DNA of 64,000 bases, from the NCBI RefSeq assembly GCF_003344625.1, contig NZ_QPKJ02000001.1, positions 992,001 through 1,056,000 of the forward strand. The letters are read 5' to 3'. Below the pieces are notes generated by a model. That model had not been told where the DNA came from. It ran no database searches and saw only the letters and a program-made list of their open reading frames with translations. The translations under genes and the position numbers were made by a program. Each line of letters begins with the position of its first letter. Positions within the stretch are counted from its first letter, which is position 1. Origin of the DNA: Solirubrobacter deserti (GTDB taxonomy: Bacteria; Actinomycetota; Thermoleophilia; Solirubrobacterales; Solirubrobacteraceae). Positions 1 through 64,000 of this stretch are shown here, piece after piece.

Positions 1-1
1 C

Positions 2-1234
2 GCGGCGGTGTTCTTCGCCTTCGGCCCGAGCTTTCTGTACTTCAGTCGCTTCGCGCGCGAGGACATCTACTTCGCGTCGCTCACGCTCGCGTTGATCGTC
101 GTGATCTGGCGCGGGATCGACCGTCCGCGCAAGTACCACCCGGCGCTGATCGGCGTCCTGTTCGCGCTGCTGTTCGGGACCAAGGAGACGATGTTCATCT
201 CCCTGTTCGCGATGGGCTTGTTCTTCATCGTCGCGTTGCTGCTGTCCATCTTCGTGCAGTCGTGGCGTGCCCAGCTGATCCCGGCGCTGGTCCGGCCCGG
301 CGTGGACGGGTGGGGCTACTTCCTGGCCGCGTTCGCGGGCGTGTTCACGCTGCTGTTCACGACCTTCCTGACGCATCCGTCAGGGCTCTACGACGGCGTC
401 GTCACCGGCCTGGACTACTGGCTCGGCCAGCACGAAGTCGGCCGCGGCGGCGAGCACCCGACGTTCTACTGGTGGATCATCGCCACGGTCGAGTGGCCGA
501 TCCTGATCCTGGCCGGGATCGGCGCCGTGTCGCTGTGGTCGCGCAACGGCATGCTGTCGGCGTTCCTGGTCTTCTACTTCGTCGTCAACCTGATCGTCTA
601 CGCCGTCGCGGGCGAGAAGTTCGCCTGGCTCGTGCTGCACCAGCTGCTGCCGCTGATCCTGCTGGCGGGCGTCGGCGTCCAGGCCATCTGGGAGGCGCGC
701 GGCGTGCTGCGCGCCGCGGGGCTCGCGTTCGCGGCCCTGGCCGCCGTGTACCTGGCGCTGAGCTCATGGTGGGTCAACCACGACCGGGGCACCGACCCGC
801 GCGAGTTCCTGGTCTCCACGCAGTCCTCCGAGCAGGTCAAGCAGGTCGCCGACCAGGTGCTCGCGCTCGCCGAGAGCCGTGGGCCGACGCAGCCGCCGCT
901 GACGGTGACGGTGGACTCGGCCGAAGGCGCCACGTTCCCGTACGCCTGGTACTTCCGCCACCTGCAGTCGGGGTACATCGACTACCACCAGGAGAACGCC
1001 GCGCCGCCGACGAGCGACGTCCTGATCCTCACGGACACGAGCAAGGCGCGCATGGAGGCCGCGGGCCAACTGGCACCCTACGACGGTCGCCAGTTCGACT
1101 TCCGCATCTGGTGGGTGCGCGAGTACGACAAGATCAACACGCCCAACCCGACCAACTGGTTCAACTACGTCACCAAGCGTGAGGTCTGGAACCCCACGGG
1201 CGGGATGAAGGAGTGGCTCTACATCAAGCGGTGA
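2..1234 (+). CDS. TIGR03663/Agl23-type membrane glycosyltransferase-like protein (5' end outside window)
   Basis: Multi-pass membrane protein whose reading frame stays open to the left edge, so the N-terminus is missing. About seven hydrophobic segments are visible. The stretch RFAREDIYFASL near the visible start is typical of the TIGR03663 family, related to polyprenyl-phosphate-sugar glycosyltransferases and the archaeal Agl23 group. The C-terminal 150 residues are soluble and rich in Trp/Tyr (WYFRH, IWWVREYDK), as expected of an extracytoplasmic domain. It converges on the Chlor_Arch_YYY protein next door, with 11 bp of 3' overlap. A role in transferring lipid-linked sugar is an inference from the family; the substrate is unknown. 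Confidence 0.7.
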   Translation, partial: AAVFFAFGPSFLYFSRFAREDIYFASLTLALIVVIWRGIDRPRKYHPALIGVLFALLFGTKETMFISLFAMGLFFIVALLLSIFVQSWRAQLIPALVRPGVDGWGYFLAAFAGVFTLLFTTFLTHPSGLYDGVVTGLDYWLGQHEVGRGGEHPTFYWWIIATVEWPILILAGIGAVSLWSRNGMLSAFLVFYFVVNLIVYAVAGEKFAWLVLHQLLPLILLAGVGVQAIWEARGVLRAAGLAFAALAAVYLALSSWWVNHDRGTDPREFLVSTQSSEQVKQVADQVLALAESRGPTQPPLTVTVDSAEGATFPYAWYFRHLQSGYIDYHQENAAPPTSDVLILTDTSKARMEAAGQLAPYDGRQFDFRIWWVREYDKINTPNPTNWFNYVTKREVWNPTGGMKEWLYIKR

Positions 1235-3422
1235 GGCGCCAGACGGTGGTGCCTTCCGCGCTGAAGACGCGCTCGCCGAGCTGGTCCCACTTGGCCGTGC
1301 CGGCGTCGCCGTAGGTGGTCTGCTCGATCGGGCCGACGACGACGTAATCGATCCCGTACTTGTCGATCAGCGACTGTGCGGCCGTGGTGTCGGTGGTCGT
1401 GTAGAGCACCTGGATCTCGGCGCTGCGCTGGCCCGGGTCGTGCTGCCACTGCACCTCGTGCCCGGCCCAGCCCATCACGGTCGGACGGCCGGTGAAGGTC
1501 GAGATGCGCGCGTGCCCGAACGCGCTGTAGTCCTCGCCGAACGCCTCCAGGATCACGGCGTCGCCGTCCGTGTTGGCCCGGATCCACTCCATCGCCGCCG
1601 GGTCGCCGGGCGAGTTGGTCTTCAGCCACTTCAGGCCGTCGAGCGTCGGCGCGTTGGCGTAGCCGTTCGTGCGCGCGTAGCCGGCCGCGTAGGGGTACAC
1701 GAGCCCCAGCACGAGCAGCACGGCCATGCCGGCCGCCCACGGCGGCCACAGCCAGCGCGGCAGCCACACGGCGGCCCACGGCAGCGCGGCGCCCGCGGCC
1801 AGGCCGAGCACGAGGTACGCCTGGTAGCCGGCCTTGAAGACCGTGTTCATGCGCTCGAGCGGGCTGTTGTCGAACGCGTCGCGCAGGAACAGCAGCTCCG
1901 GGATCAGCAGCAGCGCGGCGCCGCCCGCGACCAGCACCCACAGGAAGCGCGCGGGCGGTGAGACGTCGTCGTCGACGGCCGCCGCGACGCCGATGATCAT
2001 CGCCACCGCGACGAGCGCCGCGCCGGTCATGTCGCTGGACGCCAGCAGCGAGCCGGCGACGACGGACGCCGCGAGCCCCCAGGCGGTCCAGCGGACGGCG
2101 TGCTGGGCGTCCAGCAGGCGGCGCAGGTACAGCGCCAGCAGCGGCCACAGCAGGATGCCGTAGATCAGCGCCATGTCGCCCAGCCAGTGCCCGAAGTCAC
2201 GCCGCGTCCCGACGCGCCCGATTCCGCGCGACTCGGGCTCGAACTGGAGCACGAACGGCAGGATCAGCGCGAAGCTCGCGACCACGACGAGCACGAACCA
2301 CACGAGCGCGTAGCCTGTCCGCCCCCGCGCCTCGGGCGAGCGCAGCCAGACGATCAGCGCAGCGGCGAGCAGGCCCGCCGCCACCGGATACGACCACGTG
2401 TTGATGGCGTACAGCGCCCCGATGGCGATCGCGGCGGCGAGGACTTCGGCCGCGGACCGCCACAGCGCATCTCCGCGCGGGCCGTGCAGGGCCACCTGGA
2501 GCGCGAACGCGATCGCCAGCACCGTGAACGGGAGCGCGATCACGTGCGCGTGCAGGTCGCCGAGGATGAACGAGAACGCCGGGAACTCGTTGATCGTGTC
2601 CGGGATCACGCGCGACGGGTCAAACCACGCGTAGTCGCTCGGCGGATCCTCGGCGTTCATCCACGCGCGGACGCCGGCGAGGTTGCCCAGGACGGCGACG
2701 AGCGCCGCCCCCACCAGTCCGGCCAGCACCGGCCCGCCGCGCGGCGCCATCTCCCCCAGGTGCTCACGCGCCGAGGCCCACAGCGTCCCACAGAACGCGT
2801 ACACGGCGGTGGCCGTGAGCGCGAGCAGCAGGCCCCAGGACAGCAGGTAGCCCGCGTCCGGCCGCAGCCCGAGCAGCTGGAGCGGCCAGGCGAAGACGAC
2901 GTGGCCGAAGTAGTAGTAGTTGAGCGTCTCCCCGCTCATCCACGGGTCGTGCGGCGGGAACGAGTCGGACGCGTTGATGGCCGTGATGAACGCCATGTCC
3001 ATCGGCTTCTCGGTGTTCCAGACGTCCGGCGCCGACGCGGCGAACAGCACGCCGAGCGCGTACACCGCGACGAACACGAGCTCCGCGCCCCAGAACAGCC
3101 GCCGGCGCACCGGGTCCTCGGGGAGGGCGAGCCGGCGCAGGCGCCTGGAGCGCGACTCGGGGTCCAGCGAGCGCAGCCGCAGCCCGACCAGCAGGCCGGC
3201 GAGCGCGACCAGCACGATCACGCCGATGATCAGCCCTCTGCCGTAGGGCGCGATCCCGAGCGACGCGGCGAGCCAGATCAGCCACGTGACGAGCAGCAGG
3301 CCGAGGACCTTGCCGAACGCGAGGCCGGCGCCCGGCAGCCGGCCGAGCACGAGCGCGGCGAGCGGCGTGGCCGCCAGGCCCACCACCTCGATCAGCACGA
3401 AGAGCCCGACGGCGTCCAGCAT
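1224..3422 (-). CDS. DUF2298 (Chlor_Arch_YYY) multi-pass membrane protein
   Basis: 732-residue membrane protein with more than a dozen hydrophobic segments. The family signature is clear: MAFITAINASDSFPPHDPW followed by SGETLNYYYFGH, then a later DLHAHVIALPFTVLA motif. These define the Chlor_Arch_YYY/DUF2298 family, which is GT-C glycosyltransferase-like and often sits beside TIGR03663 proteins in Chloroflexi, Archaea and some Actinobacteria. I place the start at the ATG preceding LDAVGLFVLIEV; the frame runs on upstream without protein-like sequence. The C-terminal part (from about residue 560) contains a soluble segment with TVMGWAGHEVQW. The enzymatic role is not established; cell-surface glycan assembly is an inference. 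Confidence 0.75.
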   Translation of the reverse strand: MLDAVGLFVLIEVVGLAATPLAALVLGRLPGAGLAFGKVLGLLLVTWLIWLAASLGIAPYGRGLIIGVIVLVALAGLLVGLRLRSLDPESRSRRLRRLALPEDPVRRRLFWGAELVFVAVYALGVLFAASAPDVWNTEKPMDMAFITAINASDSFPPHDPWMSGETLNYYYFGHVVFAWPLQLLGLRPDAGYLLSWGLLLALTATAVYAFCGTLWASAREHLGEMAPRGGPVLAGLVGAALVAVLGNLAGVRAWMNAEDPPSDYAWFDPSRVIPDTINEFPAFSFILGDLHAHVIALPFTVLAIAFALQVALHGPRGDALWRSAAEVLAAAIAIGALYAINTWSYPVAAGLLAAALIVWLRSPEARGRTGYALVWFVLVVVASFALILPFVLQFEPESRGIGRVGTRRDFGHWLGDMALIYGILLWPLLALYLRRLLDAQHAVRWTAWGLAASVVAGSLLASSDMTGAALVAVAMIIGVAAAVDDDVSPPARFLWVLVAGGAALLLIPELLFLRDAFDNSPLERMNTVFKAGYQAYLVLGLAAGAALPWAAVWLPRWLWPPWAAGMAVLLVLGLVYPYAAGYARTNGYANAPTLDGLKWLKTNSPGDPAAMEWIRANTDGDAVILEAFGEDYSAFGHARISTFTGRPTVMGWAGHEVQWQHDPGQRSAEIQVLYTTTDTTAAQSLIDKYGIDYVVVGPIEQTTYGDAGTAKWDQLGERVFSAEGTTVWRLTA

Positions 3423-3527
3423 CAGCGGCCGGGGATCGTAGGAGATCCGCGAAGCGATCTCCAAGCCGAGGTGAGCACGCACCGCGCAGCGGCCGCGCGC
3501 ACGAACCGCCGTGTACGTTGGACGGCC

Positions 3528-4589
3528 ATGGCGCTCTACGACGCAATCGCCGAACTGCCGCTGAAGATCGACGGCTACTCCCTGCAACGGCTGTCCCGCA
3601 TGGTGTCCTCCGGCTTCGAGCGGGTCTCGACCGTGTTCGTCCTCGAGGGCGGCGGCGAGACCGGCAAGGGCGAGGACGTCACCTACGACGCCGAGGACCA
3701 GGAGGCGCAGATCGCGGCCGGCCCGGTGCTCGAGCTGGCCGGCGAGTGGACCTTCGACGCGTTCTCCGAGCACCTCGGCACGCTCGACCTGTTCGAAGGC
3801 CGCACGCTCGCGCAGGAGGCCTACCGCGGCTACCGCCGCTGGGGCCTGGAGTCCGCGGCGCTCGACCTCGCGCTGCGCCAGGCCGGCACGTCGCTGCACG
3901 CGCTGCTCGGCCGCGAGCCGCAGCCCGTCACGTTCGTCGTCTCCTCCCGGATGGGCGACCCGCCGACGCTCGACCCCGTCACGCGCCGGCTCGCCCGCTA
4001 CCCGAGCATCCGCTTCAAGCTCGACGGCACGCCCGACTGGAGCGACGAGCTGATCGACGGACTCGTGAAGACCGGCGCCGTCGACTCGATCGACTTCAAG
4101 GGCGCCTACAAGGGCACCGTCGTGGACGTCGACACCGACCCGGCGTTCTATCGCCGGATCGCCGAGACGTTCCCGGACGCATGGCTGGAGGACCCGGACC
4201 TCGACGACGAGGAGGCGTTCAAGGCGCTGGCCCCGTTCCAGGACCGGATCACGTGGGACGCGCCGATCCACAGCGTCGACGACATCCTCGCCCGCAAGGT
4301 GATCCCGCGCACGGTCAACCTCAAGCCGTCGCGCTTCGGGTCGGTCAAGGCGCTGTTCGCCGCCTACGAGTTCTGCGAGCAGCGCGGTATGGGTGCCTAC
4401 GGCGGCGGCCAGTACGAGCTCGGCGTCGGCCGCGGGCAGGTGCAGATGCTGGCCGCGATCTTCCACCCGAACGCGCCCAACGACATCGCCCCGGGCGGCT
4501 ACGACGACCTCGATCCCGAGCCGGGGTTGCCCGAGTCACCGCTGGACGTCGATCCGGCTCCCGTCGGGTTCCGGCGGAACGTAGACTGA
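3528..4589 (+). CDS. enolase-superfamily protein (mandelate racemase/muconate lactonizing-like)
   Basis: 353 residues. The C-terminal barrel shows the spacing of enolase-superfamily metal and base residues: RFKLDGTPDW, then SIDFKGAYKG, WLEDPDLDD, ITWDAPIHS and VNLKPSRFGS, ending with GAYGGGQYELGVGRGQ. These fit a Lys in strand 2, three acidic Mg ligands (Asp, Glu, Asp) and a second Lys, as in the MLE/dipeptide-epimerase branch. The N-terminal capping domain is residues 1-130. It is not glycolytic enolase: too short, and it lacks that family's signatures. The ATG has no obvious Shine-Dalgarno, and a TACGTT element lies 8 nt upstream, so the mRNA may be nearly leaderless. The substrate cannot be told from sequence. 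Confidence 0.65.
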   Translation: MALYDAIAELPLKIDGYSLQRLSRMVSSGFERVSTVFVLEGGGETGKGEDVTYDAEDQEAQIAAGPVLELAGEWTFDAFSEHLGTLDLFEGRTLAQEAYRGYRRWGLESAALDLALRQAGTSLHALLGREPQPVTFVVSSRMGDPPTLDPVTRRLARYPSIRFKLDGTPDWSDELIDGLVKTGAVDSIDFKGAYKGTVVDVDTDPAFYRRIAETFPDAWLEDPDLDDEEAFKALAPFQDRITWDAPIHSVDDILARKVIPRTVNLKPSRFGSVKALFAAYEFCEQRGMGAYGGGQYELGVGRGQVQMLAAIFHPNAPNDIAPGGYDDLDPEPGLPESPLDVDPAPVGFRRNVD

Positions 4590-4596
4590 TAGGCCC

Positions 4597-5232
4597 ATGC
4601 CGCCGAAGCCCCGCCAAGTCCGCATCGAATCCAAGTCTGCGATGGCTGCCATGCAGCAGCTCGAGCAGCGCTCCGACGAAGAGTTGGAGAAGGAGACCCG
4701 CTTCAAGTCCGCCGCGCAGGCCATCCTCGGCACCCGCGCGGCCGAGCGGATGGACGCGCAGAAGGCCCGCGTGCACTTCCGCGCCGCGATCGCGGCCGCC
4801 CGGCCGCAGGAGCGCCTGCAGCTGCGGCGAATGGCGGAGGCCTCGCTGGCGCTGGCCGAGCGCCGCGCGGGCGACCTGAAGGTGGCGACGGAGAAGCTCG
4901 GCGGCACGCCGCCGACGAACCGCCAGCTGCTGATGCTGCGCGTGATGGGCGTCATCGCGCCGCCCAAGAGCGCCGGGCTGCCGCGCCGGATCGGCGGCAT
5001 CCTGCTCGTGCTGCTGTTCGTCGCGCTCGTGATCACCGTCGGCATGCTGCTCGTCAGGCTGGTCGCGTGGCCGCTCGGCTGGGACCCGGGCAGCGCGGCG
5101 TGGTTCTACGGCTTCCTGCTCGTGCTCGTCGTGCTCGGCGTGCTGGCCGTGCTCGGCAGGCGCCGGCAGCGGACGGCGCGGGCCAAGATGGCCGAGCAAC
5201 GCGCCTCCATGTACGGCGGCGGGAAGCGGTAG
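4597..5232 (+). CDS. hypothetical membrane protein with helical cytoplasmic N-terminus
   Basis: 211 residues, starting 7 nt after the enolase-like gene stop and so likely in the same operon. Residues 1-125 are charged and helical (MAAMQQLEQRSDEELEKE and later ARPQERLQLRRMAEASLA), suggesting a coiled-coil or TPR-like soluble part. Two transmembrane helices follow, RRIGGILLVLLFVALVITVG and FYGFLLVLVVLGVLAVLG, then a basic tail. I do not recognise the family and assign no function. Confidence 0.65.
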   Translation: MPPKPRQVRIESKSAMAAMQQLEQRSDEELEKETRFKSAAQAILGTRAAERMDAQKARVHFRAAIAAARPQERLQLRRMAEASLALAERRAGDLKVATEKLGGTPPTNRQLLMLRVMGVIAPPKSAGLPRRIGGILLVLLFVALVITVGMLLVRLVAWPLGWDPGSAAWFYGFLLVLVVLGVLAVLGRRRQRTARAKMAEQRASMYGGGKR

Positions 5233-5267
5233 CTCACAAATCCGGCAGGGCGTCCGTTGGAACGGGT

Positions 5268-5714
5268 GTGCTGCCACCGTTCTGGTCCCTGGTTGAAGCC
5301 CACGGCGATGAGCTGCTCGTCCACGCTCGTCGCCTGAGCGGGGAAGCGGCCGAGGACGTCCTGCAGGACGCGCTGCTGCGCGCGCTGCGGGCGTACCCGA
5401 AGCTGCGCCACGCCGAGCACCTGCGCGCGTGGCTGTACCGCGTGACGACGACGACCGCGATCGACCATCACCGCCGCGCCAAGCGCGAGGTCGTGATGGA
5501 CGAGCTGCCCGTCGTCGCCACCTACGACACCGACCACGACGACTTCGAGGGCCTGATCGCGCCCCTGAACGAGACGGCGCAGACCGCGTTGCGGCTGCGC
5601 TTCGTCGACGACCTCGACTACGACGGGATCGCGGCGCGGCTCGGCTGCAGCTCCGCCGCGGCGCGCCAGCGCGTCTCGACCGCCGTCCGCACCCTCCGGG
5701 AGAGCTACGCATGA
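5268..5714 (+). CDS. small ECF-like sigma-70 family factor
   Basis: 148 residues from a GTG start (VLPPFWSLVEAHG). Region 2 is visible as AEDVLQDALLRALRAYPKL with HLRAWLYRVTTTTAIDHHRR. Region 4 is visible as TALRLRFVDDLDYDGIAARL with the recognition helix SSAAARQRVSTAVRTLRES. Such proteins direct RNA polymerase to a small set of promoters. Its stop codon overlaps the ATG of the downstream O6-methylguanine transferase (ATGA), so the two are translationally coupled. No anti-sigma factor gene is adjacent. The protein is shorter than most ECF factors (170-200 residues), mainly at the N-terminus. Confidence 0.8.
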   Translation: MLPPFWSLVEAHGDELLVHARRLSGEAAEDVLQDALLRALRAYPKLRHAEHLRAWLYRVTTTTAIDHHRRAKREVVMDELPVVATYDTDHDDFEGLIAPLNETAQTALRLRFVDDLDYDGIAARLGCSSAAARQRVSTAVRTLRESYA

Positions 5715-6277
5715 CCGGCCTGCCTGCTTCGCTGCTGGAGTCCGTCGCCGCCGCCGCGGTGCGCGAAGGGCTCGCCGACGCGCTGTTCACGCGCCTGAAG
5801 ACCCCGATCGGACGGCTGCTCGTCGTCTCCGGGCCGCAGGGCGTCGTGCGGGTCGCGTTCGAGACCGAGGACGAGGACGCCGCGCTGGCCGAGGTCGCCG
5901 CGGCGCTGGGGCCGCGGGTGATCGGCTCCGACCGCGAGATGGCCGCGCCGCGGGACGCGCTCGCGGGCTACTTCGAGGGCGAGCCGCTGGACCTCCCGGT
6001 CGACCTGCGGCTCGCGCGCGCCCCGTTCCGGCACGCGGTGCTGGAGCGGCTGCGGGAGGTCCCGCGCGGCAAGACCGTGTCCTACGGCGAGCTCGCGGCG
6101 CGGGCCGGGAACCCGAAGGCGGCGCGGGCCGTGGGCACGGCGTGCGCGCGCAACCCCGTGCCGATCATCGTTCCCTGCCACCGCGTGCTGCCCGGCACCG
6201 GGCGGCTCGGGAGCTACCGCGGCGGGCCGGAGCGCAAGGCCGCGCTCCTGGACCTCGAGGGAATCAGGACTCGCTGA
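5711..6277 (+). CDS. ogt: methylated-DNA--protein-cysteine methyltransferase
   Basis: 188 residues. Repairs O6-alkylguanine by irreversible alkyl transfer to its own cysteine. The active site is VPIIVPCHRVLP with Cys156, and the DNA-binding helix-turn-helix region is KTVSYGELAARAGNPKAARAVG. The extra N-terminal segment (1-26) before TRLKTPIGRLLVV has no zinc-binding cysteines, so this is an Ogt-type rather than an Ada-type protein. It is coupled by ATGA to the sigma factor upstream, suggesting that sigma factor controls an alkylation-stress response. The 3' end overlaps the convergent cyclophilin gene by 14 bp. Confidence 0.92.
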   Translation: MTGLPASLLESVAAAAVREGLADALFTRLKTPIGRLLVVSGPQGVVRVAFETEDEDAALAEVAAALGPRVIGSDREMAAPRDALAGYFEGEPLDLPVDLRLARAPFRHAVLERLREVPRGKTVSYGELAARAGNPKAARAVGTACARNPVPIIVPCHRVLPGTGRLGSYRGGPERKAALLDLEGIRTR

Positions 6278-6980
6278 CGGTCACGGAGTTGATCACGACG
6301 GCGGCCGCGGGCGCGCCGTCCGGGCCGGCCGGGATGCTGCCGATCTTCTCCGCGACCTCCATGCCCTTGGTCACCTCGCCCACGAGCGCGTACTCGGGCG
6401 GCAGCTGCTCGGCGCCCGCGCCGGTCACCACGAAGAACTGCGAGCCGGACGTGCCCGGCGCCTCGTCGGCCGTCTTGGCCATGGCGACGATGCCCTTCGT
6501 GTACTTGAGGTCGCTCGGCGGCTCCTCCACGACCGAGTAGCCCGAGCCGCCCGTCCCGGCGCCGAGCGGGTCCCCGCCCTGGATCACGAAGTCGGCGACG
6601 ATCCGGTGGAACGTCAGGCCGTCGAAGAACTTCTCGTCGGCGAGGTACTTGAACGAGCCGCCGGTGATCGGGGCGCGCTCGGCGTCCAGCGTGATCTCGA
6701 AGTCGCCGCAGGTGGTAGACACGGTCGCCACGTACGTCTTGGCCTTGTCGAGCTCTTCCTTGGGCTCCTCGAGCGTCCCGTCCTCCTTGGGCGCGGGCTT
6801 CTCGACGTTCTCGCAGCCCTCCGGCAGGAACTCGTCCGCGCCGGCCGGCGTCTCCTCCGCCGTGGCCTCCGCCGTGGGCGTCGCGGTCGCAGCGGTTTCG
6901 TCGCCGCCGTCGTCACCACCGCACGAGGCGAGCACGAGGGCCAACAGGCAGGCGGTGAGGAGGGCGATCAGTCGGGACAC
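6264..6980 (-). CDS. lipoprotein peptidyl-prolyl cis-trans isomerase (cyclophilin type)
   Basis: About 238 residues. The N-terminus is a lipoprotein signal (SRLIALLTACLLALVLASC) with the lipobox Cys at about residue 20, followed by a Gly/Asp/Thr-rich linker. The cyclophilin domain covers the C-terminal 150 residues, with FFDGLTFHRIVADFVIQGGD and TSGSQFFVVTG, including the catalytic Arg in FHRI. It probably speeds proline isomerisation of exported proteins at the outer face of the membrane. I prefer the GTG start at 6980; a TTG at 6989 is also in frame. It is divergent from the HAD gene with only 14 bp between start codons. Confidence 0.88.
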   Translation of the reverse strand: MSRLIALLTACLLALVLASCGGDDGGDETAATATPTAEATAEETPAGADEFLPEGCENVEKPAPKEDGTLEEPKEELDKAKTYVATVSTTCGDFEITLDAERAPITGGSFKYLADEKFFDGLTFHRIVADFVIQGGDPLGAGTGGSGYSVVEEPPSDLKYTKGIVAMAKTADEAPGTSGSQFFVVTGAGAEQLPPEYALVGEVTKGMEVAEKIGSIPAGPDGAPAAAVVINSVTVSES

Positions 6981-6994
6981 GGCGGGCAAGGATA

Positions 6995-7801
6995 ATGCGG
7001 CGCTTGTCCGTTTCCGCCGCGGTTCGTCCGTATGACCACATTCTCCTCGACCTCGACGGCTGCCTCTGGGTGGGCGACGAGGCCCTGCCCGGCGCCGTCG
7101 GCGCCGTCGCCGCCCTGCGTGAAGCGGGCAAATCGGTCCTCTTCCTCACCAACGACGTGCGCCACGCACCCGAGGGGTTCGTGCGCAAGCTCTGGCGTCT
7201 GGGCTTCCAGGCCTCGCTGCCGGAGATCCTGAGCGTCGGCGCGGCCGTCCAGTTCGCGCTGGCCGAGCGCGTGAGGGGCGGCACGGCGTACGTCGTGGGC
7301 TCGCAGGCCCTGGTCGACCACGTCGCCGAGGCCGGTCTGCGCGTCGTCAACAACACGCCGTTCGCGACCCGCGCGGACGTCGTCGTCGTCGGCGGCCACG
7401 ACGAGTTCGTGTTCGAGGAGCTCAAGGTCGCCACCCAGGCCGTCCTGCGCGGCGCCGACCTGATCGGCGCGACCCGCGACGCCGTCTTCCCCATGCCCGA
7501 CGGGCCGTGGCCGGGCACGGGCGCGATCCTGGCCGCGGTCGAGACGGCGACGGGCCGCACGGCGTCGACGGTGATCGGCAAGCCGGAGTCGACGATGTAC
7601 GCCGCCGCGCGAGATCGGCTGGGCGAGGGTCGCATCCTCGGCGTCGGCGACCGGCTGGAGATCGACGTCCTCGGCGCCCGCCGCGCCGGCCTCGACCAGG
7701 CGCTCGTGCTCACCGGCGGCGCCTCCCGCGAAGCGGCCGAGGCCGCCGACCCCGCCCCGACCTTCGTCGCCGACTCGCTCGCCACCCTCGTCCTTTCCTA
7801 A
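6995..7801 (+). CDS. HAD-superfamily (class IIA, NagD/PGP-like) phosphatase
   Basis: 268 residues. HAD motif I is DHILLDLDGCLWVG (Asp nucleophile DLDG), motif II is SVLFLTNDVRHAPEG, the conserved lysine is in TVIGKPESTMY, and motif IV is GVGDRLEIDVLGARRAG. The C2-type cap lies between motifs II and III, as in NagD and p-nitrophenyl/phosphoglycolate phosphatases. The substrate is not identifiable. The ATG lies inside GATAATG, which also looks like a -10 box, so translation could instead begin at the in-frame TTG at 7004. A strong palindrome follows the stop codon. Confidence 0.85.
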   Translation: MRRLSVSAAVRPYDHILLDLDGCLWVGDEALPGAVGAVAALREAGKSVLFLTNDVRHAPEGFVRKLWRLGFQASLPEILSVGAAVQFALAERVRGGTAYVVGSQALVDHVAEAGLRVVNNTPFATRADVVVVGGHDEFVFEELKVATQAVLRGADLIGATRDAVFPMPDGPWPGTGAILAAVETATGRTASTVIGKPESTMYAAARDRLGEGRILGVGDRLEIDVLGARRAGLDQALVLTGGASREAAEAADPAPTFVADSLATLVLS

Positions 7802-7821
7802 AGAGGGACTGTCCCTCTTTA
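7799..7821. terminator. perfect 10-bp palindrome between convergent genes
   Basis: TAAAGAGGGA, a 3-nt loop CTG, then TCCCTCTTTA. The stem is perfect and begins in the stop codon of the HAD gene; the aldo/keto reductase ends 28 bp further on. Its A-rich and T-rich ends let it act as an intrinsic terminator in both directions. The core GGGACTGTCCC also resembles REP-like palindromes. Confidence 0.6.
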
Positions 7822-7849
7822 TGTGCGCTCACACCGACATGAACCCCAG

Positions 7850-8809
7850 CTAAAGCAGCGCGGCGCCGGAGGCGGCGCCCGCCGGAGCGATCTCGTCGAT
7901 GCGGGCCAGGACGTCGGCGGAGAGCGGCACGTCGGCGGCGGCCAGGTTCTCGTCGAGGTGGGACGGGGTGCGGGTGCTCGGGATCGGGACGATGTCCTCG
8001 CGCTGGTGCAGGATCCAGGCCAGCGCGAGCTGGGCGGGCGTGATGTCCAGCTCGTCGGCGATGCCGCGCAGTGGGGCGAAGCGGTCGGTGTTGGCGGCCA
8101 GGTTGTCGCGGCTGAAGCGCGGGTGGTTGGCGCGGAAGTCCTTGTCGGTGTCCTTGACCGCGCCCGCGAAGAAGCCGGCGCCCAGCGGCGACCACGGGAC
8201 GAAGCCGATGCCGAGCTCGGCCAGCACGGGCAGCAGCTCGCGCTCGGGGTCGCGGGTCCACAGCGAGTACTCGGACTGGACGGCGTCGATCTTCGCCACC
8301 TGATGCGCCGCGAGCACCTGCTCGGTCGTGACGTTGCACAGGCCGAGTTGGCGGACCTTGCCCTCGGCGACGAGCTCGGCCATGGCGCCCACCGTCTCCT
8401 CCACCGGGACGCCCGGGTCCGGGAAGTGCAGGTACCAGAGGTCGACGTGGTCGGTGCCGAGCCGCCGCAGGCTCGCCTCCAGCGCCTCGCGAGCGCGCTC
8501 GGGACGCGCGTCGACGCGGATCTCCTGGGCGTGACAGTGCTGCAGGACGCGGCCGCCCTCGAACACGATCCCCCACTTGGTCGCGAGCTGGACCGCGTCG
8601 CGGCGGCCCGCGAGCGCTCGGGCGACGAGCTGCTCGTTGCCGCCCGCGGCATAGGCGTCGGCGGTGTCGATGAAGGTCGCGCTCGCCTCGATCGCGTGCG
8701 TGAGCGTGGCGACCGCCTGCTCGTCGTCAGAGTCACCGTACATGCCGGGCACGAGCGCCATGGCGCCGTACCCGATGGTCGAGGTCGCGAGCGTTCCGAG
8801 GGTGCGCAT
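7850..8809 (-). CDS. aldo/keto reductase
   Basis: 319 residues from the ATG at 8809, chosen because GGAGAGC lies about 9 nt upstream; an ATG at 8818 is an alternative. Family motifs: FIDTADAYAAGGNEQLVARA (catalytic Asp and Tyr), ATKWGIVFEG (Lys), VDLWYLHFPDPG (His), QSEYSLWTRDPERELLPVLAE and VPIPSTRTPSHLDENLAA for the NADP phosphate. It is predicted to be a soluble NADPH-dependent carbonyl reductase of the AKR11/AKR13-like group. It is divergent from the LysR regulator at 8880, which may control it. Confidence 0.88.
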   Translation of the reverse strand: MRTLGTLATSTIGYGAMALVPGMYGDSDDEQAVATLTHAIEASATFIDTADAYAAGGNEQLVARALAGRRDAVQLATKWGIVFEGGRVLQHCHAQEIRVDARPERAREALEASLRRLGTDHVDLWYLHFPDPGVPVEETVGAMAELVAEGKVRQLGLCNVTTEQVLAAHQVAKIDAVQSEYSLWTRDPERELLPVLAELGIGFVPWSPLGAGFFAGAVKDTDKDFRANHPRFSRDNLAANTDRFAPLRGIADELDITPAQLALAWILHQREDIVPIPSTRTPSHLDENLAAADVPLSADVLARIDEIAPAGAASGAALL

Positions 8810-8879
8810 GCCGGTCATGCTCTCCGCGGGCAGTCGGTCGCTCCACACGAGTTGCCGCAGCGTGGTATCGGTTGCGCCG

Positions 8880-9749
8880 ATGGCCGAGATCCGCCAGCTG
8901 CGCTACGTGCTCGCCGTCGCCGAGCACGGCAGCGTCTCGCGCGCCGCAACCGAGCTGCACCTGAGCCAGTCCGCGCTGTCGGAGACGCTGCGCAAGCTCG
9001 AGGTGGAGCTCGGCGTGCAGCTGTTCACGCGCGGCGGGCGCGGCGTGACACCCACGGCGGCGGGCGAGGCGCTCGTGAGCGCGGGCGCCGAGGCGGTGCG
9101 GGCGTTCGACGCGGCGCTCGACGCCGCGCGGGGGCAGACGGGCCGGCTGCGGGTCGGGTTCGAGGCCACCGGCGCCGGCCGGCTCTCGACCCAGGCCCGC
9201 GCGCGCTTCCTGGCCCGCTTCCCGCACGTGCGCGTGGAGCCGCGCCGCTACGACTGGGGCGGCGAGGTGGCGGCCCTGCGCGAGGGCGAGACCGACGTCG
9301 CGTTCGTGTGGCTGCCGGCGGATCTCACGGGCCTGAAGTCCGAGATCGTGGCCAGCGAGCCGCGCTTCGCCGGCCTCGCATGCGACCACCCGCTGGCGCG
9401 CCGCGCCGAGCTGGCGGTCGACGAGCTCAACGACGAGCCGATCATGTGGACGCGCCGCGCACCCCGCTACTGGGTCGACTGGTGGGCCGTGAACCCGCGC
9501 CCGAGCGGCGCGCAGCCGCGCTGGGGCCCCGAGAACGACAACGTCGAAGAGATGCTCGAGCAGGTCGCCGATGGCTCCGCCTACTGCATCGTCGGCGCCT
9601 CGATGACGACCTTCTACGCCCGCCCGGACCTCGCATGGGTGCCGATCGCCGACATCGACCCACTGCGCGTCGCGCTCGCCTGGCGCCAACGCGACGCCAA
9701 CCCGCTCGTCGCGGCCTTCGCGGCGATCGTGCGCGAGCTGACCGTCTAG
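8880..9749 (+). CDS. LysR-family transcriptional regulator
   Basis: 289 residues. The N-terminal winged helix-turn-helix is textbook: IRQLRYVLAVAEHGSVSRAA then LHLSQSALSETLRKLEVELG and LFTRGGRGVTPTAAGEA. A periplasmic-binding-protein-like effector domain follows from about residue 90 (GRLRVGFEATGAG). The start codons of this gene and the aldo/keto reductase are about 70 bp apart on opposite strands, the usual layout of a LysR regulator and its target. The effector is unknown. Confidence 0.9.
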   Translation: MAEIRQLRYVLAVAEHGSVSRAATELHLSQSALSETLRKLEVELGVQLFTRGGRGVTPTAAGEALVSAGAEAVRAFDAALDAARGQTGRLRVGFEATGAGRLSTQARARFLARFPHVRVEPRRYDWGGEVAALREGETDVAFVWLPADLTGLKSEIVASEPRFAGLACDHPLARRAELAVDELNDEPIMWTRRAPRYWVDWWAVNPRPSGAQPRWGPENDNVEEMLEQVADGSAYCIVGASMTTFYARPDLAWVPIADIDPLRVALAWRQRDANPLVAAFAAIVRELTV

Positions 9750-9762
9750 CCTCCCGGACCTC

Positions 9763-10641
9763 GTGATCGACGGCCCTGTCTGCCTGATCGTCAACCCCCA
9801 CGCCGGCGGCGGCCGGGCGCTGCGCCTGCTGCCCGGCGTGGAGGCCGCGCTGCGCAGCCAGGGACGGCGGTTCCGGATGACCGAGACGACGTCCATGCAG
9901 CACGCGCGCGAGCTTGCGCGGGAGGCGTGCGACGCGGGCGAGATCATCGCGGCGATGGGCGGCGACGGCATCACCGGCGCCGTCGCCGGCGAGCTGCGCG
10001 ACCGCCAGGGACTGCTCGCGGTCCTCCCCGGCGGCCGCGGCAACGACTTCGCACGCAAGCTGAAGATCCCGTTCGACCCCGTCGAGGCCGTCAAGCTGCT
10101 GGAGACCGGGCGGGAGCGCCACATCGACCTCGCGGTCGCCAACGGCACGGTCTACCTCGGGATCCTGAGCGCGGGGATCGACTCCGACGTGTCCCGGATC
10201 GCGCTGGAGACCCGGCTCAAGCTCGGCACGTTCGTCTACACCTATGGCGTGCTGCGCGCGATCGCCCGCTGGAAGCCCGCCGACTGGCGGGTGACGATCG
10301 ACGGCACCGCGCACGACTACCCCGGCTACTCGGTGGCGGTCGCGAACTCCGGCGTCTTCGGCGGCGGGATGTTCCTCGCGCCCGACGCGTCCATGGAGGA
10401 CGGCCAGCTGGACGTGGTGATGATCCGCCAGCAGTCCCGCCTGCGCTACCTGCGCGGCCTCCCGCGCGTGTTCAACGGCAGCCACCTCAAGGACCCGGCG
10501 ATCACGCTGCTGCAGGGCAGCGAGATCACGTTCGAGGCCGACCGCCCGTTCACGGCCTACGCCGACGGCGACCCGATCGGCGACCTGCCGCTCACGGTCA
10601 CGGTCCAGCCGGGCGCGCTGCGGGTGGTGACGCCCGCATGA
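9763..10641 (+). CDS. diacylglycerol/lipid kinase family protein
   Basis: 292 residues, GTG start. The DAGK catalytic domain motifs are VCLIVNPHAGGGRA, then AAMGGDGITGAVAGEL (the GGDG nucleotide-binding loop) and AVLPGGRGNDFARKL. The C-terminal domain ends with FTAYADGDPIGDLPLTVTV. It probably phosphorylates a membrane lipid (diacylglycerol, sphingoid or undecaprenol-like) with ATP. Its stop overlaps the murT start by ATGA, so it is the first gene of the murT-gatD operon. This may link lipid-carrier or phospholipid recycling to cell-wall synthesis; that link is inference. Confidence 0.88.
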   Translation: MIDGPVCLIVNPHAGGGRALRLLPGVEAALRSQGRRFRMTETTSMQHARELAREACDAGEIIAAMGGDGITGAVAGELRDRQGLLAVLPGGRGNDFARKLKIPFDPVEAVKLLETGRERHIDLAVANGTVYLGILSAGIDSDVSRIALETRLKLGTFVYTYGVLRAIARWKPADWRVTIDGTAHDYPGYSVAVANSGVFGGGMFLAPDASMEDGQLDVVMIRQQSRLRYLRGLPRVFNGSHLKDPAITLLQGSEITFEADRPFTAYADGDPIGDLPLTVTVQPGALRVVTPA

Positions 10642-11990
10642 TCCGGCTGGCCGCAGGGGTGGCCGCCGCGAAGGCGGTCGGCACACTCGCGCGCACGGCC
10701 GGCCGCGGCGGCGGCACGAGCCTGCCCGGCAAGGTGCTCACGCGCGTCGAGCCGGACGCGATCCGGCACCTGTCGGCCCGCCTCACCCGCGGCAGCGTCG
10801 TGATCTCGGCCACCAACGGCAAGACGACGACCGCGGCGATGGTCGCCTCGATCCTCGAGCGCACAGGCGCGCACCTCGTCCACAACCGCGCCGGGGCGAA
10901 CATGGCGGGCGGTATCGCCTCAACGCTGGCCGGCGCGGCGCGCAACGGCGGACGGCGGCTCACCGGCGACTTCGGCCTGTTCGAGGTGGACGAGTTCTGG
11001 CTCGGGCAGGTCGCCGAGCAGGTGGAGCCGCGCGCCATGCTGCTCGGCAACCTGTTCCGGGACCAGCTGGATCGCTACGGCGAGCTGGAGACGATCGCCG
11101 ACCGCTGGGCGGCGATCGTCCGAAACCGCGCCGGGCTCGTGCTCAACGCCGACGACCCGCTGGTCGCCGACCTCGGCCGCAACGCACCGGAGCCTGTGTA
11201 CTTCGGCGTCGACGACGACCGCCTCGCGCTGCCCGAGCTCCAGCACGCGAGCGACTCCAAGCACTGCCGCCGCTGCGGGCACGCGTACACCTACAGCGCC
11301 GTGTACCTCGCCCATCTCGGGCACTACAAGTGCCCGAACTGCGGCCAGGAGCGCCCCACGCCGACCGTCGTGGCCACCAACGTGCAGCTCAACGGCATCC
11401 GCAACGCGGCCTTCGACCTCGACGGCCGCCGCGTCGAGCTCCCGCTCCCGGGCCTCTACAACGTCTACAACGCGCTCGGCGCCGCCGCGCTGACACTCAA
11501 GCTCGGCGTCGGGCTCGACGACGTGATCGCGGGCCTGCAGGCCGTCGCGCCCGCGTTCGGCCGCGCCGAGACGCTCGACCTCGGCCGCCCGACGAGCCTG
11601 CTCCTCGTCAAGAACCCGGCGGGCGCGAACGAGGTGCTCAGAACCCTCGCGCTGGAGGGCACCGAGCTCGACCTGCTCGGCGTGCTCAACGACCGCGTCG
11701 CCGACGGCCGCGACGTCAGCTGGGTCTGGGACGCCGACTGGGAGCTGCTGGTCGGCAGCGTGCGCTCGTTCACGGCTTCGGGCACGCGCGCCGCCGAGCT
11801 CGCGCTGCGCATGAAGTACGCCGGCCTGGACCCCACGAAGATCACCGTGATCGACAACCTCGAGCACGGGCTCGACCACGCCCTGAGGTCCGGCGACGGC
11901 CCGCTGTACGTGATCCCCACCTACACGGCCCTGCTCGAGCTGCGCGAGCTGCTCACCCGCCGCGGCCAGGCGGAGGCCTACTGGCGATGA
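10638..11990 (+). CDS. murT: lipid II isoglutaminyl synthase (glutamine-hydrolyzing) subunit MurT
   Basis: 450 residues. Mur-ligase family: P-loop VVISATNGKTTTAAMVASIL, central motif LFEVDEFWLGQV, and a DUF1727 C-terminal domain (LLLVKNPAGANEVLRTLAL). A four-cysteine zinc ribbon (HCRRCGHAY and YKCPNCGQE) is inserted in the middle domain, the hallmark of MurT. With GatD it amidates the alpha-carboxyl of D-Glu in lipid II to D-isoglutamine in the cytoplasm, using ATP and glutamine-derived ammonia. It is ATGA-coupled both to the lipid kinase and to the following methyltransferase; its partner gatD follows after that gene. Confidence 0.93.
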   Translation: MIRLAAGVAAAKAVGTLARTAGRGGGTSLPGKVLTRVEPDAIRHLSARLTRGSVVISATNGKTTTAAMVASILERTGAHLVHNRAGANMAGGIASTLAGAARNGGRRLTGDFGLFEVDEFWLGQVAEQVEPRAMLLGNLFRDQLDRYGELETIADRWAAIVRNRAGLVLNADDPLVADLGRNAPEPVYFGVDDDRLALPELQHASDSKHCRRCGHAYTYSAVYLAHLGHYKCPNCGQERPTPTVVATNVQLNGIRNAAFDLDGRRVELPLPGLYNVYNALGAAALTLKLGVGLDDVIAGLQAVAPAFGRAETLDLGRPTSLLLVKNPAGANEVLRTLALEGTELDLLGVLNDRVADGRDVSWVWDADWELLVGSVRSFTASGTRAAELALRMKYAGLDPTKITVIDNLEHGLDHALRSGDGPLYVIPTYTALLELRELLTRRGQAEAYWR

Positions 11991-12703
11991 CGATCTCCGA
12001 GCTCGCCGCCTGGCACGACGTTGAATGCGGCCGCTACGAGGCCGACCTCCCGCTGTGGAAGGAGCTCGCCAAGGAGTCCCAGCACGGCGTGCTCGACATC
12101 GGGGCGGGAACGGGCCGTGTCGCGCTGCGGCTGGCCTACGCGGGCGTCGACGTCACCGCGCTCGACCTCGAGCCCGAGCTGCTCGACGTGCTGACCGAGC
12201 GGGCGCACGAAGCCGGCGTGACCGTGCCCACGGTCGCCGCCGACGCCCGCTCGTTCACGTTCGAGCGCCAGTTCGACCTGATCCTCGTCCCCATGCAGAC
12301 GCTCCAGCTGCTGCCCACGCGCTTCGGATTCTTCGACTCGGTCCGCCGCGCACTGCACCCCGGCGGCCGCCTGGCCGTGGCCATCGTCACCCAGCTGGAG
12401 ACCTACGACGGCCAGCCGCCGCTGCCCGCGCCCGACATCGGCCACTTCGGCGAGTACACCTATATCTCGCAGCCCGTCTCGGTCCAGGTCGGCCCGCACA
12501 GCGCCACGATCGACCGCCTGCGCCAGCGCGTCGCGCCCGACGGCGAGCGCGAGACCACCGAGGACCGGATCGAGCTCGCGGTCGTCTCCCCCGGCACCCT
12601 GGCCGAGGAGGCCGCCCAGCACGGCCTGGAGGCGGACGAGCTGCGCCACATCGAGGAGACGCCCGAGCACGTCGCGTCCGAGGTGGTGCTCTTCCGTGGC
12701 TGA
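11987..12703 (+). CDS. class I SAM-dependent methyltransferase
   Basis: 238 residues. SAM-binding motif I is GVLDIGAGTGRVALRLAYAG, motif II VTALDLEPELLDVL, and a later VRRALHPGGRLAVAIV matches post-motif III. The C-terminal region is less conserved. It starts inside the murT stop codon (ATGA) and overlaps the gatD GTG start by 8 bp, so it is translated as part of the murT-gatD operon. Its substrate is unknown; a cell-wall precursor or lipid carrier would fit the context, but that is speculation. Confidence 0.82.
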   Translation: MTISELAAWHDVECGRYEADLPLWKELAKESQHGVLDIGAGTGRVALRLAYAGVDVTALDLEPELLDVLTERAHEAGVTVPTVAADARSFTFERQFDLILVPMQTLQLLPTRFGFFDSVRRALHPGGRLAVAIVTQLETYDGQPPLPAPDIGHFGEYTYISQPVSVQVGPHSATIDRLRQRVAPDGERETTEDRIELAVVSPGTLAEEAAQHGLEADELRHIEETPEHVASEVVLFRG

Positions 12704-13436
12704 CGTGCTGCGCGTGTGCGCGTTCTATCCCGACCTGATGAACATCTACGCCGACCGCGGCAATCTGCAGCTGCTGCAGCGGCGCGCGCAGTGGCGCGGC
12801 CTCGGCTTCGAGCTCAGCGGCGTCGGCCTCGGCGACGAGCTGGACCCCGACGCGCACGACCTGCTCTACATCGGCGGCGGCCAGGACCGCGACCAGGCGC
12901 TGTGCGCGGAGGACATGGCGACGAACAAGCGCGCGGCGCTGCACCACGCGGCCGAGGACGGCAAGGTGATCTTCGCCGTCTGCGGCGGCTACCAGCTGCT
13001 CGGCCACGCCTACGAGCTCGACGGCACCAAGCTCCCGGGCGTCGGCCTCGTCGACTTGGAGACGGTCCGCGAGGACGGGCCGCGCCTGATCGGCAACGTC
13101 GCGATCGAGCTCGAGCTCGACGGCACCCGGCACGTCCTCGCCGGCTTCGAGAACCACGGCGGTCGCACCCGGCTGGGAGCGCACACGCGCCCGCTCGGCC
13201 GCGTGCTCAAGGGCCACGGGAACGACGGCCGCTCCGGCTTCGAGGGCGTCCGCGGCGGGCCCCGGGACACCGTCGTCGGGACCTACCTGCACGGCCCGCT
13301 GCTGCCCAAGAACGCGTGGTTCGCGGACTGGTTGACCGCAACCGCCCTGCACCGGGCGGTAAGTGAGCTCAAACCACTCGACGACCGGCTCGAAGACGCC
13401 GCACACGCCGCCGCACGGCGTGCCGCCGGTATCTGA
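12696..13436 (+). CDS. gatD: lipid II isoglutaminyl synthase glutaminase subunit GatD
   Basis: 246 residues, GTG start. CobB/CobQ-like class I glutamine amidotransferase: the nucleophile Cys96 lies in VIFAVCGGYQLLGHAYEL, with GFENHGGRTRLG and the catalytic-His motif TVVGTYLHGPLLPKN. FYPDLMNIYADRGN at the N-terminus is diagnostic for GatD. It supplies ammonia to MurT for amidation of lipid II. Length matches the family (about 240 residues). Translation is coupled to the methyltransferase through an 8-bp overlap. Confidence 0.93.
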   Translation: MADVLRVCAFYPDLMNIYADRGNLQLLQRRAQWRGLGFELSGVGLGDELDPDAHDLLYIGGGQDRDQALCAEDMATNKRAALHHAAEDGKVIFAVCGGYQLLGHAYELDGTKLPGVGLVDLETVREDGPRLIGNVAIELELDGTRHVLAGFENHGGRTRLGAHTRPLGRVLKGHGNDGRSGFEGVRGGPRDTVVGTYLHGPLLPKNAWFADWLTATALHRAVSELKPLDDRLEDAAHAAARRAAGI

Positions 13437-13478
13437 CCCAGTAGCATCCGGGCACCCTTCCCCCGAGGGACCCTCCTC

Positions 13479-14471
13479 TTGCCTCCGACCCACACCGCCC
13501 AATCAGAGGGGCCGTCCGGCTACCGCGAAGCGGTCGAGCTCGAGTTCGCCGAGGCCACGAAGCGCTATCCCGGGGCCGACTCCCCCGCGGTCGACGGCCT
13601 GAGCCTGACCGTCCCGGCGGGCGAGATCTGCGTGTTCGTGGGCCCGTCCGGCTGCGGCAAGACCACCGCGATGCGGATGGTCAACCGGATGATCGACATC
13701 TCCTCCGGCGACATCCTCGTCGGCGGGCGCAGCGTCAAGGACCGTGACGTGGACGAGCTGCGGCGCGAGATCGGCTACGTGATCCAGCAGATCGGCCTGT
13801 TCCCGCACCGCACGATCGCCGACAACATCGCCACCGTCCCGAGGCTGCTCGGCTGGGACCGGCCGAAGATCAACGCCCGCGTCGAGGAGCTGCTGGACCT
13901 GATCGGCCTGCCGCAGGACATGTCCAAGCGCTATCCGGCGCAGCTGTCCGGCGGCCAGCGCCAGCGCGTGGGCGTGGCCCGCGCACTCGCCGCCGACCCG
14001 CCGCTGATGCTGATGGACGAGCCGTTCGGCGCGATCGACCCGATTAACCGCGAGCGCCTCCAGAACGAGTTCCTGCGCCTGCAGGCCGAGATCCGCAAGA
14101 CGATCGTCTTCGTCACCCACGACATCGACGAGGCGATCAAGATGGGCGACCGGATCGCGATCCTGCAGGTCGGCGGCAAGCTCGCGCAGTACGCGACGCC
14201 GTCCGAGATCCTGCTGCACCCCGCGAACGAGTTCGTCGAGGACTTCGTCGGCGCCGACCGCGCACTCAAGCGGCTCGCGCTGCTGCGGGTGTCCGACATC
14301 GAGCTCGGCCCGTCCAACGGCGGCCCGTCGATCCGGGACACGGCGCTCGTCCGCGACGCCCTGAGCGACCTGCTCCAGCACGGCGCGCTGCACGGCAACG
14401 TCGTCGACTCAGGCGGCCGCACCGTCGGCGGGATCAGCATGGAGGCCCTCGCGAGGTTGGCGAAGGCATGA
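13479..14471 (+). CDS. osmoprotectant (betaine/carnitine/choline-type) ABC transporter ATP-binding protein
   Basis: 330 residues. A TTG start is chosen because GAGGGA lies 8 nt upstream. Walker A is VGPSGCGKTTAMRMVN, the Q-loop is YVIQQIGLFPHRTIADN, the signature is QLSGGQRQRVGVARALAADP and Walker B is LMLMDEPFGAIDP. The spacing and the IDISSGDILVGGR segment are typical of OpuCA/ProV-like ATPases. The C-terminal 80 residues are a short CBS-like regulatory tail. It is the first of four genes (ATPase, two permeases, binding protein) joined by overlaps. Confidence 0.92.
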   Translation: MPPTHTAQSEGPSGYREAVELEFAEATKRYPGADSPAVDGLSLTVPAGEICVFVGPSGCGKTTAMRMVNRMIDISSGDILVGGRSVKDRDVDELRREIGYVIQQIGLFPHRTIADNIATVPRLLGWDRPKINARVEELLDLIGLPQDMSKRYPAQLSGGQRQRVGVARALAADPPLMLMDEPFGAIDPINRERLQNEFLRLQAEIRKTIVFVTHDIDEAIKMGDRIAILQVGGKLAQYATPSEILLHPANEFVEDFVGADRALKRLALLRVSDIELGPSNGGPSIRDTALVRDALSDLLQHGALHGNVVDSGGRTVGGISMEALARLAKA

Positions 14472-15169
14472 TCCTCGCCCAGCTGCAGATCCGCGGGGAG
14501 GACGACGCCGGTGACTCCTGCGTCGCCGACAACGGCTTCTGCCCGAGCTGGATCGCCGACAACTGGGAGCGCTACCAGGATCCGTTCCTCGAGCACCTGG
14601 CGCTGACGTTGATCAGCGTCGCAATCGGCTTCGTGATCGCGTTCGGCCTGGCGCTGGTGGCGCATCGCCGCCGCTGGCTGATCCCGCCGATCACGCAGAT
14701 CACGGGCATCCTCTACACCCTGCCGAGCGTCGCGCTGTTCTTCCTGCTGCTGCCGCTCACCGGCCGCGGGAAGACGACCGCCGTCATCGCGCTGGTCGCC
14801 TACACGCTGCTGATCATCTTCCGCAACGTGATCACAGGCCTGGAGGGCGTCCCCGCCGAGGCGCGTGACGCCGGGCGCGGCATGGGCCTCACGCCCCGTC
14901 AGCTGCTGTGGCGGGTCGAGCTCCCGCTCGCGCTGCCGGCGATCATGGCCGGGCTGCGGATCGCGGTCACGACGACGGTCGGCCTGACCGCGCTCGTGTT
15001 CCTGGCCGGCGCCGGCGGGCTGGGCGAGGAGATCTTCAACGACATGCAGTTCCGCTCGAACGTCGTGGTCGCGGGCGGGCTGTGCGTGCTGCTGGCGGTC
15101 GTGCTCGACCTGCTCGTGCTGGCCGCGCAGAAGCTGATCACGCCGTGGACGCGGAAGGTGGCGACGTGA
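14468..15169 (+). CDS. ABC transporter permease (osmoprotectant type)
   Basis: 233 residues. Five to six transmembrane helices, with the inner-membrane EAA loop GVPAEARDAGRGMGLTPRQ that contacts the ATPase. The N-terminal 40 residues are soluble with two cysteines (SCVADNGFC), unusual for the family. Overlaps the ATPase gene by ATGA and the second permease by GTGA. Confidence 0.9.
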   Translation: MILAQLQIRGEDDAGDSCVADNGFCPSWIADNWERYQDPFLEHLALTLISVAIGFVIAFGLALVAHRRRWLIPPITQITGILYTLPSVALFFLLLPLTGRGKTTAVIALVAYTLLIIFRNVITGLEGVPAEARDAGRGMGLTPRQLLWRVELPLALPAIMAGLRIAVTTTVGLTALVFLAGAGGLGEEIFNDMQFRSNVVVAGGLCVLLAVVLDLLVLAAQKLITPWTRKVAT

Positions 15170-15936
15170 GCGCGACCTTCGCCGCCCTGGGCGAGTTCGG
15201 CGACGCGATCTCGTTCATCTTCAGCGAGCGCGAGAACCAGCGCGGGTCACCCGTCGGCGGCAGCCACAACCTGGCGCTGCTGTGGGAGCACCTGAAGCTG
15301 TCCGCGGCCGCCATGGGGCTCGCGATGGCCGTCGCGCTCCCGCTGGGCCTGATCCTCGGCCACACGGGCCGCTTCTCGTTCCTGACGATCAGCACGTCCA
15401 ACGTCGGCCGTGCCGTGCCGAGCGTCGCCCTGATCGCGCTGTTCGTCGCGTTCTTCCCGCGCAGCCCCGAGTTCCTGAACGTGACGCTGGCGCTCGCCCT
15501 GCTGGCGATCCCGCCGATCCTGACCAACGCCTACGTCGGCGTGCGCCAGACGGACCGCGACGCCGTCGACGCGGCGCGCGGCATGGGGCTGTCGGGCGCG
15601 CAGGTGATTCGCCAGGTCGAGCTCCCGCTCGCGCTGCCGCTGATCTTCGGCGGCATCAAGACGTCGACCGTCAACGTCATCGCCACCGCGACGATCGCGC
15701 CGCTGGTCGGCGTCGTCACGCTCGGCGACCCGCTGGTGGCGTTCTCGGTCTACGGGCGCGAAGGGCAGATCGGCGCGTCGATCATCGTCGCCGTGCTGGC
15801 GATCGCCGCCGAGATCGGCCTGTCGGCCGTCCAGCGCGCCGTCACCCCGGAAGGCATCAAGCTTGAGCGCGGTCCCGAGGGCCGCGCGCGTTCCCGCTTC
15901 GGTCTCACCAAGAGGAGGATCCAGACCGCGCCATGA
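15166..15936 (+). CDS. second ABC transporter permease (osmoprotectant type)
   Basis: 256 residues, GTG start overlapping the previous stop (GTGA). Six hydrophobic segments, EAA loop DRDAVDAARGMGLSGAQVIRQ and the motif VNVIATATIAPLVGVVTLGD. The pair of permeases would form a heterodimeric channel. The gene ends with an ATGA overlap into the binding protein. Confidence 0.9.
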   Translation: MSATFAALGEFGDAISFIFSERENQRGSPVGGSHNLALLWEHLKLSAAAMGLAMAVALPLGLILGHTGRFSFLTISTSNVGRAVPSVALIALFVAFFPRSPEFLNVTLALALLAIPPILTNAYVGVRQTDRDAVDAARGMGLSGAQVIRQVELPLALPLIFGGIKTSTVNVIATATIAPLVGVVTLGDPLVAFSVYGREGQIGASIIVAVLAIAAEIGLSAVQRAVTPEGIKLERGPEGRARSRFGLTKRRIQTAP

Positions 15937-16919
15937 GACGAACCCCGTATCTACTCGCGACCGTGCTGACCACGCTGGCAGTCGGTGTCGCCGCCTGCGG
16001 GGGTGACGACGAGGAGCCGACCACGACCGGCTCGGAGTCGACGCCCACCGCGACGGCCGAGGCCTCCGGCCAGATCGTCGACAACCCCGACAACGCCAAG
16101 GTCTCGCTCACGATCGGCTCCAAGAGCTTCACCGAGCAGCGCGTGCTCGGCGAGATCTACGCCCAGGGCCTCGCGGCCGCGGGCTACACCACCAAGACGG
16201 ACCTCAACCTCGCGGACGAGCAGTCCGCGATGCAGGCGCTCGAGGGCGGTCAGATCAGCGCCTACCCCGAGTACACGGGCAGCGCGCTGCTGATCTTCTT
16301 CGACAAGGACGCGGCGGACCTGCCCAAGGACCCACAGGCGGCCTACGACGAGGTCAAGACCTCGTTCGAGGGGGACGGCATCACCGCGTTCCCGCCCGCG
16401 CCGTTCACCTCGTCCAACGAGGTCGCGGTGACCAAGGAGACGGCCGACAAGTACGGCCTCAAGAACATCTCCGACCTCTCGAAGGTGGCCAAGGACCTGA
16501 CGCTCTACGGCACGCCGGAGTGCCGCCAGCGCATGGACTGCCTGCTCGGCCTGCAGGAGATCTACGGCCTGGACTTCAAGCGCTTCGTGCCCGTCTCGGG
16601 CGACCAGCGCCACGAGGTCCTGGACTCCGGCCGCGCCGACGTCTCGATCGTCTACACGACCGACCCGCAGATCAAGCGCAACGGCGAGATCCTGCTCGAG
16701 GACGACAAGGGCATGTTCCCGCCGTACAACCCGACGCTGCTGATGAAGAAGGAGACCGCGGACGCCGCCGGCCCGGATCTGGCGAAGACGATCGACCTGA
16801 TCCAGAAGCCGCTCACCGACGACGCGATGCAGGAGCTCGACGCGCGCGTGGACCTCGACAAGAAGGAGCCGGCCGAGGTCGCGAAGGAGTACCTGCAGGA
16901 GACCGGGCTGATCAAGTAG
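15933..16919 (+). CDS. osmoprotectant ABC transporter substrate-binding lipoprotein
   Basis: 328 residues. Lipoprotein signal MRRTPYLLATVLTTLAVGV with AAC lipobox (Cys22), a Thr/Glu linker, then an OpuAC/OpuCC-type domain starting KVSLTIGSKSFTEQRVLGEI. ALEGGQISAYPEYTGSAL and GRADVSIVYTTDPQI are typical of quaternary-ammonium binders of the OsmF/OpuCC class. It captures the substrate outside the membrane for the three upstream transporter proteins. The ligand (glycine betaine, choline, carnitine or similar) cannot be fixed from sequence. Converges with 8 bp overlap on the GGDEF-EAL gene. Confidence 0.92.
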   Translation: MRRTPYLLATVLTTLAVGVAACGGDDEEPTTTGSESTPTATAEASGQIVDNPDNAKVSLTIGSKSFTEQRVLGEIYAQGLAAAGYTTKTDLNLADEQSAMQALEGGQISAYPEYTGSALLIFFDKDAADLPKDPQAAYDEVKTSFEGDGITAFPPAPFTSSNEVAVTKETADKYGLKNISDLSKVAKDLTLYGTPECRQRMDCLLGLQEIYGLDFKRFVPVSGDQRHEVLDSGRADVSIVYTTDPQIKRNGEILLEDDKGMFPPYNPTLLMKKETADAAGPDLAKTIDLIQKPLTDDAMQELDARVDLDKKEPAEVAKEYLQETGLIK

Positions 16920-18894
16920 CCACCGCGGCGCCGAGCGCCGCGATCATCTGCTCGGGCGGCTGCGGGCGCCCGAGCAGGTAGCCCTGCACGAACCCGCAGC
17001 CCGCCGCGCGCAGCAGCTCGAGCTGGTCCTCGGTCTCCACGCCCTCGGCGACGACGTTGAGCTCGGCGGCGCGGCCGATGCTGACCGCCGCCTCGATGAT
17101 GCGGCGGTCGCGCTCGCCGGTGTAGCGGGCGACGAAGCCGCGGTCGAGCTTGATCCCGTTCAGCGGCAACGTCGCGAGCCGGGTCAGGCTCGAGTAGCCC
17201 GTCCCGAAGTCGTCGAGCGAGATGTACAGGCCGGCGTCCGCGAGCCGCACCAGGGGGTCGATGCCGGCGTCCCCGCCCTCCATCAGCGTCGTCTCGGTGA
17301 TCTCCAGCCCGATCCGCTCGGGCGGCGTGCCGGTGGCCTCGAGCGTTCCCAGGATGCGGTCCTCCAGGTCGGGATCGCTCAGCTCGCGCGCGGCGACGTT
17401 GACGCTGACGCGGATGTCGTCCGGGAACCGCCGGGCCTCGATGCACGCGCGGTGCAGCACCCAGCGGCCGATGCCCGAGATCAGCTGGGCGTCCTGCTCG
17501 GCGACGGGCAGGAACCGCGCGGGGCCGAGCAGGCCCTCCTCCGGGTGCTGCCAGCGCACGAGCGCCTCGACGGCGACCGTGCGGAACGGGTCGAGCTCCA
17601 CGATCGGCTGGTAGACGAGGCGCAGCTCGTCCTTGGCGATCGCGCGCCGGATGCCGTCCTCGACCTTGAGGCGGTCGCGCAGGCGGCCCTCCATGGCGTG
17701 GTCGAAGATCTCGAACGTGTTGCCGCCGCGGGCCTTGACGCGCTGCATCGCGGCGTCGGCGCTCTGCAGCAGGTCCGCGGCGCGCTGGCCTTCCTCCTCG
17801 ACGGCGATCCCGACCGAGGCGGTGATCTGGCTGCCGGTCTCCAGCGGCTTGAGCAGCGCGCCGCACAGCCGCTGGGCGAGCTCGGCGGAGCTGCGCTCGT
17901 CCTCGCACTCGGCCAGGACGGCGAACTCGTCGCCGCCGATGCGTGCGAGCGCGTGGGACGCTTCCAGCACGCCGCGCAGGCGGCCCGCGACCTCGCACAG
18001 GACGGCGTCGCCGGCGGCGTGCCCGTGCGTGTCGTTGACGGCGCGGAAGCGGTCGAGGCCGACGAGCAGCACGACCACGCGGCCGCGGTGCTCGCGCCTG
18101 AGCGCCTGCTCGAGACGTTCCTGGAAGAGCAGGCGGTTCGGAAGGCCGGTCAGCGGGTCGTGCAGCGCCTGGTGGGCGACCTGCGCCTGCAGCCGGCGCG
18201 CCTCGGTGACGTCGTCGATCGCGATCACGACGCCCTTGAGGGCGCCCTCGGGCCCGCTGCGCAGCGGCGTGTAGTTGGTGGAGACCTCGACGGTCTCGCC
18301 GTCCGGGCGCGTGATCCGTTGTGCCACGTCGCGCACGATCTCCCCGCGCGTGGCCCGCGCGCCGGGATGGTCGGGGTCATCGAGGAACAGGGGCGAGCCG
18401 TCCGCGTAGCGCAGCTGCAGCGACTCCCACCAGACGGGGTCGTCGAGCAGCTGCTCGCGCGGGATGCCGAGGATCGCGCAGGCGGCGGGATTGGCGTCCA
18501 CGACGGCGCCTGCGAGGTCCACGGTCAGCAGCCCGTCCTCGACCGTCGCGATCACGGCCCGTAGGCGCTCCTCGTTCTCGCGCAGCGCGGTCACGTCCTC
18601 GGTATGGGCGAGGATGCGGTCTTCGCCGATCGGGACGAAGCTGATGGCGAGCCGGCGCTCGTGGTACTGGAGCTCGCGCTCGACGGTCTCGCCGGTGCGG
18701 GCCACGCGCGCCAGGTCGTCGGCGATCTCGGGCCGGTCGGCGAACACCTCGGTCACCGGGCGCCCGATGCGCTCGGCGAGCCGTTCACCGGTCAGGTCGA
18801 ACGCGGCGCGATTGGCGTGTTCGAGCCAGAAGTTGCCCTTGGCGCGGTGCCAGACGTAGCACGGCACCGGTATCCCGTCGAGTTGTGCGTGCAA
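16912..18894 (-). CDS. PAS-PAS-GGDEF-EAL cyclic-di-GMP signalling protein
   Basis: About 660 residues. Two N-terminal PAS domains (first with VPCYVWHRAKGNFWLEHANR, second with AVIATVEDGLLTVDLAGAVV) precede a GGDEF domain (HDPLTGLPNRLLFQERLEQA, ALARIGGDEFAVLAE) and an EAL domain (VEALVRWQHPEEG, NVAARELSDPDLE, LDDFGTGYSSLTRL, IKLDRGFVARY, VVAEGVET, QGYLLGRPQ). Both active-site motifs look intact; the RxxD inhibitory site before GGDEF is absent. It could make or degrade c-di-GMP in response to a PAS signal. I chose a TTG start at 18894 preceded by AGAAAGG; the frame is open to 18972, so the start is uncertain. No transmembrane helix. Confidence 0.88.
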   Translation of the reverse strand: MHAQLDGIPVPCYVWHRAKGNFWLEHANRAAFDLTGERLAERIGRPVTEVFADRPEIADDLARVARTGETVERELQYHERRLAISFVPIGEDRILAHTEDVTALRENEERLRAVIATVEDGLLTVDLAGAVVDANPAACAILGIPREQLLDDPVWWESLQLRYADGSPLFLDDPDHPGARATRGEIVRDVAQRITRPDGETVEVSTNYTPLRSGPEGALKGVVIAIDDVTEARRLQAQVAHQALHDPLTGLPNRLLFQERLEQALRREHRGRVVVLLVGLDRFRAVNDTHGHAAGDAVLCEVAGRLRGVLEASHALARIGGDEFAVLAECEDERSSAELAQRLCGALLKPLETGSQITASVGIAVEEEGQRAADLLQSADAAMQRVKARGGNTFEIFDHAMEGRLRDRLKVEDGIRRAIAKDELRLVYQPIVELDPFRTVAVEALVRWQHPEEGLLGPARFLPVAEQDAQLISGIGRWVLHRACIEARRFPDDIRVSVNVAARELSDPDLEDRILGTLEATGTPPERIGLEITETTLMEGGDAGIDPLVRLADAGLYISLDDFGTGYSSLTRLATLPLNGIKLDRGFVARYTGERDRRIIEAAVSIGRAAELNVVAEGVETEDQLELLRAAGCGFVQGYLLGRPQPPEQMIAALGAAVAT

Positions 18895-19013
18895 GGTTCG
18901 CCTTTCTGGACGCTCGCGGACCCTGTGGGTACCCGTCCAGCCCCGTTGTAGTCGTCCGCACACTGACCGCACGGTCGTTGTTCGACCCGCGCGGATCCGG
19001 GCATATTTGACTC

Positions 19014-19667
19014 ATGGACGCCCTGGACATCCCCCGCCTGCGCGGTGTGTCGCACGCCTACGCGTTCTTCTTCGCCCTGGTGGCGGCGGTCTGCCTGATC
19101 GTGTTCACGCCCGGCGGCGCGCCGCGGATGGCCGCGGCGGTCTACGGCGCGGGCCTGTGCGCCGTCTTCGGCGGCAGCGGCCTCTACCACCGCTGGCGCT
19201 GGAACCCGCGCTGGCGCCCGATCCTGCGCCGCGTGGACCACTCGACCATCTACCTGTTCATCGCCGCCTCCTACACGCCGGTCGGCATGCTGGTGCTCTC
19301 GGGCACGGTGCAGTGGATCGTGCTGATCACGGTCTGGTCGGGCGCGCTCGCGGGCGTGACGCTCTCGGTCGCGTGGATCAACGCGCCGCGGGCCATCTGC
19401 GCGCTCTGTTACGTCGCCCTCGGCTGGGTCGCGGTGGTGGCGTTCCCGCAGATGCACGCCGAGCTGCCCGGCATCGCGCTCGTGCTCCTCGGCCTCGGCG
19501 GCCTCTTCTACACCGTGGGCGCGATCATCTACGCGCTCGGGCGCCCGAACCCGTGGCCGGCCGTGTTCGGCTTCCACGAGATCTTCCACGTATTCGTGAT
19601 CCTCGCCGCGATCACGCACTTCATCACGATGGCCGGCTGGATCGTGCCGTCCGGGCTCGACGCTTAG
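19014..19667 (+). CDS. hemolysin III (HlyIII/PAQR) family membrane protein
   Basis: 217 residues, seven hydrophobic segments. Conserved motifs are GLYHRW, RRVDHSTIYLFIAASYTPVG and GFHEIFHVFVILAAITHFI. The His/Asp/Ser set is the putative metal-hydrolase site of the PAQR/HlyIII family (YqfA/TrhA-like). The bacterial function is mostly linked to membrane-lipid homeostasis; haemolysis is not implied. It is divergent from the GGDEF-EAL gene. Confidence 0.9.
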   Translation: MDALDIPRLRGVSHAYAFFFALVAAVCLIVFTPGGAPRMAAAVYGAGLCAVFGGSGLYHRWRWNPRWRPILRRVDHSTIYLFIAASYTPVGMLVLSGTVQWIVLITVWSGALAGVTLSVAWINAPRAICALCYVALGWVAVVAFPQMHAELPGIALVLLGLGGLFYTVGAIIYALGRPNPWPAVFGFHEIFHVFVILAAITHFITMAGWIVPSGLDA

Positions 19668-19676
19668 CTCTAACGC

Positions 19677-20099
19677 ATTCAAGTCCAGCTGCTGCATCCT
19701 GAGGCGCGGGTGCCCACCCGTGGGCGCGAAGGCGACGCCGCCTACGACCTCGCCTGCGTGGAGCCGTTCACGCTCGCGCCGGGCGAGCGGGCGCTGATCG
19801 CCACGGGCGTCGCGGTCGCGATCCCGCCGGGGTTGTGCGGGCTCGTGCTCCCGCGCTCGGGGCTGGCGATCAAGCACGGCATCTCGTGCGTGAACGCTCC
19901 CGGGCTGATCGACCCCAACTACCGCGGCGAGCTGCGCGTGATCTTGATCAACCACGGCTCCGAGCCGTGGAGCGCGCAGGCCGGCGACCGGATCGCCCAG
20001 CTGCTGCTGGTGGCGTTCGCCGCGCCGGCGCTGCAGGCCGTGGACGCGCTGCCGGACAGCGATCGCGGAACCGGAGGGTTCGGCTCCAGCGGTCGCTGA
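19677..20099 (+). CDS. dut: deoxyuridine 5'-triphosphate nucleotidohydrolase (likely non-AUG start)
   Basis: Hydrolyses dUTP to dUMP and pyrophosphate, keeping uracil out of DNA. All five dUTPase motifs are present: GDAAYDLAC, PRSGLAIKHGIS, NAPGLIDPNYRGEL, GDRIAQLLL and the C-terminal RGTGGFGSSGR. The first GTG (19710) would begin at VPTRGREGD and drop the first beta strand. In the same frame upstream, bases 19677-19709 encode IQVQLLHPEAR, which matches the usual N-terminus before PTR, and the only codons there that could start are ATT (19677) and CTG (19689 or 19692). A stop lies two codons before the ATT. I annotate the ATT start (140 residues). Confidence 0.88.
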   Translation: MQVQLLHPEARVPTRGREGDAAYDLACVEPFTLAPGERALIATGVAVAIPPGLCGLVLPRSGLAIKHGISCVNAPGLIDPNYRGELRVILINHGSEPWSAQAGDRIAQLLLVAFAAPALQAVDALPDSDRGTGGFGSSGR

Positions 20100-20112
20100 G
20101 TACCTTGGGCGC

Positions 20113-20865
20113 ATGCGACCGCTGTGGCTGCGCCTGGCCGGTGGGTTCGTGGCGCTCGGCGCCGCGGCGGGCGGGCTCGTCCTGGTCTGGACGACGCTGT
20201 TCTGGCTGTACTGGTCGTTGACGCCGGTGCTGGCGGCGCTGGTCGTCGTCGCGGTCTCCCCGCTCGCCGCGTGGCCGCTGTTCGCGGGGCGCTGGGCCGA
20301 CGGGTCCTGGGGCGTGCTGCAGCAGACCGCGCTGGTCGTCTCGGCCGGGGCCTACGCGCTCGTCGCGCTGGCCGCCGACGCGAAGGCGCTGCACGCGGTG
20401 ACGACGCGCGAGGAGTACGCCACGCCCGCGATGGAGTGCGCGGGCTGGCTGGCGCTCGCCGCCGGCGCGGCGCTCGTGATCGCGACGCTGGCCGCCACGG
20501 CGCCGATGGAGCTGCCCGACGCCGCCCTCGCCTCGCTCATCGGAGTGCTCGGGCTCGCGGGCCTGGGGAGTGCGGGTGCGGCGGTCGCGATCGCCGCCGG
20601 GCCGAGCTCGTGCGAGCGGTTCGAGTTCAGCCGGGCGGCCTGGGAGCGCGACCCCACGCCGGTGGCCGAAGGGCTCGTGCGCTGCCGGACGCTCGTCGGT
20701 ATGAGCGAACGCGAGGTCCAGCGGGTGCTCGGCGGTCGCCTCGGCCGGACGAGCTGGCACGCGGGGTCCGTCGACGACGGCTTCTTCGGCGCCGACGCAC
20801 GCCTATCCGTGCGCTACGCCGGTCGCCACGTGCGGTCTACGCGCTTGGACTACGTCCACCGTTGA
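20113..20865 (+). CDS. membrane protein with C-terminal BamE/SmpA-like segment
   Basis: 250 residues. Four to five hydrophobic helices occupy residues 1-175 (for example LVLVWTTLFWLYWSLTPVLA). The soluble C-terminus includes VRCRTLVGMSEREVQRVLGG and GFFGADARLSVRYAGRHVRS. This GMSEREVQRVLG pattern resembles the fold of SmpA/BamE-like outer-surface domains, where a GMT/GMS-xxxV-xxLG motif is typical. The resemblance is weak and the function unknown. The 3' end overlaps hflX by 29 bp on the opposite strand. Confidence 0.7.
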   Translation: MRPLWLRLAGGFVALGAAAGGLVLVWTTLFWLYWSLTPVLAALVVVAVSPLAAWPLFAGRWADGSWGVLQQTALVVSAGAYALVALAADAKALHAVTTREEYATPAMECAGWLALAAGAALVIATLAATAPMELPDAALASLIGVLGLAGLGSAGAAVAIAAGPSSCERFEFSRAAWERDPTPVAEGLVRCRTLVGMSEREVQRVLGGRLGRTSWHAGSVDDGFFGADARLSVRYAGRHVRSTRLDYVHR

Positions 20866-22165
20866 GCGAGAAGCGGCTGTAGCGCTCGGCGACGACCGGG
20901 TGCAGCCGGGCGGTCAGGCGCACGCCCTCGGGCGTGTCCTCGCGGCCCATCTCCCCCGCGATCTCGTGGATCTCATGCACGAGGCCGCCCTCGTCGTACG
21001 GGAGCAGCAGCTCGACGTCCTGCAGCGTCTTCTCGAACTCCTCGTGGATGCGCTCCTGGAGCTCCTCGAGGCCCTCGCCGGTCTGGGCGGACACGAGCAC
21101 TGCGTCGGGATGGCGGAAGGAGAGCTCGCGGCGACGCTCGTCGTCGAGCGTGTCGGCCTTGTTGAGCACGAGCATGCGGGTCGAGCTGCCGGCGCCGATC
21201 TCCTCCAGCACGTCCTCCACGGCGCGGGTCATCGCCATCAGCTCCTCCTCGTCGGCGGAGGCGTCGACGACGTGCAGGACCAGGTCGGCGAGCTTGGTCT
21301 CCTCCAGCGTGGCCGCAAACGCGTTGACCAGTTGATGCGGGAGCTTGCGGATGAAGCCGACGGTGTCCGTCACGAGGAACGTGCGGCCGTGCAGCTTGAG
21401 CGTGCGCGTGGTCGGGTCCAGCGTGTGGAAAAGGCGGTCCCGGACGCCGACCTCGGCGCCCGTGAGCGCGTTCAGCAGCGTCGACTTGCCCGCGTTCGTG
21501 TAGCCCGCGAGGGCGACGTTGGGCAGGTGCGCGCGCTCGCGCTCGGCCCGCTGGGTCGCGCGGGTGGACTTGACGTCCTCCAGCCGGCGGCGCAGGACCG
21601 TGATGCGGTCGCGCGCGAGGCGGCGGTCCGTCTCGATCTGCGATTCGCCCGGGCCGCGGGTGCCGATGCCGCCCACGCCGCGGCCGGCGCCCAGACGCTC
21701 CAAGTGCGTCCACAGGCCGCGCATGCGGGCCATGTTGTACTCGAGCTGGGCGAGCTCGACCTGCATCTTGCCCTCGGCGGTGTGGGCGTGCGAGGCGAAG
21801 ATGTCCAGGATCACCGACGTGCGGTCGAGCACCGGCAGATCCAGCGCGGCCTCCAGGTTGCGCTGCTGGCGGGGCGTGAGCTCGTCGTCGGCGACGACCA
21901 CGTTCGCGTCGAAGCGCTTGAGCAGCGGCTTGATCTCGTCGACCTTGCCCGGGCCCATGTAGAGGTTGGGGTGCGGGCTGTCGCGCTTCTGGGCGAGCTC
22001 GCCGACCGTGGCGACGCCGGCGGTGCGCAGGAGCTCCTTGAGCTCCTCCAGGTCGGCCGTCTCCGGCGAGGCGGCGATGCAGAAGGCGCGTTGGCGGGCG
22101 CGGCCCTCACCGGGCTGCGCGACGGGACGGGACTGGGTTGTGCGGCCGTTACGAGAGCGTTCCAA
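20837..22165 (-). CDS. hflX: ribosome-associated GTPase HflX
   Basis: 442 residues with a TTG start; the ATG just upstream is out of frame. The N-terminal glycine-rich HflX domain includes NLYMGPGKVDEIKPLL and DELTPRQQRNLEAAL. A coiled linker has RGVGGIGTRGPGESQIETDR. The G domain has GYTNAGKSTLLNALTG (G1), VTDTVGFIRKLP (G3) and LNKAD (G4). HflX binds 50S subunits and splits stalled ribosomes under stress. It is divergent from dapE by 28 bp. Confidence 0.92.
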   Translation of the reverse strand: MERSRNGRTTQSRPVAQPGEGRARQRAFCIAASPETADLEELKELLRTAGVATVGELAQKRDSPHPNLYMGPGKVDEIKPLLKRFDANVVVADDELTPRQQRNLEAALDLPVLDRTSVILDIFASHAHTAEGKMQVELAQLEYNMARMRGLWTHLERLGAGRGVGGIGTRGPGESQIETDRRLARDRITVLRRRLEDVKSTRATQRAERERAHLPNVALAGYTNAGKSTLLNALTGAEVGVRDRLFHTLDPTTRTLKLHGRTFLVTDTVGFIRKLPHQLVNAFAATLEETKLADLVLHVVDASADEEELMAMTRAVEDVLEEIGAGSSTRMLVLNKADTLDDERRRELSFRHPDAVLVSAQTGEGLEELQERIHEEFEKTLQDVELLLPYDEGGLVHEIHEIAGEMGREDTPEGVRLTARLHPVVAERYSRFSLNGGRSPSA

Positions 22166-22193
22166 GGCTTCCCATTCTAGAGTCCCCGGACCT

Positions 22194-23252
22194 ATGCCCG
22201 TTGCCCCTGCGCCGAGCGAGTCCGAAGCCGCGGAGCGCCTCGCTGCGCGCACGCTCGAGCTGATCGACATCGCCTCGGAGTCCCGCCACGAGGCCGCGCT
22301 CGCCGAGCACGTGGCGAGCGTGCTGCGCGGGGGCGGCGCCGTGGTCGAGGACCTCGGCGACTCCTGTGTGCTCGCCTACCCGTCCGAGACGCGCCCCCAG
22401 GTGCTGCTCGCCGGTCACCTCGACACCGTGCCCGCGCAGGACAACCTCCCCGGTCGGATCGAGGACGGCCGCGTGTTCGGGCTCGGCGCTTCGGACATGA
22501 AGGGCGCCCTGGCCGTGATGATCGAGCTCGTGCTGGCGCGGGTGCCGTACGCGGCGGTGTTCTTCCCCCGTGAGGAGCTGCCGGCGACCGAGAGCGCGCT
22601 CGCGCCGCTGCTGGAGCGGCACACGCTCCAGCAGGAGTTCGTGGTGGTGATGGAGCCCACCGACGGCGAGCTGCACGCGGGCTGCCTGGGCAACATCAAC
22701 GCCACGTGGACGTTCACCGGGCGCAGCGCGCACTCCGCGCGGCCGTGGCAGGGCGTCAACGCCATCCACCAGGCGGCGCTGGGGATCGCGGCGCTCGCGG
22801 CCGCGCCCTCGCTGCCCGTCGACTTCCACGGACTCACCTTCCACGAGGTGGCGTCGGTGACGAAGGTCAGCGGTGGGATCGCCATGAACGTGGTCCCGGA
22901 GACGGCGACGGCACACGTCAACTTCCGCTACGCGCCCGGCCGCACGCCGGCCGAGGCCGAGGCGCGGCTGCTCGCGCTCACGCAGGGCCTCGGGGCGCTG
23001 ACGGTGGACGGGAACGCGCCTTCGGGCGCCGTCGCCGTCGATCACCCGCTCGCACAGAAGCTGATCACCGCGGGCGACCTGCACGTCGCGCCCAAGCAGG
23101 CGTGGACGCCCGTGGCCGAGTTCGCCGCGGCCGGCTACCCCGCGGTGAACTTCGGACCGGGCGAGACCGCGCAGGCGCACCAGCGCGGCGAGGGCATCGG
23201 CGTCGACCGGCTGCTGCACGCCCACCGCGTCCTGGAGGCGTTCGGCGCATGA
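22194..23252 (+). CDS. dapE: succinyl-diaminopimelate desuccinylase (actinobacterial type)
   Basis: 352 residues, M20 metallopeptidase family. Metal-binding motifs are LLAGHLDTVPAQDN (His, Asp), FGLGASDMKGALAVM (bridging Asp) and FFPREELPATES (catalytic Glu). The dimerisation domain holds TGRSAHSARPWQGVN, and the last metal His lies in NFGPGETAQAHQRGE. It removes succinate from N-succinyl-LL-diaminopimelate in lysine and peptidoglycan synthesis. The stop overlaps the dapC start (ATGA), so the two successive steps are encoded together. Confidence 0.9.
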   Translation: MPVAPAPSESEAAERLAARTLELIDIASESRHEAALAEHVASVLRGGGAVVEDLGDSCVLAYPSETRPQVLLAGHLDTVPAQDNLPGRIEDGRVFGLGASDMKGALAVMIELVLARVPYAAVFFPREELPATESALAPLLERHTLQQEFVVVMEPTDGELHAGCLGNINATWTFTGRSAHSARPWQGVNAIHQAALGIAALAAAPSLPVDFHGLTFHEVASVTKVSGGIAMNVVPETATAHVNFRYAPGRTPAEAEARLLALTQGLGALTVDGNAPSGAVAVDHPLAQKLITAGDLHVAPKQAWTPVAEFAAAGYPAVNFGPGETAQAHQRGEGIGVDRLLHAHRVLEAFGA

Positions 23253-24361
23253 TCAGGCTCTCCCCCGTCCTCGACGGGCTCGGCACCTACCCGTTCGTGA
23301 AGCTCGAGGCCGCGCGGGCGCGGCTGCGCTCCCAGGGCGTGGAGCTCATCGACTTCGGCATGGGCGAGCCGCGTGAGGAGACCCCGGCGTTCATCCGCGA
23401 GGCGCTCGCGGCGGCGATCCAGCCGCTCGCGCCCTATCCCAGCGCGGTCGGGCTGCCGGAGCTGCGGGCGGCGATCGCGGGCTGGGCGCAGCGCCGCTTC
23501 GGCACTTCGCTGGACCCCGACACGCAGATCGTCCCGACGCTGGGCTCCAAGGAGGCGGTGTTCGGGCTCGCGCACGTGTTCGGCGGCGACCAGGTCGTGA
23601 TCCCGCAGCCCGCCTATCCCGTCTACGACCGCGGCGCGCGCTTCGCGGGCAAGGAGGTCGTCGAGCTGCCGCTGCGCGAGGCCGACGGCTGGCTGCCGGA
23701 CCTCGGCGCCGTCGACTGGTCGCGCGTCGCGATCCTCTGGCTCAACTACCCGAACAACCCGACGGGCGCGACCGCGCCGCTCGACTTCTACGTCGAGGCC
23801 GCGGCGCTGGCCCGCAAGCACGGGTTCGTGCTGGCGTCCGACGAGGCGTACTCGGAGCTGTACTTCGGCGACCGCGCCCCCGAGTCCGCCCTCCAGCTCA
23901 CCGACCTGCGCCACGTCGCGGTGTTCAACACGCTGTCCAAGCGCTCGTCGATGCCCGGCTACCGTTCCGGCTTCGTCGCGGGCGACCCGGAGATCGTCGC
24001 CGCGCTCAAGAAGTACCGGCCGAACGTCGGCGTCGCACCTCCGGACGTGCTCCAGCACGCGGCGATCGCCGCCTGGAACGAGGAAGCGCACGTCACCGAG
24101 GTCCGCACCCGTTATCAGGCCAAGCGTGATCTGTTGCTGCCGGCGCTCGAGGCGCTGGGGCTGCGCTCCGCGGGCGGCGACGCGTCGTTCTTCCTGTGGA
24201 TGGAAGGGTCCGACGAGCTCGCCGCCCGCTGGCTCGAGCGGGGCGTCATCGTCGCGCCCGGCTCGTTCTTCGGCCCTGCGGGCGAGGGCTACCTGCGGCT
24301 CGCGCTCGTCCCGCCGCTGGACGCGATCGAGCGTGCGGTCGAGCTCATGCGAGCACCTTGA
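23249..24361 (+). CDS. dapC: succinyldiaminopimelate aminotransferase
   Basis: 370 residues, fold-type I PLP aminotransferase. Visible motifs are [68 protein letters not shown], the PLP lysine in [18 protein letters not shown], and LRLALVPP near the end. It makes N-succinyl-LL-DAP from the keto form, directly before DapE. ATGA-coupled to dapE; 17 bp of 3' overlap with the convergent chemoreceptor gene. Confidence 0.88.
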
Positions 24362-26168
24362 AGCGCCGCACGAGCTCGTTGAGCTGCTCGGCGGTGCCGG
24401 CGAGGGTCTGAGCCGACGCGGCGATCTCCTGGGTCGCCGCGCTCGTCTGCTGCGTGGACGCCGACACCTGCTCGGCGGACGCCGAGGACTGCTCGGCCAC
24501 GGCCGCGACCTCGGTGATGTCCTGCTCGGCGCGCGTGATGTCGCCCGCGATGCCCTGGGCCGACGCGGCGATCTCGCCGACGCGGGCGCCCATCTCGTCG
24601 ATGCTCGCGCCGATCTGCTCGAACGCCGCGCGCGTGCGCCGCACGGTCTCGACGCCCTCCTCGGTCTGCTGCGCGCCGGCGCGGACGATTTCGACCGCCC
24701 GGCCGGTCTCGGCCTGGATCTCGGAGATCAGCGCGGCGATCTGGCCCGACGCGGTCTGGGACTCCTCGGCGAGCTTGCGCACTTCGTCGGCGACGACGGC
24801 GAACCCCTTGCCCTGCTCGCCGGCGCGGGCGGCCTCGATCGCGGCGTTGAGCGCGAGCAGATTGGTCTGCTCGGCGATGCCGGTGATCGTGTCCACGATC
24901 CCGCCGATGCGCTCGGAGCGCTGCGACAGGTCCTGGATGGTGACGCTGACCTGCTCGCTGGAGGTCGCGACCTGCTGGATCGCGGCCGTGGCGTGCTCGG
25001 CGGCCTCGGCGCCGCTGCGGGCCGCGGCCCGGGCGCTGTCGGCGGCCTCGGCGGTGGCCTGCGCCGTCTCGGCGCTCGCGTCCGCGGCGCGCGCCGCCTG
25101 CTGGACGGCCTCGCGCGTGGACTCGACCATCCGCACCTGGCGCTCGGCGCCCTGCGCGACGTCGCCCACCGCGGCGGCGATCTCGCCGACCGCGCGGCCC
25201 GTCTCGTCCGACGTGGACGCCATCTCGCGCGACGCCTCGTTGAGCGTGCCGGCGCTGTCGGTGACGTCGCCGACGAGCCGGCGCAGGTTGCCGACCATCG
25301 CCGCGAGGGCGTTGCCGAGAACGTCGTGCTCCGAGCGCGGCTCGACGTCGACCGTGAGGTCGCCGGCGGCGATGCGCTCGGCCACGCGCGCGGACTCGCT
25401 GAGGTAGGTCGAGAGGTCCTCGAGCGCCTCGCGGGTCTCCGCCAGGCCGCCGTCGGCCGCGGCCGGCTCACCCGTCGCGAGCTTGCGCATGCGCGCGGCG
25501 TCGGCGGCCACCGGACGCGAGATCGTCCGGCTGATCAGGAAGGTGAGCAGCGCGATGATCGCCAGCACCAGCCCGGTCTCCCAGGCGACGGTGATCGTGG
25601 CCGAGCGCACCGCGGCGTCCACGTCGTCGACGTAGATGCCGGTGCCGACGATCCAGCCCCACGGCTCGAAGCCGGCGACGTAGGAGAGCTTCGGCACGGG
25701 CTGCTCGGCGTTCGGCCGGTCCCACATGTAGTCGACGAAGCCGGCCTTGTCGGCCTTGACGACGTTGACCATCTCCACGAACAGGCGCTTGCCGTTCGGG
25801 TCCTGGTTGGCGCTGAGGTCCTTGCCCTCGAGCTCGGGTTTCATCGGATGCGCGACCATCACGGGGCGCATGTCGTTGATCCAGAAGTAGTCGTTGTCCC
25901 CGTAGCGCATCGACTTGACGGCGGCGATCGCGCCGGCCTGGGCCTGCGCGCGCGTCAGCTCGCCGGCCTGCTCGCGGGCCTGGAAGCCCGCGATGGTCGT
26001 CAGCGCCGTGTTCGTGAGGTCGCGCACCTTGTCCTGGCGCGCCTCCGTCTCAGTGGGACGCACCTCGGCGAGGCGCGTCCAACCCGTCGCAACCACCCCG
26101 AGGGCGGCGATCACGACGATCACCCACAGTTTCACCGGCACCCGTGTGCCTCGGAATCGGTCAAGCAT
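24345..26168 (-). CDS. methyl-accepting chemotaxis protein with periplasmic Cache domain
   Basis: 607 residues. The first transmembrane helix is [20 protein letters not shown]. An extracytoplasmic single-Cache (sCache_2) domain follows, with [21 protein letters not shown] and [19 protein letters not shown], then a second helix ([20 protein letters not shown]), HAMP, and a long cytoplasmic signalling coiled coil. The hairpin tip is [20 protein letters not shown] followed by [18 protein letters not shown]. It should feed the CheA/CheW system encoded at 53.5-61.4 kb. There is no CheR-docking pentapeptide at the C-terminus (it ends VRRFKVLA). A FliA/WhiG-like promoter motif lies just upstream of the ATG. 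Confidence 0.93.
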
Positions 26169-26176
26169 GCCCCGAT

Positions 26177-26203
26177 CGGTCGGCCGCTCGGGGCAGAACT
26201 TGC
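26177..26203 (-). promoter_or_regulatory. candidate FliA/WhiG-type (sigma-28 family) promoter of the chemoreceptor gene
   Basis: On the minus strand: GCAAG (26203-26199), 14 nt, then GCCGACCG (26184-26177). This resembles TAAAG-N14/15-GCCGATAA. Only 8 nt separate the -10 motif from the ATG at 26168, so the transcript would be leaderless or nearly so. The match at -10 is partial (GCCGA core only). Confidence 0.4.
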
Positions 26204-26217
26204 CGCTACGTGAGCTT

Positions 26218-27174
26218 TCAGTTGTTGGCGTGAAGTGCCGCGTTCAGGCCCTGCCAGCTGCCTGACCGCGGAAGCGCCTCGACCGTGCCGGTCTTCGAGT
26301 TGCGCCGGAACAGCAGGCCGTTCGCGCCGCTCAGGTCCCGTCCCTTGACGGTCTCACCGTCCGGCAACGTGACGACCGTGCCGGCCGTGACGTAGAGCCC
26401 GGCCTCGACCGTGCACTCGTCCCCGAGCGAGATGCCGATCCCGGCGTTCGCGCCCAGCAGGCAGCGCTCGCCGATCGAGATGACCTCGGAGCCGCCGCCG
26501 CTGAGCGTGCCCATGATCGACGCGCCGCCGCCGACGTCCGAGCCATCACCCACGACCACGCCGGCGCTGATCCGGCCCTCGACCATGCTCGTGCCGAGCG
26601 TGCCGGCGTTGAAGTTCACGAAGCCCTCGTGCATGACGGTCGTGCCCTCGGCCAGGTGCGCGCCCAGCCGCACGCGGTCGGCGTCCGCGACGCGCACGCC
26701 GGAGGGCGCGACGTAGTCGGTCATACGCGGGAACTTGTCGACGCTGAAGACCTGCAGCGCGATGCCCTCCCCACGCGCCTTGAGCTGCACCGCGGTGAGG
26801 TGGGCAGGGTCGACCGGGCCGGCGCTCGTCCACGCGACGTTCGGCAGTACGCCGAAGATGCCGTCGAGGCTGATCGAGTGCGGCTTGACGAGCCGGTGGC
26901 TGAGCAGGTGCAGGCGCAGGTAGGCGTCGGCGGTGTTGCGGGGCGGCGTGTTGAGGTCGGCGATCCGGGTCAGCACCGCGGCCTGGCGGACGTCGCGCAG
27001 CTCGTCGGTACGCAGGGCCGTCGGCAGGCCGTACTCGGACGCCTTCTCCGTGCTCAGCTGCGTGAGCGCCGACTCACCCTTGGAGCCGAGCTGCGGGTCG
27101 GGATAGAAGACCTCGAGGATGCGGTCGCCCGCGTACGTCGCCAGCCCGGCACCCCAGGCCCCACCTTCTGTCAT
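26218..27174 (-). CDS. dapD: 2,3,4,5-tetrahydropyridine-2,6-dicarboxylate N-succinyltransferase
   Basis: 318 residues, the size of actinobacterial DapD. The C-terminal half is a left-handed beta helix with hexapeptide-like repeats ([20 protein letters not shown], then [20 protein letters not shown] and [19 protein letters not shown]). The conserved [10 protein letters not shown] motif is present. It succinylates tetrahydrodipicolinate using succinyl-CoA, the entry to the succinylase branch whose next steps are DapC and DapE. Its ATG overlaps the stop of the NmrA-like gene upstream. Confidence 0.92.
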
Positions 27175-28031
27175 GCCTGCTCCTTGAATGCGTCCACGTG
27201 ATCCTTCGCGAACTCGTCGATCGTGCGCGGGTCACGGCCGAGCGCGTCCTTGACGCCCGAGGTCACCATCTGCAGCCCGCCGCCGGCGTACTGCTCGAAC
27301 TGCTCGGTCAGCCCTTCGGCGTTCCACGGCGGGACCCCCGCGCGGACGAGTTCGCGCTTGAGCGCCTCGACCGGGATCTCCTGCACCGTGACCTGACGGC
27401 CCGCGGCCGCGAACACCCGCTTGGCCTGGTCACGGTAGGACACCGGCTCGGGCCCGGAGAGCCCGTAGGCCTTGCCCTCGTGGCCCTCCTCGGTGAGCGC
27501 GACCGCGGCCACCTCGGCGACGTCGCGCGCGTCCACGATGCTGAACGCCGCGTCCGGCACGGGTGAGTAGAACGTCCCGTCCAGCACGCGCGCGCCCCAG
27601 CTGAGCGTGTTCTGCATGAAGCTCGTCGGGCGCAGCAGCGTCCACGCCATGCCCGAGTCCTTGAGCGCCTGCTCGACCTTCGCGTGCGTGCGGGCGAAGC
27701 GCAGCGGCGCCTCGGGGCTCGCGCCGATCACCGACAACTTGACGATGTGCTTGACGCCGGCCTCGCGCGCGGTCTCCAGGAACGCCTGCTCGAACTCGGA
27801 CTGCATCGGGCCCATCGGCGAGACCAGGTACGCGCGCTCGACGGCCTCCAGCGCCGGCCCGAGCGTGCGCGGGTCGCCCAGGTCGCCCGTGACCGGCTCG
27901 AAGCCCAGGTCGCGCAGGTGGTGGGCCTTGGTCTCGTCGCGCACCAGGGCGCGGGCCTCGGCGCCGCGGGCCTTGAGCGCCTTGAGGACCTCCATGCCGG
28001 TCGTCCCGGTCGCTCCGGTCACCAGCAGCAT
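27171..28031 (-). CDS. NAD(P)-binding NmrA-like atypical SDR
   Basis: 286 residues. A Rossmann fold begins [20 protein letters not shown] (GxxGxxG variant), followed by [11 protein letters not shown] and [14 protein letters not shown]. The catalytic Tyr of classical SDRs is not in its usual context, fitting the NmrA/QOR2-like atypical group, which either senses NADP or reduces quinones. It starts directly after the dapF stop codon and overlaps the dapD start by ATGA, so it lies inside a dapF-NmrA-dapD transcription unit. No DAP-pathway role is known for this family. Confidence 0.82.
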
Positions 28032-28886
28032 CTATTCGGCCTCCATGTGTTGTTTGAGATCCTCTGGGGGGCTGCCGCCCCCCAGGCCCCCCGCTAGGAA
28101 CTCCTCGCTCAGTTGCGCGGCGTAGATGGGCTCGGCCCACCCGGTCAGGTCCACGTGCAGGGACTCGTCGACGTCGACGACCAGCTCGCCCCCGTCCAGC
28201 TGGACGGTCACGGGCGAGTCGCCGCCGCGGACCACGTGTGCCACCGCCGCGCCGCTCGCGCCGGTGCCGGAGGACAGCGTCTCCCCCACGCCGCGCTCGA
28301 AGATGCGCGCCCGGATCGTGTCCGGGGCCACTTCTTTCCAGAACGAGACGTTCGTGCGGTTCGGGAACAGGGCGCTGCGCTCGATCTGCGGGCCGATCGC
28401 CTGCAGATCGAGCGCGTCCGGGTCCTGGACGCGGATCGCGCACTGCGGGTTGCCGATGGCGACGTGCTGGAAGCGGTAGCCCGCGACCTCGCCGGTGCCG
28501 TCGGGCGGCCCGTCGGGATAGTTCGGGCTGGTGAGGCTGGCCCGGCCCATGTCCACCCGGCACGTGGTCGGGCTCAGGATCGTCGGCCGGATCTCCCCGG
28601 CGAGCGTCTGGATGGAGAACGTGTCCGCGTCCGTCCAGTGCCGGCGCAGGTACAGGATCGCCTCGCGCGCGCCGTTGCCGCTCAGCTCGGCCTCGCTGCC
28701 GTCCGGGTTGAAGATCCGCAGCCGCGCGACGTAGCCCGGCTCGTCCGGTTTGGTCAGCACGAGCACGCCGTCGGCGCCCGGCCCGAAGTGCGGATCGCAC
28801 AGCCGCTGGACGGTGTTCGGGGACAGCTCGACCTCCTCGAAGATGAGGTAGTCGTTGCCCAGCGCCTGCCACTTCTCGAAGCGCAC
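28032..28886 (-). CDS. dapF: diaminopimelate epimerase homologue with Ser/Ser in place of the catalytic Cys pair
   Basis: 284 residues with clear DapF architecture: WQALGNDYLIF, RIFNPDGSEAELSGNGAR, VAIGNPQCAIRV, LFPNRTNVSFW and RIFERGVGETLSSGTGASG. DapF normally converts LL-DAP to meso-DAP using two cysteines, in CGNGxR and in (A/S)CGTG. Here both are serine: Ser69 (AGC) and Ser206 (TCC). The usual His of GNPHC is Gln148. The other substrate-binding residues (Asn11, Asn60, Asn146, Asn179, Glu197, Arg198) are retained. The C-terminal 22 residues (from FLAGG) are an extra tail partly encoded by a palindrome. It may be a divergent epimerase or have another activity; the fold assignment is secure, the activity is not. 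Confidence 0.85.
   Translation of the reverse strand: MRFEKWQALGNDYLIFEEVELSPNTVQRLCDPHFGPGADGVLVLTKPDEPGYVARLRIFNPDGSEAELSGNGAREAILYLRRHWTDADTFSIQTLAGEIRPTILSPTTCRVDMGRASLTSPNYPDGPPDGTGEVAGYRFQHVAIGNPQCAIRVQDPDALDLQAIGPQIERSALFPNRTNVSFWKEVAPDTIRARIFERGVGETLSSGTGASGAAVAHVVRGGDSPVTVQLDGGELVVDVDESLHVDLTGWAEPIYAAQLSEEFLAGGLGGGSPPEDLKQHMEAE
28064..28085. repeat. 9-bp-stem GC palindrome inside the dapF 3' end
   Basis: CTGGGGGGC, loop TGCC, GCCCCCCAG; a perfect stem lying in the codons for the Gly/Pro-rich DapF tail (GGLGGGSPPED). A second C-run (GGCCCCCC) follows. It looks like a REP-type palindrome that has extended the reading frame. Confidence 0.45.
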
Positions 28887-28890
28887 GGTG

Positions 28891-29751
28891 TTAGATCATG
28901 GCGATCAGTTCGGCGGCGACGTCCTGCGGGGTGCGATCGGTCACGTCGATGCGGTGCGCGCCGGGCAGCTTGCGCAGCCACGTGAGCTGGCGTTTGGCGT
29001 ACCGGCGGGTGCTCGTCTTCATCGCCTCGACGTCCCCGTCCAGCAGCTCCTGGAAGCCCACGGCGCGGCGGGCGGTGGCGCTCGCGCGGTCGGCGACGGC
29101 GCGCACCTCGTCGGCCGCCCCGGCCGCGATCATCGCGTCGATCCGGGCCTCGATCCGCGCGTACAGCCGTTCGCGGTCCATCACCAGCGCGGCGAGCAGC
29201 GTCGGGTGGCGCGTGTGCTCGGTCCACAGCTGGTCGCTCGTCGTGTGCGGGTGCTGGCCCGTCGCGAGCAGCTCGTGCGCGCGGATGATGCGGTGCGTGT
29301 CCGTCGGCCGGATGTTGAGCTCCGGGGGCAGCTCGGCGTAGAGCTCGGCGAGGTCGCGGGCGGCGAGCGCTTCCCGGATCGCGGGGTCCACCGGCGGCCG
29401 CAGGTCCAGCTCGGCGAGCGCGGCCCGCAGATAGAGGCCGGTGCCGCCGACCACGATCGGCCGGCGCCCCTGCTCGATGAGCCCGTCGATCTCCGCGTGG
29501 GCGCGCTGGGCGAAGGCGCCGGCCGAGTAGGTCTGGTCGATCGGCACGAAGCCGAGCAGCCGGTGCTCGAGCCGGCCCTGCTCCTGCGCGTCGGCCGCGC
29601 CGGTGAGGATCGGCAGCCCCGCGTAGATCTGCATCGAGTCCGCGGACACCGCCACCGGGTCCTCCCCGCGCTCGCGCAGCGCGTCGGCGAGGGCGATGGC
29701 GACGGCGGTCTTGCCGACGCCCGTCGGCCCGAACACAGCGAAGACTTGCAC
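28891..29751 (-). CDS. miaA: tRNA dimethylallyltransferase
   Basis: 286 residues, GTG start. P-loop FAVFGPTGVGKTAVAIALAD, then SADSMQIYAGLPILTGA, VVGGTGLYLRAAL, RPTDTHRIIRAHE and RRYAKRQLTWLRKLP are all MiaA signatures. It isopentenylates A37 of tRNAs reading UNN codons; MiaB, encoded at 35.5 kb, then methylthiolates the same base. It ends 4 bp before the dapF start, so dapF is probably cotranscribed. Length is normal for bacterial MiaA. Confidence 0.93.
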   Translation of the reverse strand: MQVFAVFGPTGVGKTAVAIALADALRERGEDPVAVSADSMQIYAGLPILTGAADAQEQGRLEHRLLGFVPIDQTYSAGAFAQRAHAEIDGLIEQGRRPIVVGGTGLYLRAALAELDLRPPVDPAIREALAARDLAELYAELPPELNIRPTDTHRIIRAHELLATGQHPHTTSDQLWTEHTRHPTLLAALVMDRERLYARIEARIDAMIAAGAADEVRAVADRASATARRAVGFQELLDGDVEAMKTSTRRYAKRQLTWLRKLPGAHRIDVTDRTPQDVAAELIAMI

Positions 29752-29776
29752 GGCCCCGCAGTATCGTCACCATGGC

Positions 29777-30940
29777 ATGTCCGTCCGCATCGGAACCGGT
29801 CTGTCGAGGTTGGGGCAGCCGCGCGCAGCGGCGCTCGACGCCGCCTCCGCCGCGGCCGCCGAGCTCGGCGTCGCGCGCTGCGACCTGGCCGTCGTGTTCG
29901 CGTCCGGCACCGTGCTCGGAGCGCCCGAGCTGGTGCTCGAGGCGGTGCACGAGATCCTGCAGCCCGACGGCGTGATCGGGTGCGGCGCGGGCGGCGTGAT
30001 CGGGCACGGGCAGGAGGTCGAGGACGGCACCGCGGTGTCCGTCTGGGCGGCCACGCTCGGCGACGGGACGGCGACGACGTTCCACGCCGCGGTCGAGGAG
30101 CTCGAGGCCGGCACGGGCGCGCTGACCGGCATGGCCGACTTGACCGGCGCCGACGGCGCGATCCTGATCGCCGAGCCGGAGACGTTCCCGACCGACGCGG
30201 TGCTGCGCTTCCTGAGCGAGTCGACGCCGATGCTCCCGCTGATCGGCGGGCTCGCGTCCGGGCGCTCGCTGGACGACGAGGCGGTGCTGTTCATCGACGA
30301 GCGCGTCGTCACCGACGGCGCGGTGGGCGTCCGGCTCGACGGCGTGGAGATGCTCCCGGCCGTCTCGCAGGGCGCGGCGCCGATCGGCCCCGAGCTGACC
30401 ATCACCGCCGGCGAGGGCCGCGTGATCGGCGAGCTCGCGGGCAAGCCGGCGCTCGAGAAGCTGCGCGACACGATCGAGGAGCTGCCGCCGGAGGAGCTCC
30501 AGCTCGTCCAGGGCGGGCTGCTGATGGGGATCGTCGTGGACGCCAACAAGCCCGATTACCTGCAGGGCGACTTCCTCGTGCGCGGGCTGCTCGGCGCGGA
30601 CCCCGACACCGGGCAGGTCGCGCTCGCCGCCGACATCCACCCTGGGCAGGTCGTGCGGCTGCATGCGCGGGACGCCGAGAGCGCGGGGCGCGACCTGCGC
30701 GAGGCGCTGTCGATCCGCATGACCGCGTTGGGCGGCCGGACGCCCGCGGGGGCGCTGCTGTTCGCGTGCAACGGCCGCGGGCGCGGCATGTTCGGGCGCG
30801 AGGGCCATGATGTCGAGGCCGTGTCGGAGTCGCTCGCCGGCGCCCCGGCCGCCGGGTTCTTCGCCGCGGGCGAGATCGGCCCGGTCGGCGGCGGCTACTT
30901 CCTGCATTCCTTTACGGCCACGGTGGCGGTGTTCGCATGA
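29777..30940 (+). CDS. FIST N- and C-domain sensory protein
   Basis: 387 residues. The FIST_N domain covers about 20-210 (VIGCGAGGVIGHGQEVEDGT) and FIST_C about 215-370, ending with the diagnostic LFACNGRGRGMFGREG and the FFAAGEIGPVGG motif. FIST domains are thought to bind small ligands, perhaps amino acids, in signalling proteins. This one has no attached kinase or GGDEF domain and no membrane helix. It is divergent from miaA and ATGA-coupled to the following SDR. Confidence 0.87.
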   Translation: MSVRIGTGLSRLGQPRAAALDAASAAAAELGVARCDLAVVFASGTVLGAPELVLEAVHEILQPDGVIGCGAGGVIGHGQEVEDGTAVSVWAATLGDGTATTFHAAVEELEAGTGALTGMADLTGADGAILIAEPETFPTDAVLRFLSESTPMLPLIGGLASGRSLDDEAVLFIDERVVTDGAVGVRLDGVEMLPAVSQGAAPIGPELTITAGEGRVIGELAGKPALEKLRDTIEELPPEELQLVQGGLLMGIVVDANKPDYLQGDFLVRGLLGADPDTGQVALAADIHPGQVVRLHARDAESAGRDLREALSIRMTALGGRTPAGALLFACNGRGRGMFGREGHDVEAVSESLAGAPAAGFFAAGEIGPVGGGYFLHSFTATVAVFA

Positions 30941-31728
30941 ACCTCGATGGTGCGCGGGTGTTGTTGACGGGCGCGACGGGCGGGCTCGGCCAGGCCATCG
31001 CGCGCGCGCTGCACGCGCGCGGCGCGACGCTGCTGCTGACGGGCCGCCGCGCGGACGTGCTGGAGCCGCTGGCGGCCGAAGTGGGCGGTGTCGCGTTCGC
31101 GTCCGATCTCGCGGACCGGGAGGCGGTTGCGGAACTGCTGGCGCAGACCGGCCGCGTGGACGTGCTGGTCGCGAACGCCGGGCTGCCGGCCAGCGGCGGG
31201 CTGCACTCGTTCTCGGTCGAGGAGATCGACCGCGCGCTGACGGTGAACCTGCGCGCGCCGATGCTGCTCGCGCACGCGCTCACTCCCGCGATGGTGCAGC
31301 GCGGCAGCGGGCACCTGGTGTTCATGTCGTCGCTTTCGGGCCGTGCGGCCGCGCCCGGCTCGTCCGTGTACGCGGCGACGAAGTTCGGCCTGCGCGGCTT
31401 TGGGCTCGCGCTGCGGGAGGATTTGGCCGGGAAGGGCGTCGGCGTGTCCGTCGTCCTGCCCGGGTTCATCCGCGAGGCGGGCATGTTCGCCGACTCCGGC
31501 GCCAAGCTGCCCGGCTACGTCGGGACCAAGCGGCCCGAGGACGTCGCGCGGGCCACGGTGAAGGCGATCGAGCAGAACCGTGCGGAGCTCGACGTCGCGC
31601 CCCTGCCGCTGCGGGCGGGCGCGCTGCTCGCGTCCGTGGCGCCCGGCCCGATCGGCGCCGTCCAGCGCAAGCTCGGGGCGGTCAAGACGTCCGAGGCGAT
31701 CGGGCGCGGGCAGACCGGCAAGCGCTGA
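30937..31728 (+). CDS. short-chain dehydrogenase/reductase
   Basis: 263 residues, classical SDR. Cofactor motif VLLTGATGGLGQAIARAL, VLVANAGLPASGG (NAG), catalytic Ser in VFMSSLSGR and YxxxK in SSVYAATKFGLRG. VVLPGFIREAGMF follows. The basic TGRRAD after beta 2 suggests NADP preference. It starts inside the FIST gene stop (ATGA). Substrate unknown. Confidence 0.88.
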   Translation: MNLDGARVLLTGATGGLGQAIARALHARGATLLLTGRRADVLEPLAAEVGGVAFASDLADREAVAELLAQTGRVDVLVANAGLPASGGLHSFSVEEIDRALTVNLRAPMLLAHALTPAMVQRGSGHLVFMSSLSGRAAAPGSSVYAATKFGLRGFGLALREDLAGKGVGVSVVLPGFIREAGMFADSGAKLPGYVGTKRPEDVARATVKAIEQNRAELDVAPLPLRAGALLASVAPGPIGAVQRKLGAVKTSEAIGRGQTGKR

Positions 31729-31799
31729 CTCGCGCCGCGCGCCGCGCGCGCCTGCGCTCGCGCCCGCCCTCACGCCGCGCGCTCGCGCCGCACAGGGGC

Positions 31800-32354
31800 T
31801 CAGCCGCCGTCACTTCTGCGTCCGTCGTCGGTCACGCCGTTCCCGCTGCCGGCGGGGTGCTCGGTGGCGCTGCCGACCGCGGCGAGGACCTCGTCGGCGA
31901 GGCGCGGGCCGTCGGCGTCTGACAGCGGCGTGGCCTGGATGCGGACGACGACCTCGTCGGCGTCGACCTCCTCGAGCGAGATGTTCGGCTCGCCGCGCGT
32001 GGGCGTGGAGATCGCCTCCTCGAGCATCGTCTGGATGTCGCTGGGACGGACATCGGGGCGCAGCCGGGCGCGCAGGTCGACGGCGGCGGGCTCGCGCAGC
32101 GGCACGATCGCGGCCGACAGGACGACGTTGTTCGGGACCATGATCGAGTCCTGGCCCTGGGCGAGCGTCGTGTACAGCAGGCCGAGACTGGAGATCACGC
32201 CCTCGACCTGGCCGGCGAGGCCGCCCGCCTGCAGGCGGACGCGGTCGCCGACCTTGAACGGGCGCACGGAGATCAGCACGAGGCCGGCGATCAGGTTCCC
32301 GAGCGTCTGCTGGGCGGCGAGGCCGAGCACGACGGCGGTGATGGCGCTCGGGCC
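31800..32354 (-). pseudogene. 5'-truncated MscS-family mechanosensitive channel gene
   Basis: The C-terminal 185 residues match MscS: the pore-lining/TM3 segment AITAVVLGLAAQQTLGNLIA, beta domain RPFKVGDRVRLQAGGLAGQV, then GLLYTTLAQGQDSIMVPNNV and a C-terminal alpha/beta domain. All transmembrane helices before TM3 are missing. Family similarity stops at about 32354; the open frame continues to 32414 through unrelated sequence (REAKTWSGPS) next to the first 99-bp repeat. I read it as a gene that lost its 5' part by deletion or rearrangement. A short beta-domain protein could still be made, but no ribosome-binding site supports it. Confidence 0.65.
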
Positions 32355-32426
32355 GCTCCACGTCTTTGCCTCGCGGCTCCTTGTCGCGCCGCTTGAGCGC
32401 CAACGCGCCAACAAGGCAAATCGCGC

Positions 32427-32454
32427 TAAAGGTTCGTCCGCGAGCGGCCGATAA
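32427..32454 (+). promoter_or_regulatory. FliA/WhiG-type promoter motif in repeat copy A
   Basis: TAAAG (32427-32431), 15 nt, GCCGATAA (32447-32454). This equals the sigma-28/WhiG consensus TAAA-N15/16-GCCGATAA at every consensus base. The expected start is near 32461, right at the foot of the hairpin at 32464-32481. No gene follows on this strand. Confidence 0.5.
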
Positions 32455-32463
32455 CCGAGTTAG

Positions 32464-32493
32464 ACCGCCCGCCGAGGCGGTTTTCGCGTTTCT
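32464..32493 (+). terminator. hairpin with T-rich tail in repeat copy A
   Basis: ACCGCC, loop CGCCGA, GGCGGT, followed by TTTCGCGTTTCT. It looks like an intrinsic terminator for plus-strand transcription, yet begins only about 10 nt after the promoter -10 motif. Confidence 0.45.
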
Positions 32494-32772
32494 GGGGCGC
32501 GCCCGCTTGGGTCTCCGTGCCGTCGCGTGGCGGCTGCGGTTCGGCTCGGGATTGGCCGTGTGGGTCGGGTCCTGTCCTCGTGGGACCTCCAAACGCCCAC
32601 GAGGCCACCCGCGCAAGGGGCGGTGCTGTCCGCTCCGTGTGGGGGCGCGGGGATCGCGGCCGCGCTGTCCGCTCCATGTGGCCGCGCGGCGATCGTGCCC
32701 CGCCGCGGCCGCCGTCGGCCTCCGTGCGGTCGCCTGCGGCGTCCGTGTGCGGGCGACCCGCCCTGGGCGTGC
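32494..32772. other. gene-less spacer with internal degenerate repeats
   Basis: No convincing coding frame on either strand: the frames are open only because of base composition and translate to Arg/Ala/Gly-rich sequence. It contains a tandem similarity (GCTGTCCGCTCC at 32625 and again at 32664, 39 bp apart) and a second pair around CTCCGTGCCGTCGC (about 32512) and CTCCGTGCGGTCGC (about 32722). This suggests local duplications. Confidence 0.55.
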
Positions 32773-32871
32773 GAGCGCCAACGCGCCAATACGGCGGAGA
32801 CCGCTAAAGGTTCGGGCGGCGGCTGCCGATGAACCGGATAGACCGCCCGCCGAGGCGGTTGTTGCGTTTCT
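32773..32871 (+). repeat. 99-bp direct repeat, copy B
   Basis: Second copy of the element at 32395. Promoter motif TAAAG (32805-32809), 15 nt, GCCGATGA (32825-32832). Its hairpin (ACCGCC...GGCGGT, about 32842-32859) lies directly downstream of the radical SAM gene's 3' end on the opposite strand, and the last two bases overlap that gene's stop codon. The hairpin could therefore also terminate the minus-strand gene. Confidence 0.75.
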
Positions 32872-34957
32872 AGAACAAGGTGCCCTGCTTCACGCGGGGG
32901 ATCGGTGTCGGCATCAGAGGTGGTGGGGTCGGGCCGCCTCGGTGACGGCGGAAGGGGTCCATCTCGCGGTCTGGGCGCAGCCAGGGTGCGCCCGCGGCGG
33001 CTTCGATCTTGTGGCGTTCGGCCGGTGTGAGGCGGGAACTCTTCGCGTAGAGGCGTTCGTAGCGCGGGACGAGGTCCGGGCGGTAGTCGCGCAGCCAGTC
33101 CATGAAGATCTTGCGGACCGGGCCAGCCAGGAACAGGGTCTGGCCGCCGATGTAGGAGGCGTTCGCCTCGGTGGCAAGCTCGACGATCTGCTCGACCTGA
33201 TCTGGTGAGTCGTTGATGCCCGGGATCAGCGGGGCGATGAGGACGCCGGTCGGGATGCCGTTGCGGTTGAGCTCGGCGACGGCCTCGAGGCGGGCGCGCG
33301 GGTGCGGCGTGTGCGGTTCGGTGGCGCGCCAGGCCTTCTCGTCGAGGGTCGGGACCGAGAGGCAGGCGCTGATGTCCGTGACCTCGGCGATCTGCTTCAG
33401 GAGGTCCACGTCGCGCAGGATGAGCGGCGACTTGGTGAGCACGGAGCACGGGTTGTGGTGGTCGCGGAACGCCTCCCAGATGCCGCGCATGAGCTTGTAG
33501 CGACCCTCGACCCACTGGTACGGGTCCGTGTTCGTGCCCAGGGCGACGCTCTCGCCCTTCCAGGACGGCCGGCGCAGCTCCGCGCGCAGGACCTCGGGCA
33601 CGTTGACCTTGACGACGATCTCACGCTCGAAGTCGCGGCCGGCGTCGAGTTCCAGGTACTCGTGCGTGGGACGGGCGAAGCAGTTGTGGCTGACCACGCC
33701 GTTGGCGATGAAGTCGCCGGTGCCGGTCGTGATGTCGTACATCGGGATCTCGAGCCCGAGCGGCTCCACCGACGTCACCCGCAGCGAACCCGGGAACTTG
33801 ACGGCGCGGCCCGCGATCGTGCACTTGCGCCGGACCGCCGGCCAGACGGTGTGGAAGAAGCGCAGGTGGTTGGCGCTGCCGCCGAGCAGGCGCAGCGTCT
33901 GCGCGTTCTCGGACACGAAGTGGAAGCCGAGCACCCGCAGGCTGTCCGCCGCTCGGCGCAGCACAGCCGGGTCCGAGTTCTCGAGCCGGACGGCTTCGCC
34001 GCTCGAGCCGTCCGCGTCGAACACACCCGCCAAGAACCCCTTGCCCCATTGCTCCGACGCGTCCCACGGCCAGGTGAGCACCTGGCGCAGGGACTCGGCG
34101 CTCGGCCGCGCCGCGCGTACCTCGCGGTAACCCGCCACCGCCGCCGCGGTCATGGTCAAGCCGAGCTCGGCCAGGTAGAGGTCGACACGCTCGAGCGCCT
34201 CGCGCCCGGCCGGCGTGAGCCGGAACAGATGATCGTCGCCGTGGATGGCGCCGCACAGGTAGCCGCGCCGGTAGTCGACGTCCTCCACGGGACCCTCGGC
34301 GAACTGGCCCACACCGGCCAGCCGGTCGCCCACCGCGAGGACGCGGCGCCCGCCCGCGGCGCTCGACCGGCCGCGCCGGCGGGTGCCGACGGCCACCGGC
34401 GGCGCGAGGAGCGCGGCGCCCGCCCTGTGCCCCGACGAGCGCGCAGACGGCCCGACGAGCCGCTCGGCCACAGGACGGCCGGCGCACGCGCCGTCGGCCG
34501 CGGCGACGAAGCTCCAGCCGCCGCGCGAGAGGAAGCGGTGGTCGCCGCTCGCGAGCAGCTCCGTGCCGTCCTCGAGCGTCACGCGGTACGCGGACTTGCG
34601 CGTGGACCAGTGGGCAAGGACCTCCGTCTCCACGAAGCGGCGCTTGCGGGTCCCGTAGATGCGGTCCCCCACCCGCAGGTCCGCGAGCTCGCGGACGCCG
34701 CCGTCCGCGAGCAGGATCTGCGTGTCTCCCGCCAGGCAGTACACGCAGGCGTGGGAACAGCCGCGGTACGGGTTGACCGTCCAGTTGAACGGCACGCGGG
34801 AAGCGGCGGGCACGCGGTTGAGCGCCGATTTGGTCCGGACCTCGTGGAAGCGCATGTCCAGCGCCTCCGGCGCGTCGAACCGGCGTACCACCGTGTCCCC
34901 CAGGCCGGGCAGCCGCCCGGCGTCGTCCCGCTCGATGACTTGTGATGACCAGCGCAC
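32870..34957 (-). CDS. Rv2578c-like radical SAM protein interrupted by an intein
   Basis: 695 residues from the GTG before RWSSQ, which aligns with the family N-terminus (a GTG at 34963 is also in frame). The host protein is about 343 residues: FHEVRTKSALNRVP, NPYRGCSHACVYC, FARPTHEYLELD, ESVALGTNTDPYQ, CSVLTKSPLILRD and GVLIAPLIPGINDSPDQ mark the SPL-like/PA0069-Rv2578c radical SAM family. The 352-residue intein splits the CxxxCxxC cluster motif, so the enzyme can only bind its [4Fe-4S] cluster after splicing restores CSHACVYCFARP. The biochemical role is unknown; a DNA-damage link is suggested by an SOS box at the start and by the known LexA control of Rv2578c in mycobacteria, as I recall it. 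Confidence 0.9.
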   Translation of the reverse strand: MRWSSQVIERDDAGRLPGLGDTVVRRFDAPEALDMRFHEVRTKSALNRVPAASRVPFNWTVNPYRGCSHACVYCLAGDTQILLADGGVRELADLRVGDRIYGTRKRRFVETEVLAHWSTRKSAYRVTLEDGTELLASGDHRFLSRGGWSFVAAADGACAGRPVAERLVGPSARSSGHRAGAALLAPPVAVGTRRRGRSSAAGGRRVLAVGDRLAGVGQFAEGPVEDVDYRRGYLCGAIHGDDHLFRLTPAGREALERVDLYLAELGLTMTAAAVAGYREVRAARPSAESLRQVLTWPWDASEQWGKGFLAGVFDADGSSGEAVRLENSDPAVLRRAADSLRVLGFHFVSENAQTLRLLGGSANHLRFFHTVWPAVRRKCTIAGRAVKFPGSLRVTSVEPLGLEIPMYDITTGTGDFIANGVVSHNCFARPTHEYLELDAGRDFEREIVVKVNVPEVLRAELRRPSWKGESVALGTNTDPYQWVEGRYKLMRGIWEAFRDHHNPCSVLTKSPLILRDVDLLKQIAEVTDISACLSVPTLDEKAWRATEPHTPHPRARLEAVAELNRNGIPTGVLIAPLIPGINDSPDQVEQIVELATEANASYIGGQTLFLAGPVRKIFMDWLRDYRPDLVPRYERLYAKSSRLTPAERHKIEAAAGAPWLRPDREMDPFRRHRGGPTPPPLMPTPIPRVKQGTLF
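33683..34738 (-). mobile_element. LAGLIDADG intein coding region
   Basis: 352 residues, in frame. It begins with Cys and block A CLAGDTQILLADGGVRELAD. Block B is ELLASGDHRFLSRGGW with the conserved His. Block F is PMYDITTGTGDFIANGVV and it ends SHN, followed by extein Cys. Two dodecapeptide motifs with intact acidic residues, RGYLCGAIHGDD and KGFLAGVFDADGSS, indicate a probably active DOD homing endonuclease. Splice-site residues Cys1, the penultimate His, the terminal Asn and Cys+1 are all present, so self-splicing is expected. Confidence 0.92.
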
Positions 34958-34970
34958 GAACACATGTTCG
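34957..34970. promoter_or_regulatory. LexA (SOS) box at the radical SAM gene start
   Basis: CGAAC, ACAT, GTTCG: a perfect 5+4+5 palindrome matching the actinobacterial SOS box core. It sits immediately in front of the chosen GTG start, so LexA binding would block transcription initiation. Confidence 0.7.
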
Positions 34971-34987
34971 CACGAGCTTCGGACGGA

Positions 34988-35521
34988 TTACAAACGTGTG
35001 TTCTGCAGGCCGTAGACGACGCTGTCGCGCATCCCGCCCTTGAACGGCTGATGTGCGCGTAGCAGCGCCTCGCGCCGGAACCCGCAGCGCTCGGCCACAC
35101 AATGTGAAGCGACGTTGTCGGGCCCGCACGTGAGCTCCAGCCGCGTCAATCCCACGGCGTCGAAGGCCCAGCGCACGAGCAGCCGCACGGCACGGGTCGC
35201 GACGCCGCGGCCGCGCGCGTCGGGGGCGAGCCAGTACCCGATCCTCCCCCGCTCGCCCGCCACGCCGTGCAGCGATACGCCGCCCAGCACCGCCGGGTCG
35301 ACGATCGCGAGGTCGAGCACCTCGCCGCGCAGCCGGGCTCGCTCGAGGTCCGAGAAGTGCTCGCGTGCGGCCGCGTCGGTCAGCGGCGCCCAGTCCGAGA
35401 AGCGCTGGAAGACCGGGTCGTGGAAGGCGACGAGCATCGCCGGGATGTCGTCCGGTTGCCACGGCCGCAACGTGACGACCCCGTCGCTCAGCGGCGGGGA
35501 CGGCCACGGCAGCGCGCACAC
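34988..35521 (-). CDS. GNAT-family N-acetyltransferase (RimJ/RimL-like)
   Basis: 177 residues, GTG start 3 nt after the miaB stop. Acetyl-CoA binding motif A is GYWLAPDARGRGVATRAVRL (R/Q-x-x-G-x-G/A), preceded by LAIVDPAVLGGVSL and followed by LTRLELTCGPDNVASHCVAE and RCGFRREALLR. Such proteins acetylate N-termini or small amines; the target here is unknown. It is probably cotranscribed with miaB. Confidence 0.85.
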   Translation of the reverse strand: MCALPWPSPPLSDGVVTLRPWQPDDIPAMLVAFHDPVFQRFSDWAPLTDAAAREHFSDLERARLRGEVLDLAIVDPAVLGGVSLHGVAGERGRIGYWLAPDARGRGVATRAVRLLVRWAFDAVGLTRLELTCGPDNVASHCVAERCGFRREALLRAHQPFKGGMRDSVVYGLQNTRL

Positions 35522-35523
35522 GG

Positions 35524-36843
35524 CTAGGCGACGCGCGAGAGCAGCGACTCGGTGCCCGAGAGCGACTGCGACGTGGCCGAGAGGATCTCGACCGGCACGA
35601 TCTCGCCCGCGGCGCCGAGGCCGTCGAAGTTGACGACCTTGTTGTGCGTCGTGCGCCCGCGCAGGCGCGTGGGGTCGTACCGCGACGGCCCTTCGACGAG
35701 CACGTCCAGAGTCCGCCCGACGAAGCGCTGGGCCCGCTCACGAGCACGCCGCTGGACGGCCTCGACGAGCCGCTCCATGCGCTCGACCTGCACCTCGTGC
35801 GGGACGAACTCGTCCACGAACTCCGCCGCCTCGGTGTCCCGCCGCGGCGAGTAGATGAACGTGAAGGCGCCGTCGAAGCCGACCTCCTCGACCACCTCGA
35901 GCGTCTCGACGAAGTCCGCCTCGGTCTCCCCCGGGAAGCCGACGATGATGTCGGTCGTGATGGCGCAGTCCGGCACGTGCTCGCGGATCAACGCGACACG
36001 GTCCAGAAAGCGGTCGCGCCCGTAGGTGCGCCGCATGCGCTTGAGCACCCGCGAGGAGCCGGCCTGCAGCGGCAGATGGATGTGCTGGCAGACCGACGGC
36101 AGCTCAGCGTGCGCGCGGATGACGTCCTCGGTCATGTGCGCCGGATGCGGCGACGTGTAGCGCACGCGCTCGATCCCGTCGATCGCGTCCACCGCGTGCA
36201 GCAGCTCGCTGAACTTGCGCGGCTGCGGCCGCAGGCGGGTGCCGTAGGAGTTCACGTTCTGGCCGAGCAGCGTGACCTCGCGCACGCCCTCGGACGCGAG
36301 CTGGCGCACCTCGGCGACGAGCTCCTCGAACGGCCGCGACACCTCGCGACCGCGCGTGGACGGCACGATGCAGTACGAGCACTTCATGTTGCAGCCGGCG
36401 CTGATCTGCACCCACGCGTGCACGTCCCGCGCGCGCTTGCCCGGCAGGTGGCCGGTGAAGCCCTCGAACTCGAAGAAGCCCTGGGCGGTGAGGCTGTCGC
36501 TTGTGAGGAACTCCGCCAGCTTGTGCACCTGGCCGGGCCCGAACGCGACGTCCACGAACGGGTAGTCGCGGAAGACCTGGTCCTTGACGGACTGCGCCCA
36601 GCAGCCGCCGACGCCGATCACGCGCTCCGGGTCGCGGCGCTTGAGCGCCCGCGCCTCGTACAGGTGCGAGACGAAGCGCTCGTCGGCCTTCTCACGGATC
36701 GAGCACGTGTTGAACAGGATCAGGTCGGCTTCCTCGCGCGCGTCCGCTTCGGCGTATCCCAGCGACTCGAGCATGCCCTTCATGCGCTCGGAGTCGTGCT
36801 CGTTCATCTGGCAGCCGAAGGTGGTGACGTGGAAGCGCTTCAT
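35524..36843 (-). CDS. miaB: tRNA-2-methylthio-N6-dimethylallyladenosine synthase
   Basis: 439 residues. The N-terminal UPF0004 domain carries three cluster cysteines (FHVTTFGCQMNEHDSE, LFNTCSIREKADERF, IGVGGCWAQ). The radical SAM core has SAGCNMKCSYCIVPSTRGRE, TLLGQNVNSYG and IIVGFPGETEADF. A C-terminal TRAM domain follows (DVLVEGPSRYDPTRLRGRTT). It methylthiolates i6A37 made by MiaA, encoded 6 kb away. The ATG fits the family N-terminus exactly. Confidence 0.94.
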   Translation of the reverse strand: MKRFHVTTFGCQMNEHDSERMKGMLESLGYAEADAREEADLILFNTCSIREKADERFVSHLYEARALKRRDPERVIGVGGCWAQSVKDQVFRDYPFVDVAFGPGQVHKLAEFLTSDSLTAQGFFEFEGFTGHLPGKRARDVHAWVQISAGCNMKCSYCIVPSTRGREVSRPFEELVAEVRQLASEGVREVTLLGQNVNSYGTRLRPQPRKFSELLHAVDAIDGIERVRYTSPHPAHMTEDVIRAHAELPSVCQHIHLPLQAGSSRVLKRMRRTYGRDRFLDRVALIREHVPDCAITTDIIVGFPGETEADFVETLEVVEEVGFDGAFTFIYSPRRDTEAAEFVDEFVPHEVQVERMERLVEAVQRRARERAQRFVGRTLDVLVEGPSRYDPTRLRGRTTHNKVVNFDGLGAAGEIVPVEILSATSQSLSGTESLLSRVA

Positions 36844-36845
36844 GA

Positions 36846-36986
36846 CCGCCGAACAGCGTACTCGGCGAGTCCGGCGACCAGGCCGTCGAGCGGATCTCGC
36901 TCGGCGGCCTGGCGTGGGAGGCGGTCGATGCCGTCGTGCGCAACGAGATCCTCGCGACGCTCGAGGAGCTCGCTCAGCGCGCGTAG
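36846..36986 (+). other. orphan coding-like frame between miaB and rny
   Basis: About 46 codons on the plus strand reading SVLGESGDQAVERISLGG and ending [13 protein letters not shown] before TAG at 36986. Third positions are over 90% G/C, as in real genes here, but there is no start codon, and an in-frame TGA precedes it. It may be the 3' tail of a lost gene; an antisense frame in the same stretch is less convincing. Confidence 0.2.
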
Positions 36987-38443
36987 TCGGTGGCGCGTGA
37001 CTCGCGGATGACCGTGACCTTGATCTGACCCGGGTACTCGAGCTCCTGCTCGATCTCGCGCGCGATCTCGTGCGAGAGCAGGACGGCGCCGTCGTCGTCG
37101 AGCGTGCCCGGCATGACCATGACGCGGATCTCGCGGCCGGCCTGCATGGCGTAGACCTTGTCGACGCCGTCGTGGCGCGTGGCGATCTGCTCAAGATCGC
37201 GCAGGCGCTTGACGTACTGCTCGAGCGATTCGCCGCGGGCCCCCGGCCGGGCGCCGGAGAGCGCGTCGGCGGCCTGGACGATCACGGCCTCGACGGTCTG
37301 CGGCTCGACCTCGTTGTGATGGGCCTCCATCGCGTGGGCGACGGCCTCCGACTCGCCGTGGCGGCGGGCCAGGTCGCCGCCGACGAGCGCGTGCGGGCCT
37401 TCGACCTCGTGGCTGACGGCCTTGCCGATGTCGTGCAGGAGGGCGGCTCTTCTGGCCGTCTTGGGGGACGCGCCGAGCTCCTCGGCCATCATCGCCGCCA
37501 GGTGAGCGCATTCGATCGAGTGCGCGAGGACGTTCTGGCCGTAGCTCGTGCGGTACTTGAGGCGGCCGAGGATGCGGATGAGCTCGGCGTCCAGGCCCTG
37601 GACGTTGGACTCCAGCGCGGCCTGCTCGCCGGACTCGATGATGTGGGACTCGAGCTCGGACTTGGCCTGGTAGTAGGTCTCCTCGATCCGGGCCGGGTGG
37701 ATGCGGCCGTCCTGCAGGAGCTTTTCGAGCGTCATGCGGGCGATCTCGCGGCGGACGCCGTCGAAGCCGGACAGGATCACGGCGTTGGGCGTGTCGTCGA
37801 TGATGAAGTCGACGCCGGTGAGGTGCTCGAGGGCGCGGATGTTGCGGCCCTCGCGGCCGATGATGCGGCCCTTCATGTCGTCGGCGGGCAGCTGGACGAC
37901 GGAGACCGTGGTCTCGGCCGCGTGGCCGGCGGCGAGGCGCTGCATGACGACGGCGAGGATGTTGCGGACGCGGCGGTCGGCGTCGCGCTTGGTCTCGTCC
38001 TCGATCTGGCGGACGAGGCGGGCGGAATCGTGGCGGATCTGGTCCTCGAGCTCCTTGAGCAGGAGCTGCTTGGCCTGGGAGGCGGAGTAGCCGGAGGTGC
38101 GCTCGAGCGCCTTGACGTGGCGGACGTGCGCCTCGTTGGCCTGCTCCTGCAGACGGGTGAGCTCCTCCGCGCGGCGCTCGAGCTCGGCGGCGCGGGCTTC
38201 CAGCGCCTCCTCGCGGGCGAGCAGGCGCTCCTCGAGGCGGCCCATCTCCTGCCGGCGCGCGAGCGCGGCGTCGTCGGCGGCGGGTTCACGCGCGGCGGGC
38301 GCGTCTTGGGGCGGTGCGGCCACGCGGGACGCCGTGCGCGAGGCGCCGCCCGCGGCGGCGAGCCCGGGAGCTCGCTTCACCAACAGCAGCGCCGCGACCA
38401 CCAGGCCGGCCGCGAGCACGGCCGCCGCGATCACGATTTCCAT
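36974..38443 (-). CDS. rny: ribonuclease Y
   Basis: 489 residues. An N-terminal membrane anchor ([20 protein letters not shown]) is followed by a long coiled coil with [24 protein letters not shown] heptads. The KH domain is [20 protein letters not shown]. The HD phosphohydrolase domain has [19 protein letters not shown], and the C-terminal Rny region has [20 protein letters not shown]. It is a membrane-bound endoribonuclease that starts mRNA decay. A GAGAGG element lies about 15 nt before the ATG. Length is slightly below the B. subtilis enzyme (520). Confidence 0.94.
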
Positions 38444-38900
38444 TGTCCAGTGTCCTCTCTCCGTACGCCGCCCTGCAGGGCGCGGCGAGATCCGATGCTT
38501 CGATTTCCAGAGGCGGCAGATCGGGTCGGCCCGGGGCCCGGGAACGAGGATCAGCATGAGAGGCGGCGTAGCGCCGCCGCGTCAGATGGCGGCTTCGTGC
38601 GTGTTTGTTCGAAGGAGCCGTAGCGAGCGTTCAAGCCCACACGGTGGGCGTTCTCGCCCTAAGTGATGTGTCGTGGCCGTCAAGACTGAAGCTGCTGAAT
38701 CGCTGGTGAAATTATCTGGATTTGCTGCTGGTTTCAGGTGGGTCCGTGCCGGACCCGGTCTGTCGCTGCGGCGGATCGTAGTACCGCGCGTGGTCGCACG
38801 CAACGCGCCACCGGCGCCTACGAGGGCTCGCCCGGCGGGAACCTCGCCGGCAGGCACGACACGTGTCAGCGGGGTGGCACCGAGCGGTGCTGCGGAACGG
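38444..38900. other. 457-bp gene-less interval between recX and rny
   Basis: No convincing gene. Perfect hairpins include GGCGGC-GTAGC-GCCGCC (38562-38578), GGGCG-TTCT-CGCCC (38646-38659), GGGTCCG-TGC-CGGACCC (38740-38756) and the palindrome CGCCCTGCAGGGCG near 38470. Around 38660-38735 the composition is clearly more A+T-rich than the surroundings. It could hold the rny promoter and a long structured leader. Confidence 0.5.
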
Positions 38901-39698
38901 TCAGCGCTCGACGGCGGAAGCCGCGTGGCGGCGGAGCGCGTCGTGCGCCAGCTCGAGGTCGAACCCCTTGCGCACCAGGAACCCGAGCGCCTTCTCGAGG
39001 TCGCGCGGCTGCTCCGGCGGGATCGGGTAGCGGCGCGCGAGCAGCGCGGTGGCCGCGGCGAGCTCGTCATGGTCGCCGGCCGCGAGCGCGGCGGCGATGT
39101 GCCGACGGTCGACGCCGAGCTCGCGCAGGCGCCGCTCGATCCGCTCGGCGCCCCACCCGTCCAGGTTGCGCCGGTCCTCGGCGAAGCGGGTCGCGTACCC
39201 GGCGTCGTCGACGTAGCCGCCGGCGCGCAGTTCGTCGAGCACCTCGTCGATCAGCGGCGGCTCGACATCGTTGCGCTCGAGCCGCGTCCGCACCTCGGCC
39301 TCGGTGCGCTCGCGCCGCGCGATGAACCGCCACGCCGCGTTGAACGCCTCCTCGCGCAGCCGCGCCTCGTCGGCGGCGGCCGGCCCGGCGGCGAGGGCGC
39401 CGAGCGAGTCGGGCGCGAGCTCCGCGGCGAGCCCGTCGAGCGCGAGCTGCGAGTCGTCGGGTGACGAGGCCGTGGCGGGGTCGGGTGACGAGGCCGCGGC
39501 GGGGTCGGGCGACAAGGCCGCGGCGGGGCCGGCCGGCGCGACGTCGGGCGCGGCGGGCGAAGGGGTGGGCGGGCCGCCGCCGCGGGACGCGGCGGCGGTG
39601 GTGCCCGGGTGGGCGGCGCCGGGCGTGGCCTCCGTGTCGGCGGAGGCTTCGGCCTGCGGGGTTGCGGAGCGTTCGTGCGGCTCCGCGGCGCTGCCCAT
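38901..39698 (-). CDS. recX: regulatory protein RecX with long low-complexity N-terminus
   Basis: 265 residues. The C-terminal 155 residues are Rec[60 protein letters not shown] and [20 protein letters not shown], three tandem three-helix repeats. RecX binds and limits RecA filaments. The N-terminal 110 residues are an Ala/Pro/Ser/Asp-rich extension not found in typical RecX (about 150-190 residues), containing three 8-residue repeats (SPDPAAAS type). The gene starts 20 nt after the recA stop, so it is in a recA-recX operon. Confidence 0.9.
39459..39530. repeat. three tandem 24-bp repeats inside recX
   Basis: Three consecutive in-frame 24-mers beginning GGGTGACGAGGCCG, with one to four differences between copies. 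They encode the repeated SPDPA(A/T)AS segment of the RecX N-terminal extension. Copy number probably varies by slippage. Confidence 0.8.
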
Positions 39699-39718
39699 GC
39701 TCGGAACGCTTTCCGGCG

Positions 39719-40786
<1,068 letters not shown>

Positions 40787-40819
40787 GACGATCAAGCTAC
40801 GACCAGGATCGGACGGATG

Positions 40820-40833
40820 CGAACGCGTGTGCG
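40820..40833. promoter_or_regulatory. candidate LexA box upstream of recA
   Basis: CGAAC, GCGT, GTGCG: one mismatch from CGAAC-N4-GTTCG. It lies 33 bp before the recA ATG, where LexA would block initiation. Confidence 0.6.
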
Positions 40834-40863
40834 CATTTGGCACACAAAAGGAACACTTCTGTG

Positions 40864-43293
40864 TCAGGCCGTGGGCAAGGTGAACCAAAACGTCGAGCCG
40901 TCGCCCTCGACGCTCTCGAAGCCCATCTCCCCGCCGTGCGCGACCACGATGTCGTGCGCGAGCGCCAGGCCGAGCCCGGACCCGGCCACGCGCACCGTCT
41001 CCTCGCGCGCGACCCGGAAGAATTTCTCGAACACGCGCGGCTGGGCGGCCAGCGGGATGCCGAGCCCTTCATCGGCCACGGAGATCCGCACCACACCCTC
41101 CCCGCACTGCGCGGACACGCGCACCGTGCCGCCGTCCGGCGAGTACTTGATCGCGTTCGAGAGCAGGTTCGCGATCACCTGGGCCACCCGCGCGCGGTCC
41201 CCGACCGCCACCACGGGCTGCTCGCACGGCAGCAGCACGAGCGTGTGCGCCTCGCTCTGCCCGCCGAACACCGCCACGGACTCCGCCAGCAGCGCGCCGA
41301 CGTCGAACGGCGCCAGCGACAGCTCCAGCCGCTGCTCCTCGATCGTCTGCAGATCGAGGAAGTCGTCGATCAAGGACGAGAGCCGCTTGGCCTCGCGGTG
41401 CACCGTCCCCAGGATCTCCGCGCGCGAGTCCGCGTCCAGCCGCCGCGTCCGCAGCAGCTCCGTGTACCCCACGACCGAAGCCAGCGGCGTGCGCAGCTCG
41501 TGCGAGACGGTCTGCATGAGCGTCGACTTGAGCTGGTCCACCTCGCGCTCGCGCGTGACGTCGCGCAGCACCACCAGGCGGCCGATCCGCGTGCCGCGGG
41601 CGTCGTCGATCGGCGCGGTGTAGCGCTCGAGCACGAAGCCGGACACGGCCAGCTCGTCCGCGGTCGGCTCGTCGGAGTCGGCCAGCACCGCCTCCCAGTC
41701 GGCGAAGTACGTGTCCCCGTCGAACGACGCCGGCAGCGGCCCTCGGTCGGCACCGATCGCCGCGGCCACCGGCATGTCCGCACGAGCGGCCAGCTCCGCC
41801 ATCGCCGCGTTCGCGAACACCAGCTCGCCGTCCAGCCCGACCAGGCCGATGCCCTCGCGGACCCCGTCCAGCACGGCCGCGTTGACCTGCGACAGCCAGT
41901 CCTGCTGGGCCAGCGCGTCAGCCTCGGCCAACGCGGTCGCGGCCTGTGCGGCCAGCCGCAGGACGAGCTCGCTCTCGTCCGCGTCGAACGCGTCCGAGCT
42001 GATCCCGCCCAGCGTCGCCACGCCGATCGACCGCTCACCGATCTGCAGCGGCACGTGTAGCTCCCAGCGCACCGGCGCTTCGCCGCCGAGCGTCTGCACG
42101 CGCAGCGCCGAGGAGTCCATCAGCACGACTTCGCGCGCGAGGACCGCCCGCGCCGCGGCGCCCTCGCCGCCCGCTGCCATCCGCTCGGCCAGGGCTTCCG
42201 GGTCCAGCCCGACGGCTGCGAGCCGCGCCCAGCGCTGCTCCTCGGCCCAGGACGCCCCGTACAGCGCGCCGACGTCCGCCCCCGCGGCCTCGACCAGGCC
42301 CGACAGGGCGATCCAGGCGAGCACGCGCGCGTCCCGCTCGGCGGCCAGCGAGTCCGCGAACGCGCCGTAGGCCTCCGCGCGCCGCTTCTCCTCGGCCAGC
42401 TGCGCCGCCGTCAGCGACAGCTCGTCGCGCTGGGCCCGCACCTCCTCGCCCGCCGCGGTCAGCTCCTCCTGGCGCTCCTCGAGCGCGATCGCCTGCATCT
42501 CGAGCTCGGTGTTCTGGTGCTCGAGCTCGTCGCGCGACTGCTGGAGCGAGCGCGCCATCGCGTTGAAGGTCGCGGCGAGCCGGCCGATCTCACCGCGGCC
42601 GGAGGTCGGGACCGTCGCGTCCAGGTCACCGCTGCGCACGCGGTCGGCCGCGACCGCGAGCCGGCTCACGGGGCGCGCGATCCGTCGCGCCACGTAGAAG
42701 GTCACGATCGCCAGTGCGAGCACGCACACCAGCAGCCCGACGAGCGCGATCCTGGACGCGCGCTCGGACGCGGCGTCGGCCTCCCGCGACTCGCGTACGG
42801 ACCGGATCTGCTCGGCCGCCGACAGCGCCGCGATCCGGTCCTCGACGACCTTCGCGCGCTGGGTCCCGGAGGCGGCCGCCGCGAACTCCCGCCCGGCGCC
42901 GACGCCGTCCTGACGCGTGCGGGTGACCACGTTCTCCGCGTAGTTGTTGACGTAGGAGAGCGCCTCGTCGCGGATCCGCGCCGCCCGGCGCGCCTGCTCG
43001 GGATCGTCGGCGACGAGCGCGGCGAGCGCCGTCGCGGCGTCCGGCAGGGCGCTGCGCACGTGCTGGTATTCCTGCAGCAGCTCCTCGTTGCCGGAGATCA
43101 GGTAGCCGCGGACGTTCGTCTGGACCGCGAGCAGCCGCTGCTGCGTGAGGTTGGCGGCGGCGATGACCTCCTGCGACTCCAGCGCCCGGGCCGCCGTCGC
43201 CTGCTGGCGGGCGACCGCCCAAGACAGCAGCGCGATGACGGCGAACACGATCAGCACGAGGCTGAGCGAGCCGAGGATGGTCCGGCGGGTCAT
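40864..43293 (-). CDS. membrane sensor histidine kinase (CHASE3-HAMP-GAF-PAS-HisKA-HATPase)
   Basis: 809 residues. The first TM helix ([20 protein letters not shown]) and second ([20 protein letters not shown]) flank a helical CHASE3-like sensor ([20 protein letters not shown]). HAMP, a coiled coil ([20 protein letters not shown]), a GAF-like and a PAS domain follow. HisKA has [20 protein letters not shown] (phospho-His), and the ATPase has [28 protein letters not shown] and [13 protein letters not shown]. The start codon overlaps the upstream CheR-like gene stop (ATGA). No response regulator is adjacent, so it probably signals through a distant partner. Confidence 0.9.
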
Positions 43294-43979
43294 CCGCCCA
43301 CCCGCTCGTACGCGTGCGGCGCGATCGCGCACAGCCCGTACCGCGCCGGGTCGATCAGGCGCTCGCTGCGGCCGAGCAGCAGCACGCCGCGGCGCGCCAG
43401 GGCGGCGACCAGCGTGCCGTAGAGCCGTTCGCGGGCGGCCGGACCCATGTAGATCGCGACGTTGCGGCAGAGGACCAGGCGCCAGCGACCGGGCGGCGGG
43501 CCGTCCGCCGTCAGGTCCCGTCGCTCGAACCGCGCACGTGCGCGCACAGCGTCCGAAACGCCGTCGAAGGCCCCGACTTGCGCCAATGCGAGGTTTTCCT
43601 CGAGCAGATCGCTGCCGAGCAGCAAGGAGCGGTTGAGCGCGCCCAGGCGCTCGAGCACCACCCCGAGCGAGTAGAGCTCGGAGCCGTCCGAACAGCCCGC
43701 CGACCACGCGCTGATCCGCGCGGTCCCCGCCAGCAGCCGCGGCAACAGCTCCTCCTCTAGCAGCGCGAACTGCTCGGGGTCGCGGAACATCGCTGCGTGC
43801 GAGATCGCGATCGAGCGCCGGAACCGGCGGCGCGCGGCCTCGTCGGAGCGCAGTACGCGCGCCAGAGACAGCACGTCGGGCACGTCGAGACGGCGGCACG
43901 CGCGTGCCACCTGCTCGTCGACGTGCTCGTCGCGGAAGCTCGCCAACGGGAGACCGCTTACACGCTCCAGTTCGCCCAC
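43290..43979 (-). CDS. CheR-like protein-glutamate methyltransferase
   Basis: About 229 residues from a GTG; no better start with a ribosome-binding site is visible. The CheR-type SAM domain has IAISHAAMFRDPEQFALLEE, ISAWSAGCSDGSELYSLGVV, LLLGSDLLEENLALAQ and WRLVLCRNVAIYMGPAAR. The N-terminal helical domain is short, and Ser/Ala replace residues usual in CheR (ACSTGEEPYS becomes GCSDGSELYS). It is separate from the cheR of the main operon and is translationally coupled to a sensor kinase. This suggests a signalling unit like fused CheB/CheR-PAS-kinase proteins, but without CheB. Confidence 0.78.
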   Translation of the reverse strand: MGELERVSGLPLASFRDEHVDEQVARACRRLDVPDVLSLARVLRSDEAARRRFRRSIAISHAAMFRDPEQFALLEEELLPRLLAGTARISAWSAGCSDGSELYSLGVVLERLGALNRSLLLGSDLLEENLALAQVGAFDGVSDAVRARARFERRDLTADGPPPGRWRLVLCRNVAIYMGPAARERLYGTLVAALARRGVLLLGRSERLIDPARYGLCAIAPHAYERVGG

Positions 43980-44025
43980 GGAGGCAGGGACCGTAGCGTC
44001 GCGATGCCGACCAGTTCTCGGTCTG

Positions 44026-45870
44026 TCAGCGCGCCAACTTCTGCAGCTGCACGGTTTCGTGCACGAGGCTGGCACGGGCCGCGTCGAGCCGCAGTCGGAC
44101 CGGCCGTCCGCCCAGCCGGCCGGTGAGCCCGCGCGCGTTGAGCACGAGCGTCCCCTTGGCGGCCTTCGTGCCGGCGATCCGCAGCGTGAGCGAGCGCGTG
44201 AGGTCTCCTCCGCCGCCGACCGTCACGCCGGTCACGGCCTGGTAGTCGCTCAGCCGCAGCCGGCGCCCGGCGACCGACCAGGACCCACCGCGCAGCCCGC
44301 CGCCGGCGCTCGCGAGCGTGGCGGGCGAGAGCACGAGGTCGAGGTCGTCGATCGTCGCGAGCACGGCGCGCAGCGTGCGGCCCGTCTTGCGCGAGTAGCC
44401 CGGAAGGCCGCGCAGCGACTCGAACGACGCGGGCGCCGACAGGACCGCCGGGACGCCGGTCGGGACGCGCTTGCACGTCCGCGGCGGCGTGCGCCGGGTG
44501 ACGAAGCGCAGGATCGCGGAGGCCGCGCAGTCGCGCGGGTCGCTGACCGTGGAGTGGCCGACGCCGCGGATGACGATCCGGTGCGCGCCCGGGATCCGCG
44601 AAGCGACGTTCTGCGACCACTCCGGCGGCGTGCGCAGATCCTCGTTGCCCTGCAGGATGAGCGTCGGCACGGTCGGGTACGGCGGCGCCGGGACGTCGAC
44701 GACCGGGCGCGGCACGTCCGGCCAGCGCAGGCACAGGTCGATCTCGTCCTCGAGCACCACCGCGGCGTCGAACGGTGCGAACGCGTTCGGTGCGACGGCC
44801 GCGAGCCGTTGCTGCGTGATCGCGGCGCGGGCCTCGATCGGCGTGCCCGGGTCCCACGGCAGCGGCGTCGTCTCGCACACGGTCGAGTAGCGGGCGACCG
44901 AGAAGTCCCGCGGCGAGCCGAAGCCCTCGAGCCGCCGCGCTTCCCGGATCAGGCGCGCGAGCAGCGCGCCGTCGCCCTTGAGCGCGGCCTGCACGCCGGC
45001 GGGGACCGCCGCGCGCAGCGCCGGCAGGTAGTCCGTGAGCAGCATCAGGTCGAACAGCGCCGTGGGCGTGATGCGCACGCGCGTGGAGCGGCCGAGCCGG
45101 TCGTAGGCGAATGCCTGCAGGGGCGTCACACGCAGCTGGGCCACGAGCTTGGCCAGGTCGGCGCCGGGGTCGGCGGAGATGCCGCGGCAGCCACCCGGGC
45201 ACAGCGACTTCAGCGACGGGCCCATCGCCCGGAAGTTGACGGTGGCGAACGGGTCGCGGTCGTCGTAGTCGACCACCGAGTCCAGGATCAGCCGCTCGAC
45301 GTGCTGCGGGAAGGCGCGCGCGTAGGCGACGGCCAGCTCGGTTCCGTAGGAGATGCCGAACAGCGTCAGCTTCGCGCTGCCGAGCTGCTGACGGATCGCT
45401 TCCATGTCCTGGACGGAGTCGGGCGTCGTGTAGAAGCGCCGCGCGGGGCCGATCCGGGCCGCGCATTCCTCGGCCGCCCCCGTGTCCCGCAGGTACGGGT
45501 CCTTCTCGAGCCGCGGGCAGCGCAGCAGGCCCGAGCGACCGGTGCCGCGCTGGTCGAAGCCGATGACGCGGAAGCGATCGAGCAGGAACGGTACGGCCGC
45601 GAGCACGCCGATCATCTCGCTCACCCCGGCGCCGCCCGGGCCGCCGGACAGGTACATCAGCGTCGGCCCGGACCGCCGGCCCGCGCGGGCGATCCGCAGG
45701 GGAACCGTGCCCGGCATGGTGTTCGCGCGGTCGAGCGGGACGTCGAGCGTCGCACACTGGACGCCGTTGAAGTCCACGCACGAGCGCCACTGCAGCGCCG
45801 CGTGCGCCGTGGTCGGGAGGGCCGTGAGCGCCGCGAGGGCGAGCAGCGCCCCGAAGATGAGCCTCCGCAT
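44026..45870 (-). CDS. secreted alpha/beta-hydrolase (tripeptidyl-aminopeptidase-like)
   Basis: 614 residues. Signal peptide MRRLIFGALLALAALTALPT with cleavage near AHA-AL. The hydrolase core has LMYLSGGPGGAG (oxyanion HGG-like), FDQRGTGRSGLLRCP, nucleophile elbow LTLFGISYGTELAVAYAR (Ser), acid in ILQGNEDLRTPPEWSQN and His in RGVGHSTVSDPRDCA, followed by the TAP-like C-terminal segment. An extra about 130-residue domain from about 480 (GGGLRGGSWSVAGRRLRLSD) has no clear match. It is probably an extracellular peptidase or proline-iminopeptidase-like enzyme. The ATG overlaps the thpR stop by one base. Confidence 0.87.
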   Translation of the reverse strand: MRRLIFGALLALAALTALPTTAHAALQWRSCVDFNGVQCATLDVPLDRANTMPGTVPLRIARAGRRSGPTLMYLSGGPGGAGVSEMIGVLAAVPFLLDRFRVIGFDQRGTGRSGLLRCPRLEKDPYLRDTGAAEECAARIGPARRFYTTPDSVQDMEAIRQQLGSAKLTLFGISYGTELAVAYARAFPQHVERLILDSVVDYDDRDPFATVNFRAMGPSLKSLCPGGCRGISADPGADLAKLVAQLRVTPLQAFAYDRLGRSTRVRITPTALFDLMLLTDYLPALRAAVPAGVQAALKGDGALLARLIREARRLEGFGSPRDFSVARYSTVCETTPLPWDPGTPIEARAAITQQRLAAVAPNAFAPFDAAVVLEDEIDLCLRWPDVPRPVVDVPAPPYPTVPTLILQGNEDLRTPPEWSQNVASRIPGAHRIVIRGVGHSTVSDPRDCAASAILRFVTRRTPPRTCKRVPTGVPAVLSAPASFESLRGLPGYSRKTGRTLRAVLATIDDLDLVLSPATLASAGGGLRGGSWSVAGRRLRLSDYQAVTGVTVGGGGDLTRSLTLRIAGTKAAKGTLVLNARGLTGRLGGRPVRLRLDAARASLVHETVQLQKLAR

Positions 45871-46415
45871 CACGGCTGAATGTAGCCGAGAGGTTGGGAG
45901 ATCAGCGCGTGGTAGCTCGCCCCGCTGGGATGGAGCTGCGAGCGGTAGAGGGTGAGCGAGCGGCCGTGGAAGCGGGTGGGCTCGAGGTCGAGTGGGACTT
46001 CACGGGGCGGCGTGACGCGCGGGCGCATGCGGGCGACCGTGACGTGGGCGCGGAAGGGGCGCTTCTCGGGGGTGTGGACGCCGGCCTGCTCGAGCCCGTG
46101 CGAGACCCGCGCTTGCAGTTCGCGGAGCGCGTTCGTGGGATCTTCCAGCTCGACCGTGAGGACGCGGGCGCGGCGCGGTGGGAGCAGGAGGACGTTGCCG
46201 ATGACGAGTTCGGGCGCCGCGCGCTCGGCTTCGATGATTGGGCGGATCAGGTCGACGTCGGTGGGCGGCCGGGCGCCGAGGAAGGCGAGGGTGATGTGGA
46301 GCGCCTCTTCGGGGATCGGGCGCCACGTGGACTCGTCTATCCGGAGCGCCGCGAGGGTGGCGCGGAGCTCGTTCGGGAGGTCGAGGGCGACAAAGAGGCG
46401 CAGCACGGCGGGCAT
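45870..46415 (-). CDS. thpR: RNA 2',3'-cyclic phosphodiesterase (2'-5' RNA ligase family)
   Basis: 181 residues. Two HxT motifs of the 2H phosphoesterase superfamily are visible: ALHITLAFLGARPP and FRAHVTVARMRP. The start LRLFVALDLPNELRATL is typical. It hydrolyses 2',3'-cyclic phosphate ends of RNA. The ATG lies directly against a 313-bp inverted-repeat element, and the base run before it is pyrimidine-rich with no Shine-Dalgarno. Confidence 0.9.
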   Translation of the reverse strand: MPAVLRLFVALDLPNELRATLAALRIDESTWRPIPEEALHITLAFLGARPPTDVDLIRPIIEAERAAPELVIGNVLLLPPRRARVLTVELEDPTNALRELQARVSHGLEQAGVHTPEKRPFRAHVTVARMRPRVTPPREVPLDLEPTRFHGRSLTLYRSQLHPSGASYHALISQPLGYIQP

Positions 46416-46728
46416 CGAGGGGGAAGAAGCTGGCGTTTCGCTCGCACGGCCGGCTCAGCGCCTCTCGGGCTCCGCGCGGCAAGGGAGTCGCGGCGTGCTG
46501 CGTACCGTCAAGGTACGGGCTCCGGAGACTACGTGGAGCGCCGTGCTTCGGTCCGCCTGCTGCGGATCTCGGGGAAACGAACACGCCCTCGCTCTGGGTA
46601 GTCGACGAAACTATCGCTGGGCGAGAGTTTCGTCGCCCACCCCGCCTCCTGGAGGCGAACACCGCGCGGAGCCCGCGAGGCGCCGCTTCGCCCGCCGCAC
46701 GAGCGAAACGCCAGCTCCTTCCCCCTCG
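46416..46728. repeat. 313-bp element bounded by 29-bp terminal inverted repeats
   Basis: Left end 46416-46444 (begins CGAGGGGGAAGAAGCTGG) and right end 46700-46728 are inverted copies matching at 28 of 29 bases. A second inverted pair is CGGGCTCCGCGCGG (46466-46479 and 46662-46675). Inside are hairpins CGACGAAACT/AGTTTCGTCG (46603-46635) and CGTACC/GGTACG (46501-46517). No protein-coding frame. It fills the whole gap between cinA and thpR. It resembles a non-autonomous palindromic element; no target-site duplication is evident. Confidence 0.75.
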
Positions 46729-46737
46729 GTGAGCCGT

Positions 46738-47979
46738 TCAGCGCCGCTGCGCCAGCAGCCCACGCAGCATGTGGAGCGCCACCGTGGTCGTCCGGTCGCG
46801 CACGTCGGCACGCGATCCCGGCAACCGGACCACGCGATCGTCGCGCCCCCACGGCGCCTCGACGCACAGGCACACGGTGCCGACCGGCTTCTCGGGCGTC
46901 CCACCACCCGGTCCGGCGATCCCCGTGATCCCGATGCCGAGATCCGCACCGAAGCGCGAGCGCGCGCCGAACGCCAGTGCCTGCGCGACTTCGGGCGAAA
47001 CCGCGCCGTGGGCCTCGATCAACGTCGGGTCCACGTCCGCGAACTTCGTCTTGGCCTCGTTCGAGTACACGACGAAACCACCGAGGACATGGGCGGAAGA
47101 GCCGGCCAGGTCCGTGAGCCGGCCCGCCATCAGCCCGCCCGTGCAGGACTCGGCGACGGCGATCGTCAGCCCGTCCAGCCCGCGCTGAACGACCTCGTCG
47201 ATCGTCGCGCCGTCGTCGGAGAACAGCACCTCACCGTGCCGGGCACGCAACTGCGCTTCGAAGGACTCGTACGCCGCCGCCTCCGAGGGCCGGTACACCG
47301 TCGCGACCTCGAGCTCGCCACGCCGCAGGCACGTCGTGACCTCGAACGGCAGCGACCCCTCGTCCAGCTCGCGCAACGTCGCCGCGATCTGCGGCTCGCT
47401 CAGCGGGAAGAAGCGCAGGATCCGACGCTCCAGCGCGCCCGCGGACGCCAGCAACGAAGCCAGCGGCTCGACCTTCACCGCGTCGGCCCACATGCTCTGC
47501 AGCTCGCGCGGCGGCCCCGGCAACACCGCGACCAGCGGCGACGACCCCACGAGGAAGCCGGGAGCGGTGCCCTTGGGTTCGAGGACGACCGCTCCGACCG
47601 GCACGTGCGCCTGCTTGCGCGCACCCGCCCGCATCGGCGCCTCCTCGCCCCCGATCCGCTTGCGCAGGCCGTTGACGATCCCCCAGATCCGCTCCTCCAG
47701 GGCCTCGTCCAAGACCATCGACGTTCCGTGCCAACCGGCCACCACCTCGGCCGTGAGGTCGTCCGCGGTCGGCCCGAGCCCGCCGGTGGTCAACACCAGG
47801 TCGAAGTCCGCGAAGAAGTCCAGGGCGCGCCGGACATCGTCCGGCCGGTCCCCCACGACGACGATCTGCTCGACCGACACGCCGAAGCTGCGCAGCGCCT
47901 CAGAGAGCCACGGCCCGTTCGCGTCCCGGATCAGCCCCGAGAGGACCTCGGTGCCGGTGACGACGATGCCCGCGCGCAC
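46738..47979 (-). CDS. cinA: CinA-family competence/damage-inducible protein
   Basis: 413 residues. The N-terminal MoCF/COG1058 domain has VVTGTEVLSGLIRDANG, LVLTTGGLGPTADDLTAEVV and VAVLPGPPRELQSMW. The C-terminal CinA (PncC) domain has TIAVAESCTGGLMAGRLTDL and GIGITGIAGPGGGTPEKPVG, with the nicotinamide-nucleotide amidase Ser/Lys context. It recycles NMN and has ADP-ribose pyrophosphatase activity in other species. A GTG at 47979 is chosen; a TTG at 47985 overlapping the previous stop (TTGA) is also possible. Coupled to the rodZ-like gene. Confidence 0.9.
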   Translation of the reverse strand: MRAGIVVTGTEVLSGLIRDANGPWLSEALRSFGVSVEQIVVVGDRPDDVRRALDFFADFDLVLTTGGLGPTADDLTAEVVAGWHGTSMVLDEALEERIWGIVNGLRKRIGGEEAPMRAGARKQAHVPVGAVVLEPKGTAPGFLVGSSPLVAVLPGPPRELQSMWADAVKVEPLASLLASAGALERRILRFFPLSEPQIAATLRELDEGSLPFEVTTCLRRGELEVATVYRPSEAAAYESFEAQLRARHGEVLFSDDGATIDEVVQRGLDGLTIAVAESCTGGLMAGRLTDLAGSSAHVLGGFVVYSNEAKTKFADVDPTLIEAHGAVSPEVAQALAFGARSRFGADLGIGITGIAGPGGGTPEKPVGTVCLCVEAPWGRDDRVVRLPGSRADVRDRTTTVALHMLRGLLAQRR

Positions 47980-47981
47980 GC

Positions 47982-48764
47982 TCAAGTGGCGCAGAGCCCC
48001 GTCCGCACCGACTCCTTCAGGCGCTTCGGCCGCTTGCCCGGCCGCAGCTCGTAGCCGATCGGCTGGCCGATGTTCGCCGCGCCGTAGCGCTTGCCGCCGT
48101 AGCTCATGCGCACCGAGCTGTTGCCGAGGTTGACGCGGAAGAACTTGGAGCGGAACGTCCGCGTGGAGCGTCCCTTCTCGATGTACTCGCCATTGACGAC
48201 GGCCTTCCCCGTGGCGTCCACCAGGCACACGTAGACGCGGTCGGTCGCGGTCAGCTTCAGTGACACGCGCGCCGGCCCCCGCTTCTTCTTGCGCTTGCTC
48301 CCGGACGCGGTCTCGGTCGGCGCGGCGGTTGCGGTCGGCGTGGCCGTGGGCGTGGAGACGACGTTCGGCTCCTCCTCGTCAGGCCCCTGCTGGCCGAGGA
48401 TGTAGAGCGCGCCGAGCACGATCAGGATCGCCAGCCCGACGACCACGAACGGCCCGATCGGCCGCCGCGCCCGCTGGCGCTGGCGCCCGGGCCGCTCGCG
48501 CCGGAAGGGCGTGAGGTCCTGCGTGGTCGGCCGCTCGAAACGCTGGCGGTACTCCTCCACCAGCAGCCGGGGATCGAGGTCCAGGTACTCGGCGTACGTG
48601 CGCAGGAACGTCTTGACGAAAGTGGGACCTGGCAGCAGGTCCCACTCCTCGTTCTCAAGCGCGCGCAGGTACTTGGCACGGATCTTCGTCGCCGCCTCGA
48701 CCTCGGTCATGTCGATGCGGCGGCGCATCCGTGTCTCGCGAAGCGTCTCACCGATCTCCGGCAT
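47982..48764 (-). CDS. RodZ-like helix-turn-helix membrane protein
   Basis: 260 residues. The N-terminal HTH_25 domain is IGETLRETRMRRRIDMTEVE followed by TKIRAKYLRALENEEW. One transmembrane helix (PIGPFVVVGLAILIVLGALY) leads to a Thr/Pro/Ala-rich spacer and a DUF4115-like extracytoplasmic domain. The layout is that of RodZ, which links MreB to the cell-wall machinery. It lies between ftsK and cinA, a common bacterial order. Confidence 0.85.
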   Translation of the reverse strand: MPEIGETLRETRMRRRIDMTEVEAATKIRAKYLRALENEEWDLLPGPTFVKTFLRTYAEYLDLDPRLLVEEYRQRFERPTTQDLTPFRRERPGRQRQRARRPIGPFVVVGLAILIVLGALYILGQQGPDEEEPNVVSTPTATPTATAAPTETASGSKRKKKRGPARVSLKLTATDRVYVCLVDATGKAVVNGEYIEKGRSTRTFRSKFFRVNLGNSSVRMSYGGKRYGAANIGQPIGYELRPGKRPKRLKESVRTGLCAT

Positions 48765-48789
48765 CAGCTTCTACGAGGCTACAAGCGCC

Positions 48790-51291
48790 TCAGTCGCCGT
48801 CTACGTCGCTGTCCGGCACTTTGGCCGGCGAAGCGGCCAGCGCTTCGAGGATGCGCGGGACATCTGCTTCGGTCACGAGCACCTGACGTGGCTTGGAACC
48901 TTCGTATCCGGAGATCACGCCGCGCCGCTCGAGCATGTCGATCAGTCTCCCGGCTCGCGTGTAGCCCAGCCGCAAGCGGCGTTGCAGCATCGACGTGGAG
49001 GCGGTTTGCATCTCGGCGACGAGCCGGATCGCGTCCTCGAGCAGCGGGTCCTCGTCCGGGTCGAACTCGTCGGGCGCGCTCTCGGCCTCGGCGGCGCCCT
49101 CCTCCTCGACCTCCTCCAGCAGGTCCTCGCGCAGCTCGGGCTCGCCCTGGTCGCGCCAGGCGCCCGTGATGGCCTCGATCTGCGGCTCGTCGATGTAGGC
49201 GCCCTGGATGCGCTGCAGCCGGGAGGAGCCGACGGGCGAGAAGAGCATGTCGCCCATGCCGAGCAGCGCCTCGGCGCCGTTCTGGTCGAGGATCACGCGC
49301 GAGTCGGTCTGCGAGGACACCGCGAACGCGATCCGCGACGGCACGTTGGCCTTGATCATGCCCGTGATGACGTCCACGCGCGGGGACTGCGTCGCCAGTA
49401 CGAGGTGGATGCCGACCGCGCGCGCCTTCTGGGCGATCCGGATGATCGAGTCCTCGACGTCGGCGGGCGCGACCATCATCAGGTCGGCGAGCTCGTCGAT
49501 CACGCACAGGATGTAGGGGAGCGGCGGCTGGTCGCGCGTCGCGCGGACCTTGTTGAGGTCCTTCAGCGTCCGGGTGCGGGCGAGCGCCATCGCGCCGTAG
49601 CGCTGCTCCATCTCCCGCACGAGGTTCTGCAGCGCGGTCGCGGCCTGGCGCGGCGAGGTGATCACGGGCGTCAGCAGGTGCGGGATCGAGTCGTAGTGCG
49701 TGAGCTCGACCTGCTTGGGGTCCACGAGCACCATCCGCACCTCGTGCGGCGTCGCGCGCAGCAGGATGCTCGACAGCATCGCGTTCACGCACGCGGACTT
49801 GCCGGCGCCGGTCGTCCCGGCGACGAGCAGGTGCGGCATCTTGGCCAGATCGGCGCCGATCGCGCGGCCCGCGACGTCCTTGCCGAGCCACACCGTCAGC
49901 GGCGACCAGTCCTCGGGCGGCTGCTGGTAGATGTCGCCGAGGTGCACGATCCGGCGGCGCGCGTTCGGCACCTCGATGCCCACGGCCTGCTTGCCCGGGA
50001 TCGGCGCGAGGATGCGCACGTCGGACGCGGCCAGCGCGTACGCCAGGTCGTCCTTGAGCTGCGCGACCTTGCCGACCTTGATGCCCGGCGCGAGCCGGAG
50101 CTCGTAGCGCGTGATGTGCGGGCCGGCCACCATGCCGATGACCTTCGCCTCGATCTTGAAGTGCGCGAGCGCCTCCAGCAGCGCCGCCGCGACCTTCTCC
50201 TGCCCGGCGGTGTCCGGCCGCGAGGCGTCCTCGCTCGAGCGCGTGAGCTCGCCGGCGTCCGGGAGCTCCCACACGAAGTCGGGTGAGTCGGTGACGTCGC
50301 TGCGGTAGCGGCCCTGCGGCGTGAGCTGCTCGGGCTCGACGGGCTTGGCCGGGCCGCGCGTGACGCCCGGCTCGTCCTCGGCCGGGTCCTCGGCGAGGCG
50401 CTCGAGCTCGGGCACCTCCTCGATCTCCGGCTCGGGCTCGGGCTCGTCGAGCTCGGGCGCGATCAACTCGGGCTCGGGCTCCGGGTCCTCGAACAGCGGC
50501 CGAACCTCGACCTCGGGCTCGTCGGGCACGGTCGTGTCCCACAGCGAGTCGTACTCGGGCGGCTCTTCGATCTCCGCCGGTGGTGTCTTCGTGGACACCT
50601 TCACGCGCGTGGAGCGCTCGAGCGTCGCCAGATCGTCCCGGACCCGCGGGCGGGGCCGCGGCCGCGGCGCCTTGGCGGCCGCCGTGCGCAGCTCGCGCGT
50701 GGTCGAGGACACCGAATCGGTCGTGAACTTGATGACGCTCGCGACCGAGGCGCCCGTGAGCAGCAGCACGCCCGCGATGAACACGAAGATCGCGACGATG
50801 TGCGCGCCGACGGCGCCGAACAGCGTCTCTAGACCCCAGTCGAGCGTCTCCCCCACCATGCCGCCGCGCGTCTTGACCCACTCGGCGTCCCACCAGTCCG
50901 GGCGCGCGCCGTCGGGCCCGAGGCCGAGCGTCCCGGCCGACAGCGCCAGCGTCACCGACAGGAACAGGCAGATCGCGCCCGCGCGGAACGGCTTGACCGC
51001 GGGCAGCACCGGACGCAGGACGACGATCGCGCCGCCGAGGATCAGCGCCAGCGGCACGAGGTAGTGCCCGGCGCCGAGCAGCCATTTGAGCCCCTCGACG
51101 GCCTCAGAGCCGACGCGCCCGCCCTCCCATCCCATGTAGACGAGGAATCCGAAGAACAGGCCGAGGCCGAAGAGCCCCAGGCCGATCAGGTCGAGCTGGC
51201 GCTGTTCGAGCACCGGCAGGCCGCGCGAGGGCGCCGACTGGCGCGCGCGAGCGGCGGGCTTCTTCTTGGGCTTCTTCTTCGCGGCAGGCAT
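48790..51291 (-). CDS. ftsK: DNA translocase FtsK
   Basis: 833 residues. Basic N-terminus, four transmembrane helices (for example LIGLGLFGLGLFFGFLVYMG), then an acidic Glu/Pro-rich linker with EPEPELIAPELDEPEPEPE. The motor has Walker A LLVAGTTGAGKSACVNAML, Walker B ILCVIDELADLMMVAP and VDVITGMIKANVPSRIAFAV. The gamma winged-helix domain at the C-terminus is TSMLQRRLRLGYTRAGRLID. It pumps chromosome ends toward dif at the division septum. The ATG is chosen because AAGGGG precedes it; a GTG 51 nt upstream is also open. Confidence 0.94.
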   Translation of the reverse strand: MPAAKKKPKKKPAARARQSAPSRGLPVLEQRQLDLIGLGLFGLGLFFGFLVYMGWEGGRVGSEAVEGLKWLLGAGHYLVPLALILGGAIVVLRPVLPAVKPFRAGAICLFLSVTLALSAGTLGLGPDGARPDWWDAEWVKTRGGMVGETLDWGLETLFGAVGAHIVAIFVFIAGVLLLTGASVASVIKFTTDSVSSTTRELRTAAAKAPRPRPRPRVRDDLATLERSTRVKVSTKTPPAEIEEPPEYDSLWDTTVPDEPEVEVRPLFEDPEPEPELIAPELDEPEPEPEIEEVPELERLAEDPAEDEPGVTRGPAKPVEPEQLTPQGRYRSDVTDSPDFVWELPDAGELTRSSEDASRPDTAGQEKVAAALLEALAHFKIEAKVIGMVAGPHITRYELRLAPGIKVGKVAQLKDDLAYALAASDVRILAPIPGKQAVGIEVPNARRRIVHLGDIYQQPPEDWSPLTVWLGKDVAGRAIGADLAKMPHLLVAGTTGAGKSACVNAMLSSILLRATPHEVRMVLVDPKQVELTHYDSIPHLLTPVITSPRQAATALQNLVREMEQRYGAMALARTRTLKDLNKVRATRDQPPLPYILCVIDELADLMMVAPADVEDSIIRIAQKARAVGIHLVLATQSPRVDVITGMIKANVPSRIAFAVSSQTDSRVILDQNGAEALLGMGDMLFSPVGSSRLQRIQGAYIDEPQIEAITGAWRDQGEPELREDLLEEVEEEGAAEAESAPDEFDPDEDPLLEDAIRLVAEMQTASTSMLQRRLRLGYTRAGRLIDMLERRGVISGYEGSKPRQVLVTEADVPRILEALAASPAKVPDSDVDGD

Positions 51292-51397
51292 CTGGCCCGA
51301 GCCCCTTCGACGCGCGCCCGCGCTCCCCTGCCAAATGCTCACGAGCAGCTAAAACGTCGGGCCGTTTCGTCCGGTCGCCGCGTACCATCTTTAAGTA

Positions 51398-52087
51398 ATG
51401 GATGCCGCCAGCCGTCCCGTGCGCGTGCTCGTCGTCGAGGACGACGAGGAGATCGCCCAGGTCCTGCAGCGCTCGCTCCGCCTTGAGGGCTACGAGGTCA
51501 AGCTCGCAGCCGACGGCGTGAGCGGCCTGGACGAGGCCCATGCCTTCCTGCCGGACATCATCGTCCTCGATCTCGGGCTCCCGCGCCTGGACGGCATCGA
51601 CGTCGCCAAGCGGCTGCGCGACGACGGCGACGAGACGCCGATCCTCATGCTCACGGCCCGTGACGCGCTGGAATCGCGCGTGCAGGGCCTGGATGTCGGC
51701 GCCGACGACTATCTGGTCAAGCCGTTCGAGCGCCAGGAGCTGCTGGCCCGCCTGCGGGCCCTGCTGCGGCGCCGGCCTCCGCGCGGCATGGCCCCGTTGC
51801 GCGTGGGCGACCTCACGCTCAACCCCGACACGCACGAAGTGGCGCGGGGGGACCGCCAGATCGACCTGACGCAGCGCGAGTTCGAGCTGCTCGAGTACCT
51901 GATGCGCAACGAGCGCCTCGTGATCAGCCGCCAGAAGCTGCTCGACGAGGTCTGGGGCTACGACCCGTTCTCCATCACGAACACGATCGAGGTGTTCGTG
52001 TCCAACCTCAGAAGAAAGCTCGAAGCCGGTGGCGAGCCCCGTCTCCTCCACACGGTCCGCGGCGCAGGCTACGTACTCCGCGTATAA
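51398..52087 (+). CDS. OmpR-family response regulator
   Basis: 229 residues. The receiver domain has VLVVEDDEEIAQVLQ (acidic pocket), IIVLDLGLPRLDG (phospho-Asp), MLTARDA and DDYLVKPFE (Lys). The C-terminal winged helix is IDLTQREFELLEYLMRNERL and TIEVFVSNLRRKLEAGG. Resembles the MprA/PrrA type of actinobacteria. The histidine kinase gene overlaps its 3' end by 59 bp. Confidence 0.94.
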   Translation: MDAASRPVRVLVVEDDEEIAQVLQRSLRLEGYEVKLAADGVSGLDEAHAFLPDIIVLDLGLPRLDGIDVAKRLRDDGDETPILMLTARDALESRVQGLDVGADDYLVKPFERQELLARLRALLRRRPPRGMAPLRVGDLTLNPDTHEVARGDRQIDLTQREFELLEYLMRNERLVISRQKLLDEVWGYDPFSITNTIEVFVSNLRRKLEAGGEPRLLHTVRGAGYVLRV

Positions 52088-53468
52088 GCGGCAGCCCATC
52101 CGCTGGCGGCTCGCGGGCGGGTCCGCCGCGCTGACGCTGGTCATCCTGCTCGGCTTTGCCGTGATCGTCGGCACGCTCACCACGCGCGCCATCTACAGCG
52201 ACTTCAACCGCCAGGTGGCGAGCGCCGCCGACCGGCTCGAGGCCCAGCTGCGCTACGACTTCAAGCAGCTGGACCCGAACGGCAACCCGCAGTACACGCC
52301 CAACATCGACCTCGACTCGTACGTGTCGAGCACCAACGCCGCGGTGCGCGTCGTGTACCTGAACGGGCAGCGGTTCGACGGGTCGCGCAACGCGCCGTCG
52401 TTCGGGGCGCCCGACGCCAGCCGCAAGGAGGTGGACGGCTGGCGCGTGGAGACGCGTGAGGCGCCGCTCTCGCGGCCCGGCACCGCCGTCTACTACACGC
52501 TCGCGATCCAGTACGCGCGGCGGATGTCGGACGTGCGGGCGACGGCCAACCGCGTGAAGGTGTTCCTCGGCCTCGGCGTGCTCGGCGGCGCCGGGCTCGC
52601 GCTGCTGGCCGGCCTGGCCACGGCGCGGCGCGCGATGGAGCCGATCGCCGAGCTCACCGCGACCGCGCGCGAGGTCGAGCGCACGGGCGATGCGACCGTC
52701 GCCATCCCGCGCCCGGAGGCCGACGACGAGGTCGCCGAGCTGGCCACGACGTTCGAGGAGATGCTGCAGGCGCTCGAGAAGGAACGGGCCGAGACGGCGC
52801 TGACGCTCGAGCGCCAGCGCGAGTTCGTCGCCGACGCCTCGCACGAGCTGCGCACGCCGCTGACGTCCGTGCTGGCCAACCTCGAGCTGCTCGAGGAGAC
52901 GCTCACGGGCGAGCACAAGGAGGCCGCCGCGTCCGCGCTGCGCTCGAGCAAGCGCATGCGCCGGCTGGTCGCCGACCTGCTGCTGCTCGCGCGCCAGGAC
53001 GCCGGCCGCGTGCCGATCCAGCACCGCCCCGTGGACCTGAGCGAGATCGTCGCCGCCGCCGCGGCGGAGCTCGAGCCGGTCGCCGGCGACCACGAGATCT
53101 CGATCACGGCCCGCCCGGGCGCGTGGATCGAAGGTGTGCAGGACGAGCTCCACCGGCTCGTGCTCAACCTGATGGAGAACGCGCTGCGCCACACCGATCC
53201 CGGCACGGCCGTCGAGGCCAGCGTCGAGCGCCAGGGCGACCAGATCGTGCTCGCCGTCGAGGACGACGGGCCGGGCATCGCGCCCGAGCTGCGCGAGAAG
53301 GTGTTCGAGCGCTTCTTCCGCGCCCACGGCGACCGCAGCGGCTCGTCCGGGCTGGGTCTGGCGATCGTCAGGGCCGTCGCCGAGAGCCACCACGGCAGCG
53401 TGAGCCTCGAGCCGCCCCTCGACGGACGCGGAGCCCGCTTCGTGGTGCGGTTCCCGGCCTCCCCCTAG
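52029..53468 (+). CDS. sensor histidine kinase
   Basis: 479 residues from a GTG inside the regulator gene, the only start before the first membrane helix. Two TM helices (LAGGSAALTLVILLGFAVIV and FLGLGVLGGAGLALLAGLAT) bracket a 130-residue sensor domain. HAMP, HisKA ([20 protein letters not shown]) and HATPase (LVLNLMENALRHTDPGTA, VEDDGPGIAPELREKVFERF, GSSGLGLAIVRAVAES) follow. It forms a two-component pair with the overlapping OmpR-type regulator. The signal is unknown. Confidence 0.93.
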   Translation: MASPVSSTRSAAQATYSAYKRQPIRWRLAGGSAALTLVILLGFAVIVGTLTTRAIYSDFNRQVASAADRLEAQLRYDFKQLDPNGNPQYTPNIDLDSYVSSTNAAVRVVYLNGQRFDGSRNAPSFGAPDASRKEVDGWRVETREAPLSRPGTAVYYTLAIQYARRMSDVRATANRVKVFLGLGVLGGAGLALLAGLATARRAMEPIAELTATAREVERTGDATVAIPRPEADDEVAELATTFEEMLQALEKERAETALTLERQREFVADASHELRTPLTSVLANLELLEETLTGEHKEAAASALRSSKRMRRLVADLLLLARQDAGRVPIQHRPVDLSEIVAAAAAELEPVAGDHEISITARPGAWIEGVQDELHRLVLNLMENALRHTDPGTAVEASVERQGDQIVLAVEDDGPGIAPELREKVFERFFRAHGDRSGSSGLGLAIVRAVAESHHGSVSLEPPLDGRGARFVVRFPASP

Positions 53469-53482
53469 AAGCTCACATGCCC

Positions 53483-53509
53483 TCAAGCCATCGCCGCTGA
53501 TGCCGATGG
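53483..53509 (+). promoter_or_regulatory. candidate FliA/WhiG-type promoter of the che operon
   Basis: TCAAG (53483-53487), 14 nt, GCCGATGG (53502-53509), then 10 nt to the cheW ATG. Close to TAAAG-N14/15-GCCGATAA and placed like the motif before the chemoreceptor gene. Transcription from it would begin within or next to AGAAGGACATG, giving little or no leader. Confidence 0.5.
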
Positions 53510-53519
53510 ACAGAAGGAC

Positions 53520-53963
53520 ATGTCTGACACCACTTCCCAGCAGCTCGTCGTCTTCAGCCTCGGGTCGGAGGAATACGCCCTCCCGATCGGCTCGGTCCAC
53601 GAGATCATCCGCTTTTCAGAGCCCCGCTCCGTCGCCTCCGACGTGCCGTGGATCCGCGGCGTCATCGGCCTGCGCGGCAAGATCATCCCGATCTACGACC
53701 TCGCTTCGCGCATCGGCATCGACGCCGGCGACGCCGAGTTCGGCAAGATCGTCATCGTCGAGACGGGCACCGGCCAGGCCGGCGTCGTCGTCGGCGACGT
53801 CGAGGAGGTCCTGACCGTCACGGCCGAGCAGCTCGAGGCCGTCCCGTCCGCCGACATCCAGACGATCGAGTCGATCGCCAAGATCGGCGACCGCCTCGTG
53901 ATCCTGCTCAACCCGGAAGGGCTGTTCGCCTCGGCTCGCGCCGACGAGCTCGCCGCGGCGTAA
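53520..53963 (+). CDS. cheW: chemotaxis coupling protein CheW
   Basis: 147 residues. Typical CheW fold: QLVVFSLGSEEYALPIGSVH, then WIRGVIGLRGKIIPIYDLAS (the NLRG-like receptor/CheA contact), VVGDVEEVLTV and LVILLNPEGLF. It links chemoreceptors to CheA. First gene of a nine-gene run on one strand that encodes the chemotaxis pathway and flagellar switch parts. Confidence 0.94.
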   Translation: MSDTTSQQLVVFSLGSEEYALPIGSVHEIIRFSEPRSVASDVPWIRGVIGLRGKIIPIYDLASRIGIDAGDAEFGKIVIVETGTGQAGVVVGDVEEVLTVTAEQLEAVPSADIQTIESIAKIGDRLVILLNPEGLFASARADELAAA

Positions 53964-53974
53964 GCAGTAGTCCG

Positions 53975-55063
53975 GTGGCCAGCCTCTTGAACACGAATGC
54001 GCGCCCGCGGGTCGTCGTCGCCGACGACTCGCGGCTGATGCGCCGCATCCTCTCCGACGCCCTCGGACGCCAGGGCTTTGAAGTGGTCGCCGCGGCGGCC
54101 GACGGCGACGAGGCGCTGGCCGCCTGCAATCAGCACCGGCCCGATGCGATGACGCTCGATCTGCACATGCCGGGCCTCGACGGCCTCGGCGTGCTGCGCG
54201 CGCTCAAGGCCGGCAAGGCCACGAGCGTCCCCGTCATCGTGGTCTCCGCCTTCTCCCCCGCCCACGGCGCCCGCGCGGTCGACGCGCTGGCCGAGGGCGC
54301 GTTCGACCTCGTCGCCAAGCCCGCGATGGGCGAGTCGATGGACGAGTTCACCAAGGAGCTCGCGAAGAAGGTCAACGACGCCGCCGACAGCGGCAAGGCC
54401 CGCGCCCGCCGTCGTGTCGCGCCGGTCACACCGCTCGCGGCCAAGCCGGCCGCGCCCGTCACGCCGGTCGCCTCGCGCGCCGCGGTCCGTCCGCGCCCCG
54501 GCAAGAAGTTCGTGATGATCGCGTCCTCGACCGGCGGCCCGAAGGCCCTCGGCGAGCTGATCCCGAAGCTGCCGTCACCGCTCGGCTCCGGGTCCGTGAT
54601 CGTGCAGCACATGCCGCCCGGCTTCACGGCGTCGCTCGCGACGCGCCTGGACGGCACCTCCCCCCTGAACGTGATCGAGGCCAAGGCCGGCGACGCCGTC
54701 GACGCCAAGCGCCTCCTGCTCGCCCCCGGCGGCGCGCACCTGCGCATGGAGGCCGACGGCCGCGTGCGCCTCTCCGACGACGCGCCCATGGGCGGCCTGC
54801 GCCCGCGGGCCGATCTCACGATCGCCGACGTCGCCAAGATCTACGGCCCGAGCCTGCTGCTGGTCGTGCTGACCGGCATGGGCAAGGACGGCCTGGAGGG
54901 CGCCAAGGCGGTCAAGGCCGCCGGCGGCCGCATCCTGGTCGAGGCCGAGTCGACCTGCGTCGTCTACGGCATGCCGCGCGCGGTGGCCGAGGCCGGCCTC
55001 GCCGACGAGATCCTCCCGCTTCACGACCTGCCCGCCGCGATTGCCCGGGAGGCCGGCGCATGA
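53975..55063 (+). CDS. cheB: chemotaxis protein-glutamate methylesterase CheB
   Basis: 362 residues, GTG start. The receiver domain (VVVADDSRLMRRILSDALGR; phospho-Asp in MTLDLHMPGLDG; VVSAFS; VAKPAMG) is joined by an Ala/Pro-rich linker to the esterase domain, with catalytic Ser in IASSTGGPKALGELI, His in VIVQHMPPGFTASLA and Asp in VVLTGMGKDGLEGAK. It demethylates receptors during adaptation. ATGA overlap with cheR. Confidence 0.95.
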   Translation: MASLLNTNARPRVVVADDSRLMRRILSDALGRQGFEVVAAAADGDEALAACNQHRPDAMTLDLHMPGLDGLGVLRALKAGKATSVPVIVVSAFSPAHGARAVDALAEGAFDLVAKPAMGESMDEFTKELAKKVNDAADSGKARARRRVAPVTPLAAKPAAPVTPVASRAAVRPRPGKKFVMIASSTGGPKALGELIPKLPSPLGSGSVIVQHMPPGFTASLATRLDGTSPLNVIEAKAGDAVDAKRLLLAPGGAHLRMEADGRVRLSDDAPMGGLRPRADLTIADVAKIYGPSLLLVVLTGMGKDGLEGAKAVKAAGGRILVEAESTCVVYGMPRAVAEAGLADEILPLHDLPAAIAREAGA

Positions 55064-55965
55064 CCCTTCCCCCTCGTACTCCCCTCACGCCCCGCGCGCC
55101 GCTGACGCCGCGCGCGGCGACGCCTGCGCCGCCGCGCCCGGCCCGCCCGGCCGCGCCCGCGCGGCCGACGGTCGGCACCGCGAGCCTCAAGGCCGACGAC
55201 TTCACCGCCCTGTGCGAGCTCGTGCGCTCGCTCTGCGGCGTCGACCTGCTCCAGTACAAGCGCAACCAGATGGAGCGCCGCGTGCGCACCTGGACCGAGC
55301 GCCGGGGCACGCCGGACCTCGCCGAGTACGGCAAGATCCTGCGCAAGGACTCCGAGGAGCTCGACGCCTTCCTGGACCGCGTCACGATCAACGTTAGCCA
55401 CCTGTGGCGCCACGAGGACCAGTTCGACGTCCTGCGCAAGCAGATCCTGCCGCAGCTGGCCGAGCGCAAGCGCCTGAAGATCTGGAGCGCCGGTTCCTCC
55501 TACGGCGCGGAGGCGTATACGATCGCCGCCGTCGCGCGTGAGACGATCCCGAACATCCCGGTGGAGATCGTCGGCACGGACCTGGACAAGCGCATGGTCG
55601 CCCGTGCCCGTGAGGGGTACTTCACCGCTGAGGACGCTCGCACCTCGCCGAAGGCGTTGCTCACCAAGCACTTCGAGCCCCGCCCGGAAGGCGGTTGGCA
55701 GGCCAAGCCCGAACTGAAGCGCATGGTGCGCTTCGAAAATGGGGACCTTCTGCGTATGGCGGTTCCCTCCGCACGGTACGACGTGGTCTTCTGCCGCAAC
55801 ACCGTGATCTACTTCACCGAAGAGGTTCGCGACGCGCTGCACGAGCGGCTCGTCAAGGCCCTCTCTCCCGGCGGCTACCTCGTGGTGGGCACCTCGGAGC
55901 GTGTTTCGGACCCGAAGGGCCTCGGGCTGACGTCGCCCTTCCACTTCATCTACCAGAAGAGCTGA
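55060..55965 (+). CDS. cheR: chemotaxis protein methyltransferase CheR
   Basis: 301 residues. A Pro/Thr/Ala-rich N-terminal tail with repeated TPRAPLTPRAATP precedes the CheR helical domain (LCGVDLLQYKRNQMERRVRT) and SAM domain (LKIWSAGSSYGAEAYTIAAV; VEIVGTDLDKRMVARAREGY; YDVVFCRNTVIYFTEEVRDA). It methylates receptor glutamates with SAM. The active-site consensus GCSTGEEPYS reads AGSSYGAEAYT here, a divergence common in Gram-positive-type CheR. Confidence 0.92.
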   Translation: MTLPPRTPLTPRAPLTPRAATPAPPRPARPAAPARPTVGTASLKADDFTALCELVRSLCGVDLLQYKRNQMERRVRTWTERRGTPDLAEYGKILRKDSEELDAFLDRVTINVSHLWRHEDQFDVLRKQILPQLAERKRLKIWSAGSSYGAEAYTIAAVARETIPNIPVEIVGTDLDKRMVARAREGYFTAEDARTSPKALLTKHFEPRPEGGWQAKPELKRMVRFENGDLLRMAVPSARYDVVFCRNTVIYFTEEVRDALHERLVKALSPGGYLVVGTSERVSDPKGLGLTSPFHFIYQKS

Positions 55966-55966
55966 A

Positions 55967-58021
55967 ATGGACGAGTATCTCCCGATGTTCCTGGCCGAGG
56001 GGCGTGAGCACCTGCAGGAGCTCAACCTCGCGGTCGTACAGATCGAGGAGACACCCGACGACCAGGCCACGGTCGACGAGATCTTCCGCATCGCGCACTC
56101 CCTGAAGGGCATGAGCGCGACGATGGGCTTCGCCAACATGGCGGCGCTCACGCACGAGATGGAAGACGTGTTCGAGCTGCTGCGCCAGCGCACGACCGGG
56201 CTCCCACGGGTCGCGGTCGATGTGCTGTTCCAGTGCCTGGACGCGCTCTCGGCCGCGGTCGAGTCGATCGACGAGACCGGCGCGGAGAACATCCAGCCGC
56301 AGGCGCTGATCGAGAGCCTGCGCGGGCTGGTGCGCGAGCGCACGCCCGAGCAAGAAGCCGAGCGCGCGGGCCTCGCGATCCCGCCGTCGGACGAGCTGTC
56401 CGCGCTGGCCGACGGCCGCCGCGTGATCCAGATCTCCGCGCGCCTGGACGAGGACGTCTCGATGGCGGCCGTGCGCGCCTACATGGTCCTGTCGGTGATC
56501 GCCGGCTACGGCGAGACGCTCAGGTGCAGCCCTACCCCCGAGGACGTGGACACGTTCGACGGGCGTGAGATCGACGCCTGGGTGGTCTCCGAGCGCACCG
56601 ACACCGAGATCCAGGACGCCGTCGCCTCCGTGCCCGAGGTGGCCGAGGTGCAGGTCTTCGAGGCCGTCCCGGACGCCGCCCTCGAGGCTCCCGACGAGGT
56701 CGAGCAGGAGGTCACCGCCCCCGTTCCGCCCCCGGTCGAGGCACTCGCCACGGACACGCCCGCCGGCGAGGCGCCCGAGCCCGTTGCGCCCGCGTCCGCC
56801 GCGCCCGCGCCGGCGCCCGTGGCCGAGAAGCCGAAGGAGAAGGCCACCGCCAACAAGCAGCACGGCGGCTCCTCCACGGTCCGCGTGGACGCCGAGCGCC
56901 TGGACCAGCTGATGCACTTCATGGGCGAGCTCGTCCTGCACCGCACGCAGGTGGAGGCGCTCATCCAGCAGGCCGACGTGCCGGGCCTCTCGCAGGCCAT
57001 GCAGAACCTCACACGCACGTCGCACGCCCTGCAGTCGATGGTCATGCAGGTCCGGATGATCCCGGTGGAGGCCGTGTTCCTGCGCTTCCCGCGGCTCGTG
57101 CGCGACCTCTCGACCAAGCTCGGCAAGCAGGTGGACCTGCAGCTCGTGGGCAAGGACACCGAGCTCGACCGCACCGTGGTCGACGCGCTCGGCGACCCGC
57201 TCGTGCATCTCGTGCGCAACTCGCTCGACCACGGCCTCGAGGGGCCGGAGGAGCGTGTCGCCGCGGGCAAGCCGGCCACGGGCACGCTGGAGATCTCAGC
57301 GCGCCACGCCGGCGGCAACGTGATCATCACCGTCGCCGACGACGGCCGCGGCATCAACGCCCGCAAGGTGGCCGAGAAGGCCGCCGAGCGCGGGCTGATC
57401 GACCCGGCCAGCGTCGACTCCATCGACATGGCGCGCGCCGTCGAGCTGCTGTTCACGCCCGGCTTCTCCACCGCCGAGGTCACCAGCGACATCTCCGGCC
57501 GCGGCGTCGGCATGGACGCGGTCCGCGCCGCGATCCGCGGCCTGGGCGGCGAGGTCATCATGACCTCCGAGCCCGGCAAGGGCACCAGCTCGCAGATCCG
57601 CCTGCCGCTCACGCTGGCGATCATGGCCGCACTGATCGTCGAGGCCGACAACCGCCCGTTCGCGATCCCGCTGGACCGCATCGAGCGCACCGTGCGCGTC
57701 GCCGACCAGGCCGTGCGCTCGGTCGCCGGGCGCCGCATGCTCGTCCTCAGCGACGGCGTGCTTCCGATTGTGGACGCGTCCTCGCACTACGGCGGGCCGA
57801 CCAACCCGGAGGCCGAGTACGCCGTGGTCGTCCGCGGCAACGGCGATCGCTTCGCGCTGACCGTCAGCCGCATGATCGGCCAGCACGAGCTCGTCACCCG
57901 CCCCCTGCCGCCCGAGATCTCCGACGGCGCCGCTCTGTCCGGCGCGGCCGTGCTCTCGGACGGCCAGATCGCCCTCATCGTCGACTGCGACGCGGTCGTC
58001 GACGTCCCCGTCTCCGCCTGA
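55967..58021 (+). CDS. cheA: chemotaxis histidine kinase CheA
   Basis: 684 residues. The HPt domain carries the phospho-His in FRIAHSLKGMSATMGF (His44). A P2-like domain spans about 145-225, then comes a Pro/Ala linker. Dimerisation helices start TVRVDAERLDQLMHFMGELV. The ATPase has DPLVHLVRNSLDHGLEGPEE, VADDGRGINARKV and ISGRGVGMDAVRAAIRGLGG, and a CheW-like domain ends the protein. It phosphorylates CheY and CheB under receptor control. The cytosolic complex sits at the membrane with receptors and CheW. Confidence 0.95.
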   Translation: MDEYLPMFLAEGREHLQELNLAVVQIEETPDDQATVDEIFRIAHSLKGMSATMGFANMAALTHEMEDVFELLRQRTTGLPRVAVDVLFQCLDALSAAVESIDETGAENIQPQALIESLRGLVRERTPEQEAERAGLAIPPSDELSALADGRRVIQISARLDEDVSMAAVRAYMVLSVIAGYGETLRCSPTPEDVDTFDGREIDAWVVSERTDTEIQDAVASVPEVAEVQVFEAVPDAALEAPDEVEQEVTAPVPPPVEALATDTPAGEAPEPVAPASAAPAPAPVAEKPKEKATANKQHGGSSTVRVDAERLDQLMHFMGELVLHRTQVEALIQQADVPGLSQAMQNLTRTSHALQSMVMQVRMIPVEAVFLRFPRLVRDLSTKLGKQVDLQLVGKDTELDRTVVDALGDPLVHLVRNSLDHGLEGPEERVAAGKPATGTLEISARHAGGNVIITVADDGRGINARKVAEKAAERGLIDPASVDSIDMARAVELLFTPGFSTAEVTSDISGRGVGMDAVRAAIRGLGGEVIMTSEPGKGTSSQIRLPLTLAIMAALIVEADNRPFAIPLDRIERTVRVADQAVRSVAGRRMLVLSDGVLPIVDASSHYGGPTNPEAEYAVVVRGNGDRFALTVSRMIGQHELVTRPLPPEISDGAALSGAAVLSDGQIALIVDCDAVVDVPVSA

Positions 58022-58040
58022 GCATCAGAAAGGACGAACG

Positions 58041-58625
58041 TTGAGCCGCTATACGGACACCCAGCTCGACGCGTTGCGAGAGCTGGCCAACATCGGATCG
58101 GGCACGGCCTCGACCGCGCTCTCGAGCATGCTCGGGCGCAGCGTGGACATCTCCGTCCCCAGCGCGTTCGTGATGCCGATGGCCGAGGCCGTCGGCACGA
58201 TCGGCGACCCTGAGTCCGAGGCCACCGGCGTCGTGCTGGGGATCGTCGGCGAGATGCCGGGTTCAGTGCTGCTGCTGTTCACGCCCAAGGACGCCGAGCT
58301 GATGTGCGGCCTGCTGGGCGTCGAGGCCGGCAGCGAGTTCGGCGAGTCCGCGCTGATGGAGATCGGCAACATCGTCGGCGCGTCCTACATCAACGCGCTC
58401 GGGCAGATGATCGGCATGGAGCTCGAGCCGACCCCGCCCGCCGCGGCGACCGACATGCTCGGCACGATCGTCGAGACCGTGCTGGCCGAGCGCGCCGGTG
58501 CCGGTGACGTCGCCCTGCTGCTGGACTCCGACCTCGTGGTCGAGGGCGAGGACTGCTCGGTGTCGTTCCTGCTCGTCCCGGACCAGGGCGGCGTGGACCA
58601 GATGCTCGAGCGCCTGGGCGTGTAA
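58041..58625 (+). CDS. cheC: CheY-P phosphatase CheC
   Basis: 194 residues from a TTG preceded by AGAAAGGACGAACG. Both phosphatase sites of the CheC family are intact: LRELANIGSGTASTALSSML and ALMEIGNIVGASYINAL (E-x2-N in each). It removes phosphate from CheY-P and is stimulated by CheD, encoded next. Cytoplasmic. Confidence 0.92.
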   Translation: MSRYTDTQLDALRELANIGSGTASTALSSMLGRSVDISVPSAFVMPMAEAVGTIGDPESEATGVVLGIVGEMPGSVLLLFTPKDAELMCGLLGVEAGSEFGESALMEIGNIVGASYINALGQMIGMELEPTPPAAATDMLGTIVETVLAERAGAGDVALLLDSDLVVEGEDCSVSFLLVPDQGGVDQMLERLGV

Positions 58626-58629
58626 TTGC

Positions 58630-59133
58630 ATGGCCGAGACGATGGTCAGGATGGGTGAGCTCGCCGCCTCGGCCGTCGCCGGAGACGTCCTCGTGTCTCT
58701 CGGGCTGGGCTCGTGCATCGGGCTCGCGCTGCTGGACCGGCGCGCCGGCGTCGCCGGGCTGGCGCACGTCGTGTTGCCCGCCAGCGGCGGCAACGCGGCC
58801 CCGGGCTCGTGGAAGTTCGCCGACCTCGCCGTACCCGAGCTCATCGATCGTGTGGTCAAGTTCGGCGCGCGCCGGCCGATGCTTGAGGCTGTGCTCGTCG
58901 GTGGTGCCAGCATGTTCTCCGTGTCGAAATCTTCGCTCGAGGTCGGTCAGCGCAACGAGGCCGCGGTGCGCGAGCTGCTGCGTGCTGCCCGGATCAACGT
59001 GATCGCCACCGAGACCGGTGGGTCGCGCGGGCGCACGATCCGCGTCTACGTCGGCTCGCACAAGGTCACCGTGCGCGAGGCCGGTGGCGTCGAGAAGGTG
59101 TTGGTGGCGGGAGCCACGAGGCTGGCCGCATGA
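58630..59133 (+). CDS. cheD: chemoreceptor glutamine deamidase CheD
   Basis: 167 residues. Catalytic Cys in VSLGLGSCIGLALLDRRAG and His in GLAHVVLPAS match CheD; GGASMF and QRNEAAVRELLRAARI are further family motifs. It deamidates receptor glutamines and acts as a partner of CheC. ATGA overlap with fliM. Confidence 0.92.
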   Translation: MAETMVRMGELAASAVAGDVLVSLGLGSCIGLALLDRRAGVAGLAHVVLPASGGNAAPGSWKFADLAVPELIDRVVKFGARRPMLEAVLVGGASMFSVSKSSLEVGQRNEAAVRELLRAARINVIATETGGSRGRTIRVYVGSHKVTVREAGGVEKVLVAGATRLAA

Positions 59134-60116
59134 GCGCCGGCGGACCCGTTCTGAGCGAGGACGCGATCGCGGCCCTCGTCGATGCGGCGCGCGACGGCCG
59201 GCTGCCCGAGGAGAAGCCCGTCCCGCAGCGGCGCCGCCGCATGCGCGCGGTCGACTTCACGCGCCCGACGAAGTTCACGGCCGAGCAGGAGCGCCGCCTG
59301 GGCCGCACGCTGGAGGCCTTCTGCCGCACGGCGTCGACGCGGCTGTCCGCCGAGCTGCGCGTGCCGCTGGAGTTCGAGCTGCTGACCTCGTCGCAGCTCA
59401 CGTGGGCCAACGCGCACTCCGCGGTCCCCTCGTCCTCCACGTCCGCGATCTTCGAGGTCGAGCCGATCGGCACCCGGATGCTGCTCTCGACCGAGAGCAC
59501 GCTGCTGCTGGGCGCCATCGAGCTGCTCCTCGGCGGGTCGATCGACGGCGGCGTCAAGGACCGCCGCATGACCGACATCGACCAGGCGCTGGGCCGGCAC
59601 TTCTTCGAGCGCCTGCTCGCGCAGCTGACGCTCATCTGGACCGACGTCGCCGGGCTGTCGCTCAACCTGGAGACCGTCGACCAGCATCTGGAGACTGCGC
59701 AGATGGTCTCGGTGTCCGAGCCGACGCTCTCGATGATGGTCGAGGCGCGCCTGGGCGGAATCTCCGCCACGATGGCGCTGCTGATCCCGTGGTCGGCGAT
59801 CGCGCCGGTGGCCGACCAGTTCGGCTCGCGCGAGGACTCCAAGGGCCCGCGCAGCGAGGACGAGAAGAGCTCCGTGCGCCAGGCCGTCGGCTCCGTCGAG
59901 ATGATGGTCCGCGCCGAGGTGGCGTCGGTGATGATGCCGATCGAGGCCGTGCTGGCGCTCAAGGAGGGCGACCTGCTGCGCTTGAACTCGCCCGCCGCGG
60001 CCGGGATCACGCTTTACGCCGACCAGGTGCCCGTCCACACGGGCCGCCCGGGCCGCAGCGGCAGCCGCCGCGCGGTGCAGGTCACCGCCAACATCGCCAA
60101 GGGCGGCCTGCGATGA
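59130..60116 (+). CDS. fliM: flagellar motor switch protein FliM
   Basis: 328 residues. The N-terminal VLSEDAIAALVDAA resembles the LSQDEIDALL peptide that binds CheY-P. The middle CheC-like domain (FELLTSSQLTWANAHSAVPS, MLLSTESTLLLGAIELLLGG) and a C-terminal SpoA domain (AVLALKEGDLLRLNS) complete the C-ring protein. It sets motor rotation direction. ATGA overlaps on both sides with cheD and fliY show tight coupling. Confidence 0.93.
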   Translation: MSAGGPVLSEDAIAALVDAARDGRLPEEKPVPQRRRRMRAVDFTRPTKFTAEQERRLGRTLEAFCRTASTRLSAELRVPLEFELLTSSQLTWANAHSAVPSSSTSAIFEVEPIGTRMLLSTESTLLLGAIELLLGGSIDGGVKDRRMTDIDQALGRHFFERLLAQLTLIWTDVAGLSLNLETVDQHLETAQMVSVSEPTLSMMVEARLGGISATMALLIPWSAIAPVADQFGSREDSKGPRSEDEKSSVRQAVGSVEMMVRAEVASVMMPIEAVLALKEGDLLRLNSPAAAGITLYADQVPVHTGRPGRSGSRRAVQVTANIAKGGLR

Positions 60117-61024
60117 GCGCGTCCGAGGCGCTGACCAAGCTCGGCGAGTCGACGGCGGAGGCGTGCCTCGGCGTGCTCGAGATGTTCGCCGCCGACAAGG
60201 TCTCCACGGGTGATGTCACGACCCTCGACGATCCCAAGAAGGCGTTCGACGGCGTGCCCGTGCCCTGCGTGGCGATGTCGGTGTCCTACGTGGACGGCGT
60301 GACCGGCGGCAACGTCTTCCTGATCACGCTCGACGGCGCGCGCAACCTCGCGGCGTCGATGATGGGCATGGACGAGCCGGAGGACCCGAACGCCGAGGAG
60401 CTCAGCGAGCTCGAGCTCTCCGCGGTGTCCGAGGCGATGAACCAGATGATGGCCTCCGCCGCGGCCGCCACGTCGGTCGTGCTCGGCAACGAGGTCGAGA
60501 TCTCCACGCCCGACACCAAGACCTTCAGCTCGGGCGACGACATCGGCGCGGCCTACCCCTCGACCCCGCACGCGGTGCGCATCGCGATGTCGATCTGCGG
60601 CGAGCCGGCGCGGCTCGTACAGCTGGTGCCGAGCGCGTTCGTGGTGCGCATGTCCAGCGCGCTTGACGAGATCGGCTCCGAGGTCGTCGGCGCCGCGCCG
60701 GACGCTCCGGCGGGCGCCGGGCCGAAGGGCTCCACGACCGCGAAGCCCTCGCTGGCCGGGATTCACGTGCGGGTGTGGGCCGAGCTGGGCCGCGCGCGGA
60801 TGCCCTCGGCGCAGGTCGTCGGCTTGCCGGCGGGAGCGGTGGTCGAGCTCGACAAGCAGGCGGACGACGCGATCGACCTATATGTGAACGGAACCAAGTT
60901 CGCGACCGGTCGTCTGGTAGTCGTGGACGGGACGGACTGGGCCGTGCGCATCGAGCACGTCCTCGAAAACGCAAACGACAGTGATTCTGGAATGGAGGTG
61001 GCCGGATGGCCCGAATCCTGGTAG
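60113..61024 (+). CDS. fliY: FliY-type flagellar motor switch phosphatase/FliN protein
   Basis: 303 residues. The N-terminal CheC-like domain keeps one phosphatase-type site (LSAVSEAMNQMMASAAAATS), while the first site (KLGESTAEACLG) lacks the Asn. The C-terminal SpoA/FliN domain (GIHVRVWAELGRARMPSAQV, PAGAVVELDKQADDAIDLYV, RLVVVDGTDWAVRIEHVL) forms the base of the C-ring. It therefore combines switch and CheY-P phosphatase roles as in Bacillus FliY; a CheC gene is also present. Overlaps cheY by 19 bp. Confidence 0.9.
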   Translation: MSASEALTKLGESTAEACLGVLEMFAADKVSTGDVTTLDDPKKAFDGVPVPCVAMSVSYVDGVTGGNVFLITLDGARNLAASMMGMDEPEDPNAEELSELELSAVSEAMNQMMASAAAATSVVLGNEVEISTPDTKTFSSGDDIGAAYPSTPHAVRIAMSICGEPARLVQLVPSAFVVRMSSALDEIGSEVVGAAPDAPAGAGPKGSTTAKPSLAGIHVRVWAELGRARMPSAQVVGLPAGAVVELDKQADDAIDLYVNGTKFATGRLVVVDGTDWAVRIEHVLENANDSDSGMEVAGWPESW

Positions 61025-61365
61025 TCGACGATGCCGCCTTCATGCGGAAGATGGTCTCTGACGCGCTCACCAAGGGCGGTCATGAGGTCGTCGGCGAGGC
61101 CGGCAACGGTGCGGAGGCGATCGAGCGCTTCCAGGAGCTCAAGCCTGAGCTCACGACGCTCGACATCACGATGCCCGAGAAGGACGGTCTGACCGCGCTG
61201 AAGGAGATCATCGAGCTTGATCCCTCGGCCCGCGTGATCATGTGCTCCGCGCTGGGTCAGGAGTCCAAGGTGCTCGAGTCGATCAAGCTCGGCGCCCGCG
61301 ACTTCGTCGTCAAGCCGTTCAAGCCCGAGCGCGTGCTCGAGGCGGTCGGCAAGGCGCTCGCCTAG
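61006..61365 (+). CDS. cheY: chemotaxis response regulator CheY
   Basis: 119 residues, a single receiver domain: ILVVDDAAFMRKMVSDALTK, phospho-Asp in LTTLDITMPEKDGLTALKEI, switch residues VIMCSALGQ and DFVVKPFKPERV. A strong GGAGGTGG ribosome-binding site precedes the ATG inside fliY. CheY-P binds the motor switch proteins encoded just upstream. Last gene of the operon. Confidence 0.95.
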   Translation: MARILVVDDAAFMRKMVSDALTKGGHEVVGEAGNGAEAIERFQELKPELTTLDITMPEKDGLTALKEIIELDPSARVIMCSALGQESKVLESIKLGARDFVVKPFKPERVLEAVGKALA

Positions 61366-61393
61366 CGGTTTCGCTGCACCTGGGTAGACGGGG

Positions 61394-62089
61394 ATGGTGC
61401 ACACCATCCTCGTCCCCGGCCTGCTCTGCTCACCCCGGCTCTACGAGCCGGTCCTGCCCGCCGTGTGGGGTTTCGGCGCCGTCACGATCGCGGATACGCG
61501 CCGCGACGACTCGATCGCCGGCATCGCCGCGCGGCTGCTCGCCGGCGCGCCCGAGCGCTTCGCGCTGGTCGGCCTGAGCATGGGCGGCTACGTCGCGCTC
61601 GAGGTCATGCGCCAGGCCCCGTCGCGCGTGGCGGCGCTCGCGCTGATGAGCACGTCCGCGAGGTCTGACTCACCCGAGCAGACGGCGGCTCGGCGCGAGC
61701 AACTCGGACGGGTCGAGGCCGGCCGCTTCGACGAGGTCGTCGACGCGGCCTTCCCGAAGATGGTCGCCGAGAGCCGCGTCGACGACGAGGCGCTGCTCGC
61801 GACGTCGCGGGCGATGGCGGCCGAGGTCGGGCCGGACGTCTACGTGCGCCAGCAGGAGGCGGTGATCGCGCGCGCCGACTCCCGGCCGCTGCTGGCGTCG
61901 ATCGCGTGCCCCACGACGGTCGTGCACGGGCGCGAGGATCAGCTGATCGCGTTCAAGAACGGCGAGGAGCTGGCGGCGGGCATCCCGGGGGCCGTGTTCG
62001 CGCCGATCGAGGGCTGCGGGCACACCGCGACGCTCGAGCGGCCGGCCGAGTGCGCCGCCGCGTTGGGCGCGCTGCTCGCTAGAGCTTGA
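61394..62089 (+). CDS. alpha/beta-fold hydrolase
   Basis: 231 residues. Nucleophile elbow FALVGLSMGGYVALEVMRQA (Ser), acid in VVHGREDQLIAFKNGEELA (Asp) and His in IEGCGHTATLERPAECAAAL form a complete triad. VHTILVPGLLCSPRLYEPVL gives the oxyanion region. Soluble, similar to small esterases of unassigned substrate. The 3' end overlaps the convergent SDR by 11 bp. Confidence 0.88.
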   Translation: MVHTILVPGLLCSPRLYEPVLPAVWGFGAVTIADTRRDDSIAGIAARLLAGAPERFALVGLSMGGYVALEVMRQAPSRVAALALMSTSARSDSPEQTAARREQLGRVEAGRFDEVVDAAFPKMVAESRVDDEALLATSRAMAAEVGPDVYVRQQEAVIARADSRPLLASIACPTTVVHGREDQLIAFKNGEELAAGIPGAVFAPIEGCGHTATLERPAECAAALGALLARA

Positions 62090-62786
62090 AGCCGCCGGAG
62101 ACCTCGATGACCTCGCCGGTGATCCACGCGAGGTCGTCCGAGAGCAGGGCGGCGATGGCCTTGCCGACGTCCTCGCTCTCCCCCAGCCGGTTCAGCGTCG
62201 TCTCGGCGATGATCGGCGGGATCGCCTCGGGGTAGCGCTCGAACCCGTTGTCGCCGAGGTTGGTGCGCGTCGGCCCGGGGCTGACGGCGTTGACGCGGAT
62301 CGGGGCGAGCTCCTTGGCCAGGTAGGGGGTGAGCATGTCCACGCCGCCCTTCATCGCCGCGTAGGCCGCGTAGCCGGGTGTGGTGACGCCCGGGCGGGTC
62401 GAGCTGCTGCTGACGTTGACGATCCCCTCGCGGATCAGCGGGAGCAGCGTCTGCGTGAGGAAGAACGGGCCCTTGAGCAGGGTGCGGTGGTAGCGCTCGT
62501 ACGCGTCGTCGCTGGTGGCGTCGAACGGCGAGGGGCCGCCGATGCCGGCGTTGTTGACGAGAAAGTCGAGGTCCTCGCGACCCCAGTGCTCCTGCAGCGC
62601 GTCGCGGACGCGGTCGGCGAACGCGGGGAACGTCGCGGTGTCGGAGACGTCGAGCGGGAGGCCGACGTGGTCGGCGGGGTTGCGGTGGTAGGTCGTGATG
62701 ACGCCGAAGCCGCGGTCCGCGAGCAGCTGGGCGGTAGCGCGGCCGATGCCTGATCCTGCGCCGGTGACGAGAGCGATCTTGGTCAT
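62079..62786 (-). CDS. SDR-family oxidoreductase (FabG-like)
   Basis: 235 residues. Cofactor site KIALVTGAGSGIGRATAQLL, LDFLVNNAGIGGPS, catalytic Ser in IVNVSSSSTRPGV, YxxxK replaced by YAAYAAMKGGVDM (Tyr and Lys present), and ITGEVIEVSGGFKL at the end. Classical SDR; substrate unknown. The ATG is 21 bp from the divergent AraC regulator gene, so it is the likely target of that regulator. Confidence 0.9.
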   Translation of the reverse strand: MTKIALVTGAGSGIGRATAQLLADRGFGVITTYHRNPADHVGLPLDVSDTATFPAFADRVRDALQEHWGREDLDFLVNNAGIGGPSPFDATSDDAYERYHRTLLKGPFFLTQTLLPLIREGIVNVSSSSTRPGVTTPGYAAYAAMKGGVDMLTPYLAKELAPIRVNAVSPGPTRTNLGDNGFERYPEAIPPIIAETTLNRLGESEDVGKAIAALLSDDLAWITGEVIEVSGGFKL

Positions 62787-62807
62787 GGCCTGTAGGATCG
62801 GGCGCCG

Positions 62808-63731
62808 ATGGCCGGGAGCGTGAGAACAGAAGTCGCGGATGATTGCCTGATCCTGCGCGAGCTGATCGCGCGGCACGCCCGGCCGGACGAGACCACCGCG
62901 ATCGACGGCGTGCTGCTCTCAGCGACGGACGTCGCGGGCGAGCCGCGCGCGTCCAGCACCGGGACGGTGTTCGCGCTGATCGCGCAGGGCTCCAAGCGGC
63001 TGGCGATCGGCGAGCGCGTCTACGACTACGGGCCCGGGCAGTACCTCGTCGCATCCGTGGACCTGCCGATCACCGGCCACTACACGCAGGCGCCGGCGCT
63101 CGGGTTCGGGCTCGTCCTGCGACCGGCCGTGATCGCCGAGCTGCTGCTCGACGTCGACGCCGGCGGCCCCGCACCGTCCGGTCTGGGCGTCGCCGACGCG
63201 TCCGCGGACCTCCTGGACGCTGTCGTGCGCATGGTCCGGCTGCTGGATCATCCGCAGGACCAGGCGGTCCTGGCGCCGATGCTCGAGCGCGAGATCCTGT
63301 GGCGGCTGATCACCGGGCCACTCGGCCCGAGCGTGCGCGCGATCGGGGTGGCCGACAGCTCGCTCACCCACATCGGCCGCGCCGTCCGCTGGATCACCGA
63401 GCACTACGACCGCGCCTTCCGCGTCGAGGAGCTCGCCCGCACGTGCGGCATGAGCGTGTCCGCCTTCCACCGCGCCTTCGCGGCGGTGACCGCGCTGAGC
63501 CCGATCCAGTTCCAGAAGCAGATCCGCCTGCAGCGCTCACGGCTGCTGCTGATGAGCGGCCGCGACGACGTCGCCACGGTGGCGTTCCGCGTCGGCTACG
63601 ACAGCGCCTCGCAGTTCAGCCGCGAGTACCGGCGCCAGTTCGGGCTCCCGCCCGGCCGCGACGCCGCGCGGCTGCGCGCTCAGTCCTTCGTGGACGGCTC
63701 GACGAGGACGCAGAGCCCCGCCGGCGTGTAG
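62808..63731 (+). CDS. AraC-family transcriptional regulator
   Basis: 307 residues. An AraC_N cupin-like effector domain (GTVFALIAQGSKRLAIGERV) is followed by the double helix-turn-helix: FRVEELARTCGMSVSAFHRA and DDVATVAFRVGYDSASQFSR with EYRRQFGLPPGRDA. Homologues with this N-terminal domain often regulate an adjacent oxidoreductase gene. The stop codon is followed at once by the palindrome CTCCCCCG-CT-CGGGGGAG (63735-63752). The last 52 bp overlap a small gene on the other strand. Confidence 0.9.
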   Translation: MAGSVRTEVADDCLILRELIARHARPDETTAIDGVLLSATDVAGEPRASSTGTVFALIAQGSKRLAIGERVYDYGPGQYLVASVDLPITGHYTQAPALGFGLVLRPAVIAELLLDVDAGGPAPSGLGVADASADLLDAVVRMVRLLDHPQDQAVLAPMLEREILWRLITGPLGPSVRAIGVADSSLTHIGRAVRWITEHYDRAFRVEELARTCGMSVSAFHRAFAAVTALSPIQFQKQIRLQRSRLLLMSGRDDVATVAFRVGYDSASQFSREYRRQFGLPPGRDAARLRAQSFVDGSTRTQSPAGV

Positions 63732-63841
63732 TGGCTCCCCCGCTCGGGGGAGTCGCCTTCCGCGAGGGAAGCGCCGAGCGAGAGGCTGCCCGCGAACAAC
63801 GCGGCCCCTAAAAACGCGGCGATAGCGCGGAGTTTCGGCAT
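63680..63841 (-). CDS. small putative secreted protein
   Basis: 53 residues: a basic start and hydrophobic core (MPKLRAIAAFLGAALFAGSL) with a likely signal-peptidase site near SLA-EG, then a short mature part ending GLCVLVEPSTKD with one cysteine. Codon third positions are mostly G/C, as expected for a gene here. It overlaps the 3' end of the AraC gene by 52 bp on the opposite strand. No clear Shine-Dalgarno. I do not recognise the family. Confidence 0.45.
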   Translation of the reverse strand: MPKLRAIAAFLGAALFAGSLSLGASLAEGDSPERGSHYTPAGLCVLVEPSTKD

Positions 63842-63910
63842 CACTCAGTTAGTCGGCACGTGTTCTGGCGATCGCAAGCGTTTTGTCCGCGCGCGAACAC
63901 TTAAGCGCTT

Positions 63911-63945
63911 CTGGACGTTCGTCCTATTTGGGAGCGAACATCCAG
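63911..63945. promoter_or_regulatory. imperfect inverted repeat in an intergenic region
   Basis: CTGGACGTTCG, 13 nt, CGAACATCCAG: 11-bp arms with one mismatch. It lies between the small secreted protein gene and a possible gene start at 63954, so it may be an operator, but no family is identified. Confidence 0.35.
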
Positions 63946-63953
63946 AGGCGAAG

Positions 63954-64000
63954 ATGCGTCCTGTCGAAGGGAACACACCTCAAGCCTCACGAACCGCGTT
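63954..64000 (+). CDS. possible start of a gene running off the window
   Basis: An ATG preceded by AGAGGCGAAG (good ribosome-binding spacing) opens 15 codons (MRPVEGNTPQASRTA) to the window edge. Too short to identify. Confidence 0.3.
   Translation, partial: MRPVEGNTPQASRTA

Follow-up and report, generated by a model that had tools for sequence, protein, structure and literature searches.

A diaminopimelate epimerase homolog of Solirubrobacter deserti with serines at both catalytic cysteine positions, and the recurrence of this active site in other bacteria

The 64,000-nucleotide stretch of Solirubrobacter deserti DNA analyzed here (hereafter, the window) carries a dapF homolog (28032–28886, minus strand) whose product has serine at the positions of both catalytic cysteines of diaminopimelate (DAP) epimerase, on which many bacteria depend for lysine and cell wall synthesis. 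Judging from sequence comparisons, this gene probably (roughly 70%) encodes the organism's real DAP epimerase, which would work with two serines, and we infer, as the best reading, that functional two-serine DAP epimerases arose on several occasions. The fuller account, which we favor with confidence only modestly above even, is that of a cofactor-free epimerase whose sole acid/base pair would be two serines. It would have arisen several times from a cysteine enzyme (in Thermoleophilia, in Acidobacteriota group 4, and in a Chloroflexota/deltaproteobacterial/Nitrospirota clade), with Ser/Cys and Cys/Ser forms still extant and the helix-cap loop retuned in most; resistance of a serine pair to oxidative shutdown may have been what selection favored.

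The protein of 284 residues, read from a GTG start codon in an intact frame, scored 190 bits against the whole-length curated DapF model TIGR00652 (cut-off 114.65), and its predicted fold is the two-domain fold of DapF-like proteins. Phmmer alignments of the window protein with three solved DapFs placed Ser69 (codon AGC, 28680–28682, minus strand) at the first catalytic cysteine, Ser206 (codon TCC, 28269–28271, minus strand) at the second, and Gln148 (codon CAG, 28443–28445, minus strand) at the histidine of the GNPH motif, confirming the three substitutions proposed in a first-pass annotation of this DNA. Since neither the CGNG nor the CGTG motif retains its cysteine, we class the protein as a Ser/Ser variant and not as a canonical DapF. 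In the structure model, Ser69 and Ser206 immediately precede helices 70–83 and 207–219, respectively. The alignment columns further revealed that Asn11, Asn60, Asn146, Asn179, Glu197, and Arg198 are retained, as had been claimed for the other substrate-contact residues; part of this set is named as contacts in the accessible text of PMC12039745. Column 148 was His in 55/55 Cys/Cys rows and Gln in all 16 rows from the window's order, and other well-kept columns differ between the Cys/Cys and order rows as well (Gly8 to Ala, Trp196 to Phe, and Ala212 to Gly). The cysteines of the window protein lie at positions 30, 109, and 149, of which Cys30 alone is common to the 16 order rows; because Cys30 also occurs in 35 of the 55 Cys/Cys rows, it is unlikely to be a relocated catalyst, and the idea that the true catalytic cysteines lie elsewhere in the protein was rejected.

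DapD, DapE, and the DapC aminotransferase produce LL-DAP in the succinylase pathway, and LysA is the decarboxylase of meso-DAP. In the window, dapF is preceded by miaA (28891–29751, minus strand; TIGR00174, 161.3 bits, cut-off 148.65) and followed by a gene for an NmrA-like NAD(P)H-binding protein (27171–28031, minus strand; PF05368, 84.2 bits, cut-off 27) and then by dapD, encoding tetrahydrodipicolinate N-succinyltransferase (26218–27174, minus strand; TIGR03535, 475.3 bits, cut-off 441.5). The location between miaA and dapD given in the first-pass annotation therefore stands for miaA, whereas direct adjacency to dapD does not, owing to the intervening NmrA-like gene. The nearby dapE (succinyl-DAP desuccinylase; 22194–23252, plus strand) passed its model (TIGR01900, 334.8 bits, cut-off 304.2), while the gene called dapC (23249–24361, plus strand) is a dapC-like aminotransferase gene whose best match, TIGR03537 (DapC), remained below the cut-off (364.4 against 453.6 bits).

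This placement in the DAP/lysine pathway extends to the whole genome. In two overlapping samples, LysA scored above its cut-off in 112 of 121 genomes of the order, among them that of the window, and in 226 of 249 genomes of the class. A search of the window's own genome (G000) for meso-DAP dehydrogenase (TIGR01921) gave no match, which rejects this enzyme as a substitute route there, and only 3/121 order and 1/249 class genomes had the dehydrogenase over the cut-off; the earlier suggestion that meso-DAP comes from another route is thus disfavored as far as this enzyme is concerned. The three positive order genomes (G329, G256, and G325; loci L073–L075) all belong to genus g23 and retain a Ser/Gln/Ser DapF (L295–L297). 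As to wall chemistry, the accessible text of PMC3035278 states meso-DAP for all Solirubrobacterales members as of 2010, which is also the basis for meso-DAP in Patulibacter, and meso-DAP was reported in a Solirubrobacter (PMC10722151, in the part available); our literature search returned nothing on Miltoncostaea with DAP and, in the accessible text, nothing on the wall of Gaiella. The argument from need draws on LysA and on the chemotaxonomy of relatives rather than of the window's strain. With LysA nearly universal, the dehydrogenase nearly absent, and meso-DAP reported, these bacteria are expected to possess an epimerase, for which no candidate other than the Ser/Ser protein is known.

A second DapF, the first thing to look for according to the first-pass annotation, was rejected by the finding of a single PF01678 gene in the window's own genome. 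Across 221 order genomes, 205 passed the TIGR00652 cut-off, and the number of matches per genome was one in 201, two in 9, and none in 11, where weak E-values suggest that part of the nine two-match genomes reflect split genes. The 12 single-contig order genomes listed each had one match, and the 11 of them that were read (all but G081) were Ser/Gln/Ser, so that gaps in the assemblies concealing a Cys copy do not explain the pattern in general.

Searching 299 class genomes identified a relative in 280, and the site residues were read wherever the DNA was fetched and tallied by genome, with the window's order comprising families f1 to f4. Ser/Gln/Ser was found in 77 of the 79 order genomes read. 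Of the other two, G202 displayed Ser/Gln with site 2 falling outside the fetched match, and G421 (family f1, about 75% complete) gave a Cys/Cys dapF (L259) with 38% identity to the nearest panel row; this reading represents one of two TIGR00652 matches in G421, and the gene is probably foreign, through a contaminant contig or transfer. In the rest of the class, families f7 (50/50 read) and f11 (4/4) were Ser/His/Ser, families f5 (3/3), f6 (3/3), and f8 (7/7) were Cys/Cys, and family f9 (18 genomes read) was divided into 13 Cys/Cys and five Ser/Cys genomes, the latter (L113–L117) being five of the six genomes of genus g51; the tally covers families f1–f9 and f11. Fixation of Ser/Ser across Thermoleophilia, a check proposed earlier, therefore holds, among the genomes read, for the order (77 of 79), f7, and f11 and fails for f5, f6, f8, and f9. 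By motif, all 120 nearest proteins listed, the window's own included, were Ser/Gln/Ser, and the named proteins closest to it carry Solirubrobacter annotations.

The window dapF is under purifying selection, with dN/dS values of 0.18–0.28 in three same-genus pairs. Four same-genus species are split evenly between AGC and TCC as the codon for Ser69, whereas for Ser206 three use AGC and only one TCC. Since switching between AGC and TCC requires two substitutions, made either together or by way of a Cys or Thr codon, the retention of serine despite codon-class switches at both sites points to selection for serine itself; a tolerated cysteine intermediate is one possible path of this switch.

We also examined 80 loci from named genomes that were drawn by two peptide patterns, so that the counts, taken among the matches listed, are no estimate of frequency. 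These comprised 62 Cys/Cys loci, 12 Ser/Gln/Ser loci (seven Solirubrobacterales, two Thermoleophilales, and three unranked; the cultured Patulibacter americanus DSM 16676 is among the 12), and six others, from outside the order, lacking at least one Cys. Among the same listed matches, the six displayed Ser/Asn/Ser in two Acidobacteriota loci, Ser/His/Ser in one locus each from Chloroflexota, a deltaproteobacterium, and a Nitrospirota MAG, and Cys/His/Ser in a Rubrobacteraceae MAG (L215), a half-converted form opposite to the Ser/Cys of f9. Of the 120 listed proteins nearest the Chloroflexota one, 119 were Ser/His/Ser and one (P0199) had Arg at site 1, while the 120 nearest the Acidobacteriota one all had Ser at both sites; both lists begin with the query's own or a near-identical protein. 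The Chloroflexota type (P0121–P0240, 120 listed) also displayed a further active-site change besides the serines, as the Glu of the ERGxGET motif was replaced by Tyr in 81 proteins and by Val or His in 10.

Whole-genome searches of 11 genomes of this recurrence set revealed one DapF in 10, LysA over the cut-off in 10, and meso-DAP dehydrogenase in none of the 11. In two Acidobacteriota, one Chloroflexota, and one deltaproteobacterium, the sole DapF found is Ser/Ser, accompanied by LysA over its cut-off and with no dehydrogenase over the cut-off. The Rubrobacteraceae MAG likewise has a single DapF copy together with LysA; as Rubrobacter walls may have L-lysine in place of meso-DAP, LysA is the one argument for need in this case. 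In the Nitrospirota MAG (G354; L243 and L236), a Cys/Cys dapF located beside a lysA fragment accompanies the Ser/Ser dapF, so that this is not a sole-enzyme case; the two genes may form a genuine pair, or the bin may be mixed. LL-DAP aminotransferase yields LL-DAP directly. In the Chloroflexota locus, miaA and the Ser/Ser dapF are followed by an oppositely oriented LL-DAP aminotransferase gene that is truncated at the locus edge; it scored 540.8 bits for the subfamily model NF006756 (cut-off 507) and 544.4 bits for the equivalog TIGR03540, below the cut-off of 593.25. A PBP4-type carboxypeptidase gene lies upstream in both Acidobacteriota loci, and no dap genes were found among the scanned neighbors of the deltaproteobacterial and Rubrobacteraceae dapF.

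In a quick tree of 107 rows, whose branch support comes from SH-aLRT alone, the order together with f11, the Chloroflexota-type rows, and the Acidobacteriota-type rows formed separate starred clades, and the Ser/Cys rows of f9 formed a starred clade nested within Cys/Cys rows. On the tree built without the trait columns, at least five changes were required at each site; with further loop columns dropped, the minima were five at site 1 and four at site 2. Constraining all 46 Ser/Ser rows to one clade gave p = 0.057 in the AU test, so that a single Ser/Ser origin is disfavored, though not rejected at the 5% level. The segment around site 2 also differed: in the 55 Cys/Cys rows it is nearly invariant (Ala205 in 53, Thr208 in 53, Gly209 in 55, and Ala210 in 54), whereas the serine types have gained hydroxyls or a thiol here. 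Serine was found at position 205 in the order (15/16), f11 (4/4), f7 (10/13), and the Acidobacteriota type (4/5), at position 208 in f11 (4/4), the Chloroflexota type (7/8), and f7 (5/13), at position 209 in f7 (12/13) and the Chloroflexota type (7/8), and at position 210 in f11 (4/4), the Chloroflexota type (6/8), and the Acidobacteriota type (5/5). Ser205 is the order's only gain in this loop. The Acidobacteriota type carries Cys209 (5/5), which could be part of catalysis there; the window protein does not have this cysteine. Loop changes and Ser at site 2 made two independent pairs on starred branches and four overall, numbers at which a formal test of the loop changes cannot reach significance.

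By position, the roles of the two serines would follow from Anabaena DapF, whose first and second cysteines bind the LL- and the DL-analogue, respectively, according to the available text of PMC12039745. In the LL-to-meso direction, Ser69 would accept the alpha proton of LL-DAP as a desolvated alkoxide that the helix terminus and backbone NHs stabilize, Ser206 would return a proton from the opposite face, and the altered loop around Ser206 may help catalysis. With the His beside the active site lost (position 148 is Gln in the order and Asn in the Acidobacteriota type), no obvious base is left for serine activation; this counts against the two-serine reading, as do the order's other departures at well-kept columns. 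Speculatively, the reason for the swap might be that a serine pair is immune to oxidation, considering that the two cysteines of Corynebacterium glutamicum DapF form a disulfide and that H2O2 inactivates this enzyme (PMC5296763, in the part available); deserts and soils with high UV exposure are described as harboring abundant Solirubrobacter (PMC10722151).

Natural precedents exist for half of this change. In the proline racemase superfamily, the accessible text of PMC4113996 describes an active Agrobacterium vitis 4-hydroxyproline 2-epimerase with Ser93 and a partner cysteine (Cys255 in the text, Cys236 in a legend), the serine being assigned to the trans-to-cis, i.e. L-to-D, direction. A serine at site 1 is hence established chemistry in a cousin, which the Ser/Cys DapFs of f9 would match; the window protein differs in its presumptive substrate from this hydroxyproline enzyme and in having Ser206 where the partner cysteine is kept. 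The new step is two serines together. The Ser/Thr trans-3-hydroxyproline dehydratase of the same source shares the fold and, as in the window protein, has no Cys at either catalytic position, but its reaction is a dehydration, in which the Thr is not oriented for catalysis, and no two-base epimerization; in the part of PMC4364671 available, the Ser-Cys and Ser-Thr types of the superfamily are listed as of unknown function. Canonical DapFs (Haemophilus, E. coli, Corynebacterium, and Anabaena, 9mro) possess Cys/Cys with the GNPH histidine and an Ala before site 2, in contrast to the Ser/Ser, Gln, and Ser of the window protein. The solved DapF mutants C73S (2q9h) and C217S (2q9j) have serine at the positions of the window protein, yet each of these mutants has one engineered serine in an otherwise Cys/Cys enzyme, whereas the two serines of the window protein are natural and fixed. 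A further comparison is Ecl-DER, an aspartate/glutamate racemase that we take to belong to another fold family than DapF. In this cofactor-independent enzyme, a natural Thr replaces one Cys, resembling the hydroxyl swap of the window protein, although only one residue is replaced and the reaction is irreversible (PMC8142540, accessible part). Our literature search found no Ser/Ser epimerase, no natural serine variant of DapF, and no serine DapF in Thermoleophilia in print, which is weak evidence of novelty given that most subscription journals fall outside its coverage.

In E. coli, DapF also binds RppH (complex 6d13). The strongest competing explanation, which we regard as unlikely, is that the Ser/Ser protein lost epimerase activity and was kept for binding or regulation, while an unrelated, unrecognized enzyme, perhaps a broad-specificity PLP racemase, makes meso-DAP. 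The RppH binding and the additional loss of His148 would agree with this, and laboratory Cys-to-Ser changes in relatives greatly cut activity, as documented for C67S and C209S of the histidine racemase HisR (PMC11602996) and remarked upon for the enzyme class in PMC12039745, as far as these sources were available. Such a loss, however, must then have happened several times over, with an unrecognized replacement enzyme in every case, in lineages that retain most other active-site residues and, in the two examined, pathway neighbors. The one known alternative, the dehydrogenase, hardly occurs.

We consider it less likely still that the protein acts on a different substrate as a racemase, epimerase, or dehydratase, its serines being suited to that chemistry as in the Ser/Thr dehydratases of the proline racemase superfamily. 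An active-site serine with an altered reaction is known in that superfamily (PMC4113996), and a Fusobacterium protein annotated as DapF proved to be a histidine racemase in the accessible text of PMC11602996; against this stand the score far over the DapF equivalog cut-off, the dap genes nearby, the LL-DAP aminotransferase gene adjoining dapF in one Chloroflexota locus, the single copy accompanied by LysA, and the wall meso-DAP reported for the order. That the organism has no epimerase at all, with LL-DAP in its wall and lysine imported or made otherwise, is very improbable in view of the reported meso-DAP (PMC3035278) and the 112 LysA-positive order genomes, the window's own among them. Sequencing error, contamination, or gene decay can be dismissed almost completely, because despite an own assembly of 428 contigs with 5.04% estimated contamination, the same three residues occur in a same-species genome (G234), in a same-genus genome of four contigs (G157), and throughout the 77 order genomes noted above, eleven single-contig ones included, while the intact frame and low dN/dS reject decay, as the first-pass annotation had held. 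Between a serine pair and another function, the two options that it had offered, purifying selection, the sole DapF, LysA, and the meso-DAP of the order favor the serine pair; "this lineage", to which the pair had been assigned, is too narrow, as the swap recurs outside the class.

A working two-serine enzyme would bear on a puzzle of DapF, a model enzyme for cofactor-independent racemases, in which a thiolate with a pKa of about 8.5 removes a proton with a pKa of about 29 (PMC12039745, available text). If the two-serine reading is true, catalysis can do without the thiol, and a large share of it falls to the surroundings of the helix ends. The recurrence of the swap in unrelated bacterial groups suggests that the chemistry accepted for this enzyme class is too narrow. 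Kinetic and structural studies have a natural series at hand in the Cys/Cys, Ser/Cys, Cys/Ser, and Ser/Ser forms, of which three occur within one bacterial class, and the covalent binding of aziridine DAP analogues to the cysteines would not be expected in Ser/Ser enzymes. As Ser/Ser proteins pass DapF models without the textbook catalytic residues, these findings also bear on annotation.

Elsewhere in the window, the open reading frame at 32870–34963 (minus strand) encodes a radical SAM protein (PF04055 over the cut-off) with an apparent intein at 33683–34738, to which the Pfam intein splicing model gave a weak match below its cut-off. The apparent intein spans residues 76–427 of the protein, beginning with Cys, ending with His-Asn, and followed by Cys.
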